In this document: positions 1-64,000 of the stretch, one piece after another
Position numbering within the stretch: position 1 is the stretch's first letter
Layout: each line of letters opens with the position of its first letter
From: Mesodorylaimus sp. YZB2_4
Taxonomy: Eukaryota; Nematoda; Enoplea; Dorylaimida; Dorylaimidae
Reading direction: 5' to 3'
Assembly (NCBI GenBank): GCA_030248295.1
Contig: JASANH010000863.1
Span: 186,001 to 250,000 of the forward strand
DNA: 64,000 nt
The notes under the pieces: generated by a model
What the model saw: only the letters and a program-made list of their open reading frames with translations
The model's database searches: none
Told to the model about the DNA's origin: nothing
Made by a program: the position numbers and the translations under genes

Positions 1-84
1 TGAGCTCATAAGCTCTTGGCATCCCTGAAAAATGGGTTGCCCTAACATAGTGCAGTATGTAGCCGGCCAGCAGTCAAGCCTTAC

Positions 85-345
85 AAGCAGGGCTGCGTGG
101 GGACCAGCACACACAGCAGCGTGGCACCGACTTCCTAGGACCCTGGCGGCCGGACTATGGGCCCTAAGTCTTCAACAGGAGACTGTCCGCTCGCCTGGCT
201 TCAGTCTCTTCACTCGGAGCCCTTCATTGGTAATGGGTGAATCAGCACGGTGGTAGGAGCCTGGCGTGCCTGGCGACCTCCGCCGCTAGGGATCGAACTT
301 AGGACGACCCCTGCCGCTCTACCAAGCAGCGGGAAACAGGAGCAG
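85..345 (-). repeat. tRNA-derived SINE copy
   Basis: Read on the minus strand, a B-box-like GTTCGATCC lies at about 286-300. It is followed by a tail ending in a GCTGCTGTGTGTGCTGG-like block that recurs in the SINE copy at 55750-56105. The position is inside an intron of the decarboxylase gene. The copy is degenerate and its ends are approximate. Confidence 0.55.
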
Positions 346-419
346 CCACACTGGTGCAGTGGTGGAAGACGTGTGTCACATTTTTTTGGCAGAACTGGAA
401 AGTCGTCGGCCCTGAGTTT

Positions 420-771
420 ACCTCGAGCCGTCTGACAACTTGGTGAAGTTCTCTCTGTGCCTTGCACGCCTAAAGGTTGGTGACTCACCCTTGATCGCTC
501 CAGGATCGATAAAAGAGGAGAGGCCGTGCGGGGCGAGGCTCTTGAACCCCGGCTCACGGCGCATAGGCGGAGTATGGTTGGTCGCTGACATCGCGGAGTG
601 ACGACTAACACGCACCCTTGTCCGGCATGCACCCCCGATGGACCCTAGTCGATGGCAAGACAGGGTCAACTGACGGTCCTCTAGCCCGCGGGTAGAAGGC
701 CATAAATCGACCCTCCCATGGACCGAGTAGAACGAGCAGACACGCCGAACCACTGCACCACCGCGGCCGCC
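420..771 (-). repeat. tRNA-derived SINE copy
   Basis: The minus strand begins at about 770 with a tRNA-like head, GGTGGTGCAGTGGTTCGGC (A-box-like), and a weak B box follows. The head matches those at about 55735 (-) and 61645 (+). It sits in the decarboxylase intron, just upstream of the exon at 822. Confidence 0.55.
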
Positions 772-821
772 TATTTGAAATAATGCCGCTGGCTAGTTTA
801 GCCTGATTCGCCCTGTTTTAG

Positions 822-3800
822 GTCACTCATTGGCAACATCCTCGTTTCCATGCTTACTTCCCAGCCGGAAATTCGTTCCCATCGATCCTGGCTGATATGC
901 TCTCAGATGCGATTGGATGCGTAGGATTCTCCTGGGTATGCTCGCCCCATTTTCAACTAGTTGTACGAATATAAGGTTTTTTCGTTTAAGGCTGCAAGTC
1001 CAGCTTGTACCGAATTAGAGATGATCATGTTGGATTGGCTAGGAAGAATGATCGGCTTGCCAAAAGAATTTTTACCGTTCACAGAAAATGGGCGAGGTGG
1101 TGGGGTCATACAGGTGAGTGCTATCCCAGTTTGTCGATGTTACAGACATTAGTAGCTTTATTCTGTCTATTCGTGACAGCCACCCGGTCTGACAATAAAA
1201 TCAAGATCTTTTCGCGCCAAAATTTTAATTTTCAATTGTTTGAAACGAACAATGAATGCGAGGTGTTTTCTAACAACAAGACCTCTGGCAAATTGAAACT
1301 GTTGGTATATAAAATCAATAAAGCTCTAGCATGTTAGTTTCGCAAAATGACTGGGTTAGATTAGATGACAGAGCCTTCTTCTAGGGCTCGGCCAGCGAGT
1401 GTATTCTGGTCTCACTCCTAGCTGCTCGTTTCGAGATGATGAAACAATTACGAGCTCGTTATCCGTTCGTCGACGAGGGCATCCTACTTTCTAAACTGAT
1501 CGCTTACTGTTCCAAGGAGGCCCATTCGTCCGTCGAAAAAGCTTGTATGATCGGCTTGGTCAAACTGCGCATTTTGGAAACTGATAAAAAGTTTCGTTTG
1601 CGAGGCGATGCTTTACGAAGTGCCATACAGGTCAGTGTCCTTGCTGGGGCACGGATGTTGGAAGACCCTTGTTAAACCTTTTTAGGACGATAGGAATATG
1701 GGTTTGATCCCATTTTTCGTCAGCACAACATTAGGCACGACGTCGTGTTGTAGTTTCGATGCGTTGAGTGAAATCGGACCCGTGTGCTCTGAGGAATCGA
1801 TCTGGTTGCATGTGGACGCTGCGTACGCTGGTTCGGCTCTTATGTGTCCTGAATTCAAATATTTAATGGCGGGAATTGAGGTAAGATTTCAAATGCCCTA
1901 AAAGAACAAGTTTTGTGTACTGGAATTGAGAAACCGCGCCTCCATTCTGTGGATCTGTCCCGAGATCATGCCCTGTAAGCCAAGATGGGATCTTTTGTAC
2001 ATGCAGAGCGGTGAGCCCAGCGGCAAAAGCGAGCTCTGACTGTGAGCTGCTGTCTGTCATGAAGGACTCGGAGTTGGTAAAAATACACCACATGCTGCGT
2101 CTTGCAATCTGACTCATACGCCTCCCCAATTTCAGCACGCCATGTCGTTCAACACGAATCCCAATAAATGGATGTTGGTCAACTTTGACTGCTCGACCAT
2201 GTGGTAAGGTTTTGTTTCGTCTATTCTGGGCCAAACCTTCCCAGGCATACTTTACGCCCCTGACTGGCCCACATTTCTTCTTAGGGTCCGCGATCGCTTC
2301 AAGTTGACGCAAGCACTCGTCGTTGATCCACTTTATTTGCAGCACAGTTGGATGGGTAAGCGAACAGAAAGATATTCGATCTTGACTGAGAAACCGAATT
2401 CAGGGGTATCTAATTCCGTATTTCTGGGTATAGTGGATGTGAATAGTTACAATTCTTCCCCCCCCCCCCCCATGCCTTTCTGACTTAGTTTGCATCTCCT
2501 ATTCCAAAGAAGACAACCAAATGTTTTTTAGATAAGGCGATCGATTATCGGGTAAGGATCATTTGTCGTCAACATTAGTGTCCACTGGAAGCAGCAGAAA
2601 ACCGGAACTCCGGAAGTGGGCCATGTAATCCTGTATGTGGGACTTAGAAATTTGTTTCCCGCCTAAAATGTTATGACAAAAGGCTTACGGTAGCGCGCAC
2701 ACACAGGTGATCTTCAGGTAACGACAACCTACTATCTTGCCCACAAAAAACTTTCCCACACCCCAGAGAGAGAATGCAACGGAGTCGCGACAGTAAAGCT
2801 GGAAGTACAGTATAGTTCTATGCGATGCGTCAAAGAAGCCTGCGATGCGACGGTTGAGGCATCTTTTTACATTGTCAGGTCACCCGAAAATGTCGCGTCG
2901 CACGCTTATTTGACGCATCGCATCGAACTATACTTCGGGCGTAAGGCGTTACGAATTAATGGACCGTAAGACCTGCAGCTGTAACTATCAGAGGCATTTT
3001 TATTCAACCTTTATATTTTAAACGACTCGACCGACACAAAACGACGCTCCGCCTTTGCGCTGTCACTGACAATCAGGTGTGAGGAAGCCTATTGACGTAA
3101 GAACTTTGGGCGGGAAAAGCATTTCAAATTAACACAGACGTGGGAACAAGTAATAGACCATGCACCCAGAAATTGATCATAATCGTATCAAATTACGATC
3201 ATTAAAAAAGTTGATTTAACGCTGACTTTTCGCTGCTTTTATGTACAAAAATTTGTTTATCAGACGAGAAAAATTGGTTTTTTAGCATTGGGGTATCCCG
3301 CTAAGCCGTCGTTTCCGAGCTTTAAAACTTTGGTTCGTCATTCGAATGTACGGGGTGGAAGGATTGCAGAAGTATATTCGCGAGGTAAGCCCATGTCTAC
3401 AAACTACTTAACTCCTTGAAAAAAGGCCTGTCAACGCATCTTCAAGCCTCATTGAAATATGCCATATGAAGCCCCAAAAAATCCCCATGATCACGTTGTG
3501 TACAGCTAGTTGTGTCTTGTGCATTCAAATGCGTGCCTCTTATCGACAATACCACGGCTTGGTCCGTTCAGTGAAGCGAGTGACCCTCGGGTGCACCCCG
3601 CCTAAAACCCAGGGCATGCTGTGGTACATGTCTGAAACAGCACTCTGACGGGTGACGCCCCCCCCCCCCCCCCCAGTGCGATAGATACAGTACGCTTACG
3701 CTTTTTCCAACTGGCCAGAACTCTTCGGTCTGATCAGCGCATGAATACCCTGTATAGGGAAAAATGCTGAGCCTTAGGCACTCCCTCGAAGAAATACAGG

Positions 3801-5354
3801 GTAGTATGATGCCCAGAAAAAGGCACGTTTTATTATTTTCAGCACGTTCGTTTAGCACAAAAATTTGAGCAATTGGTCAAATCTGATACACGTTTTGAAG
3901 TGGTTAACGAAGTAGTGGTTGGATTAGTTTGCTTCCGGTTAAAAGTAAGATATTAAATTTTCCAAATGAAACCACCTTGTCTTTGGAACTTTCGGGATTT
4001 TAGTCCACAAATGACTGTAATAAAAAATTACTGACGAAACTGAACGCATCTGGAAAACTGCACATGGTTCCTGCATCGTTGAACGACAAGTTCGTCATAC
4101 GGTTTTGCGTGTGCGCTGAACGCGCCACTGATCGTGATATCGCATTGGCTTGGGAGATCATACGCCAATCGGCCACGTCTGTGTTGGGTAAGGAATATCG
4201 ATTGCCCTTTAACTCACACCCTTATCTGGACGATTACAAGATGAGTACTCTGTCGATCTTTGCCACGTTGAGGGCCCTGGAGGTTTTTCCCTCCTGCTTG
4301 TATGTAGCATCAGTACACGTCTATTTTTCTGAGTCACTAGTTTTCTGTATTAGCTAACCCCACCTAGGAGAATGCAATGGAAAGCCCCTTATCCCTCCAC
4401 GGAAATGTACTCATTCTGATTGTTAGGACCACCAAGGTGGCAGAAATCCACTGAAGTCCTCAGCAGCAGGAGGGTTTGCCCAGCCCAGACTGTCACCCGC
4501 TGATGACGCATTGCACTGGCGCACTTACAAGGGAACATCGCCAACCGTTAAGTCGAACTTTGAGAAACCAAAAATTGTAATGTGTTCCTAGGTGCAAAAG
4601 AAAGCTATGAGCAAAATAATAGAGGCGTCTGGCCAACTGGTCAGCAGTGGTCAGCCTCTAAAGTCTCGAATTTTTGTGTGTTAACGAAGCTGAGCGTTGA
4701 GAAAAACACGCAAAGTTCTTTCCAAACTAGATTTTTGGGTTCAGAGTTTCGAGTTTAAGCTTCCAAACACTCGGGTTTGGGGTTTTTTTTCTGAAAAAAC
4801 AAAAAAATCCAGCAGAATTTGAAAATTTCACTGTACTCTTCGCGCTGACCAGAACTGACCAGTTGGCCAGATGCCTCTAATATTTTTCACAGAGCTTTCT
4901 TTTGCACCCAGGAACATGTCACAATTGTTGGTTTTCCGAAATTCGACTTAACGGTTGGCGATGTTCCCTGGTTAGTGCAGACAACGCCCTCTTTTTAGAA
5001 GCTGAAGCAAACGAGCCACCATTACAAGAAGAAGATGAGAATGCGGAGAATACAGGTGCCAATGGAGCGGCACCAGCTAACGGAAGCGAAGAAGCTTTAG
5101 CCTCCTCACTAGAAGCACGTCGCAAGCATACCCTCGAATACAAGCGTAGCTTCTTGGTTCGAATGGTCTCTGATCCGAAATGTTACAACCCAAAAATTGT
5201 TCGCACCTTGACTAGCAGTCGTCGTCGTCTGAGCGAGGATCTGAAACGAGATTTGTCACTGAAAGTGGACATCGGCGGTTCGGTGGGTACTGACGATGAG
5301 GAATCTTCGCCCCTTGTCTTGACTGAGGATACTGGCATTCAAAGTCCAATGTGA
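822..5354 (+). CDS. Tyrosine/aromatic L-amino acid decarboxylase (PLP-dependent group II), 5'-partial
   Basis: This enzyme decarboxylates an aromatic amino acid; tyrosine to tyramine is most likely. Exons: 822-935, 991-1113, 1385-1630, 1686-1880, 2136-2203, 2285-2355, 2532-2551 (a 20-nt micro-exon), 3286-3384, 3843-3944, 4004-4282 and a last exon ending at stop 5354. Visible family blocks are [54 protein letters not shown] (the K is the PLP lysine), [18 protein letters not shown] and [14 protein letters not shown]. The wording [17 protein letters not shown] and the tail [11 protein letters not shown] resemble invertebrate tyrosine decarboxylases (tdc) more than DOPA or histidine decarboxylase. 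The N-terminal 80-90 residues lie off the window. The acceptor of the last exon is unclear. Phase 0 requires the AG at 4891-4892, inside a MITE, whereas the stronger-looking TTTTTAG at 4992-4998 is out of phase. Confidence 0.9.
2458..2472 (+). repeat. poly-C tract
   Basis: An uninterrupted run of 15 C lies in a decarboxylase intron. Similar runs occur at 3658-3674 (C17), 12122-12134 (G13) and 22012-22025 (G14). Confidence 0.9.
2809..2936. repeat. small inverted-repeat element (MITE-like hairpin)
   Basis: AGTATAGTTCTATGCGATGCG at the left is mirrored by a reverse complement ending TCGCATCGAACTATACT at the right. Inner arms also pair (TGCGATGCGACG with CGTCGCACGC). It lies in a decarboxylase intron and has no coding potential. 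Confidence 0.6.
4528..4971. mobile_element. 444-bp palindromic MITE with TTA target duplication (Harbinger-like?)
   Basis: The ends are imperfect inverted copies about 120 bp long. They begin CAAGGGAACATCGCCAACCG and end CGGTTGGCGATGTTCCCTGG. TTA flanks the element on both sides (4525-4527 and 4972-4974), which suits PIF/Harbinger-type insertion. Its right end is 5-10 nt from an AG upstream of the last decarboxylase exon. One arm of a second copy lies at 27214-27320. Confidence 0.75.
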
Positions 5355-6602
5355 TAGTGCTACAAAAGAGCAGTTCTTCACGACCCCAATAGGCATACAG
5401 TCGCCCCGTACTCTCCATCTTCATCACATACGGCCATGCTGTAGATTTTGTGTTTTTTCTACAATAGTCATTCGTTGCTACGCTGGTGTAATTTGTGGAA
5501 GTGTGATATTTGTTAGTTTACTCGTACAGTATATAACTATCTCAGAAGATCTTTAGGAGCCCTCATCTATGTAAGCGAGTTTTGTCGTTGTCGATGTTAT
5601 ACTCTGATCTGGTTTATATTCAATTCCTATTCTCTCACTTTTGCTTGTAAAGAAGGTTCTTTTTTTATTACACTCGTTTTCCGCAAAGGTAAAAAATTCT
5701 GTATCACGTTTTCTACTGGTCTACACTAGTGCGCAATATTATGTATCCAACTTCTTGCGTCGCATCCACTGTAACTTTATAAAAGTTTAAAGCTATAATA
5801 GCGCGGAGCGGGAAGGGAGCACCGTGAAGAAGGTGACTATGGTATGATGTAGCCCCTGCGGATGATAAAGTTGACATACTCCATTTAGCAAAAGACGGAG
5901 TTCCAGAGAACCAGTTCCAGTTCCTGTTAGTATTTGAGTACCTACCACCATACATTGGACTGGTAATCCAATTGGTACGTGCTCGACTTCCGCTCGAAGC
6001 ACATGTTTTTTATTAGAGTCATTGCTGCGACAGAATGAGAATCGCTGACAGAAACATTTCATAAAATGGTCGTATAGGATCGCATAAATTTTTGATTTGA
6101 TTGAACCGCGACCTCTGGCTGACCGGCCTTACCAGTTCCAGTTCGTTGTTTCGTGCCCGCGCGTCTTTTCTCTCATCTCATGGTTCTGCTGTAGTTCAGC
6201 CCTGGCCACAGACGAGATGTGAAGGGACAAAGATTTTGGATGCTTCTTGCCTGCATGGTGCCCGTACTGTGCGCCCAGGCACCCCACACTGCTATCGTTT
6301 ATTATATTCTCCACCGCTCTCCCTACAAAAAATAGGACGCGTTGTGTCTGGCCTTCTCAAAGCAACGGTAAAATACACGAGCGTCTGTGTGCGAGCAAGT
6401 GTAGCTTTTCCTTGCCTAAGCCCCCTTCGTACATCCTACGCCGACTTATTGGGCAAATACATAAAAGTCGGCAGGTTCCCAAAACTGCGTCGCTGGTGTG
6501 AGGCTCTGGCGATCCCTTGCTTGTAGGTGCTTTTCGACAGTCTGCGCTACGCCTGACTATCCAGTTTGGTAATCACCCTTCGTGCCTACGATTTAGGCTA
6601 AG
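5355..6602. other. intergenic region between decarboxylase and LRR genes
   Basis: It holds the decarboxylase 3' UTR and the LRR promoter region. No further exon, RNA gene or clear repeat was recognised; open frames at 6101-6526 have no recognisable protein pattern. Confidence 0.5.
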
Positions 6603-9600
6603 ATGTTTTCCGCCAGTTTTATTCATTTTCCCCTTCTCATTTTTCTTGTCTATGCTTGTTCGCTTCAAGCCTGCCCTTCGGTGAGGAGTGTGAAACCGTG
6701 CATTTGCTCATCGACCGATCAAACTCACAATCAGGCGACTAGTCGTTGGGTCAATGTGACTTGCTCATACGCTCGATCATGGTTTCAAATCAGAGATGCC
6801 TTACAACAATTTCGTCGAAGTACTCGATATTTCATACAAACTCTTTTGATCGAAAAAGTGCGCGATTCGTTGAGCAATGGACGGAGATTGAACGGAATAT
6901 TCCGACACGTCCGCGTGGCAGAGTTGATCGTGGTCGACTGCATTTTGACATCGGATGGACGAGTTCCCAAACGAACTTTCGCTGATGCATCCTGGATTAC
7001 GTCACTGCATTTGCATGAACTCGGATTAAAGTCAGGTGAGTCAGAGTTATTTGCACTGCACAGCCGTAATTAACTCGTCAGGGCACCGGTTTTGGGGTTT
7101 GCTACCCACTGCTAAGGATTTAAAGGGGTCTGACCCGAGGGATAAAAGTAGACTTTGCTGAATGTTACTCTTGCATAAATGATGCCGTACAAGACTCACA
7201 CGACTGTTGTTAGATGACTACCAAAAAGTTACAGATTCACTTCGAAATCAGCAGACACTAATCGAAAGCTTACGAGACTCTAATCAGACGCAGCGCTAAA
7301 TGGCATTTTTCGCAGATTAAGTAAAGAACTCGAGTGAGTATCGAGCGAAAATTCTAATTTTGTTGCCCGTTTCTATTGGCCTTTCGCAGTTTCTGCTGAA
7401 GTACAGTATGTAATTTATTAAGTTTTGGTACGTGTAGTTTTATCGACTTTTCTGGAAACCTTCGCGAAGCGCACAAATAAAGAAAACATGGTTTTTCAGG
7501 GCACATGAACTGTAGGAAGGCTTCAATGTTTCATCTGGCATTCGTAATGAGGTTGCGTCTTTTGTGCACCCACAGTAACTTCAAAGCAAAGAGCAAGCAT
7601 AAACTTCACTTCGAAAGTTTAAAAAAAACTGAAGTTTATAAATTCTTTTCGGTAGCTAAATCTGTGGCCAAATAAAATGGCTAGAATAAAAATCACGTAC
7701 CTTTTTACCTGTAGTTTTGAGCATGCAATCTTATGCACTTTCTCAAAACATAATAGAATCGATTACCGATGAATTGAGTGATTGATTGCTGATCAATTAT
7801 CGATAATTGGCCAGCGATTCAATCACAGTACTACAGCAAACGATTATCGATAATCGATAATCAGATGAGGCAACGGATTATGATTATGATGCGATCGACT
7901 GCTCGCAATGCGCCAGATTTTTGCCATGTTTCATTCTTTTTCTGCAGAGAAAATGACGATGAATGACTCCAGCAGTCTGTGCCACAGGTGTCTCCATACT
8001 CCAATACTATAATATGCGCCTATAAAGCCAAGACCAAACTCAAAAGCCTTCTGGTTTTTTCTCTTAACTTATCAAGCTATATGGTATTGTACCGAGTACG
8101 CATGCACGTTTTATCCAAGGTCTGTGCATGCACGAACATGCATGAATTTTATCAAGATTTTCATCGCCCTATTGCTTGTTTTCACGCTGTACATTCAGAC
8201 ATGTATGACATGCTCAAAACATGTTGGACTAACGATAAGATCATAAAACTGACAATAAGTTCTACCATGCAGTCCTTGTCGATTCGCGCCATATCTGTCC
8301 TCAGAATCATAAGAATTACACTCTAGAGTAAATGTGTAGCCAAAAATGATACTCGACTTACAATAGCTGTACTGCACATAGATTTTCCTGATTGTTTTGC
8401 ATTTTTCTGCTGCTGACAGTCGCAGAAAGAGCAAAAAAATGATTGAGTACCACCTTTTGCAAAAACCAAAGAAACGAAACTTGACCACTCCACTCCACAT
8501 TGAAGGAGATATGAAGTTATCACGTAGGTAGCAATCTAATTTCAGTAGTCTTCTTACAGCTTTTAAAATATAGAAAATCGGCGTGACGCACGAACAGAAA
8601 GCGATCAGATATGCACAAACTTTTTATTAATTTCTTTGTAGTCCCAACAAAAGCGCTGCGCTTATTGCCAATTCTAAACGAGCTATCACTCGCCCGCAAT
8701 CACATATCCTCAATCAACCGGCGTTCATTTCGGTATCAATCGTCAACTTTGAAATACCTCGATCTTCAACGCAATCAACTGATCGAAGTGCCCAGTGCAG
8801 CCTTGCAGACTTTACCCCACCTAGAAATACTCTTATTGAATGGTAACAGAATTCGGCAATGTCCCGTCCATGCCTTCAACGCAACCCCGAATTTAGAAGC
8901 ATTGGAATTGTCGGACAACGAAATAACATTCATTCACGAACATGCTTTCAGTCAGCTATATCGGTTGAAACACTTGGGCGTGGCTGGAAATCCTTTATAT
9001 TCGGGTATCTACAAGGCATTCAACCATATGCCTGCCCCGCATGGCTTACTGTCCTTGGACGTCAGTGCAACTGCCGTCGACTTGCAATGGGCTGCCAGCA
9101 CGCATGCGAACCTGACCTCTCTGGTCATTCAGTATCACATGGACCCGATTTCCATCGATTATCTATCTTCGTGTTCCAACTTGATCGATTTGGATCTTAG
9201 AGGCAACCATCAGATCGATCCCGTTCAATTTACCAACCTGGAATCCACACTCCCCACAGTCAAAAGATTGGACGCCACAGAGACCAGCCTATCCATAAGT
9301 CATCTGAGGGCATTCCCAGCCTTGGAAGCAGCTTATATGAGCTCCAATAAAGTACGACAATTAAGGCAAATTCATTTAACTCCTTTAAGAAATTTGAGCA
9401 TTTTGCACTTGAGTGATTGTGATCTACGTCATGTGGAAATGAGTGCATTCTGGCACTTGGCTACGATCATTAAAGAAATCAATCTTAGTCATAATCGATT
9501 GCGGAGATTGAAAAGAAGAACTTTCCATAATCTGCAACAATTAACTACCTTGGACTTGTCCTATAATTTATTTCGGGATTATGATAAAAGCCATGATAAT

Positions 9601-12600
9601 TTTCAAACTAACAATCAAAAATTAATTTTTCCATTAAATAAAAGATTTTTTAATCGACATTCGAGTAGGTCACTTCGAACTTTGTCCTTGGCTGGCAATG
9701 GACTAAGACGAGTACCTGAACGGTGTCTTATGACATTGGTCAAATTAAATGATTTAGATTTATCCGGAAATCGAATTGAAAACATACAATTGCAATTTCG
9801 ATACAATGTAGAACTAGAACATTTGAATTTGAAAAATAATAAAATTTCGTATGTTCATCCTGATGCATTTCGATTTTTGACAAAACTGCGGTCCTTGAAT
9901 TTGAGCTGGAATCAATTGACTACCATTAACGCCGTGATTTTTCCCATGAGTCTAAGAGAATTGGATGTTGGACGATGCTATTTGAAGGAGTTGAAAAATC
10001 CGTTTTTGGCGACGTTAAATCGATTGAGATTGGTGGATTTCAGCTATAATATGATACAGAGAATTCCGAGTCGATTGTTTCAGAATTCTAGTGGTACTTT
10101 GGTTTATGTGGACTTGGCAAGTAAGTGGGTAAAATAGTCTCTTTTAGTTCGCCCTGGGACCCACGTGGTTCACGTCATGCTTTCCACATCACCAAAGCAC
10201 AGGTGCGCACTTTTGATGCTGATCCGGATACTTGATGGTCACGAATAGTAATCTGTTTGGCACTTCTGATCACCGATAATCACTTATCAGCAATTATCAC
10301 CAACGAATGCTGATAACGGGTAACTGACCTTGGTTAATCACTGCTAGTTACATGCACCTGTCACTTCGGCATTTACCGCAAATTCCGCCTTATACCGTAT
10401 TTAGGCACTTGTGGGTCTCTGCTTAACGAAATCAAGGGGATCAGACGGAGCTGGTAATGGGGGGGGGTAGGGATCAGCGAGGTGCCAAGCACATCACAGT
10501 ACAATTTCGATGTCATGTTTTATGCCCGCACCGGGCAATGTTGAGTTTTAGTTCTTGAGTTTGAGCTTTCAGTCAGTTCTGTGAGTGATTTTTTAAATCT
10601 AAATTTAAAAGACTTTTGTAATTATAAGGCAAATATAACAAAAGGCAGCTGCGGCTTAGTTGGCTGGGTTATGACCTACAGAGCTAACCACGCCACACTC
10701 AATTAAGCACCCAAAGTGCGCTGGTTGGTGAAAATCGTAGAGCTCTGCGATCGCCCTCGCAATACGTGCCATTACGCAACACGGTGTAAGAATAGAAAAG
10801 AAAGAAAAATGCTGACGAAATTGTTGATGACGTTTACTAGGCAAAACGTGGAGCACGAGAACACGCTGACTAATATGTGAACAGACATCCCTATTTATAC
10901 CTTTCATAATGCACATGCTCGGTAAGAACTGGTCTGTCAGAACAGCTACAAACACCAAGAAACAGGTCAAAGTTAGTGGCGCAGGTAGAGTGACATAATG
11001 CAAAATAATCTACAGCATGGGACCTATTCTGTGACCCAGAAAATATTACCTGCGGGTGCTTAATTAAACACGAGACTGGACCTATTCTAATGCGCGAGGA
11101 TCCATTCGTGATTGTGGCCTGGGACGAGTACTGTGCTTGTCATAGGTAGTGATTGCCAACAGAAAATTTCGCGGCAGAATTCAACTTCAAATACCTTCAT
11201 CACAGTATATACCGGTACTTGTTTTCTTGGCGAGCACTGCCATGGTGTGTATGTGCCTAGGTATGAGTAGACACCGGATCAGGTAGGGTTGACCCGACCC
11301 TAATGTCCCTGACCCGAAAATTCGGGTCGGGTTGACCCAAAATTTTATGCGGCAGCTAAAGTTTTTTGAGGGAAACTTCGTGCAATTCCTCCCAACAGAT
11401 GGTGACTTTGGTGTAAGTGTGATCGTGTGAAAATATTTCAGTGAGGACACCTTATTTTGCGCACCCGAAGTTTCATCTTTTGTAACTCCCTAGTAATCCT
11501 TACAAAACGCATTCCTTTGGATTTCCCACAATAGTGGTCAAATATTTAAAAAACCTGTATATCTAAAAGCGACTAGGCCACGCTAGTATTTAGCAAGACT
11601 TGACCAATACAAATAATAAAGACTAGGTATTTGCATAACTTTTTAAGTCGAAGACAGGCTCTACTGATTAACCCACGCTAGATTATTCACCTAGTCTTTT
11701 CAAAAGATGCTGCTTGTAAAGTGATATTGTCATGGAGACTACCTCCTGTCAGGATCTTTGCTACTGTACTGATGCAAATGTCTTTTGGTCTTTTTGTGGG
11801 TTTTGGTTGCAATGTACAGTACAGTAACATTAATTGGCGCTCGAGGGAGTTATTGGTGCACAGAACATACCAGGGTTTTTCAGCCTATCCCCAAGAACTA
11901 ACATCTTCATATTCATGAATCGAATAAGGCTGTATTCCTTATAAGACCTCTTTGAAGTTGTAGTCCTACTAGGCCTATGGCTAATCTCACCCATGCATCA
12001 TGGTTCCTAAGAATTTCAATGAGAACTTACTTGAATGAACACTTTTGCAGAAATGACTCAGAAAATTCTGTCATACTCACATCTTAGTCTGACATTCTTG
12101 GAAGTTGCGCATAATGAAAACGGGGGGGGGGGGGAGTGCAAGGCTTTATGCATGCCAAGCAAGTTCTGCGAGTCCTGGAGTTTAGAGCAGATATGAAAAA
12201 TTTTCTGTCGGTGCTAATCGTGGTGACTCGCGAAAGTGCAATTTTTTTACCGGTCCTTTAAGGTTGGCCGATCCTTTAGAAAAGTGACCCGACTCGATTT
12301 TGACCCGACCCGACCCGACCCGACCCGAATCTACCTGACCCGATCTGGGGTCTACTGTACATAGGTATGAGGACAAGGCACTGAACGTAGGGCGCCTATA
12401 CTTATATAGCAAAAATGAGTGGGGAAGCTTATAAAATTTGGATTAAGGTTTACGTAGTGCTTAGAAGTGAGTGTGTAAGAAGAGCATGAATATGGTAACT
12501 AGGTATATTCCGAAGAGCTGTTTGGTGGTTAGCTTAGAACTCAATAGAAACTGTCAGGGCTAACATCGAAATGGAGGTAGTTAATTCTACTGTACTCGTA

Positions 12601-13132
12601 AGTCAGGTTTTCTACCGTTTTCAGCTGAGGGACCGTGTGTAAAATGTGGTTTCGTGAGAGATTTTATCACGCAAATAATGAATCTAGCAAGCAGATCTGC
12701 TGGAGGTGTTGTTTCTTGTGTCCTCACAGCATCAGCCCCAGCCAAACAACGTTTCTTGCCATGATATGCACTTGGGCATGTTTGCAACGAGCTGCTGTTA
12801 GTATCACTGATTATTCTACATGAGTGAGAAAAGCCATTTCAAGGCACAGCAGACTGATCTTGCAGCAGTTTTTCAACCATATTTCTCGCTTTTTAGTGAA
12901 CGCATTGAACTGCGATTGTCAGCTACAACCGTTCGTCGAATGGCTGAGTTTGAACAAAGTGGCATTGAGCGCAGATACTCGCTGTTTTTGGCCCATCGAA
13001 CTACGTTATATGCGTCCAATGGTTGCATCAGTGTGTTGGAAGTCTTGCAATGATTATTCTGGGAACGCAAACAACTCGTCAGATTTTTATTTGCTCAATG
13101 CATGCATGCCATCTGTGTTTGGTGGTTATTAA
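6603..13132 (+). CDS. Secreted leucine-rich-repeat protein
   Basis: Three exons (6603-7035, 8642-10120, 12897-13132) join in matching phases to about 715 aa. Residues 1-23 form a signal peptide with a hydrophobic core and a cysteine just after it. A cysteine-bearing N-terminal cap (SVKPCICSS) follows, then about 18-20 LRRs, for example LKYLDLQRNQLIEVPSAAL, LRSLNLSWNQLTTI and LRTLSLAGNGLRRVPERCL. The last exon has an LRR C-terminal cap, NALNCDCQLQPFVEWLS, with further cysteines. No transmembrane helix or GPI signal is evident after the cap, so the product is probably extracellular. Intron 2 (2.8 kb) contains a DNA transposon. The family resembles chaoptin/Toll-like ectodomains, but no ortholog is named. 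The cap and phases make the last exon convincing, although it is far from exon 2. Confidence 0.85.
7036..8641. other. intron 1 of the LRR gene
   Basis: AT-rich and without a recognised exon. Around 7760-7870 short ATCGATAAT/ATTATCGAT palindromes recur, resembling the subterminal repeats of the element at 20631-21884. This may be an old transposon remnant. Confidence 0.4.
11268..12361. mobile_element. non-autonomous hAT-like DNA transposon with GACCCG subterminal repeats
   Basis: The direct repeat TAGGTATGAG flanks it (11258-11267 and 12362-12371). The ends are inverted: the left reads TAGACACCGGATCAGGTAG, and the right, reverse-complemented, has TAGACCCCAGATCGGGTCAG. GACCCG units sit near the left end and are repeated at the right end (about 12285-12330). 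There is no transposase. It lies in intron 2 of the LRR gene. Confidence 0.7.
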
Positions 13133-13233
13133 TGCGCATGTCCTTCTGCTCTGGTCAGATCTATTTACTTGCCAGTTAACGCCAGATATCCATGTCACTT
13201 TTATCATCTTATCACTATACTACCGGTTTTGTG

Positions 13234-13239
13234 AATAAA
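13234..13239 (+). promoter_or_regulatory. AATAAA polyadenylation signal of the LRR gene
   Basis: AATAAA lies about 100 bp downstream of the LRR stop codon and well before the RNR start. Confidence 0.5.
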
Positions 13240-13301
13240 ATTTTGCGCAGAGTTGCAATGAGAAACTGCAATAGTAATTCGCGAATTTGCTGAAATTCGA
13301 A

Positions 13302-13412
13302 TTTCCCGCCTAACTGTCACGAACTTAATATGAGCCTGAATACCTGACCAGTGTGCGCGCCGCTTTTACTGTAACCGTTGGTTTGCCTGAATTGGCGGGA
13401 AACGTTCGCGCC
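13302..13412 (+). promoter_or_regulatory. E2F-like sites upstream of ribonucleotide reductase
   Basis: TTTCCCGCC at 13302-13310, GGCGGGAAA (the same site inverted) at 13394-13402 and TTCGCGCC at 13405-13412 match the E2F consensus. They lie 165-275 bp before the RNR start codon. RNR is an established E2F target in animals. TTTCCCGCC also occurs elsewhere in this window away from genes, so function is not certain. Confidence 0.5.
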
Positions 13413-13576
13413 ATTGTTTCCTTGGCTTGGCTTGGCGTTCAGCAGCGTGGTTGGCCTGGTGGCGTCTAGTAGAGGGTTCAAATTTCCCAATCTTTAAATC
13501 TATTAGTTTTTTAAAAAATATTCCGAGTGAAACAAATTTTTCACTGCTGAAATATACGTCTCAAATTTTATCAAGG

Positions 13577-16500
13577 ATGCACGTTATAAAACGAGGTAAG
13601 AATCCACACTCACGACATGATTGGAGTTCGATGCTTTTAAAAAATGACTTGATTTTAGATGGACGAAAAGAAGCAGTTCAGTTCGATAAGATTACGTCGA
13701 GGATCCATAAATTATGCGGTGGATTGGACACGGCTCATGTTGAACCTGTAAGAGCAATACAGTACAGTACCCCAGGTTTTCTGATGAACTTTTGAGCCGC
13801 CGATACTACCTAATCATTTAATCCAGTAGTCCATATTTGGTCGTGCCGTGAGGAAAAGCCCGCTCTGCTATCCAATGCTCAATGGCCTAAAGTATTTTGT
13901 TTCTTCCAATTTTTCCCCCGCTTAAAACCATATTTGATGTCGGTCCATGTTATGTATGTTTTCGCTTTTTAGGTTGCCGTATCGCATAAGGTAGTCGGTG
14001 GCTTGTACAGTGGTGTCACCACCGTCGAGTTGGATAACCTTGCCGCCGAGACTGCGGCTACGTTGACGACTAAACATCCGGACTACGCGATCTTGGCTGC
14101 TCGTATCGCTATGAGCAACCTCTATAAAGAAACTAAAAGCGTTTTTTCCGAAGTCATTGCCGATTTGTACGACATGGTCGATGCAAAAAGTGGCCTTCGA
14201 TGCGGTTCGATTTCTAAAGAGCTTCACGATATTGTCCAGAAAAATTCGGAGGTAAAATCATTGTCTTTATTGCTTCAGGCTTTTGTGCGTAAAATTGACT
14301 GAAAGTTTTTTTAGCGCCTTAATTCCTCTATCGTCTATGATCGTGATTTTTCGTATACGTACTTCGGTTTCAGAACTCTGGAACGAGCGTACTTGTTAAA
14401 AATTAATGGAAAAGGTAAAACACAAAAATCCTCTTTGTTGACGTCGGGACACATAAAACAATGATTTCAGTACTAGAAACTTTCGCCAAAGGATGGGGTC
14501 AGCTGCCAAAATCCATGATTTCTCTTTACTCTCCTTTGCACTGAATCAGAAATCTGAGGGGTTACCCACACAGATCCAGATACTGATGATGAACAATATT
14601 TGTGTTTTCATACTTCGAGAAGTCGTGTATTTCTTCTCCTTAGCCAGCGATCTAATGCACTGTAGTCTTAACCTTGGTTCCCTCTTGTCAATTTTGTAAA
14701 ACCTTTGCTTTCCTTTGTAGTGGCCGAACGTCCTCAACACATGTTGATGCGTGTCGCTGTCGGAATTCATGGAAATAATATCGATGACGCTATTGAGGTA
14801 AGGTTTCTATTACGTATCCAGTAACATAAGATTTAGATTTTGTTATTTAGACGTATGACCTGTTGTCGCAAAAGTATTTCACCCACGCTTCGCCCACGTT
14901 GTTCAACGCTGGGACAATTCGACCTCAGCTAAGCAGCTGTTTCTTATTGACCATGACCGAAGATAGCATTAATGGCATTTACGATACGTTAAAACGATGC
15001 GCGATGATCTCCAAAAGCGCTGGTGGAATTGGGCTCAATGTACATTGCATTCGAGCGACTGGAAGTTACATTGCTGGGGTGAGTACTGTTGGGTTAAGTT
15101 AGATTTTGTCTGCATTCGACTGACAGAAAGGCTTGTGCCCTGCTATTGAGAATGGGCCAGCATCCGAAACTGGGGAAGTCGCCCAGGTGACCCCCTCAAC
15201 TTCCCAATGGGAAAGTCAGGGAAATGCTGACTGGGGTCGTCCAGTCATGATGTACATCATATTGGCATTGTTTTGGTTCTTGATGGTCTTTCAACCACAA
15301 TCTTAAGGTAACCTGGACTGCCAAACTTTTACAGACCAATGGGACATCGAATGGTATCTTGCCTATGTTACGCGTGTATAACAATACTGCACGTTACGTT
15401 GATCAAGGAGGAAACAAGGTATACAATAGTGTTTTTTGCATGTAGACTGGTGGCGGGTCGAACGGCGTGCTTCCCATGATACGAGTCTACAATGAATGCG
15501 CACGACACGTGTCTCAAGGCGGAGGAAAGGTGAGAAACTGTTCTTCAAAAATGACCTGAGGGAGAGAAATATTTTCGGAAAAGGTTTTTTCCATTTAAAA
15601 TTTTAAACTTCAATAAAAAAGTCAGCCAATCACTTCAAAGTCTAGTTATTTTGGTCAAATTACATATTAGTAACTCATGCGTCCTTTTCGAAAATTTTCT
15701 TTCGTTTTGGTCGTCTAAGATTTTGAAGTTTTAGTTACTTGAAATTTCTTTCTGGTAGCGTTACGCTCTCCGTTTGTCTTTTTGAAGGAATGGTTTCTTG
15801 CTTGTTCAACAGCATGATTCGACTCGTATCACCACACCAGCACATAAGCACTAGTTAGGAACTGTATTTTGATTTTGTCTTCATTTTTTAGCGCCCAGGA
15901 GCTTTCGCCATCTACTTGGAACCATGGCATGCTGATATTTTTGATTTTCTGGACGCAAAGAAGAACACGGGCAAAGATGAACAACGAGCCCGTGATTTAT
16001 TCTACGCTTTATGGATTCCGGATTTGTTTATGAAGCGCGTAGAGGCAAATGCGGAATGGTCGTTAATGTGCCCTCACGAATCGCCTGGGTTGGCCGACGT
16101 TTGGGGTGATGAGTTCGATAAATTGTATGAAAGGTGAGCGAGGCATGGAATTCGTTTGTGGCTGAAGAAAAGGTAGGTGAAATTTCAGCTATGAAGCGGA
16201 AGGGCGATTCAAGAAACGTGTGAAGGCTCGTCAGTTGTGGAATGCTGTCGTCGGAGCTCAAATCGAAACTGGGACGCCGTATATGCTTTACAAGGACGCG
16301 TGCAATCGGAAGTCAAATCAACAAAATTTGGGAACGATCAAGTGCTCGAATTTGTGCACGGAAATCGTGGAATATTCATCGCCTGATGAGGTAATGGCAT
16401 CCTGTTTGCGGCAGGTGTAGATTGTTGCGTTTAGCTGGGGTTCTGGTTCTGAAAGAAATATAGCTGGGGGTATTCGACATTTTTCATGATGGAGGATCCA

Positions 16501-19500
16501 TGTTGCAATAGGAAATCGTCTTGTGTCGGAAGTTCCTGGTAAACAACAAGGCATTGTCTCTGCTGATTTCTCAATTTGATTATAATATCAACTCTTGTGA
16601 AATGGGGTGGGTAGACGACATTAGGAGCTTCCAAACTTTTCTTCAAAATTTCTGCAAAGAAAAATTTTTTATACTGCAGATAAAATGGCAAAAAGAGTAA
16701 AAACTCCTTTGACGCTATTTGAGCTGGCCGCTTTTGACTTTATTCGCTGCAGTATACATCTATTTGTGTCAATTTTTCACCTTGTCGTATTCAGACATCT
16801 TTTTTTTAAGGTGGCCGTATGTAATTTGGCATCGTTGGCTTTGAACTCTTTCGTGGACATGCCAGACCGTACGTTCAATTTTAAGAAACTGTACCAAGTA
16901 GTGAAAGTAGTGACGAGGAATTTGAATAAGATCATTGATGTCAACTATTATCCGGTACCAGAGGTATGAAAAAGTCTGATATCTTGCCGCGAAATTGGCG
17001 GATTTGGAAAATCTGTCTTTCCTTTAGGCTGAGTTTTCGAATAAGCGTCATCGTCCGATTGGTATTGGTGTGCAAGGATTGGCGGACGCTTTTATTTTGA
17101 TGCGTTATCCGTATGATTCTGAGAAAGCTAAGCTTTTGAATATTCAAGTCTTTGAGACGATCTATTACGCCGCTATGGAGGCCAGCTCTGAATTAGCGGA
17201 AAAATATGGAACGTACGAAACTTATGAAGGATCGCCTGTCAGCAAGGGCATATTTCAGTTCGACATGTGGGGTGTGACACCGACTGAATTGTGGAATTGG
17301 AACAGTTTGAAGCAGAAGGTGGCCAAGTAAGTGAATAGTACTGTTCTGACTCATAGTTCTCTATATTTGAATTTCCCGCCAAAAATTTCTTAAGATTTGG
17401 CCCCTATTAGGAAACACTCTGACTTATGGCCCCGTAGACGGATAGCGGTACTCTGCTAAAAAAGGTTATCGTGTAATCGATTCGTTCAAGTTAACTTGTC
17501 TGATGGCTGTTTGGCTTATATCCCAAGTCACACAATAATTTTTTGGACGAGTTAGATTTTTTGTTTCAGGCATGGCGTTAGAAACTCGCTGCTCGTCGCA
17601 CCAATGCCGACCGCTTCGACCGCGCAGATTTTGGGCAATAATGAATCTTTCGAGGCCTACACGTCGAACATATACACTCGTCGTGTATTGTCTGGCGAAT
17701 TTCAGGTAAGAGACGTTCGCCTTCTGCGCCAAGCATTGTCTGCCTCAATGTCTCCTTCACTGTAGGTTGTTAATCCGCATTTGATGAAGGATCTCGTTGA
17801 ACTTGGATTGTGGAACGATAGTTTAAAAAATGAGATCGTTGCTAATCGTGGTTCGATTCAACAAATCGATGCGATTCCGAAAGAGATCAGGGACTTGTAC
17901 AAGACGGTCTGGGAAATCTCGCAAAAGACTGTTATCAGTATGGCGGCCGATCGTGGTGCCTTTATCGATCAATCTCAATCGTTGAATATTCATATCGCTG
18001 AGCCGACTTATTCCAACATCACGTCTATGCATTTTCTGGGCTGGAAGAAAGTAAGCTCATTGTTGGTGAGATGTGTTAAAATGCAGTGAGGCTTGCTCGA
18101 TTGAAGCATGTGGTAAAAGTCATATCACGAACATTTAGGAGACCCCACTGGTTTGGTTGGCTAAAATTTTGGAAAGGGTCCCCATGTCGCGTCATCGCAA
18201 ACTGTCAGCTTAGTATTTAGATTAGTGATGAATGTTGACGATCTGCCTGAATTACTAGCTTCGGGCGATAGGCCCGACCCCAGGGTCGACCGTACCGTAC
18301 TGCCGTACCGGGGGGTGGTACGGTGCGGTACGGGTACGGCAGTGAAAACAGGCCGGTACGGCCGTACCTCCAGGGTTATGTCATTTTTAAATTTTCCGCG
18401 CTTCAGTGATTCGCAGGTGCATACAGCTCACTTCAAAACAGCTGTTTTTGAGTAGGTGTTCGAGAAAGTGTGAGATCAAGAAGATTGTTGCACTTTGATT
18501 TGAAATCAAGAAAGTGTGAAATCAAGAAAATTGTTGCACTGTACCGTAGCTGCAGGACTTGCTGGTGTGAATTGAATTTCGTAGCTGGTCTGTTGGGACA
18601 GCCAGTTAGGTCTTATCAGCAAATGTCTTCTAAAGTTTACGATTATTACTACATCGACGACAACGACGAATTACACGCAATTTGCAAGGTCTGTAAGACA
18701 AAGATCTCGAGAGGCGGCCCCTCATCTCACTCTGATTTCCAGCGCTGGAAATCAGGTGCTGGAAAGCTGAGAAACCGCATTTTTAGTGGCTAAGAATGTA
18801 TGCGGGGGTAACCATGGAAGTCTTATGCCAGAAAATACCCGAATGCTTCCTTTTGTGAAATGTAATCTGCCAGCAGTTGGATTCAATACGTTCAAATTAG
18901 TCTAATACGGATGTGTAACGCCAGATTCAAACAAGCTAATAAAGTACTTTTGCTGAACTGTCCGCTTTTGAAATCAAAGCATAACCAGCTAAGAAAGTTT
19001 CTTATTCATATGCAGTTGAGTACGGTTAAAATTTTGAGTACGGTACGGTACGGCCGTACCAGGCCCTCGGTACGGGTACGGTCAAAAAAGCCGGTACGGT
19101 CGACCCTGGGCCCGACCCGTCTAAGCTATCTCATTACTGCTTTATAATGCGCCTTTTACGCATTTTCCTGTAGTGGAAGCTATGCTTCGACATTTTATAT
19201 CCTTCAGTATTTCCTCGACTTGAATGCTCTTCTTAGAAGTGTTTGACTGATTGTGAGAATAGAAAGCAACGAATTGGTTCTTTGACTTATTATCATAACG
19301 TTGTTTTCTGATTACTGAGGGCTGACTAGCACATTCACATCCAAAGTACAGTGCTGAAGCACAGCACATTCAAATCCTAGCATGATTAAAAGGGACTAGT
19401 CCAGGCCAGGCTAGGCTAGCTTTCCTGTTCAGTGACAACGGCAAGCCTGATCTGATTGCGTGTGAGACAGGTCAAGTTTGGGTCGAGTCGAGTGAGTTGT

Positions 19501-20199
19501 ATGACTGTTTACATACAGTGCTGTTGTAGGCTAGCTGGACAATTGGCCTGTTCTTGGAAGCCAGGGCTTGGTCCAGCCCAGATACGATTTGATCGCTCTT
19601 GCTTCCTTCTTTTTCTTTCTTCCTGCTGGACCTGAGGGGGTGGGGTTTCGATAGGAAGGGTTTCAATGTCCTGGCCGGCCCAACAGGGGCGGCTTACCCC
19701 CTCCCCCCCTCCTTTCCCCCCTAGATTAGTGATTCCGAAATTAAACCAGGGGGGTCGTCGTCACCTTTTTTTGTAAAAGGCCGCGAGAACTGCAGTATAG
19801 TTTCTTGCCAAAATCTTAATTAATTTAGATGATCGCGGGGAAATTTGCGTATATGCAAGTTGCTTTCTCCCTCTGACCTTGGCCGTACTTGTTAATGGGA
19901 GCCTTATGGCAGATCCTTATTAATTGTAGGGTTTGAAGACTGGAATGTATTACTTGCGTACCAAACCAGCCTCGAACGCGATTCAATTTACGCTCGATAA
20001 GTCCGCCTTGAAAGCGAAGAAAGATACGAGTGGCAGTGGAGATTCGACGCCCGAGCTGAATTCTTCATTCGGCAATAGTCCATCGAACGGAGACAGTGGA
20101 AAGAATGATCGCGATCAGTTGCGTCGTGCAGCATTCGAAAAAGCGGCGTCTGCCTGCTCGTTGCAGAATGGCGATGCTTGCATGATGTGTAGCTCGTAA
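13577..20199 (+). CDS. rnr-1: Ribonucleoside-diphosphate reductase large subunit (class Ia R1), complete, with alternative exons
   Basis: It reduces ribonucleoside diphosphates to deoxy forms, with the small subunit R2 supplying the radical. Exons: 13577-13595, 13659-13747, 13973-14251, 14315-14414, 14721-14797, 14851-15078, then 7A 15335-15418 or 7B 15446-15529, 15892-16133, 16189-16390, 16811-16963, 17028-17326, 17570-17705, 17766-18050 and 19930-20199. With one exon 7 they give 820 aa (human RRM1 is 792). Visible features are the N-terminal ATP cone starting MHVIKRDGRKEAV, active-site cysteines in [10 protein letters not shown] and [11 protein letters not shown], the radical-site NLCTEIVEY (N, C, E), the tyrosines of GMYYLRTKP and the C-terminal redox CMMC. 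The start is the first ATG and opens the ATP cone as in orthologs. The 1.9-kb last intron carries a hAT-like element. The symbol follows nematode usage. Confidence 0.97.
15335..15418 (+). other. RNR exon 7A (canonical specificity-loop exon)
   Basis: 84 nt, phase 0, 28 codons. It reads [20 protein letters not shown] and ends VDQGGNK, almost identical to other eukaryotic R1 proteins. The segment covers specificity-site loop 1 and the start of loop 2, which relays the bound dNTP effector to the substrate site. Flanking signals are TTTTACAG and GTATAC. Confidence 0.9.
15446..15529 (+). other. RNR exon 7B (variant specificity-loop exon)
   Basis: 84 nt, phase 0, 28 codons. It encodes the same segment as 7A with 19 of 28 identical residues, reading [20 protein letters not shown] and ending VSQGGGK. 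The loop-2 pattern DQGGNK becomes SQGGGK. Its acceptor is TGCATGTAG and its donor GTGAGA. The 27-nt gap after 7A is probably too short to be spliced. If retained, it adds eight codons and then TAG, so transcripts with both exons would be non-productive. Confidence 0.85.
18280..19109. mobile_element. 830-bp non-autonomous hAT-like transposon with BED-finger remnant
   Basis: Terminal inverted repeats start CCAGGGTCGACCGTACC. The 8-bp duplication GCCCGACC (18272-18279 and 19110-19117) is the hAT length. CGGTACGG repeats crowd both ends. Inside, about 18620-18760 encodes [15 protein letters not shown] followed by [13 protein letters not shown] and a histidine, like a BED zinc finger of hAT transposases; the catalytic region is absent. 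It lies in the last RNR intron. Confidence 0.85.
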
Positions 20200-20630
20200 G
20201 GAAGGCTTGTGGTGAGGACTTGAGTGGGCATTTGGGATGGATCGTTTGGGCATTTAGGCGTTTGTACTTTTTTGAAAGTTGTGGCAATTTTTGGATTTGG
20301 TTTGTTTGTCTTTTGAAGCCCTCGCCCATTGGTCTGCATATACATACTAAAAATGGTCGTTGGTTTTTGTATCTGAGCATACTATATGGCTACACTGTCT
20401 AAAAATGGGCACGGGCTTGATCTAAATGTCCTTGTGCTGCTACTGCCCATACCCAGCGATCGCAGGCGGCCTGAGTGGTGTAGCGGGGCCTATCTAGCTG
20501 CCTACCTCAAAGTGTATGACCTGGCCCTTCCTGTCGGGGTTAGAGAACATGATTGCAGAGATCCAGATGCCAGGTGGTAGGGGTGATTCGGGTACGGTAT
20601 ATGTAAATTTTCCCGCCATGTCTTACTTCC

Positions 20631-21884
20631 CAGGTCCGACCGATATATCGGCCGATAATTGCGTTATCGGTTATCGTCCGATACCAATAATTAGTGCTGC
20701 CGATAATGCCGATAATGTAGTCTGAACAGTCTGGAGCTAAATCACGAATAAGTCACGATCATCATGATCATGACTTTTCTTACTGGGATGCCCGCAATGG
20801 CACCAAAGCAGTTTGCTGTCTGTGTGTTGCATAGGCTAAGGTTATGGGAAGGAGGTAGGGCTAGCCCTGTCTTGTTACTTGCATGCTTCTCAGTGAAGGC
20901 GACCTCTTTGCCTCGTGTCGTATTGTCTACTGTACACTCAGAAACAAGAGTGCTTCTTAGGCCCCCGCGGCACAATAAATTACAGGTTAGTCTGACTCAA
21001 AAAAGGGGCTATGACTACAAATTATCGCTGTAGTCGTAGCATTCACCCTTGGGTGAGATTTTGGGGATAAGGTTAGTCTTTCCCCATTTGGAGTCGGGGA
21101 CAGGAATGGTGATGGCCTTCAGGGTCTTCTGGGGTTCGAGATAACCCTGCCGGGGCTGGGATAGAAAAAAGCTTTCTGGCTGTTTAAGTCCGTCTATCTG
21201 TTCACTTCTTTTCTTTACATGTTCTAAAAACTTCTTGAAGTTTTCCCTGCATCTGAACTATTTTTTATGAGTATAAACATCTCAGTCATCTCACGACATT
21301 GCACATAATGCTGGTACTATGTTTCGTGGGTATTTTCGTTTATCTGGACGTGAAAAAGTGTTTGAGAGTGAATCCCCGATGCATGCTGTTTGGGATGAGG
21401 ATCAGGGTCAGGACCCCAGTCGAAAACTAGAGCCCTCAAAAAGTTGTGAGAGGATCTGCTTTGCATATTTCGCTCATTATCCCTACCTAGAGTCGAACAA
21501 AATGAGTTTTAAACGGTTCTTGGTCTCATTCAAGTTTCCAGGGTGTGCATGTGCACATAATGTACCTCCGCCTGTAAGATAGAAGCAACAAAATCCAGTT
21601 TATATTCCAATTTAAATAAAGGGAACTCTGCTGTTTCATGCCCACTTCCTGACAGTGTCATACGGCTGGTCCTAGAGGTGTCATGCTTTGCCTTAAGTGT
21701 ATGACATCTGCGAAGAGGAGTTTTTAGTTGGGATATTGCAACTTACATAGTCTTCGGTCCCGAGATTTTGGGCTACCAGATTGATTCAAATTAATCTTCA
21801 ATTTCCCGCCATAAAACTTGAATTTTTAAGTTTTCAAAAATTATCGGTTTTATCGGCCGATAATTGCGTTATCGGTCGGACCTG
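20631..21884. mobile_element. non-autonomous hAT-like transposon with CCGATAAT subterminal repeats
   Basis: The ends are inverted: CAGGTCCGACCGAT at the left and ATCGGTCGGACCTG at the right. ATCGGCCGATAATTGCG occurs at both ends and CGATAA units cluster at the left. Flanks share only ACTTC, so the target duplication has decayed. No transposase frame was recognised. Confidence 0.7.
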
Positions 21885-23129
21885 GCACTTCGTCTGTTTT
21901 TTTTGACAAAGCAACTATTTCTAGTATTTTGCAAAAGTAGGTGCGCAAAGATGCCACCTGCTAACGACGTACTCGATTTTTTCCAAATACCTTAGCTCGC
22001 GATTACCTGGAGGGGGGGGGGGGGGTAAAACATACGCAGAGGACCCTCGGCAACATTTTAGCCGATTTGACTTAATTGAGCCTACTCGCAAAACAGTCTT
22101 GTCCTTATCACACGTGTGCAGTACCGCTCGCTAATTTCGATTTGAAGGAAATCGCAGTAATTTAGCAATGCAAACAAAATACAGAATCAAATACAAAATC
22201 ACAAAATTTTTTTATTTTAAAAATGATTTTAAAATAGTGTGAAAACATTGCAATACTTGAGCATGACATTGTTCAATGTGGACGTAGGCCACGACAGCAC
22301 TGGCAGCGCGGCGGGCGGGTTGATGACAAGGAAGATATTAGAAAACGACTACCATTCATATTTCATGGTTGAACTTTCTCGGAAACCAACGATAATAATA
22401 GTAGAACAAAGGCTAGGGAGCCCCAAACGAAATAAGAATGAACACATGAGAAACGTGCTCATGCACGTGTCTACATAGATTGTGGCATTAGCAGTTTGAT
22501 CTTTAAGTCAGCAGGGTAAAACTTATTCAGAAATCTAATCTGAAACGCAACGAAGCTCCATTGCCACCTAAAGGACTGCGGGCGCCGGAGTCCAAAATTT
22601 TATCTGGCTTCAAAATGGTGAAACACTTTTAGCACTCTAATCCGGAGTTGGAGTCTCCAGATCCGAGCTTGGAGTCGTGGTGAAACAGGCCCCAGTTTTC
22701 CGAACCAGTGCACTGATAGGGGTAGATAAGAGTATCCACGCCTATTACACAGGTATGGACATGACTACGCTAGCATGTCGGAAGCATATGTGATCCGTGC
22801 ATAACGGAAAATGGCATGCTGTATGTACCTTTATGACACATAACAGGACATGAAGTGGCGTTGGCAGCTGAATCAATCGAGCGTTGGGTTCATAGATCCT
22901 TATTTAGACCTCGTGTAACCAAACCCGGCAGGCCTAAGGAGGGAGGCTGCCGAATGGGGCAGGTAAGTCTTGCGACTATACCTATGGCTGAAACATCAAC
23001 CTGAGAGGGTGATGTCTCCCAACCAGGGGAGAGTATCGATTACTCTCTCCCACTCGCTATGGATAACCAGGCACGAGGCACGACGGTTACACACGCAACG
23101 CATCCGAACATGGTAACGATCCTGATTCA
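21885..23129. other. intergenic sequence with SINE tail
   Basis: No gene recognised. 22880-23060 contains the block CCTATGGCTGAAACATCAACC, also seen near 3630, 37020 and 45690, which marks a shared SINE-type repeat. A G14 run is at 22012. Confidence 0.4.
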
Positions 23130-23275
23130 CCTGATCAAACGCAGATGTGCACTTGAGGGTAAAGGGACATTGCACAAGAAATTATTTACCCGATCGCGAG
23201 TCGAACACTCGCTGGTAGTGCGCCGCACAAAGCGTGGAAGGCAGACGCCTGCTTACTCGGCCACATACCGGATGT
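23130..23275 (-). repeat. tRNA-derived SINE copy
   Basis: On the minus strand it reads GTGGCCGAGTAAGCAGGCG (A-box region) and later GTGTTCGACTCGCG (B-box). The tail runs through CCCTTTACCCTCAAGTGCAC, shared with the copies at 35705-35840, 50755-50870 and 54185-54295. Confidence 0.65.
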
Positions 23276-24040
23276 TTTGCTACTGTCTGCTCTAGGGATA
23301 TTATACTCTGGCCACAGACTGTATGAGGATACAGTCCCTGTCGATTCAGGTCTAAGCAGGTCATAATTTGCCAGACACGGACAACAGAGTCAAATCATTC
23401 ATCTTACTTACCCCTGCTTGGCTCCCCAACAGCAGCGTGCTGAAGCCTCTGAAACATTCCAACACACTGTGCAACTGTTTATCCCATGTTTCTGGCTCAT
23501 AGAGTGCATGGATTTTCTTGGGCAATGAGTACTGTAAAATATGTGTTTGAACCAGGTTTGTTGAAAGTGGATCAGCAGCATATTGTGATTAGAACACGAA
23601 GCAAAGCAAAGCCATTCACATTACGGTAGAATCGGCAAAAAACTGAACTGTACGAGATAGGTACCTGTGCCCTTACATACTGTAGCTATACGTTAACAGC
23701 TGCAAAATATAAAGGTTATCGAATATTGCGCTCTTAAACTGATGAGGGTGCTATGAAAGCCCTAGGGCTACGGCGGGATAGTGGTGCAATTGATCGTGAG
23801 AGTGAGTCACAGAACACGTTCTTGACAAAGTATCGACCCCATCTTCCTCAGAGAAAATCGAATTAGCCACGTGGAAGTCTGATAATTACGACTGCTAGTG
23901 AGTGAATTCATCAGACGATCCTGTACAGAGCAGTCGTTACAATAATGTTACTGTAGTTGGCTCCATCGGAAATGAAATATGTGGCACTGTCGACGCAAAA
24001 ACATGGCAATGCATACAGCACAGTAGAATAAAACCACAGC

Positions 24041-25039
24041 TCACAAAGGGGTCACAACAGTGCTCGTATTTCGTTTAAACAAATTCAAAACTGAACCTCG
24101 AAAATCTTTGTGAAATAGAATAAGTATATAAAATGTAGCAGCGTTAGTAAATGACATGAAATCGGCCAATGGTAGGATTAGTGAACTAGTCGTCACACAA
24201 GTAGGACCAATCAAAACTGTAAGAATTTCATTCAAACTCATACAAGTTTGAGTTGTTGTAATTAAAAGTGATTGACACATGGAAATGACAATCAAGGTTT
24301 TCAGTTTTTGTTTTCTTTCCATTTCTTCAGTAGATGTAACCAGTCCTCTTCCTACCATTTGCTTACGGTACAGGATCGGAATTCCGATATTACAAAAATA
24401 TAAAAGTATTAATATAATTATAATTACTACAAGCCTAATTTCACTGCACAGTGTACTCATATACAAATCATGCTTGGTTCGTCCCATCACATATTTCCTA
24501 TCAATTGTACTCACCGCTTCAAATCTAAGAAAATCAAAGAAACATAATCCTGTTCAAAGAGATAAGCAAAAAATTATTATCAAAATATAATCACGAATTT
24601 TTGCCGGTTTATATTTCATTGGTTTATACAATGCTCGAAATCGCTCAAGGGCCACACAAGCCATGAGGACGAGCGTTGTCAACATAAAAATATTGGCAAA
24701 AGATAATGGCAAATGCGAGGTGATCCAAACACACGCGTAACAAGAGCTGTACCAGAAAGGACTCGGCCAAAGTCGACCACTCAACCAATTGAATGAGATC
24801 ATATACGATGTGTTGGCAAAGACAGTCAAACCTTCGCTTATCGCTAAGATAATTTGATAAAGATACCCTTTTTCTTCTTTTAATTCTTTATAGAACACCA
24901 TAATCAAAAAAGTTATTCCTATTATGCCAAAAATAAAATAAAAAGGTGACAAGTACACGTAAACCACATATTTGGCCTGGAGGGCAATATCATACCATAT
25001 TTGGTCACATTGGGATCCATTGGTCCCATTGTCAGCCAT
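24041..25039 (-). pseudogene. Single-exon 7TM receptor (peptide-type GPCR) with one in-frame TGA
   Basis: Rhodopsin-class receptor of about 330 codons on one exon. The N-terminus has possible glycosylation sites (NGTNGS). TM1 is around YFIFGIIGITFLIMVFY. The TM3 end has ALERFRALYKP in place of DRY. TM5-TM7 follow, ending with YILILFHKDFRGS as helix 8. A TGA at 24554-24556, in TM4, stops the frame. The same frame then continues without any other defect to the natural stop at 24041. It is a recent nonsense allele, a pseudogene, a readthrough site or a sequence error. The overall style is like FMRFamide/neuropeptide receptors of invertebrates; the ligand is unknown. Confidence 0.75.
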
Positions 25040-27213
25040 CTTTGCAAAGGTTGATTCTGCCTAGCTATGGCACACTGGTCTGCAGTAAATGCAAAAGGCT
25101 GGCCAGCTTGGCCGATGCGCATCAATTGCTCTCTGCGAATTGCTGTGCAGGTGAGAAATTTGCTATAATGCTTTTGGTAGACAGGTGCATATGTAGGGGA
25201 AAGCCTGGGACGACCACTCAGCAATTAACTGACAGTAAGGTTGGCTATGCCGTCGGCATTGGACAAATTTCCAAGTGAAATAATTGCATCTGCCTGCTAG
25301 AAATTTTCAAACCGACTTAAGCAAATTATCAGTAGAAAATTTTTCCTACATGTGGCTCTTGTGATAAACGAGTCATCTCGCCCAAAATTCGACTGATGTG
25401 GTTTGACCAGTTTTGCACGTTTTATTAGTCACAGCTTTGTAATTAATGCCAGTATTTTTGTATGGCGTTGCTCGTCTTATGAGAGTTGGGAAATTCAGAC
25501 TTGGCCTGTTTTGTTTGGTAACTTTAAAATTAGCTTAAAATTTGCATCAAAACTTGAAGGGCAATTTTTCGTAAAGACTATTTCACAGATCTCGAACAGC
25601 GATAAATTTGAATTTCCCGCCCGCATGCCGCTTATGACGGTTTTACATTGATGAAATATTCCTCACTTTAAAGCTTGTGCGCGTCCCTCTCTTAAAAGCT
25701 TTTTCAAACAGAGCACAGAGCAACGAGCTCTGACCACTTTTTGAAAAGGAAACCGATAACCATAAATAAGGAAAACTGTCAACAGAAACTTTCTATCCCA
25801 ACAAATACGTGTAGCGCGCAGACTTTAAAGTAAGGGACTTTTCATCTATGTAAAACTGTCATAAACGGCATGCGGCGGGAAATTAGATCTCTGAAATGGT
25901 CTATATACATACATTAGAGTACCATTACAGCACCAAAGTGCAATGGCCAGGTTTTTTGGACAAACTGGAAAAGTCGCCATCCTGCGCATTAGTTGCTTCA
26001 AGCATCTTTGAAAACTGTGCATACAGAGTGAATCCTTCTACCAGGAGCTGGAGCTAGCAGCTAGCAGAAAAATGCTGCCTCATGCAATAACCTTTTCGAC
26101 AGATCAGGTTTGGACTGATAGACTTCCTCTCCAGAGCGGTGCATAGCGAAAATTTTATCAGCTTAGGCCAGCATAGCATAGAGCAACAAAGCATAATAAC
26201 ATTTGGACGTATGGAATATTCCCTTTCAATTAGAATGGTGTCAAGCAAGACCTCGTCAATGATAGGCTTGACTTTTGGACCAAACCTTACCTGCATAGTC
26301 CTCATTCATCGTCACTCATTGCGTTTAGTGCACAGACTGCTCGATCTTGCGAGGGAGACTGAATTTCCAGGATGATTTCTGTGATTCATGAAAAATAGTG
26401 GCTAGACCTGTGTGTTAGGTTCAGTATTAAAGGTGGCGTGTTTCTGTGTGTAAGATCAGCCTCATCACCACGGTTATTCTCGAACAGTCGGCCAATAAAA
26501 GCTCATTCATTCGTTGTTTTTGTTTTTTGGTTTGAAGTCAATGTATCGAGCGCGCGGCAGTCGCAGGGGCAACGGTGGCCGATACAGTCAGTCCGTATCC
26601 ACGATTCGGACCAGTCAGAGAGTAGTGTCATAGTGTAGTGTGGTCAGGTTACGTAGATTCAGTCCAACCCGAAGCCAACTTCATTACACCAGCATCATAT
26701 TGCGACTTACACCACATCGTGCAACTGTATAGTGAAATGTGTATGCCAATCTCTAAAATAGGATTCATATAATGTTTTGCGAAAGTATTACGTCCCTACT
26801 GTGCTGTAGTTTGGCTGTTCCTAAACTGCTCTCCATCATGTTTCTAGCCTGCCTCTGGTTCTACTCCGATTTCCAGACCTGCTATCGTGAAGTTCTTCTC
26901 GGGCCGTTTTACCCGTTTCCGCTCATACGATTAGAAAACCAGTTTGCACACCAGTTGGAATTGGACTTCATGGAACAGAGCAGGGCAAGTGTAAATTCGA
27001 GTTTCCTGTCGCACTAAAGACTCACCAGAAAACAACCCGACATCAAAATCGGAGACAGACACGACATAGCCATTGGCAGTACTAGTTTTCCACACAGATC
27101 CACCGTGGACTGGCATAAAGCAAGAACATGGTAGGGGGTGAGGTTCAAGTATGAGAACACGCAACTCACGCCCCCGCTGAACTATCCGATATCGGACACA
27201 TCATGCAATATGA
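25040..27213. other. intergenic region upstream of the GPCR
   Basis: No exon or repeat with clear boundaries was recognised. A TTTCCCGCC motif is at about 25612 and its reverse complement near 25877. Short open frames have no recognisable pattern. Confidence 0.4.
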
Positions 27214-27320
27214 GCGCTGACCACCGCTGACCAGTTGGCCAGACGCCTTCAATATTTTACACAGAGCTTTTTTTGCACCTAGGAACATATTGCAATTTTT
27301 CGTTTTCTAAAGTTCGACTT
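27214..27320 (+). mobile_element. truncated arm of the 4.5-kb MITE family
   Basis: It matches the right arm of the MITE at 4528-4971 (GCTGACCAGTTGGCCAGA...TTCGACTTA) and stops exactly where the palindromic element begins. That element therefore landed in, or replaced part of, an older MITE. Confidence 0.7.
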
Positions 27321-30300
27321 AAGAGAGGGTTTCTGAGAGACTCGACCCAGGGCTGGCCAGTCGACTTTTTTGACCCCCTTTTTTATTTGCTTTATCAAAA
27401 GTACCCGCGAAACTGATTGTCTTCGCCGGAGTAAAATTTTCCTAATATGCCTATATATGGAAATTACAGTTGGTTGCGTACAAAATACGCATACGCAAAG
27501 TTTGCGAATTACGCATTGAAATTTGGATGCGTATGCGACGCATACGCATACGCATTCGACCTGGTATACGCATATACGCATACGCAAACTGGCTTGCACG
27601 CAATACATACAATGCGTATTTTCATGTTAGCGGCTTCAACAAAATCAAAAATTATTGCGCGATTTCCGACTTTGTTGTAGTACAAAGAAGGGCTAGCGTA
27701 CAGTATAACTTCCTTTTGCACCATATTTGTTATTTACTGCACGTCTTTGTAATCGGGACTACGAGTCAAATTATGTTAGAGGAAGTAGTCGAGTTACTTT
27801 AGAAAGTTTACCATACAGTTCTCTCGCAGTAAGGTTGGAAGTTTGCAGCAAAATGCAATAAGTTACAGCTAATTTACTTTGTGTCGTTATTTCTCGATTT
27901 GGATTTCTTATGTGCACACAAAGTGTGGAGGGACGAAAGAATCTGTATACGTTTTCCAAAAGTGACTGACCTTGACATGACTGCTCAGGATTCTCAATGA
28001 AGATCCTTCCAAAGCGAGTCCGCGCGCATGCAGGATATGAGGAAAATGCCCATAGTTGTAAAACCTGTGTTTTCAAATACATAATCGGCCAGCAAAGCTG
28101 TTTCAATACAGCGAGTGAGGGACCATAGAACTGTAGCTTCTCGAAGATAGACTAGAAGGTAGTCGGAGAAGCTCAAAGTCGGTCGCTTGCTGATTGTAGG
28201 TTCCGCGGCCACCAAGTGATATTCTGTGCCAGGTTCTTGGATTTATAAACGGGACATATGGCAACTCGTGCCCTGAGCATTATCCTTGTTTAAGTATCTG
28301 TGCCGATTGTGACCCATTTCGGCCAGTGTCTCCTTTCAGCCAGAAAAATTCCCAGAGATCCCTTTTGGCCAGTCCCGGTTCAACCAGAAAACCGATTCAG
28401 CCAGATATTTTTTGGAAAGGTTGCCAAGCATTCTTTACAAGGAAGTTCACTTCAGCCCCCTTCAAATGCCCTTAGTGAACCAAGGATCCGAGTAAGCTTG
28501 AATTTCTTGCACCAGCACATGGAGAGGAGCATGAATGGCGAGCACATGATCTGGCATGGAACCAAACTAACGTTACATCGATAACATATTCTGATTTTTT
28601 TGAGAGCTCGCAAATCAGTGTACGAAGAACACAGCAGGATGGCACCATGGCTGTTTTGTAAAATCACCTCCAGTTTCAGCTCTCGATTATGATCTGTTGG
28701 AATTTTGACCATTTTCAACCACGTCACGAGTGCGGGTGCGGGCATGCACAGAGAACACCACCCACCTAATGCACTTGCTGTGCAGAGATTTCGGCTGAAT
28801 CGGGACTGGCTGTGCACGAAAACTTGCAGAAACCCCACCGACATTGGCTTGAAAGGGAAACTGGCCAGAAAGGGATTCTGGCCCAAACGGGTTGCTAGCT
28901 GAACCAGGATGGGGCCCTGAGAAATAATCCATGATCGAACCTAATAGAAATTTCTCCCCGATAACGGTTTTTAAGCTGACCTTAAGCGGCAGCGACAAGT
29001 TCTGCGATGTCATATGTCTGTTGTGGTGGTTGACATTTCAGTTATTGACATACAGTTAGTTGCTGTTTATGACTACATGTATCATTAGCTATAGTAGGGA
29101 AAATACGCAATACGCAATACGCAAACTTGTATGCATACTTTGGGGAGTGCGCAATTTGCGTATTACGCAGTACGCATACGCATTCAAGAGACTTTGCGTA
29201 TACGCATACGCATACGCATACGCATTCAAATCGAGTATTTTTACCAACCGTAATGGAAATATAGCACTTTTAAGGTAAAAAGTGGTCGCTTTTGGTCAAA
29301 AAATCATAAGTTGCTTACTTTAGGGTCTAGAACAATTTTAAAAAAAGAGAAATGACCACAACATTTCAAGGAATCCGAATCTTTTTTTGAAATTAGCTTA
29401 GCTATAACCGTTCATGAGATATTTGAAAAAAACCGTTCGCGACTATCCGTGATCAGGCACGTAATCGATTATGGGTGAATTATAAAAGCTAAGTCTCCCT
29501 GTTTTTTCCATTGAAATAGTAGCCTAGGATCACTACATCACAAAACAACACGAATTTCCGCACTACGGACCACACTTATTGTGCACATGGCCGATAACTG
29601 CGCCCCATTTCGGCAATTTTAGCTAATCATGGTCGATAATTCTACCTGTCGATTACTCGCGTTAATCAGTGATAACCTATCTTGAAGCCCTTGAAAAAAG
29701 CTTTAAAATGGTTGATCAACAACTTAGGAGGAGAGACTGTCAAAAACCCAATCTTATCTATCACATTCATCTGTAGCCCAAACGCGAGAAAAATTTTGCA
29801 GCCAGAAAATTCCCTGAAATATTTATAGGTTGAGAATAATTGTGTTTTCTTACTGTATCTGACTTTTAGGCGGCACACAGCGCTCGGTTTTGATAAAATA
29901 GAGTTTTAGCTACAGAATGACATGTAACACGACCAAGCTCTGCGGTGACACTCTCTGTCGGGGTACTGTCAAAGGCTACATGCAACTCTTTTTCGAAATT
30001 GCCCCGCTGGTCCGAAATAGCCCCGGATGACGGTGCCAGAAACTCGCCTCTAGAAACCGGCCTACCCATCTCCTTTGAAGAGTGCGCAATTGCTTATAAT
30101 TATCAATCTCGTGTCTTTACTGAGCATCTGGAGCCCTACACTAGAGAAATCGTTCTAAAAACAGGCCTTTTCACAAAAAGTCGCAAATTTAAATTTCCCG
30201 CGCTTTAGTCGAATTTTAGTTTTCGTTCAATATCTCGGGCAAAAATCAACGAATTCTAACGCGGGAAAAACCATTTTAAAGCTTTTTTCAAGGGCTACAA

Positions 30301-30877
30301 GATGGGCTATCACTGATTGGCGCGAGTAATCAACAGGCAGGATTATCGACCATGATTAGCTAAAATTGCCGAAATGGGGCGCAGTTATCGGCCATGTGCA
30401 CAATAACTGTGGCCCGTAGTGCGGAAATTCGGGTTGTTTTATAATGAAATGACCCTAGGCTACTATTTCAATGAAAGAAACAGGTAGACTTGGCTTTTAT
30501 AATTCACCCATAATCGATTATGTGCCTGATCACGGCTAATCGCGAACGGTTTTTTTCAAATATCTCATGAACGGTTATAGCTAGGCTAATTTTAAAAAAA
30601 GATTCGGATTCCTTGAAATGTTGTGGTCATTTCTTTATTTTCAAAATTGTTCTAGACCCCAAAGTAAGCAAGTTATGATTTTTTGACCAAAAGCGACCAC
30701 TTTTTAACTTTAAAGTGCTATATTTCCATATATAGGCATATTAGGAAAATTTTACTTCGGCGAAGACAATCAGTTTTGTGAGCACTTTCGATAGAGAAAA
30801 AATAAAAAAGAGGGGTCAAAAAAGTCGACTGGCCAAGCATAGTCCATATGGGTCAAGTCTCTCAGAAACCCTCTCTT
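27321..30877. mobile_element. long-inverted-repeat (foldback) DNA element, interrupted
   Basis: Arms of about 600 bp pair: 27321-27464 plus 29261-29711 with 30271-30877. The ends read AAGAGAGGGTTTCTGAGAGA and its complement. The central loop (about 29712-30270) has no recognised protein. The left arm is split by a hAT-like insertion. The target duplication is unclear; TTAA precedes the left end and TTGA follows the right. A fragment of one end recurs at 58047-58110. Confidence 0.8.
27465..29252. mobile_element. 1.8-kb hAT-like element with TACGCA subterminal repeats, nested
   Basis: ATGGAAAT flanks it as a perfect 8-bp duplication (27457-27464 and 29253-29260). The ends are TACAGTTGGT and ACCAACCGTA. 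Dense TACGCA/TGCGTA repeats fill about 27475-27615 and 29100-29225. Joining across it restores the left arm of the palindromic host element. No transposase was recognised. Around 28310-28900 CAGCCAG/CTGGC-type repeats recur and may be another insertion. Confidence 0.85.
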
Positions 30878-31045
30878 GAGTGCTGGTGGTGAATGTATTC
30901 TTGCATTCGGATGACGGCGTCACCGAATCAGGAAGAAGGGGGCAACAAAAACAATGTGAGGAAGATGCGATTATTCTGTCATCAGTTTTGTATCATATGT
31001 AAATAACACAGATTTTATTTTTTCTCTGATGATAAACACTTTCAG

Positions 31046-31280
31046 TGTTTTTTCTGCCACCTTGTACTTTCTGCTTGTTTTTAACAAGTCTGCTTTTCGT
31101 GCACTGCGTAAAAAATTGCTATTTAGTAACGTGTCCAGTCAAGCAGCAGCCATTCAAAAATGCATTCCTTCTGTTTTCTCGTTCTCGTCGCTGAAATTGA
31201 GATACTCAAGTCGTCATATTTTACTAAAATTTTGCGTTTTTTTCCTGCTCGAATTAAATAAACCAGGTTTGCAGATATAG
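31046..31280 (+). CDS. possible terminal exon of a second GPCR (TM7 and helix 8)
   Basis: After the acceptor ACTTTCAG, the frame reads FSATLYFLLVFNKSAFRALRK, which looks like the end of TM7 followed by a basic helix 8. Upstream exons were not found, because the palindromic transposon ends only 170 bp before. It could be a stranded fragment of a broken gene. Confidence 0.35.
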
Positions 31281-31448
31281 TTTGATCAATTGGGACAAAA
31301 TTACACCAGGCAAAGTGGGGCGGGATCAGCAGAAGATCGAAAGCACTGAACGCAGCAGAGTCTTTGCTTCTGTAGTGCATGGATATCTGTCCTTGGTTGG
31401 AGTGCTCTGTCCGTGCGTCGTGATCATGCAAAGCTACATCAGTTTTTC

Positions 31449-31745
31449 AGGTTCTACAATGGCATCGCAGCTTATCCGAATCGTCGTTTTAAGCATATTG
31501 TGGAGGTGGATTTTGTTAACGACGGCGCTAGAGGTCTGGGCGGTGAGGGGTCAAGGCGAAGTTTGCGTAACAAACAGCCACATCACATCATTGTGCCTGG
31601 ACTCTGGAAATCAGCATATCGGCAAAGTTTTGAATATTCGGTGATCAAGAACTTGTGGAATAGAGATGAGAAAACGTTACCATATGATGTTGTGATAGGG
31701 TCGTTTTCTAAATTCAAACAACATGTTTCGGTGACCAAGTTTTAG
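31449..31745 (+). CDS. possible terminal exon, unknown protein
   Basis: After the acceptor TTTTTCAG the frame is open for about 98 codons to TAG at 31743-31745. It has a mixed polar composition (FYNGIAAYPNRRFKHIV at the start). No family recognised. It may belong with the exon at 31046, but phase and partner are unknown. Confidence 0.3.
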   Translation, partial: RFYNGIAAYPNRRFKHIVEVDFVNDGARGLGGEGSRRSLRNKQPHHIIVPGLWKSAYRQSFEYSVIKNLWNRDEKTLPYDVVIGSFSKFKQHVSVTKF

Positions 31746-31859
31746 TTTTTTTCTTCTTTGTTTTTTGGACGTTAATCTTTATGTTTCTGTGTACCCGCCG
31801 TTTAAGTGCACTGGAAAACGCTTGGCTGAGGTAAAATAGCATAGCATAGCATGGCATAT

Positions 31860-32815
31860 TACGGCCGGATCGGTTCCATATGTTTTGGTTTTGGTTCTAG
31901 CTAATCGGTTCGGTTCTCGGTTCTTTTTTTGGTTTTAGTTCTAAGCCTTTCGGTTTGGTTCAATTTTTCGGTTCGAGAGCACTGGTTTTTCGTGGGAAAT
32001 TTAGCCACAACTTAGACCATTATTTGTGATATTTTACCTCCACAAAGTACGCTGCATAGCAAATCGCCATCACAGAAAATGCAAACAAACAACATTTAAT
32101 AAATAAAATTATATGAATTCTGATTAAAATGCTGAGTAGGCTCGCGTGCAAGCACACCTTCATTGCCACTAGGCTGGGGTTTGACTCGAGCGAACTGGGT
32201 GTTACCAGGTCTGCAACGCAATAATGCCCCAGATGCAGGTTCAGATTGCCCTGAAACTCAACTTCCCGGAAAATGCAAAGAAGGCCCTTTGAAAAAAAAC
32301 CGCTTCCCAGACACGGAACAGTATTCTAAGCGAGCCATTATGGCGCATTTGAATGCCATAATAGTATTTAATGGCGCCAAAAACTTCCAATACTTCGTCG
32401 AGATCTCCACCCAGCTTCTCATCATGGAAAAACACCCTTTGGAGCAACGGCATTGTCGAGAGAGCTAATAAGAAGACAAAGTGCCAATATCTAAAGATGC
32501 CCTAAATATGCCCTGAAAATCTCAGATTGCCCCAGAAATGTCACTGCCCTAAAACCTGCCCTGACAGCTTACAATCGCCCTAGATTTCGGGAAATTGCCC
32601 TGCACCTGGCACCTGGTAGTGTTCCGCTGCCTGTGTGCTGCTAGCGCGTGGGGGAGGCTCGTGTATCCATTGCTCCAAGGTTGCAGGACTGCAGCTGGTG
32701 CTCCATGGCGCACCAGCTGCTTGGTGCGCCATGGAACCGAAACAATTTCGCTTCCACCTCTTTCAGTTCAGTTCAACCGAACCAATTGAACCGAACCGAT
32801 CCGCCCGAGACATGG
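31860..32815. mobile_element. probable hAT-like element with GGTTCGG subterminal repeats
   Basis: CGGATCGGTT at the left is mirrored by AACCGATCCG at the right. GGTTCGGTTC units on the left (31900-31980) face GAACCGAACC units on the right (32740-32810). The flanks CATGGCAT and CATGGATA differ at two of eight positions. No transposase. Confidence 0.55.
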
Positions 32816-33164
32816 ATATGTTCGGCCCTTAAAATTAGAACTGGCGTTTTGAATCCTCTGTCGATCACTGCGCATATACAAATGCAGTGCACATGTCCCA
32901 GTTATACATGCGATCAGCGACAGAAGCGCTACAGCAGGCACAAACTCCCAACGGGACCCTTGTCGTCTAACCTTTGCTTGCTGACATCGCCGATTCGGTT
33001 GGCTCGTCACAGATAGGCCTTCTATATCGTTTTGGTGCTTCATCTTAATTTTTATGTCAAAGTTTACGCTTCAATTATTTTTAACTACGATTTTCAAACA
33101 ACGTGAGCAACAGACACCTCCGTTTCCAGACTCTGTGCAATAGATAGCATCGTCGGAACAGAAA

Positions 33165-34954
33165 CTAGCTCGGAGCTGGAGCCACCAGATAAAAATATCT
33201 GAGGACAGAGTAGAGCACATGGCACAGCCCAAAGACGGACATGCCCCAGTAGAGGCCCACCACGTTGCCAATGTCATAGAAAACAAGATAAGACGTGGTT
33301 TCCTTGACTTGCTGGAAGTGCAGGTAGGACAAATCCGAGTAGTAAGCATGGAACCTGCTGCGCATGAGGTCTCGTTTAATATCGCCAGAATTGACGTTTC
33401 CAGGCTCCAAATCGAAGAAGCTGCCTGTGCTGACGTACATACTGTAGGTCCAACGACGGCAGTGCTTCTGGCAAAAACTTCTTGCGGAGAGCAGATCGAG
33501 TACACGTTGGCCATTTTTTGTGAATTTGGCTATCTGAAACATGAAATAGTTATTTTATTAAAGCTTATTCCGATGCTCTTTAAGGAGGACTGAAAAAAAT
33601 GCCATCTTTCTACTTGTTATGGTCTCAGGAAACAATGCCAGTGCACGTTGCTGGTCTACGAATTTTTTAGGATCGCTTGCAAACTGCGCGGCAAAATATG
33701 ATGCGAGGGGGATGCAAACGTTTCTGGGACATTCAAATAATGAAACTATATCGCAGCCGTGAAATTCTTAACGCTCTCGAGCACAAAACGGTATCCGCAC
33801 AGCACACCTTCTGGGTCGCGGCAGACGGAATGGGTCGGTCTCTCGCCAGTTCATTCGGTGAGGCGCAGTCAGTGGCCAATAATTGAAATGTGGGGACGAC
33901 TCTGATAAATGGTTCTGATCGATGCGGAGCGAGTGCAGGTGATTGTGCTAAGTCAACGGGACTGGGCCCTGGAAATACTTTGAAGCCGTTGCTGGTCACA
34001 TCTTTTATAAGTGGCAAGTCCTTGGTGGACAGAGATACATCGACTGTCAGCCCACCCTTGGGACCAGGCCCGCATAGGGCGACTGTCCTCGGCGAAGGCT
34101 GCGCGTTGTTGCAGTCAAAGTTAAGCTGAAAAGAAATCTAATGCTGGATACCATGGCCGCCTATCGACCTGTGGCCACTTATGAGATATTCATTGTGGGC
34201 GGGCCTTGGCGGGTGGAGAGAATCATTGATTTCCCCTGGCTCCAAGCGTCAAGTTTGGGCTGATGTTTCAGCAGCAGGAATTAATCGTTAGATTAGCCTT
34301 GCTCTAGCGGGAGTTTCTGACCCACTGACTTCGGTCGGTCACCCTCTCACATGGGTAGCGTTGTACTTACCATCAGCTGATAGCAAATATGGTCGTCAGT
34401 GATTGACTGGATGGCCCTACTGCAACAGTCGAACTCGGCTCCATTGAACCAGCATCTTCGTAACATATTGCTGCACGAGGGGTACGCCTCCGAGAGAAAA
34501 GTTTCCTAGTCGAGGATTCTCATTCATGACTTTGGAAAAAAGGAACAAGGTGAAGGTTGTAAAACTGCTTAGACGGAGAGTTATGGGAAGAAACAAGGCA
34601 AAATCACGATAGAAATCGTCTTCTGATTCCCCAGTCTCCTTTACATATGTAGGCATCGATGATCGCTTGCCGAACTCGAACATTGTCTCGGATGAAGGGT
34701 TGGTTGACAGTGACTTGAGCGCAGATGCTGACATTGGTGAATGGCAAGCTGGATTGCTAGGGGAGGACTGTGACCTCGTCAGCGTACCCGCTGTCCCAGC
34801 AGTGGCCAATGACCAGTACAATATCGCGTAGGCAGAGACACGTGAAAAGGAGAAGGATCACTCGGAACATGACACGGACATACAGCACTTTTTCGTCAAG
34901 AGCTTCCTTCCATCCGGCGATGCTAACTTTTTCTACCAGTTCTGCGCGTGCTCT
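33165..34954 (-). CDS. DEG/ENaC-family sodium channel, 5' part possibly broken
   Basis: Amiloride-sensitive-type cation channel subunit of the plasma membrane. Minus-strand exons: about 34954-34645 (TM1 region, YVRVMFRVILLLFTCLCL, then SLPFTNVSICAQVTVNQPF like the PFPAVTICN block), 34505-34371 (LRRCWFNGAEFDCC, ITDDHICYQLM), 34125-33808 (GGLTVDV extracellular block) and 33533-33165. The last holds cysteines, VSTGSF, YSDLSYLHFQQVKETTSYLV and TM2 DIGNVVGLYWGMSVFGL with the G-x-S filter (GMS), then a very short tail. The C-terminal exons are clean and phase-compatible. The first exon has an in-frame TAG at 34757-34759, its donor phase does not match the next exon, and no start codon was found. 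Part of the cysteine-rich region may also be missing. Confidence 0.65.
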
Positions 34955-36649
34955 TTATTTGTTGGTTTGGAGAAGCCGTTGACGTGCTCGCCATTTTTTG
35001 GCTCTCAACTTCTCGGTTAAAAAATATTTTCTGCAAGCAAGTGACAGATCACCATTGAAGAGGAGCAGGACAGTGTCAACGGCTTCTATCCTTGTTATGA
35101 AAGCGAGGGTTGAGGCGGCTCTTTGTCGTCACTCACTTTGGATAATGAGGTCGGAGCATATGGCTGACTGACTTTCTAGCCAGGCCAGGGCAGTCGCACA
35201 CTGTAGCTATAAAAACATTATGGATATTTTGTTAGCCTAGAATAGATTTAAAATGCTATAAAGAGTATGGAAGATTATAAATCAATGTTCTCATGGAGCC
35301 GGGTGCTTGTCGCGACGATAGCGAGATATAACGTGCTAACTCTGCTGACTATGACTCACCTATGACTTTTCTCTGAGCCCGCCCTTTTTGATTTCCGCGT
35401 GTAACAATGTTAGTGCCAAGTAAGAATGTAGGATTATTGATACGATAATAGTGTACTGATAATAAGACAACATTATAGTAATTGATAAGATAAGATACCG
35501 TAAGATACTGTAAGACAATTGACAGTTGTTACAGAACTTGCTGGCCAAGATGTCCGAGACAACCAGAATTGAGGGCCTGATCGACCTTCATTTTTGCACA
35601 ATAAAAAATCACCACTGCTGCCAGCGTCAGAGCCGATTTGAGCTTTGTCTTGCTAGTCGCGATAACTCTGATCCTCAATTCATGTTCATATTCATGTTCA
35701 TGATCTACCACATCACCAAGCGCTTATGCGCACTCGAGGGTGAAGGAACATATTTTACACGAAATGATTTACCAGCCCGCGAGTCGAACACCCCCCTAGT
35801 GACTGCGCACCTGGCGCATAGACGTATAACCGCCAGGACTCTGAGTCCGGGAGGTTACGGAATTGGGAAAGGATCAGCGCTAGGCAAGCCTCCCACGCTA
35901 CAAGGCTGTCTCTGCCGCTGGGGTACTCTGGGGCACTCAGTAGAAAATAAATTCTACTGGAAACATCTCAACAATTCTGTTTTGATCTTGCTGCCAGTCA
36001 TTATTTCCTCACAACAGCCTGTCTCCTCAAAATTGGTAGCACTGCACACCCACTTCACTAGTATAAAAGGACGCCCATAGAAAATTTTTTTACCTCATAT
36101 CGAACCTAAATTATCGTTAGGTTCGATTTTCTGCTCCCCAGTTGCCGAGTTCGCCAAGTTGGTGATCAATAACTACAGTACAGTATTCTGTGGCTACTCA
36201 GAGAGTTCTTATGGATGTCGAGAACAAAACTTAATTTTAGTGGGGTAATTTTTAATAACTAATACATAGACAATAGATTAGTCACCCTCACAAAAGATTG
36301 TCAGATCCAGCAAAAGAATAACCCATTGTCAGTCTCGCCTGACAAGTCCAGAGACACTGAAAGAAACGTGAGTGGTGTCACACTTCGGTCGATATTAGAA
36401 ATTGATGACCAGAAAGAACCCCGTCTCACAATTTGAGACCTGTCAATTTCCTCCTGCATGCGAGTGTGAGATGTGAGGCGAGCCAAGCCAACCACAACGA
36501 TGGCCTTTTCCAGCAAGCTAAAAAGTTACCTTTCAATAAGTTTGCTGGTCACTCTCAAAATCTATTTTCCAAGCATTTTCGCACAAAGTATGCAAACTGT
36601 GACTTAAACCCACGATCAGACGTGTCTTCTTTCCTTCTTTTAATCATAG
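34955..36649. other. intergenic region between channel and lectin genes
   Basis: It contains a tRNA-derived SINE at about 35705-35840 (-). The first lectin exon, with any signal peptide, is expected in 36100-36600 but could not be fixed. Nothing else recognised. Confidence 0.4.
35705..35840 (-). repeat. tRNA-derived SINE copy
   Basis: On the minus strand a B-box-like GTGTTCGACTCGCGG is followed by the tail CCTTCACCCTCGAGTGCGC, which is shared with the copies at 23130-23275 and 54185-54295. Confidence 0.6.
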
Positions 36650-37898
36650 GCGAGTGTCCAGGCAGCTCGGAGCCGTTCGCTTCGAAATGTTCCCGCATAT
36701 TGAATGGTGTGGCCACTGGCGGTCAATGCTTCTTCGTTGGCAAGTCACCCGCAACTTGGGCTAGCGCATGGCAAGTGTGCAAAGAATCTGGCGGCGTTTT
36801 GGCTCAGATTCAGACCCTGAGCGAGTATGATGACATTACATCCATGATACAAGTACGTTTACCGTGAAGAACCACCTGCAGGTTCCTGTTACGCACTACC
36901 TTCACCTCTCACCTCAAGGATGGTGTCTCCTGAATCAGAGATTGACCGTCGCTAGGAAGGCCGCACGGGCTTACTCGCTCCTCATAAGACTCTTAGCAGC
37001 AGTCGCTGATCTCTAGTAGCCATGGACTGGTGAAACATCAACCTGACTTGTTGACGCACCATTTATTTACAGCCGCCTTCCGATCACTGAGAAGCCAGCT
37101 CCCTAGCCTGTGTGACATTCTTTTTCCAGAATAAGTCTGTGGCAATGTCGCTTTGGATTGCTATTCGCAGAACAATCAAATCGGTCTCCGATTGCGCCAT
37201 TCCCCTCAGCACGTCCACGTGGTACGATAATGCCACTACACCAAATTATAAGCTAAATGCCAGCAATACTTGGATAAGATATCGCAGCTGTGATGAAGGC
37301 CTCAAAACAGGCGAACTTTGCATCCGACTGAAATACGCCGCTGGCAGTTTCACATTCGGCAATTTGAACTGCAGCGCGGCAGCCTGGCCTCTGTGCCAAG
37401 TGTCAAGTAAGCCATGAAGACGTGTTAACTGGCACTGGTTTGGTCATTGGCTGGTCTCTACTGTAGACAGTGGCTGAAGCTGGAGAGAGCACCCCCTTAC
37501 CTACAGTAAGAGGCCGCGTTCCCCAACATGTAAGCAGAGCGTCGTGGCGGTGGGAAATTCAAGATTACCTCCCAAGAATACTGATTACGGCAATCATATT
37601 TTTCCGGGTCTTAACGAGCATGTCTCATTTTTTAGCACGAAGTCAAGCTTTTGTGATAGCTACGTGCTGTTTGACTGAGCTAGTGATCGAGACAGCGATA
37701 GTTTCCCACCCACAGCAATGTGTCGATATGTGCTCGACGTGGACCTGGTGTCGTAGTTTCAACGTTATACCAAGCAAAAGAGGTTGCAAACACACGTGCG
37801 AATTTTTCAATTGGGCGAATACGTTGGATTTTATGGACAAGGATAGGAACTTTTATTTGTCGGGGGATAACTGTACTCGTTATAAGAATCGTCCTTGA
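36650..37898 (+). CDS. C-type-lectin plus PAN/apple domain protein, 5'-incomplete
   Basis: Three exons in matching phases (36650-36852, 37130-37406, 37636-37898). The first two form a C-type-lectin-like domain: cysteine-flanked start (GECPGSSEPF, GQCFFVGKSPATWASAWQVC), SLWIAIRRT, and the closing CSAAAWPLCQV. The third gives an apple/PAN-like module with PQQCVDMCSTWTWCRSFNV and GCKHTCEFFN, ending in TGA. The CTLD lacks an obvious EPN or QPD sugar motif, so sugar binding is doubtful. It is likely secreted, but the signal-peptide exon was not identified. Confidence 0.75.
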
Positions 37899-38890
37899 AA
37901 AATGGTTGGTGACTTGCTTGCTGAGCTGTGGCTGCTTGTGAATATTTATGGTGGATCTGGGTCGTACTGGAACTGAGTCCTACTGGAACTGGAACATCCT
38001 ACAGTAATACTGCACGAACTGGCATAGCAAACCCCATGGACCACAGACATCCCTCAAACTGTAACTGACCAAAAACAGTATCTAACCTTGCTGCGAAAAA
38101 CACCACGCCCAGGTTGCAATTCGCCAAACAACCCAGGGCCAGTTAAAGAAGTCTTCTAACTTATCGTTAGGGGTGATCCTGTCAGCTTTGCCAGACGAGC
38201 TTCTTGGTCACTCTTTCCTCACTCGTCTGCAAGCCAAACGAGGAACCCTGAGAAGAGCAGATCTCAGGATCGGTGGTGAGTTACAGTTTGTCCTTTTCGC
38301 TGTCGTCCCATACCTTTTGGCTGGCATCGCCTGGATGCGCGTTTTTGGCATGTACAGTATGTAGGTGGACGTCTTTCGTGTCCTTTATGTGCATGTTCTC
38401 GCTTTGCTTTGATGCATCTGGGCTCCAATGGCGTTTACGCAGTACCACGTCTTGTACAATATTGGTAGATATAATTGCAAAATGCACTGTTCAGTAGCAG
38501 ATAGTCCTGTCATGTCATACATTATCCATAGCCAAGCACTGTGTAGTGTACAGCGCACTCGAAGGCTGAGAAACACATAAATTTGACATTAACTTTTTAC
38601 CTAGGTGGGAGTCGAACCTTCCTCCGTAAGTGCGTGATCGTACGAGCAATGGCCCCTTCGATGGCGATTACCTACAGAAGGCAGAATTGGTCTGATCATG
38701 AGTGAGGACAATGCGCAAGCCGTTCCTGTGCGCAAAACCGTAAAATTCCTTTCAGAGTAATGCTCTGCTATGCGTGAAAAAACTTTGTGCATACTTTGCC
38801 ATGGTATGAAAAATTCATTGACAGTCAACGGTTTCATAAGGTCTGTATGTCTCCATAATGCATTTGCATGTGTCACTATTCATTCAAATG
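37899..38890. other. intergenic region with SINE fragment
   Basis: A tRNA-like B box (GGTTCGACTCCCACC on the minus strand) lies at about 38605-38620, with a head near 38665, suggesting a SINE copy. Nothing else recognised. Confidence 0.4.
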
Positions 38891-39940
38891 ATTCTAAAAA
38901 AATTCTTATCAGACAACGAAAAGGTTAGACCAACCACCCTACTCTAACCAAATGCAAGGCGAGGCGAGGTTGGCTGGGCTCCCTCGGCTCGGCGGCACAT
39001 GCTTGAGCGGGTGATACTTATCGAGACGTGATATATTTACTGTACGTTTATGTTGCGTGTAGGGCGAGGCTCAATCGTACTCCCACACTCATCCACAATG
39101 CATGCCTGTGTGATGTACTCGCTGCATCGTGGAGTCATGGGGTCGACTCCTTGTGGGGTTTTATGTTTTCTGTTTTTCACCAAAGGCCAGTTCCCACACG
39201 AATATACTTATTCGTATTTTGGAGTAAGTTTGGAAGCTTGGAGTTTGGAAGTTTGGAAGCTTAGGGACTTGTTGCAGTTAGGTTGCATCTGACGTGACAG
39301 CATGAGTACTGTATGCCTAGCACACGCCCTGTTGCACTTTTCATAGTGTAATAGATGCCTTCAGTGGTTACTCTATTTGCATGGGACATCTAGTGTGCAC
39401 AGAGGCACAGACTATCTGTCAGACATCTAGTGTGCACACGAGGCACAGACTATTTGTCTCCCTCCCTGGTCAGGGCCGAGCGAGGCCGGGAGGCCGAGCT
39501 GACTGGCTTCCCTAACATGCGAGGGATTGATATGACTAGTCCTTGGACCCGAGCATCGCCTATATAAAGGCCCTGCTCCTTTCCAGGGGGGTTCGGTCAG
39601 TCTCGATCAGTATTCCTCGACGACCCGACGTTTGCAGCTGGCTCCCTTGATCCTGCGTGAGTCCCCCTTGGTCCGGCGTAGTGGACGCTAACAATAAACT
39701 ACTCCGGTACTTGGGCTGCGTGGCTTGATTCGAACCGTGCACCACAACGCAGTTGGTTCAGTGTGTTAGCACGAGAACCTGAGTGTTTCAATAGTGACAA
39801 CGTAGCAATTCTATTTGATCTCAATTTTCCTACAAACGCCGCCGAGGGAGCCCAGCCAACCTCGTCTGACCTTGCATTTGGTTAGAGTAGGGTGGCTGTG
39901 TTAACCTTTTCGTTGTCTGATAACAGATTTTTCTAAAAAT
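38891..39940. mobile_element. inverted-repeat DNA element carrying an LTR-like insertion
   Basis: Arms of about 100 bp pair: ATCAGACAACGAAAAGGTTA at 38908 and the reverse complement ending near 39925, both continuing into CCCTACTCTAACCAAATGCA. No transposase. The middle holds a promoter- and polyA-bearing segment (39375-39800). Confidence 0.7.
39375..39800 (+). mobile_element. probable solo LTR
   Basis: It has a TATA box (CCTATATAAAGG, about 39560) and a following initiator-like TCAGTCTCGATCAGT. AATAAA lies at about 39692, with a GT-rich end. This is the order expected of an LTR. A 38-bp segment starting GACATCTAGTGTGCAC is duplicated in tandem at its left. Exact ends were not resolved and no flanking retrotransposon genes are present. 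Confidence 0.5.
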
Positions 39941-40220
39941 AATAGTACTTTTTCGCACCTACATTTGGGTTAGGAATTCAGAATAGATGGAAGAAATTTG
40001 CCGTTTAGTCCCTCCTGAGCTGACGTTCGTACAAAGAAGGTTGCCACGTTATGCTCTGTCAATATGGCCTACTGCGCATAAGTTCCAGAGTGGCTGGGCT
40101 AAACAGGCGGCAACAAATATGGCTGTTGATATGCAGGAGGTTCTCACACTGAGAAAGCACTCCACTGCCCGTTGTGCTGGTGCCGTAATGTGCCGGTTGT
40201 GCCAAGAATAATTCAACATT

Positions 40221-41353
40221 CTATAGTCGGATTAATCAGCCTAGAGGCACTACGATGCACGGCGCCAGTCTGGCGGGGAGGCCCATGGCCGCGCGAAACA
40301 CAAAACTAGTAACGAGAGCGCGCCTGAAAACAGGTTTCTTGTATGCTAGGGGCGGGAGAGTTTTAGCAAAAGGACATGTATGTAAGGATTGTCCCGCTCG
40401 GCAGGGGTGGATTTTATTGACCTTTAAGGCCGGGCGGGGGCGGGGTGTAAGGCGGAAAAAATTAAGGCTTGCATTGATCACTGCTAGCCTTAGTTGTACA
40501 TCGGGCTATCGAATTTCTCGATTGGTGCCAAAGCATCTTTGTGAAATTCAGGGCGCACATGTATTTTTTCCACATGAACTTTGGAGCATTGAAGTGGGGA
40601 ATCTGTTGCACTGCTGGCACAAGGTACTTATGATCATGAGTGGCCTTCATTTCTTTCATTTGCAGCGGGATCAGCTTGCAATTGAGGAATAAATTTAAGG
40701 TACAGTATGCTGCGTGATCCCACATGGACGTTTTTGAGTGCGTTTTGACGCTAATCCGCCATCCACTCCATCATTCAAATTCAAATCTGTGTTTAACTGG
40801 ACGTGAACTTCTGGTATGTTCATGTCTACATCCATACTTGTGTCCGTGTCAATATAAATACTGGCATCTGGCTCCGTAAACAGCTCGGTGTCCTCATCAG
40901 TGTCGCCATGTTAGCTTTCGCGAACTAATAGTAATAAAATTATTGGTACCATAAATAGAGTTTTCATGATTTTTATATATCACGACTTATCCAATTCAGG
41001 TACCGTAGCGAATGTTCGCAAAGGATAGTTCAGCCTGCTGTGTGGATGTGCAGTGGGGAGAAAGACAAATTCACTGAACAAAACCGAGCTGGGTTCAAAA
41101 ACATTGGCTTTTCTGCATTTATCAATGTGCAGATGGTCTTCTCGATGTCATGCGGCTATATAGAAGGCCTCACTCAAAAAAGGTATCACACATCTGGCGC
41201 TAGGAATTCGAAAAAACGCCGCCCCTAGCATACATGAAACCTGTTTTCAGGCGCGCGCTCGTCACTAGTTTTGTGTTTCGCGCGGCCATGGGCCTCCCCG
41301 CCAGACTGGCGCCGTGCATCCTAGTGCCTCTAGGCTGATTAATCCGACTATAG
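40221..41353. mobile_element. 1.13-kb DNA element with about 135-bp terminal inverted repeats
   Basis: The left end CTATAGTCGGATTAATCAGC is matched in reverse complement at the right end (…GATTAATCCGACTATAG). Pairing extends through the GGCGCCAGTCTGGCGGGGAGG and CGCGCCTGAAAACAGG blocks. The interior has no recognised protein. Confidence 0.8.
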
Positions 41354-41370
41354 TTATTTTCTGGACCCGT

Positions 41371-41952
41371 ACCACAGAAAGCAGATAGAGGTAGGGCACT
41401 AACGTTTGGTAGAGGTAGGGGGTGCCAAAAGATAGGATTACCAATTGGTAATGGGTAGAGGTAGAGACAGGCCTACCGCTACCACTGAATGTGGGTAGGG
41501 AAAAGATAGAACTACCTGATCTTTGCTGCCAGCAATCCATTACGTTTTTCTGTTTAACTCCGCTCATAAGTCTGCACTTGGAATGAAACAGGTTTTCTAC
41601 CCATTATCAGTGGCGGCAACACAAAAAATAGCCATGGCTGCCGGGGAGAAAGGCTGACATTCTTCCGCATTTAGATAGGTTGACTACCTTATACTACAGA
41701 TTGTCCATCATCCTGTGCAGCGTTCCCATCTTTTGCGCGCTCTTTCGTATTGATTTCTTTCCCTACCCGTTGGCTACCCTCCTCTAGAGCAGGGTAGCCA
41801 AATGATAGGGGTAGACACCTACCTCTACTAGTTGGCTACCTCTAGCTGCTCTTTCTGTGGTACTGGTAATGGTTGGTATAGCCCTGTCTCTACCTCCAGG
41901 TAGGCCTATCTTTGCCAAAAGGTACCCCCTACCTGCTTTCTGTGGTACGGCC
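41371..41952. mobile_element. MITE with GTAGAGGTAGGG repeats
   Basis: Inverted ends CCGTACCACAGAAAGCAG (left) and CTGCTTTCTGTGGTACGG (right) enclose many (G)TAGAGGTAGG units in both orientations. It lies 17 bp from the previous element. No coding capacity. Confidence 0.7.
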
Positions 41953-42301
41953 TCTGGTGGCAAACGGGCTCAATTTCCGCAAGAAATATTCTATGCTACA
42001 GAGAATTAACAGTACATCGCAGGTAAATTTTTCAAAAATTTCGGGCTTAGAAATCAAAACAATAAAAAGCAAGCCAACTAATCCACCAAAATACGTAAGC
42101 CTAGCGTAGTACCTGGCGTAACTAGTACCTGGCGGCCGTCAAGTCAAGTGGTGCCACCAGTTTCTCTGCTGTTTTTCGTCTACATTGATACTAGAAACCA
42201 GTTTTGGAAGTCGTGGAATATCGATTTTTCTTAAATTTGTTACTGAAAATTAGCTTATCGCCCCATTTTGTGGACCTCTGCTTGAGGGAGAGGGAAGCAG
42301 C

Positions 42302-43807
42302 ATGGATGAAAATTCAGAGCTTATTACTGCTTCAGTGAAAAACGGCAATATTTTTGGATTAAGTGAGAAGGACAAAGAGGACATTGCGTATATCTCCTTC
42401 GAATTGAACAATTTGCTAAATGTTAGTCCAAACGAAATCATCAGAGCCGTTGCAATGGAAATTTACGAAAGTAAGCATTCGATAATTGCTGTCATGAAGT
42501 CAAAGGCCATGTTCTTGAAGTTTTCATCCAAAAAGCAAGAGATCTAGCTGTGAAGGAAAAGCTTCCAATTTTTAACATTCGAGTAAAGCTGGAGTGCCCG
42601 AGACAACACATTCCAATAATGAAGAAAATGATTTGTTTATTTGCGATTCCGATTGGCATTGGACACGGCGAAGTTACAAAATGGCTGAAGGACCAAAGTT
42701 TAAGCCCTACATCTGACGTCCGTTGGACATGTTGGAAAGGCACCAAGATTGGAAACGGGGGAAGGTCGGTCATGATCTCGACGCCACCAGAGTAAGAAAT
42801 CCCTGGTTTCGCGAGCATGAAGTCAGCACAGCTAGCAAGGCCAGTAATTGTAGATTTGGTACCATGGAATCGAAACGTGGTGTTGGAGGTGTAAGCAAAA
42901 AGGCCATATGTCAAAAGAGTGTCCAGCAACGGATTATAGGCCACAGCCTGGATCATACGCAGCAATGACGAGTGGCCAGCCAGGAGGCGGTTTTCGTCCA
43001 GCAGTGTCATCATCGAGCAAAGCCCCAGACGCTGATCAATCGATATCCGTTGTAGATAAAGAAGATTTTCCGCCATTGCAGTCACTTCACAATGAGAACC
43101 AAATCTCTCGAACGAATCGGGAGAACGAGAAAACAAAGTCATTAAAGGAAAAGCGAGAAATTTTTTCTTTCTTCAGCAAAGCATAACCGCTTTCTAATCA
43201 CCACCCAGGCAAAATTAAGATCGATGGCCAAATATATAGCTCAACAGAACAATACCTATTCAAAGAGAAAGCGAGGGCCATGGGTGAAAAGTCGACTGAA
43301 AAATTGATTATGAAAGCAAAAAGTGGCTCTCAAGCAAAACAGATGGGTAAATCGACTCAGAGGGAACACAGTGAGGGTGGTAGCGATTGGCTGGCATTTG
43401 CAAAGGAGAAGTTGCGTTTTGCAAATGAGAAAAAATTTGAACAAAACCCGACCATGAGAAAATTCTTGTTCGAAACCGCTCCAAAACTGCTAGTGGAAGG
43501 GAACCCGAATGATAGCAGATGCTAGGCGAGGCGAGGATGCGATGACCAGAAAATTTACTATCAATCCAAGTGGAAGGGTGCCAACGAATTCGGGATAATG
43601 CTTACGTTGATTCGTGACGAGATGATAAAAAGGGACGAATACGTCAACGAGGTGCAAGAAACATTGCAGCGATCTGCGACGGTGGAGGAGAGGAGCAAGC
43701 GGCCGCGTAGCAGCACCAGCAGCAACGTTTCGAGCTCTGACGATCCGAATGACTCACGGAACCCTAGGAAGCCGCCTAGGAGCGATTCCGCATGCCTGGA
43801 ATGTTAA
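42302..43807 (+). pseudogene. LINE ORF1 with zinc knuckle and NADAR (YbiA-like) domain
   Basis: Most of it lies in one frame (42302-42547, 42881-43807), with a middle piece one frame off (about 42525-42795). Order: an N-terminal acidic segment, a gag-like region (KEKLPIFNIRVKLECP), a CCHC knuckle at 42881-42922 (CWRCKQKGHMSKEC), a linker, then a NADAR domain at about 43187-43640 and a Ser/Arg-rich tail. NADAR marks are IDGQIYSSTEQYLFKEKA (YbiA has SEHYFQAQK), KKFEQNPTMRKFLFETAPKL, LVEGNPNDSR and a final KGANEFGIMLTLIRDEM. In-frame stops are at 43184-43186 and 43523-43525; the second falls where the family's conserved WG is expected. NADAR enzymes hydrolyse N-glycosidic bonds. Why an ORF1 would carry one is unknown. 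Confidence 0.85.
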
Positions 43808-43908
43808 TGAAGGTATGAACCAGGGGGCGCCAAGCGTACACTTTAGGTCTGGAGAGATTATTTCTGCTTCCCTGTCGATTCCCTTTTCTCTTTTTTGCCG
43901 CTCTCAGT

Positions 43909-44700
43909 ATGGTAGCTAGGATCACTTTTGCCACAATAAATACAGCAGGGTTGAGGGAAAAGCCATCGAAAATTACTGCCTTCTACGAGCTCTTAAAATT
44001 ATATGATTTTGTGTGCATCCAAGAAACACATTTTCGGAACGCGAGAGAGTCAGCTATTTTTGACAATGTTTTCTATCAGAAATTCAGTCTTTTTCATAGT
44101 AATGGAAATGAATTTTGTGCAGGAGTGTGTGTTTTGGTAAATCGAGGATCTTTGTTCACTGATTTCACACGCGTAACAAGTATCGAAGGCCGAATGATAG
44201 GGTTGACTGCGAAGTATGAGAGCAATATCTTTGTTGTAATCGGGTTGTATGCTCCAGCGCAAGAAACTCCTAGAAAAGTGTTTTTCGAGAGTGTGGTCGA
44301 AACGATTATGCAAAAGTTAAGATACCATGATGCGGCTGTTTGTCTCGGTAACTTTAATTTTGTGGAATCGAAAGAGCTAGACCGTAGCACACTCACAACA
44401 TATCCTGAAGCCGGTTTTAAGAAAATCGCAAGTTTTCCTCCAAGCTTAGGCTGAGAGATGTTTATCGTGTTCGTCATCCACACACCAAGGATTTCTCTCA
44501 CTTAGCTCATAACACAAAAAGTCAAGCAAGATCAGATAGAATATACGGGACAGAAAATGTAATCGATTCATATGTCAGGCACAGGTTCGTTGAGACCGCA
44601 TTATCTGACCACAAAATCTTTGCGATATTGTTTAGATTTGATTTTGCACACATAGCAAGAGGGCCTTCTTATTGAAAGTTAGACGTGGAACTCATGCACA
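43909..44700 (+). pseudogene. LINE ORF2 fragment: apurinic-type endonuclease
   Basis: It would nick target DNA for target-primed reverse transcription. Motifs in order are ATINTAGL, CIQETHF (catalytic Glu), GLYAPA, LGNFNF (family GDFN; the Asp is Asn, codon 44350-44352) and, after a frameshift near 44440, LSDHKIF at about 44601-44620. The linker YWKLN-like segment and LWEDCK follow and then similarity ends. The first frame starts ATG right after a short gap from ORF1. The copy is inactive. Confidence 0.85.
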
Positions 44701-44820
44701 GAAATGAGGAGTTGCAGGGCATGATAAGAAATGTACTACGCACATTGCAACCGAATCTTGCCTGCGTCACTGTGCTGAGTTTATGGGAAGATTGCAAAGG
44801 AGTAGTTCAATGAAGCAAAT

Positions 44821-46086
44821 CGTATAAAAACCAAGTCTTTTGTCCGTAGCTTTAGTGATTATTGCTGTGGACATGTCTAGTGCTTCGTAGTCGTCTTCCG
44901 TCGTCATCTCTGGAACAGCAAAACGTGCATTTTGGATCTCGAGAACGGCTTAACCATTTCCAACAAAATTTCGCACGATTATTGGCCATGGCAAACATAG
45001 CTCATCCCCAAAATTTTGTGCATTTTTTGTTGATTTGTTGTCTAGTTATAAACGGGCAAAGTCGCCCGCCTACTATAGCGCGTCTGTGTGGCTGGGCTAA
45101 ACAGGCAACTACCATGCCTGTTGATATCTATACCAAAACTCCTTACATTATACTGCACACTGTACTGTATTGACCCGTGTGCTCTACTATGCGCTTCCTA
45201 ATTAATTGTGGGGCCAAGCAGATCTTGGTCATTGCCGGCAAAGCATAGCTTCCCGAGAAATAACAAGCTTCGTCTCCTCCCGCCCACCCTTGCCTGGTCT
45301 CCAGTCATAACTGGCTAATGGTGTTGTGTCTAAAAAGTAGGGTGCAGGAATTTCTGCGGGTGATTTGGGCACGGATGGACATGCCAGAGAGAAGAAAAAC
45401 ACTGTACGTTTAGAGAGCGGTCGATTGCGCGTTTATTGCGGAGTCACCAAGAAAATCTCGTTGTTGCCTTCGTCGCACAAATCATAATTGCAAGAGGCGT
45501 GTTTGGTCTGTGGGGAGACTTGTGTATTTATCATGAGACTCATCGCTGTCATTGGCACTCACGCAATATGGTGCTGTGATGCGTCTGTATACTGGAAGGG
45601 TGAGCGGTGGAGTTTTTGCGCCACGCCAAAAACCCAGGGTTCGTACAGTCGGGGTAGTCCGAGCAACCTAGTCTTGTGACCTTTTCCATGGCTGAAACAT
45701 CACCATGACGGGTGACGCGCCCAGCTACTGGCTCTATGAGGGAATCGATTACCAGACGAGCCTCTACAGCGTCGCTTACTCATGGCTACTGGCCCTCTCC
45801 TGGCCTTTCAATGTCATCTCTCAGAATCTGATCCAAATCGATTTGATGGAATCGATCGATGTGGTATTTCCTGAAGTTAGGGGCCAGCAGATCACCAGTA
45901 AAATTGTTACTGCGGCAGGCCCTTTCCGCGCCTCTAACATTTGGGCGGATAGTTGTAAGGTAGAGCACCTCTTTCGACACAGACTATGCAGTAGAGATCA
46001 ACCTAGACTGTACAGTAAAATACTGTAGCTTCACAGGTAACTTTCAGCATTTATATAATTCACTTAATATGCCAGAAATAAAAAAC
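44821..46086. other. intergenic repeats
   Basis: About 45088-45150 (TGGCTGGGCTAAACAGGC and following) repeats 40091-40145, pointing to a dispersed element. 45620-45720 holds the CCATGGCTGAAACATCACC block also seen near 22990 and 37020. No gene recognised. Confidence 0.4.
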
Positions 46087-46119
46087 TCAAACACAGGTTT
46101 TCACTGAGTCTTGCCTATA

Positions 46120-46523
46120 GTTGCCCCGCTGCAACAGGATATAAATTTTAAAAAACATGCGTAAGTGGTAAATGCATAGTTGGATCCAGCCAATTCCATC
46201 CGGAGACTCGTCCAAACTACCGTATTTGCGGGTGCAATTCGCTAAAAGCTGGTTGCCGCCCCCGACCAGAGGGGTGAGCACCGCCAGCGCATACAGTACT
46301 AGGCCCATTTTGTTTTCCGTGATGAAATACGGTCTCGTTTTCTCGTTTACGAGCACAATGAAAAGCACCTGTACATTGTAAATTAGTAAGGCGGTGCAAC
46401 TCGAGCTCGATCGGGCTAACATTATTGAGTTTACTTCAGGCTGGTTCGAAAAGGGCGTTGTATTTGCTAGTGTATAAATTGGGATAATGGCCGCGCTGAC
46501 ACCCACCAAGACCCTACACCCCC
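46120..46523 (-). CDS. exon of an unknown multi-pass membrane protein
   Basis: After an acceptor GGTGTAG at about 46524 (minus), the frame is open and strongly hydrophobic in three stretches: VLVGVSAAIIPIYTLA, ALLIYNVQVLFIVLV and MGLVLYALAVLTPLVGG. An NCT glycosylation site follows. The family was not recognised, the 3' end is uncertain and partner exons were not found. Confidence 0.4.
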
Positions 46524-47405
46524 AGATACGCCTCTTCTCTGGTCATGAGTGGAAATCGTTGAATTTCGGAAAAATGTCACTTTGAGCTACATACGGGCGA
46601 CTGTGCTGTCATCTCTGTCAACACGTTCTTTCCCATCAGCTTGGAGTATTTATGCAGAGACACCGTTCAAATATCTGTACGTCCTACTTACCCTGTCCAC
46701 CAACAATCTTACATCGGCGCACATATTCGCACACGTTTTTCAAGTAACGTTTGCCAGAGTGTAGAATATACGAAAACCAGTTCTTTCTTTGGAATTTCTT
46801 AAATCACGTGACCGTTGTTATTGCACGTAGACCACGTTTTGGTGAAACCCAATTACTGACTAAGCACGTGCTACGATGGCATGGACAAAATTCATAAACT
46901 GGCTTGTTGATGTTCAACGAAAGTGAAGTGCCAAAGGCAGTTTATTCATGACTGCACGAACATAAGTATGCACCAACGTCCTAAATCAAAACACGCTACA
47001 ATAGAGGAAAATGACAAATACTGTACAACAGGTCATTTAGAGCCAATGTGGCAAAAATAAGGATCCTTCTAAGGATCGTGGGCGAGGAAAGTCCACAGGG
47101 AGCAGGAAGTGGTGGACCCTCATTAGCAATAGCACCTCAATTTTGTTCGCAAAACGCATTCCTATTTGTATACCTGTTTTAAAATCCATCCGAAACTTTA
47201 AAAAATAATCCATGAAAAGACCAGTTTCCCATCAATATTACTCAAAGTGTATTTTATTCTGATCTTTGTAAAATCAGGAATTTGACCCTCTGTAAATTTG
47301 ACCCAGAAGCCCAGCAATACTTTCCTCGTCGCATCCCTTCCAGAGACTAAACAAGACTAGAGACCAGTCTAATAACTGCTCATTTTTAAAGTACTTTACA
47401 CTGCC

Positions 47406-48330
47406 TCAAACCATATTTGCGCAGTCGGTGCACACTGCCAGACTGGAATCGACACCCGATCGAGGAGCGAGCATGAGCACAGGCACGGCGATCACTTGTT
47501 GGCCGAGTGGCGAGAGACGACAGTTGGTGTCCTTGATTTCGGGTGTCCGCCGCCCTTGACCACATTCAATACTTATACCATGAGTGTCATCATCATTGAT
47601 GTGTACAGCTAGCACTTCCTCAGTTAATTCTGTGATCGGCGTCAAGTGGCAACTAGGAGTAGAGAGCCAACGATGGAATCGTTCTTGCTTTTCCTGAATC
47701 GAGGTCGAACCCGGTAAAATCATGGCAACTCGATATTCGCCGCCACAACATAAATGATGTCTATCTTTCTTTTCTTGTTCTAAATGTTCTTGTTCTTCCA
47801 TGGCTCGAACTAAATCATTCAAATTCAAAGTTTTTAGACTACAAGCCGACATAGATCTGCTTGGCGAACCGTTCTGGTGAAGTTGGGCTTGCGAGGACGA
47901 AGCGGAAAGAGGTGAACAAACACGCAGGGAAAACCATCGTTTTTTAGATTTCTTTTTTCTTGATTCAGGTGATTCTTCTTTTTCCCGTTGTCTTTTGGAA
48001 AGAAAATAATAAAACAAGCAGCAAAGTAAAATAACTGCGGCCAATACGCTCAACGAAGCTGTAGCCGATATTTCCGTCGCCGTATTCATCTTCTCCCAGG
48101 CTCCCAAATCACGAAACGCCGCCACATACGACGATTGGCCACAAATAAGCTTCCCGTTGATGTCTGCACGTGTCAGAGGAAAACAGTTATAGTACCGTAA
48201 ATGGAACGGGTAGTCGCGTGTACGGATATCCCCGCCGCACGCGGCAGTCAGGACTCCGTAAAAGGCATCTCGCTCGCACCCGGGACTGGCGTGAACAAAG
48301 TCGCGTAGCAAACCACGAATTTTCAGACAG
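47406..48330 (-). CDS. C-terminal exon of an unknown type I membrane protein
   Basis: It opens at about 48330 (acceptor GAATAG) and runs 300 codons to stop 47406. A cysteine-containing extracellular part comes first (LLRDFVHASPGCERDAFY, AACGGD, YYNCFPL, KLICGQ). One transmembrane helix follows (LSVLAAVILLCCLFYYFL). The basic cytoplasmic tail has KKKSKKR, a serine-rich segment and an acidic/basic heptad-like stretch (VRAMEEQEHLEQEKKDRHH). No family recognised; the cysteine spacing suggests a disulphide-bonded helical domain. Upstream exons on this strand were not identified. Confidence 0.6.
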
Positions 48331-49603
48331 GTTTCTATTCGATGTCAAGAAAGATTGACGTGTTTCATTTTTTATACGAGCTTTACTCAAACATTCGTTT
48401 GGCAACGACTCCAGAAAAGTTGTGTAGAGTATTAGGTAAAACTAGCTAGACTGCTCCACACCCAGTCAACCCTGTTTTCTTAAGCGCCAACTTTGAACTG
48501 CCCTAAGATCTTCTGAAGGTGGAGTTTCTTCCTTTGCTACCGCCAACGGGAAGAGATGTCGGTGCTGGCGTAAGGATGACTGATGCAAGAAAATGGGCCG
48601 AGGGGTTTTTTGGGCGCCCGGACGGGTATAGGGCGTCAGTGATTGGCTTGTACATTAGGGGACTGTTCGTGGGACGATGAGCACATGCGTCAGTCACGCG
48701 CTATGGCCACGCGGAGCAGACGTCCTCGACGAGTGGCTGGTACACGACCATGTAGGGATGTTATAGTGGGATTCTGTTCCATCACACCAAGCCAATGTAC
48801 GGTTTTATCGAGCACGGATACAGGCTGACGGGGATATTTGACGGATCATCAGGCCTCGCTGGATTCATCTGTTCTATGCGACGAGGCTGCACATACTCCA
48901 CCCTCGAATAGAAAAACTAGTACCCTCGGCAGCTAGTCGTGATGGCGAACAAAATCGAGAGATCATATGAATTCCACTCTATTGTATCAAACGGGTGGCT
49001 GACTTTTTACTGGTTTGAACTGGAAAAGAGCGGCTATTAGAACAAGGAATCGGCTCAAGCTGGGACACAGTTCAAAGTCCTCTCAATCCTACCGTCTGCA
49101 AATAGAATGACAATCCAAGCCGGTACATTCTCGGAATCACACTTCGACAAGCAGGCTCACAGATAGCATGCCTAAAACCTGTCCCACGTCAGACAACTCT
49201 TTCAAACGTGCCAAGTCCAGGAAAACGATTTTTACTTGAACAATAGACATGAAGCTTTCCAAAAAGCAATGACTTTTTTGCAACTGACGAAACCATGTAC
49301 AGTCGTTGTTGATAATGAATGGTTCAGATGGCTGGTCCGCCGATAGAATCGGTCACGTGCGAAAGAAAGCCGGGCGGACTCCACGGATTCGCTGACAAGA
49401 GACCACATACCTGAAACCACAAATCTAAAACCGATTATGATTTCCTTAGAATGTAAAACGAAAATAAGTTTCCGGATTTTTTATTTGTTTCTGGTTTAGA
49501 GCATATAGTACAGCGCGCTGTTGGTGAATTCGAATTTTCCGCGTTGCTGCTTTTGACAAAAGGCGCACAGTAATCTGCTGCCGTACAGTCCCGCACGCGT
49601 TAA

Positions 49604-49835
49604 GGCGCATTAATGGTCGACAAAATTTCTTCTCCTACCCCTAGGGTAGGAGTAATAGCATACGCTTAAATATATGGCCATGGGTAGGGGTAGAAATTTT
49701 GTCGGCTATTAAGGCGCATTTATAGTCGACAAAATTTCTACTCCTACCCTGGGTAGGAGTAATAGCATACGCTTAAATATATGGCCATTTCTGGAGTAGG
49801 AATTTTATCGACTATACAGTAAATGCGCCTTTACT
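49604..49835. repeat. duplicated palindromic repeat
   Basis: Two head-to-tail copies of about 110 bp share TTAAGGCGCATT(A/T)ATGGTCGACAAAATTTCT-like starts and GGTAGGAGTAATAGCATACG. Each copy is itself partly palindromic (TCGACAAAATTTCTNCTCCTAC versus GTAGGAATTTTATCGA). It looks like a MITE dimer. Confidence 0.7.
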
Positions 49836-50572
49836 TCCGACTGCTTCTAAAGGTGCGTTCATACTGCCGGTGCGCACAAGGTTTGCGAACTGCAGAATAG
49901 GATTAGCTCTTGTTAAATCTTTTTCCGTTCTTACTGTAAAATCTACCGCCATTAAAATAACTTTTTTAAATTTCGCAATATCAACTAGTTTTGCTGCAAA
50001 TTTTTCGTAAGCGACAGCAACAAATTAGGAAAGAAAGCGAGATGTTGTCTTGATCTGAATACATAAAGAAAACCGGCCAAAAGTTTTTATTGCTTGTTGA
50101 ATTCGAAATTAAAGAATCCATTGAGCCTTTTGTGGCCTTTTGGTTAACAATTGGGATGTGCTGTGTATTCGCCTTTGTATGTATGCTGTATGCCTTTGTC
50201 CGAATATGAATTGTTCATGCCATCATTGCGACTCGGAATACGGGCATTTTATGACTACCAGAGCGTGTTGCATATCCTCTATTGTACAATTTCTAAAAAT
50301 CGAGATAAATATAGACGAGTCCATTTCAGTGCAGAAATGGGAGGATCGGCCCAATTTCGAATTTTTGGGTGAATAAATTGATGGGAGCAGAGCTGGACTG
50401 GACATTAATTATCTCCCCCCCCCCTCATTGAGCGCACGCACGACAACTATGTCGTCATTTATTCATAATTTTGCACAGCATTGTAGCTCACACGTTTTTT
50501 TTCTGGCGATTGTTGTGCTCTCTTGAATTTACGCCAAAGTTTCAATAAAAAGAGCCAAATACAGTAACTCAC

Positions 50573-50716
50573 CTGACCACCTTGCGCTTCTGCAATGCAT
50601 ATGCCGATGAAACACGATTCCAATAGGCAACAGCCGCTAGCGCAGTCTAAATTTTTGAAGCATTGGGCTCCATTCGGTAACGAGGCCAAATCCCGAGTGG
50701 CTCGTATTGAACCGTT
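50573..50716 (-). CDS. cysteine-rich symmetrical exon, unknown protein
   Basis: 48 codons, phase 0 at both ends, with good signals (TTTTCAG before, GTGAGT after). It has a compact CFKNLDCASGCC block followed by two more cysteines (spacing C-x5-C-x3-CC-x4-C-x4-C). Such spacing occurs in cystine-knot and colipase/Dickkopf-like folds; no function can be assigned. Partner exons were not located. Confidence 0.5.
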
Positions 50717-50754
50717 CTGAAAACAAAGGGTCATTCCTGCAGTTCTTCCGTTGG

Positions 50755-50870
50755 CTGGGTCTGGCCTAGCGGTTAAGGCGGCTGCCTCTCACGCTTGCAA
50801 TGGAGGGTTCGACTCCCGCATGGGTACAAAGTAGTCAAATATGTGTTCCTTAGCCCTCGAGTGTGCTTGG
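50755..50870 (+). repeat. tRNA-derived SINE copy
   Basis: The head TGGCCTAGCGGTTAAGGCGG (A box) and GGGTTCGACTCCCGC (B box) are followed by the tail TTAGCCCTCGAGTGTGC. The acceptor stem does not pair, so it is not a functional tRNA. Confidence 0.65.
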
Positions 50871-52142
50871 CTATGGATAACGTATGACATGACAGTATGA
50901 GATGACAGAGTGGCATTTCTACGACATCGTGGTTCTGCCCAATACAGTGTAAAGTACCCAACCCTGTTTTTAGGTGCAAGATATCTACACCCAGTGACTC
51001 CTTACAATGACATGACGCACTGTACATGACCATTTTTGCACTTCCGACTGAACATGCACTTGGGAAACTGTGACCTTTCGTGCCTGTGTTGTGCAATAGC
51101 AGTGAGGGATGGAAGTCCAAGTCTCCGGCACCCCTCAAACTCCTTCAGCGGTAGGTGCCCTGTAACAGCACTTTACACTGGTCTCCCGAACACCCTAAAC
51201 TCACCGTTTCCGCATTGACCGCAGTAGAGCACGAGCACAATAACCAGGTTATGCCAATCACCAGAATCAGGTCACCTGATCGCCAAGACAATGTTCTTAG
51301 GGTTTTCCACATTTCAGCCAGCCCAAAATGCTCTTACGTCCTTTCTCGCCAATTAGACTACGCTGCTCTGAAAATACGTCGAGGTGCGAATTGCAACAAC
51401 TTTTGGTTACTTACTAATCAAACAGTCCCTGCCAGACCACTCGACAAGACACGCTGTCCATTCGGGGGGGGACGAAAGTCAAGTTGGCATGTTTGCTTTC
51501 CTGATCGAATTCGTGCTTGTATTGAAAATTGCAAATGGAAGCATTGATTCTAAAATAGCTGGCCTCCATTCGATGCGACCTATTTTTGCTCACACGACAA
51601 TGAAATGGGGCAACGGGCTGGATTTACAAATTCCATTCGGCCAGTGGTCGGACGGGTATAGCTTTTCCGAGAAACTGTACCGACAATGCACCCAAGGATA
51701 TGTCATTAGTTAGGTATGACATCTGCGACATTTTTTATGTTGGTGACGTTCAATAATTTGCGACCGCAACGAAATCTGATGGCCATTCAACCATATAAAG
51801 CCTTACATCTTCAAAAACTGACGGACCCAGTTTTCGGAAGTGCCATGCGTGATCAGTTGAGACCACAACGAAACCCATTAACACAATTCGCGACAAAAAA
51901 GATGATCCAAGCAAAACCAAGCAGTCGAAACTTCCCAACAGTTTACTCAAACTTTCGCTTACCCGAAAAGACCAAGTCAAGTCACACAAAATTTCAAAAT
52001 ATCATAGTCCGCCCCTCCACATTCGTTTGTCTAATCGATCTTTATAACGTGCAAAAGTCCATTCTGGCCACTAAAACATGCCCACCGATGAAAGGCTTTG
52101 TTCGGATTCCACGAAGCCTAAAACACGCCAATGCTCTATCTA
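50871..52142. other. intergenic region
   Basis: Open frames at 51155-51547 and 51716-52150 (+) lack recognisable protein patterns. The area next to 52143 is the 3' flank of the minus-strand WD40 gene. Confidence 0.35.
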
Positions 52143-55100
52143 TCAAGTAGATACACAAAACTCATGGCATACCGTGAACAATGCAGCCAATGGAAACTGA
52201 CCCGTCAATCCTTTCGTCTTAAATTCATTCTCCGCTTGCGCTTTCGTCACCAATTTGTTCTAAAATAACGAAAAGAATTCACAAAAATTATATTTCCCTT
52301 CATTGCGCCTGTGGTGATTGAATATAAATGAAGTATGAGTATGATTTTTCGGCAGTGACTGATAAGATCTGCCTGTCCTTAAAAACATCAACTGGCTTCA
52401 AGGTCGCAACTCCAGGCACGTATCGACGACGGAGGGGGTCAGAGGGTAACACTCAGGCTTGGTTAGCTAAAGATGTCACGCTCCCCTCTCCACAAGATAG
52501 TGGGCTCTGAGAAAGCCAGCAGATACTAGCCCATGCTCGTAGGGAAGCGCCAAATTTTCGCTACAACCATGGCATTCATCAAAACCAAAAATCATCACGG
52601 AGAAATACGCTCTCCATGGAGAATTCAAATTTAGAAAAAGGCGGGAAATTTTGCATCTGCCCAAATCACCCCTATATTACTTAAATTCAGTAGTCCAAGT
52701 GTCTATGCCGTGATCAGCTCTATATCTTGCTTTGGTTCGGTGCCTGACATCGATAACTCAAAGTATCGTCGATGCACGCAAAAAACTCATTCTCACCGAA
52801 TAACTAAACTTGATCGACCATTTTCGGCGGGCCTCCGCATAATCATAAATTGGCTCGTCATCTTGTGCTTGAACAGTCGATTTCAAAATAACCTGCAAAG
52901 TTCACTAAAGCAATAACCCGGCAAACACAAACCAGCTTCCTCCTCACCTCGTCAACGTATCGTCGCCTTTTCGACTCAAACATGCCATCCAAAATCGGGG
53001 CACATGTCCGACACACTGTGCCCGTGTCGTCCACTGTCAAGAAATCACTTGTCCACGGATCGAAAGCGATGCTCTAAAATCGATTCGCTGTATACCTGCC
53101 CATCAGGACAATGGCATATGAGGCCTGAGGTTGAAAAATTGTCTACTGGGCTTGTGCTATTTGCATAAAAACTCGCAATGATCTTTAGCGGCTTCCAAAT
53201 TGCGCCTCGGCTGATCGGCTGCCAAACTCTCATCGTCAGATGAGGTTCACACCCATACCTCGGTTGAGTCAGGTTTCGACAAGCTCGGCAGCCAAGGTAC
53301 ATACAATGTTAGCCAACCCTTTAGCCACTGGTTGAATACTCAAAGGTCACAGACTCGACTAGCCAGTGAGTTACATTTTTAGAGATCACTGTAGGTCAAA
53401 AACAAACACTCTCACCCACTGGGTCTTATCAAGCTGAGCTCAAACATCATGGAGACCAGTTACAACCCAGTGGGTTAGTGAATCCTCCCTCACTTGGCCA
53501 TCTCAATGTATCAACATGCATGCTAAGAAAAACAAACTCAAATAGCTGTGTCGCGATAACTGTGATGATCTTATTCTACCACCGGGGGCCCACCCCAAGG
53601 AACAAATACCACAGGAACCCTCAAGCAGTTGTAAGTGATCATCATTTCGAACCTTCACTATGGGCTTTACTAAAGCCACTTGCATGCATATGCTTGACCT
53701 AAACGGGTTTGACCCATCTATATCCATTCTAGCAGACTTCGATTCATCAATGAAATCCAACTCCAGTCTACTTACCCACACAACAGCACTGTGACTATTC
53801 GACACAGGCATAGTCAATCTTGCAGACGAACAAACGAAATCTACGAACGTCACGGATGGGACAGCTTGCCTGAAAATGACATCGTCGTAAGCACACCTAC
53901 TAACTTCGCAGAACATCACTTACGACGCATCCGAACTATAGGCAGCGGCTGGGAAATAGGAGCCGGGGCATTCGAAACTCACAATCTGACCCAACGGTGT
54001 ATACTTGGCAACGCAGATGTTGGATTCGATATCCCATAGGGTGATCTGGCGATCCAACGATGCTAGCATGACTAAAAGAGACACACATGAAGAATCGACC
54101 TTTTTCCAATGCCTTGGTTGTTAGGAAACTGCATCAAGAGAAGAGATACCTCACGCGAACAACACCGGACTCGTGGCCTGGGTAGATCTGCCTCTCACGC
54201 CAGGTGTGCAGTTACAGGCGAGTGTTCGAGTCGCGGCTGTGCAATCATTTCATGCATTTGTCCCTTCATCCTCGAGTGCGCATAAGCTTTCGATGATGCG
54301 GTAAAACATAAGGAAAAAATCAGCTTACCTTTCCTGTCAGACCACCATCGAACACAGCGAACGGGCGCGTTAGCCACTTCGAAGCAGCGATAAGGCAAAA
54401 GCCGACCTTCCTCGTCCAGCATGTAAGCGTCACTCCGCTTGTTTAAATGCCACACAGCAATTGTGCCTGAAAGCGAAAACAGAACACCATGAATGGGCAG
54501 GGAAAAACACTTGGCAGCCCCAGAAAGAAGAAGCAATCTTCCGAGACTATAAATGTCTACTAAATGCAGTCTTGTTCCATACAAGCGCGCAGCCACATTA
54601 TATGGACAAAATCTGCATGCTTATAGGTAAGTTCCACAAATTCTAATTGACAAAATTTTCCAGCCATTATTTTTGCCAAGTTTTATAAGAAGCATGAAAT
54701 AAGAAATTTCTCTATTCTCTCAGAGGCAATTGAATGGGGCCCCCTGACAACCTTATAGTCGACCAAGTCCCTCCACATTCCCCTCATTTGAGGCCAAGTT
54801 GAAACGCTACCGAATCTTACCATCAGCCAATCCAGCAACGACTTCATTCTGCCCTCTGAACGGTGACCAATCCACAGTATATACCAAAGCATTGACCCCG
54901 GAATGCAAGCGAAGGCTCGGCGCCAGTTTGTACACCACCGGAGAAGCACCAGGAAAAGGCTCGGTTGACTGGTTTGGAATTCTAGTAAATCACGAAACAT
55001 ATCTGCGATTAAGTCGAAAATTCCCAAGCAAAACTGGTACTTACAGACAGATAGCCACTTCTCCAATCGATGACGTCACGGCCAAGGCGCCCAGGTGAGA

Positions 55101-58100
55101 TTCCGACTGCATCCACCGACTCGATGGACACCACCTCACGTCGTGCACAGTGCCATAATCGTGCGTAATAATACGCTGCAGGCGAAAATCACTGAAACAG
55201 CAATCCTCTGATTCTGGTAGCCAGTTCAAAACTGATCTCTTAAAACAACTTCAGCATCGATCGTCTAGCTGGTTTTGCTGAATGGAGCCAAAGTCAATAC
55301 TTATCTTGTTAATTATCTCTTCGCTGCACTTTTTAAGCTTTTTACTCCCCCCTCTTGAGCGGAGCTTGTTTTGCGTACAGCCAGCCAGCAATCAAACCTT
55401 CAAAGCAATGCCACGGCAGCTTAGTCCTCTGCTTGTGTCTCCACTTGGAGCACCCCTACATGAGAGTATCCTGGACTGACCACAGGTTTTCTCACACAAA
55501 GACGGATGGGCCCTGCCCTGACCCTTCCAGTGTTCGACAACTAAGACTGTGTACTCGTTTAGCCTCAATCTTTCGATGATACTGAGTGAGTCGCCCACGA
55601 CCTGGCGAGCAAGCTCAGTGAGGACTTATGGTTAACAATTACAAAACAACCTCCGTCTTCGGGATTCGAACCTGGGTCGAGCCAAGCCGCTCGCCACCAA
55701 GCAATACCTGTAGACAAAGGCCGAACCACTGCATCACCGAGGCGGCTCTACAGGTAGCTGAGCGTGACAATGTGTTGTTCACCGCTCGTCGACTAGTATT
55801 GCTTGGTAGCGAGTGGCTGGGCTAGTTAGTCCTGGATTCACACCCCGACGAGGTTGGTTTATAAACCATAAGCCCCGCTGACCTTGCAAACCTCCGGGTA
55901 CCGTCTCACCGGGTACCGTCGAGGTGCTCCGATGGGGAGACGGAAGCACAACGAGGAAACAGACTCGAGTGTCGAACACCGACAGGGTTTAGAGCCCACC
56001 CGCCATCGGCGAGGAAGCCGGTGTCCAGTCAAGGATGCCCTCGTGTAGAGACACACAGAAAGACGCTGCTGTGTGTGCTGGCCCCACAAATCGACCGCTG
56101 GTCGACTGCACTTAAGCAAAAACCAAAATTAAAAGAAAGGTTCTCTAAATCTCAGACCCAATAACCCGCAATCGACTTACCTCTCGTTCACATCTCCTTT
56201 ACTGCCCATTCCCAATTTCCATAGCTGCAAAGTACCAACCAAATTCTCATCATCCACGAGCATCATGGAGTCGTTGTTCAAACCGATGATCAGATACTGA
56301 TCGCATTGCTCATCTGTTGGAAGCCAGGCCGACACTGTCACGGCAGCCCCGCAGAACGCGATGAAACCTGCAACATAAAACCACAAATACAGTACACACC
56401 TACACAATCAAACCACGACCACACCTTTGTTCGTTCTCATACTCTCAAATAGTTCCAAACAACAGCTTGCGTCGCCACTGTGAATACCGTCCACTTGAAA
56501 TTGCATGGACTCGTTTAAATAAGACGTGTACTGGTCCACTTCCCTAAAATGAATGGAATAATACTACGTCCTGGACTTAGTCTAGCGTGCGCGCGCGACA
56601 GGATCGCCAGGGGCACGGCTGCGGCCTGGCCTCCTGCAACTATGCTGTACTTCAATGAGTCGAAAATAGCTACAAGATGGTTCCACTGACCAATTGGCAA
56701 CAGGCACCAGGGGAAGCGTCGGAACTGGGACCGGGATTCGGTCAATCCTGTTCGGGATCGGGACTATAGTATATAGTACTGAAGATATAGGGGTGTTTTA
56801 CAGTTTCAACAACGATCTATAGTTCAAAGTCTTCTCCGAATTTATGATAGTGCTAGCAAGATTGAACCAGCAACATTACACGTACACATGGGTCAACTCG
56901 AGGGCATTCACAATACCCCTCACAAGTCAGTCCAAAGGTGACCAGCCATTCAGCTAAGAATGCGTAAGCTAACTTTGTTTTGGATTAGCAGACTTATACT
57001 TCTCTGTGTGAGAGGACTGCTCCTATAGCTGGTTCATAGAGTCATTGTTACAGAATAAGCTTTGCACTGCCCTGATGCGCATGCCATTCCGCGTACTTTT
57101 TGGAGCCCCTAAATACTGTACATCTGAACATAAAGCTTTGCATCATGATCCGTTTCTGCTACTCCCCAAGCTATGCGCTACCTGGCATTAATCAAAACGT
57201 GGCTTTTCCTTTTCTGCAATCCCGAACGGACGCTATCCATGGGACAGCATGAATCAAGTTCACTCACCCTTCATCCATGAGATTCCAATCAGCAGGCTGT
57301 ATTACGTCTTTCAACATTATGGCGCTTCCGAATTTCCCAAAGGCCTCGCTTTTACTGAAAAAATTACAGCTTTGGAATCAGCCTATCTATTTTAGGCGTT
57401 TGTTACAATAGGCCCAGGCGGGTGCTATTCCAAAACACCTTCGTCTAGTCATGGCATATGATTGAAAAATAAGAATAGACTTACAAAGTTTCGTAAATTC
57501 GACTCATGTAATTGCAATAATCAAAATACGGCACCTTGGCCAAAGACAGATGCGCTAAAATGAATCAAATACAGTATATCACCATGTGCATCGTTTCAAT
57601 TTTTGAGTTGAACGACGTCTCAGAGTTCGTACAAGCAGCGGAAAATGATTTTTCCAGGTTTTCCAGACAAAAATTTGATTTTTTCCCTGATTATTTTCAC
57701 ACTGTCCCAGCACTACTGAATTAACTTAGACTAACTCATTGAATTCCAGCACGAGCAAAAGATACACACGTAGAAAAGACGACTGACTCGAAATGCAACC
57801 TCTCAGTATTCCCTGATTTTAGATTGAAACCTCCCATTTTCCTGGTTTTTCACCCTTGCAATGAACTACGCGTTTCTTTACTTTGGCGCTTTAAAAATTT
57901 GAGTTCTGTGCCTTAAGGATAGACTGCCAAGTCCTTTTATGATAATAGTCAGTCAGTCCAGTCATATCAACATCCCAGACGCTAGGGAATAAATTTCCAA
58001 CTGATTTCAGCATTAAAATCCGACCCCGTTAATTTATCAGTGACGGAGAGAGAGGGTTCCTGAGAGACCCGACTTACGGCTGGCAAGACAAATTTTTTGA

Positions 58101-60744
58101 CCTCCTTTTACCCTGGGGAAGATATTTGGGTCCTAGAAGGGGCAACCAAACGAGATTTCTCCAACTCACTTCGTCGTCGTCGTTTTAAGTTGCCACTAAT
58201 CGAATCGTCATCATTTTCTCCAAGTATGCTAATGTCTTGCATGGATTGCTAAAAACAAGTTTCGATTTGCCATAAATCTGTTAAAAACTAGTGCTTCTGC
58301 AACAGTCTAAATCGATGCTAGACAAAAGACTTACCTCTCCATCGAGTGATTCGTTAGCAGCCGCCGAAACGTTGGCAGACGAAGACGCTGATCGTCGCTT
58401 GCTAAAATGAAAAAATAATGGCATAATGCTTCAGTTATCTTATTCCTGGATATCCCTTTTCTACGGGGATGTTCACACGGCCTCTGTATGTACAGTACGA
58501 GTTCTGAAAGTGAGGGATCTGAGGGAGCTGGACCAGCTGGAAAAATTTGGTTTCTTATCCCGCTTATTCCCACTTTGGAACATACTGTACTCTCCGTGAC
58601 GGACAAGTCAGGGTGCTAACGGAGGCAATAATAAAATTTCTTATATGCAAGTTTTCCCGCAAAGTTTCAATTTAGTATTTGTCGAAAATAACCAGCATTT
58701 CTCGTCACTATTTACAAAATAAAACATACCGACAAAGGCACTTGCTAGCGATTATTCAGGCCTAGTGTCTGGATCCAGTAAATATTTTACGAGAGGGTAA
58801 ATCATGCTTTTTCATGAAGCCCAAGGGGATGAAACAGGGCAACTTTTTAGCCCACCAAGTCCGAGGAAGGGAACATGACCTCAGTACCCTATGCTATGGT
58901 AGGTATGGCATCATTCTTCAATTGTGCCATCCCCAAGACTTCATCCTCAGGATTAAGTAGAAACTTCGTCCGTCCAAACCAATCGAATCAAAGAAAAACT
59001 ACTTACTTCTTGACAACGGGTTTCAAGTAATACAAAGCAGCCTGCCCGTGTGCGGTAGCCTTGTGCTCAGCTAATTTCGCTTTTGGCATACTTTCGCTGC
59101 AAATCGAACATTTTGTCTCGCGTTCCTAAAAAGGGAGAAAACAATGCTGCCATGGCCTAGTTATTGGAGCCAAAAAAACTGCATTACGCCCTCATAAAGA
59201 GCATTATTGTGGATCGAGGACTGCAACAGCCAAATAAAATGAGGTATCAGTGAGCAACAGACCCAGAGTAGCTCCTCTTTGGAACAGCTCTCCCAGCCGC
59301 AGTCGGAGCCATCACCCGTCAGTGTGAGGTTTCAGACGCGAATAATGTACTAAATGGGTTTTGGCGCAGCTCCGTTGGTCACTCCTCCCAGACTAGAGCC
59401 AGGCTGATCCTACTCACCCGAACTGGGTATCTTCAAATATGTAATTCAGTCGAACAACCGCCACTTACGTGCACAGCTATGCCGCATCGTCGCATATGGT
59501 ACTGCAATCCGTAACACGTCGACAAAGCTACATCGCACGTTGACGATAGGCAATTCCATTTCTTCCCTTTCGTCTTGCAATAAACGTAACGTAAAATACG
59601 ATTCTGTTCTTTATCCGTCAACTTACGCCAGTCATCCAGGCGATCCTAGAAAACCATTCATGTCAAAGACAAACTCCAAGGAGCCACAGATGGTGGGCCG
59701 CATGAACTGATCCGATGGGCGATAAGTTCCCAATCCGATCAGAAGCCTAAATTTGCCGAGCTTCATTCATTCCAAACTCCCCTTCAGACTCGTGTAAGTT
59801 CTTCCGCCTGCCTTTTGGGGAGGGCATGATCGATCATCAAGAATTTGCGGGCGTGACGCTGCAGCATCCCACTCAATTCTTTTGAATCAGATCAGATCGA
59901 GATCAGGCCAATCCATGAGGCTGGATCATTCGATGCTGGGCCGGCAAATACTGTAGCTTACTCGATAGGAGAGGTACTCTTGGACGGCTGATTCGTGACT
60001 CATGGGCTTCTTTGGCGACGAAGGTTCCAAATGTTCAGTGTCCGAATGGGCGGTTTCCTCCTTGTCGATATTATCTTGACCACGAATCCGCCGAGACTTA
60101 CGCGTTCTGGACGAACGACCCGAAGGAGTCGCCTGTTCAGACTGCTCCTCATTTGACTCTTCTTCAAGCTCTGGTTCTAGCGACGGATCGACTCTGCCTC
60201 GTCTCTAAATTTCGCATAAATTAAGAAACACATTCTAAACTAGAAAATGAGAACAAATTAAACTTCAGCCCACTTTTCTTCCGGATTTTTGTCGTCCGCA
60301 TCTTTCCAAGTGATAATGCAATCCAGGCGCCGAAGCGAATGATTTCTCGCAAATTGAAGAAAGACAATTCCAAGTCCCTTGAATTTGATAAGCATCACGT
60401 AAAATTTGTGTTTTATGTTTTTCATCTAAATTTCGCCAATCTTCCAATCGATCCTGAAAACAAATGAAAAAATTCCTGTCTGCGCCGCAAGTCTCAAATA
60501 CTTTAAACTTAATCAGTCACGTAATTCAAGTTTGTGGCCATAAATATTAATGTAGGCTACACGTTTGTGTAAAATTGCTGGAAGATATCTAGCGGTCTAC
60601 ACCAGTCCTGACCTCACCCGTCTATGCAATCCGGCATAACCTTACAAAATCGCCAGCCCGAGGACTTGCCTGATAAGATGACAGTAGATCAACATTTCGG
60701 TTCGAAGTGTCAAACTCGACAGGCTCTTTCTTCGGCCGTGGCAT
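52143..60744 (-). CDS. C2H2 zinc-finger plus WD40 protein, TFIIIC subunit GTF3C2-like
   Basis: Seventeen exons (minus) join in phase to 726 aa: 60744-60670, 60453-60274, 60204-59962, 59645-59469, 59125-59007, 58401-58335, 58248-58170, 57554-57485, 57354-57268, 56543-56425, 56367-56181, 55191-55045, 54981-54821, 54466-54329, 54071-53983, 53073-52948, 52259-52143. The N-terminus has two homologous finger modules, each starting DRL(E/D)DWR, with CLSSICEKSFASAPGLHYHL and CLSSTCDVALSTCYGLQYHM, and a third finger (KCSICSESMPKAKLAEHKATAH). The C-terminus is WD40-like: YLIIGLNNDSM, TLQLWKLG, THDYGTVHDVRWCPSSRW, LVYTVDWSPF, GTIAVWHL, VRCVRWWSD and LASLDRQITLWDIES. HDYGTVHDVRWCPS matches human GTF3C2 (TFIIIC110), a pol III assembly factor. 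GLxYHxxRC fingers resemble ZNF512. Intron 1 has a GC donor. Two middle introns carry SINEs. Confidence 0.8.
54185..54295 (-). repeat. tRNA-derived SINE copy in a GTF3C2-like intron
   Basis: On the minus strand GTGTTCGAATCGC-type B box sequence (complement of CGACTCGAACACTCG at about 54220) precedes the tail CATCCTCGAGTGCGC, which is shared with other copies. Confidence 0.55.
55640..56105. repeat. two opposed tRNA-SINE copies in a GTF3C2-like intron
   Basis: 55640-55748 is a minus-strand head (GGTGATGCAGTGGTTCGGCC, then GGTTCGAATCCCG). 55750-56105 is a plus-strand body with GGGTACCGTCGAGGTGCT and GCTGCTGTGTGTGCTGGCCCC, matching 61740-62010. The two share inverted sequence about GTATTGCTTGGTGGCGAG. 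Confidence 0.65.
58047..58110 (+). repeat. end fragment of the palindromic element
   Basis: GAGAGAGGGTTCCTGAGAGA and the next 40 bp match the end of the element at 27321. It is a lone terminal fragment inside an intron of the GTF3C2-like gene. Confidence 0.7.
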
Positions 60745-61640
60745 TCTCGCAATTCACCCACATTCGTCTAGTACAACCGAACCGACCGAAAAAATTACCG
60801 AAATCGATGAAAGCTGCGAAACGGCTACTTCCCGCTGCTAGCAGACAACCGAGTACTGTAGGTCTGCTGCCCCAACGAAAGTTAAATGACTAGAATTGAC
60901 ATTTGCACAAAGTCTGTTATTCTCTGTGCAACAGAGTCACCACGCGTTATTGGACAGGGCGTGGTGTACCCCAGCGGAGCGTCGGGGGTAGCATGGTACA
61001 CATGCAAGTCTGTTATCGAAGACGAAAAATTGTTAGACCATCCAATTCTGAGGGTGGGTGGCTGGTGTACTCGGCCACCACAAACGGAACCGCCCTTATC
61101 AGGCAAAACTGCTGGAGCAGCACTCACAGATGGGCGAAAGTGTACGGGTCAGATATGAAGGGTCAGGGTGAGGGCCAGATATAAGGCGGACATTATCATA
61201 GATCTGTTGTCGGCATTTCCAGATCTCACGCCAGAGCAGTCATTATTGTACTCCTTGGCCACAGACTGACTGCCTGCGCCCTGAACACAAACGCATCATG
61301 CGCTGAAGCACTTTTACGTTTCAGACATTGAGTCATTTTTCGCAGAAATTTTAAAAATGAAACATCGATATAAGTACAGTGGCAGGATCGATGGGGTAAA
61401 GACAACTTTTTGTCGTCAAGGAGTACTCGCCGACATTTGCTCTCAAACAGCGCAAGTCAGAGGTAAACTAATCGACCGAAACAACATCGAAAGTATTTTC
61501 GATCGCTTTTTCTTTAATTTACCCACTAAGTACTGCTCGTTGACGTCCTGGATTGACCCATGGTTCAAAAAAGCTGGTCATCTCACTTCACTCAATCGCC
61601 TTCAAAAAAGCGCAAGCATAATAATCAAGAAAACATTTCA
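60745..61640. other. promoter side of the GTF3C2-like gene
   Basis: No gene or clear repeat recognised. The plus frame at 61357-61737 runs into the SINE and has no recognisable domain. Confidence 0.35.
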
Positions 61641-62010
61641 TTGCCGCGGTGGTGGTGCAGCGGCGGCATTCGTCTCTGCATATTGCTTGAGAGCGAGTGG
61701 CTGGACTCGTCCCGGGTTCGATCCCCAGTGGCGGTGATCGTTTTGCGAACCATAAACCCTCGCTGACCTTGCACGCCAGGCCGTGGGTGACTCACCCGGT
61801 ACCGTCGAGGTGCTGAATGGAGATACGGAACCCAAACGATGAGACAGTCTAGGCTATCGAACATAGAATTGGTTCACAGGTCACCCGCCGTTGTCCAAGG
61901 AGGTCAGAGTGTCTGGCCTAGGAGGCCCCGTGTGGAGACGCACAGAGAGACTGCTTGTGCGCTGGTCCCCGCATAGCATTGCTTGGAGGGTTCAATTTCT
62001 AGCTTTCTTC
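61641..62010 (+). repeat. full-length tRNA-derived SINE copy
   Basis: The head GCGGTGGTGGTGCAGCGGCG (A-box-like) and B box GGGTTCGATCCCC are followed by the body GTGACTCACCCGGTACCGTC...GAGGTGCTGAATGGAGATAC. It ends near GTGCGCTGGTCCCCGCA. It is about 370 bp and the best example of the family here. Confidence 0.7.
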
Positions 62011-63284
62011 AGGCAAAACGGGATCCTCTCAAGTAACAAAAAATCAAATCCTCTCAAAAAAATTTTTGTAGAAAATAGGTAGACCAACCTGGGTCAACGG
62101 TGACCCGTTGAGCCTCTCCCGAACTCCACGCGGTTGCGAGCTACAATTTGACAATTATCCTACCCGACTTCCTGATACACGGACACCGCCGGTCGCTAAT
62201 CGTGGCTGCTCGCATTCTGGCCAATCACCGATCTGTCCCAGCCGAGCCAAATTTTGAAGCCAGTCACCAAAACACCCTGGAAAACGATCAGTGCTCCCAG
62301 CTTCTAATTTTTTGTGTTCAGTAGGGCCCCGTACTCGCGCTTGCTCGCCATAGCAAACTAGTGCAGAGAGTTAGCAGGAATAACCTACACAGTTGACAGG
62401 ACAATGCGAGTAAAATGACCACTCTTTTCAGGCAGCAGTACAAGTCATTTCTGATCAGAAAACCAATAGTCGGATGAACGATAATGACTGAGTTAACGGG
62501 GACACAGCACACGGTGGTGGGGGATCTGAAGAATACGATATGATAACGTCACTCTATAAATGTCGACATGCACATGTATTTAGTTTCGCGTTCACAAGCA
62601 CACACTGTATGTTACACACACGAGTAGAGTTCAACATGCCCCTATCTCGTTTGCCCATGTCCATACTGTATGTGCGAGTATGCTCATAATTTACTGTCAC
62701 GGTAGAGTTCGTATCTCCCGCATAGATATCATATAGTGTAGCGTGCGTTAGTGTAAGGCTTGCTCGCCAGGGCTACGGCCAGAGCAGGCGACCGGTGTGA
62801 TGTATGGGAGAACCGTAATATAATTCTCGTCTAGTGCGGTTGGCCTCGAGATTGCTCTTCTCCACACGCGGTCACGTCGGACGGCAACGTGACATTTCTG
62901 GCGAGCTTGGCAGGAGGCCGAGGAGCGGTGGAGGAGAGTTGTGGCTAGAGTGGCGAACTCGTAAGTCGAGTTGGTTTTGGGCGTTAGAAAGTGATTGTTT
63001 TTGATTGCCGTGTAAGGTTTACACGTGCGGAATATTTGCGACCGGTTCGGTCTGCGGAATACTGCGTTTTCACGGGCAGCTGTTGGATTACGGCTTGCGG
63101 AGTACCGTGCACACGGGCAACTACGGATCGTAGTTTGCGGATTACCGTGGTGATCGCAGTCTGGAGTGACTTGCGGAGTGCGTTTGAGTGTGCACGAACC
63201 TGGTAGGGTCATTGTGTCCTTTAAGTAGGCTATTGGGTGTTTGGTGCTTCGAAAGGTGCCGTGCAGAAAGGTTTCGTTCGCAAG
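62011..63284. other. probable 5' LTR and leader of the downstream retrotransposon
   Basis: The region precedes gag directly, and a TATA-like CTCTATAAATG lies at about 62551. TTGCGGA(T/G)TACCGTG units repeat at 63095-63150 in the leader. LTR ends and primer-binding site could not be fixed, because the partner LTR lies off the window. Confidence 0.4.
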
Positions 63285-64000
63285 AATGGCTGCAAAATTT
63301 AGTATCACGTATGCGGAATTGCGTGAAAAGTTACCTCCTTGGGTGAAGAAAGAGGTGTTGAAGGCCTATTGCGATGCCAACAACGTGAAGGTCTTGGCCA
63401 CGGCTACGAAGCAGGATATGGTAGACGAACTCGGCAAGGCTATCTTTGTTGGATTGGACCAAGATGCTGCGCACGGAGGTGGCAGCGGGGAAAGTACTTG
63501 GGAAACGGCCATGATTGATTTCAGCCCATACATGACTGAAAGTACGAGTAAAAAGCCGCCAAAAGGAGACGGAGAGTATGGGGGAGCGGATGAAGTGCCG
63601 GGTAAGGTGGCGCCCATGATGAATCCGCAACGTCCACGCCTGGATCAAGGCGATGGTGGCACAGGTTTTGCTCAGATGATGATGCAACAACAGGCCATGT
63701 TCTTCGAGTTCCTGTAGAAACAACAGCAGAGGCAGGACGAGGACAGGCGCCGCGAAGCTGAGGAACGGAAACGCCAGGAAGAGAGGCAATTGGAGCAGCA
63801 TAAGATGATGCTGGAACAGATGCAGGCTTTGACTGTTTTGATTCGGTCACCGCCGCAGGCTGGTAGTACGCAGCCAAGTCAAACGTCTGTAGTATCCCCG
63901 TCTGTGAATCTGCCAGGTTTAAAGATCGCAGTGTTTTCGGGCGACGTTGAAAAGATAGACCCATTCGAGTGGTTGGAGACTTTTCGTACGTATAGTACGT
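63285..64000 (+). mobile_element. LTR retrotransposon gag (BEL/Pao or Gypsy type), cut by window end
   Basis: The frame from ATG 63285 opens MAAKFSITYAELREKLPPWV. A Gln/Glu/Arg-rich coiled-coil stretch around 63720-63800 and then PGLKIAVFSGDVEKIDPFEW follow. This last block is typical of gag proteins of LTR retrotransposons. An in-frame TAG at 63715-63717 interrupts it, so this copy is damaged or uses readthrough. The protein would form the particle that packages element RNA. Protease, RT and integrase lie beyond the window. Confidence 0.7.

Follow-up and report, generated by a model that had tools for sequence, protein, structure and literature searches.

The window analysed here, 64,000 nucleotides of contig C49 in the 145-Mb assembly of Mesodorylaimus sp. 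YZB2_4, carries a complete class Ia ribonucleotide reductase (RNR) large-subunit (R1) gene in which two neighbouring exons, 7A and 7B, encode two versions of one segment of the allosteric specificity site. The locus raises the question of whether a single gene provides two R1 enzymes that differ in how the effector is coupled to the substrate. We consider it probable, judging from the sequence, that 7A and 7B are spliced in a mutually exclusive way, by which this gene would give both a canonical R1 and a re-wired R1.

The gene model (Table 1) has GT-AG introns, with exon 13 ending at 18050, and in silico joining gives a protein of 820 residues with either exon 7A or exon 7B, the last codon being the sole stop in each case. 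Its barrel domain is homologous to that of class Ia R1 of the eukaryotic type: a 185-residue part containing 7B (exons 6-7B-8) matches PF02867 (E = 4.8e-65), and human R1 (PDB 3hnc) matches a 266-residue part at 1.7e-147. Residues are numbered throughout as in human and yeast R1, with D287, Q288 and R293 in register. C218, N427, C429, E431, C444 and a C-terminal CxxC, which we take to be the catalytic residues of R1, are found in both isoforms and in the protein of a second R1 gene on contig C36, and D57, R256, Q288 and R293 were likewise found in the R1 of the window. An Rfam scan of the whole 64-kb window returned no matches, and a promoter scan added nothing informative. Elsewhere in the window, a 516-residue open frame with leucine-rich repeats (PF13855) lies at 8587-10134, and at 42854-44451 on the forward strand a zinc knuckle (PF00098), a NADAR domain (PF08719, 5.4e-17) and an endonuclease match (PF03372, below the cut-off) stand in a row, a layout reminiscent of a non-LTR retroelement that either contains a NADAR domain or lies next to one.

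Table 1 Features of the R1 gene around the duplicated exon (positions within the window).
Feature	Position	Strand	Remarks
R1 gene (class Ia RNR large subunit)	13577..20199	+	14 exons; hand-built model; start codon by homology
Exon 6	14851..15078	+	end ...RATGSYIAG, the constant first part of loop 1; R256, A263, G264
Exon 7A, canonical specificity-loop cassette, residues 265-292	15335..15418	+	same amino acids as C36 exon 7
Spacer, 27 nt	15419..15445	+	7A donor GTATAC, pyrimidine-rich stretch, 7B 3' splice site (TGTTTTTTGCATGTAG)
Exon 7B, diverged cassette, residues 265-292	15446..15529	+	nine residue changes relative to 7A
Exon 8	15892..16133	+	constant end of loop 2, R293

Both copies of exon 7 are 84 nt long and in phase 0, with AG before and GT after, and their identity is 19/28 at the residue level and 51/84 in nucleotides, 7B differing from 7A by N266G, T268G, I272V, L276I, N281E, T282C, Y285H, D287S and N291G. 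Lying side by side, homologous, matched in length and phase and each equipped with splice sites of its own, they show the arrangement by which a mutually exclusive pair is recognised. An earlier description of this DNA (the sequence-only reading) had reported two adjacent 84-nt, phase-0 exons encoding the same 28-residue segment of R1 with 19 identical residues; the coordinates and the alignment agree, and this observation is confirmed, while its interpretation is partly supported by the results below. The same reading assigned the segment to specificity loop 1 and the start of loop 2. As loop 1 spans 255-271 and loop 2 spans 286-295 in human R1 (PMC5819950), this needs correction: of loop 1 the cassette takes in only the closing 7 residues, and of loop 2 the opening 7 out of 10. 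In that account of human R1, the effector phosphates are contacted by R256, A263 and G264, and Arg293 is the substrate latch (PMC5819950); since the former are encoded by exon 6 and the latter by exon 8, splicing would swap only the base-reading part of the site.

The second complete R1 gene (C36:335500-343500) has the same 14-exon structure with a single, canonical exon 7. A genome search gave at least 12 R1-family matches, all of them inside the C49 and C36 genes, and no third R1 gene that could have been the source of 7B was found by this search, the counts of which are lower bounds. An assembly duplicate or haplotype copy was rejected as an explanation of the exon pair, as 33 of the 84 nucleotides differ and R1 matches (again counted as lower bounds) occur only on C49 and C36. 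Compared with 7A, the single C36 exon 7 has 18 nucleotide differences, 17 of them at third codon positions and all silent, and the retention of 28 identical residues despite these differences places 7A under strong constraint. In a tree of 41 R1 proteins (39 picked from 145, plus the products of both genes), the C49 and C36 genes are sisters (100/100); they group with Trichinella at 89/84, below the tool's mark of strong support, and a wider set of seven rows, which adds Panagrellus, Plectus, Toxocara and one more protein, is also below that mark (93/92). Intron 11 of the C36 gene, 2,148 nt long, consists largely of a tandem array with units of ~30 nt of the type CCTGATAAGACGCCCTATCGGAATAGGGG, as judged by eye.

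The pattern of substitution indicates that 7B has been held as a coding exon. Differences between 7A and 7B number 10, 5 and 18 at codon positions 1, 2 and 3 (of 28 each; position 2 versus position 3, Fisher p = 0.0009). Four-fold sites differ at 9/12 (7A-7B), 11/14 (7A-C36) and 9/12 (7B-C36), compared with 154/243 in the rest of exons 1-13 of the C49 and C36 genes, and in the exon 7 copies they look saturated. Second-position differences amount to 5/28 between 7A and 7B and 0/28 between 7A and C36 exon 7; with four-fold sites seemingly saturated and only five second positions changed, 7B appears both old and constrained. When unconstrained divergence to 33 differences was simulated along one lineage, a mean of 18.7 amino-acid changes resulted, and nine or fewer were seen in 0 of 20,000 runs. 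All five second-position changes fall among the ten codons with a changed first position (p = 0.0026, in a post hoc test). A chance resemblance or frame artefact was ruled out by the codon-position pattern, the simulations and the four-fold comparison.

The evidence for constraint is weaker when the 7B branch is taken alone. Changes found only in 7B number 9, 5 and 7 at codon positions 1, 2 and 3, with 7 further third positions differing in all three sequences; simulation with 21 changes on this branch gave p = 0.014 for nine or fewer amino-acid changes, and a stop-free frame arose by chance in 39 to 51% of the simulated runs. In a codon-model tree the 7B branch ran to the limit set on branch length. 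Purifying selection was nevertheless found on both exons, if on weaker evidence for the 7B branch by itself, and the fact that both have been held favours alternation over either being a relic.

How unusual the 7B residues are was assessed against 147 homologous proteins (25 + 120 + 2), the 120 being the best of 7,993 matches, with no close relative among them. The alignment covers 146 of these, with P0026 left out; since the homologs are those most similar to the query, rarer loops could be missed. Among the 120 matches listed, identity to the query is 75% or less, and no protein of this species was among the matches. Y285 and D287, replaced in 7B by H and S, are invariant in all 146 aligned homologs. 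The other changed positions are less strict, with some variation in homologs at 266, 268, 281, 282 and 291 and conservative changes at 272 and 276, and on the whole the positions changed in 7B are more variable in homologs than those unchanged (one-sided Mann-Whitney p = 0.028). Five of the new residues (G268, E281, C282, H285 and S287) each occur in 0/146 homologs, and the remainder do occur there (G266 in 21, V272 in 1, I276 in 3 and G291 in 12). The eight other cassette positions that are invariant in homologs are all kept by 7B. The eukaryotic loop 2 pattern derived from these homologs, V-D-Q-G-G-N/G-K-R-P, fits 7A; with 7B the loop has S at 287 and retains V286, Q288, G289, G290, K292, R293 and P294. 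The sequence-only reading held that 7B keeps the invariant positions and looks selected: that it is constrained and not decayed agrees with our analysis, but the claim of intact invariants fails at 285 and 287, where the change of two otherwise invariant specificity residues gives the predicted difference in function a sharper form.

The 7B signature was found in 0/147 of the homologous proteins, none of which is from a close relative. Its loop HVSQGGGK, searched as a degenerate DNA pattern, hit 47 stretches, 3 of them viral and 44 from bacteria or archaea, none of which matched R1 (tblastn, E <= 1e-3). The omitted P0026, a Sarcophaga bullata record, contains two R1 copies or loops, one of them with G at 287. 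A second candidate for paired loops, Toxocara canis P0027, was set aside, as its two loop copies are identical within a repeated stretch of 104 residues and probably reflect a repeat in the gene model or assembly.

These comparisons bear on whether 7B might be a decaying relic of an exon duplication, unspliced or spliced only as noise. Such a relic would account for the loss of two otherwise invariant residues, for a signature absent from all of the homologs examined and for five residues seen in none of those aligned, and the intact C36 gene does without 7B. We regard it as improbable all the same: 7B has an open frame, no indel and good splice sites, its second positions are conserved in spite of seemingly saturated four-fold sites, eight further invariant positions are preserved, and an unconstrained exon of this age should be hardly recognisable.

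Splice sites were scored with a small matrix for which the two R1 genes supplied 25 donors and 25 acceptors. Exon 7B scored 11.3 for its donor and 9.0 for its acceptor, the latter above 12 of the 25 others, whereas the 7A donor (5.8) exceeded only 4 of 25 and the 7A acceptor (0.7) fell below the lowest of the 25 (2.7). On these scores, 7B may be the default, more easily included exon and 7A the regulated one that needs help; canonical R1 would also be available from C36. Taken further, the weak sites of 7A and the good sites of 7B would suit a replacement, in which 7B is now constitutive, 7A is a dying copy and C36 supplies the canonical R1. To this we give little credence, as 7A still matches C36 exon 7 in all 28 residues over 18 silent differences, a sign that it is still under strong constraint.

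For mutually exclusive use of 7A and 7B, each productive mRNA would keep one exon, as 6-7A-8 (canonical R1) or 6-7B-8 (variant R1). The spacer begins with GT and ends with TAG, and reading through it would lead to a stop, since this TAG is in frame; the same TAG also serves as the acceptor signal of 7B. Among 24 unambiguous introns, all from the two R1 genes, the shortest measures 53 nt, so the spacer is unlikely to be removed as an intron, and the proposal that it is too short for normal splicing is supported as far as these 24 go. A branch point usually lies some 20 to 40 nt from the acceptor. That of 7B would thus sit in or beside the 7A donor, where U1 on the 7A donor and U2 for 7B would compete and block the joining of 7A to 7B. 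The sequence-only reading attributed exclusion to the TAG brought in by retention; the in-frame TAG is real, but exclusion is more likely to be steric than driven by the stop codon.

Competing RNA structures were considered as a switch and rejected. Positions 15477-15487 in 7B pair perfectly with 15821-15831 in intron 7, and a perfect 11-nt repeat of this kind appeared in 57 of 500 shuffles. A possible hairpin of 15441-15451 with 15481-15491 lies over the 7B acceptor and overlaps the former pairing, so that the two could alternately hide and free the acceptor; folding of 15300-15560 was no better than that of shuffles (z -0.32). A decayed third copy of the exon at 15788-15838 in intron 7, suggested by roughly collinear 7A-like and 7B-like stretches, was also rejected, as 106 and 223 of 500 shuffles aligned equally well.

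The likely consequences of the 7B residues can be considered in the light of characterised RNRs, in which position 285 is already known to matter for specificity. The human mutant hRRM1-Y285A is reported to keep CDP reduction, unaffected by dTTP or dGTP, with severely impaired production of dGDP and dADP; it forms no dimers with dTTP or dGTP, ATP hexamers still form, and human Y285C is worse than Y285A in dGDP and dADP production (PMC11551754). According to the same source, yeast rnr1-Y285A is viable, with values of ~20-fold for dCTP and ~17-fold for dTTP, and the homozygous Y285A mouse is embryonic lethal (PMC11551754); this lethality counts against the reading preferred here, though the yeast mutant is viable. 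Position 287 corresponds to Ser293 of E. coli RNR, beside Gln294, the equivalent of Gln288 (PMC4728125), and Ser293 and Gln294 are described as telling dATP from dGTP and helping to set the substrate pocket (PMC4728125, PMC5819950). Loop 2 is also described as not highly conserved among characterised RNRs and as making its contacts mostly by backbone atoms, so that the side-chain changes of 7B could matter less (PMC4728125).

The sequence shows the two exons, the constraint on them, their splice sites and their residues; from it we infer the branch point, splicing, expression and enzyme behaviour of the 7A and 7B isoforms, and a difference in substrate choice is a prediction drawn solely from residues 285 and 287. 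With its phosphate contacts and catalytic residues unchanged, the 7B enzyme would still take up effectors and reduce substrates, the coupling between the two being different. Most likely, as happens in human Y285A, dTTP and dGTP would no longer turn the enzyme towards purine substrates, and it would lean to pyrimidines (CDP/UDP) or be effector-blind, ignoring dTTP and dGTP. Alternatively, effectors might be re-read through Ser287, the residue that E. coli has there. As the specificity site is found at the dimer interface, where one subunit contributes loop 2 and the adjacent one loop 1 (PMC5819950), mixed 7A/7B dimers would have chimeric sites.

Alternation could also be real with a catalytically poor 7B isoform that acts, as a partner in mixed dimers, to damp or tune R1. 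We think this rather unlikely, as the 7B protein retains the catalytic residues C218, N427, C429, E431 and C444 together with Gln288, Arg293 and the CxxC tail. The proposal gains from the lack of dimerisation of human Y285A under dTTP or dGTP (PMC11551754) and from the interface position of the site (PMC5819950). Returning to two working isoforms, we tentatively suggest that splicing and dNTP binding together set RNR specificity in this animal, with a canonical R1 and a second R1, perhaps the default, whose response to dTTP and dGTP is lost or re-coded, with chimeric sites in mixed dimers and with a splicing factor that could tune the dNTP ratio by tissue or stage; this broader proposal is considerably less secure than mutual exclusion of the exons. 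If the alternative loop is truly an encoded one, the RNR specificity rule would not be fixed, and the changes in 7B, natural and selected, could serve to test how effectors are read. The pair would further add a new example, an exon swap at an allosteric site, to the splicing switches already known.

No report of alternative exons in RNR was found in open-access full text, a body of literature from which most subscription papers are missing. The closest counterparts of the 7B loop within RNR are RRM1-Y285A and yeast rnr1-Y285A (PMC11551754; PMC4256292), in which residue 285 of the specificity site is likewise altered and for which effects on allosteric specificity and dNTP pools were measured. 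Those are engineered point mutants, whereas 7B occurs naturally as an alternative encoded in the genome, differs at nine positions and has His, not Ala, at 285. Among exon swaps, exons 6a and 6e of coq-2 in nematodes and other helminths, mutually exclusive and 134 nt long (PMC7434440), resemble 7A and 7B in being two internal exons of equal length in a nematode metabolic enzyme, one of a pan-eukaryotic type and the other distinct. Their exchange replaces a section of the enzyme core and goes with a switch of substrate (PMC7434440), in a different enzyme and pathway (ubiquinone/rhodoquinone) from RNR. The coq-2 case is backed by RNA, by exon removal in C. elegans and by conservation across helminths, annelids and mollusks, compared with the sequence of one genome for R1; its authors put mutually exclusive splicing as very rare in C. 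elegans, at fewer than 100 events (PMC7434440). Exons 4a and 4b of vertebrate OGDH (PMC7969005) provide a parallel of another kind, a mutually exclusive pair from an old exon duplication that alters the regulation of a metabolic enzyme. Exclusion was shown there, by the logic proposed here for R1, to involve branch points less than ~50 nt from the upstream donor (PMC7969005), with an intervening intron of 118-131 nt in birds and mammals as against the 27-nt spacer of the R1 gene, and what is swapped in OGDH is the response to Ca2+, whereas in R1 it would be nucleotide specificity.
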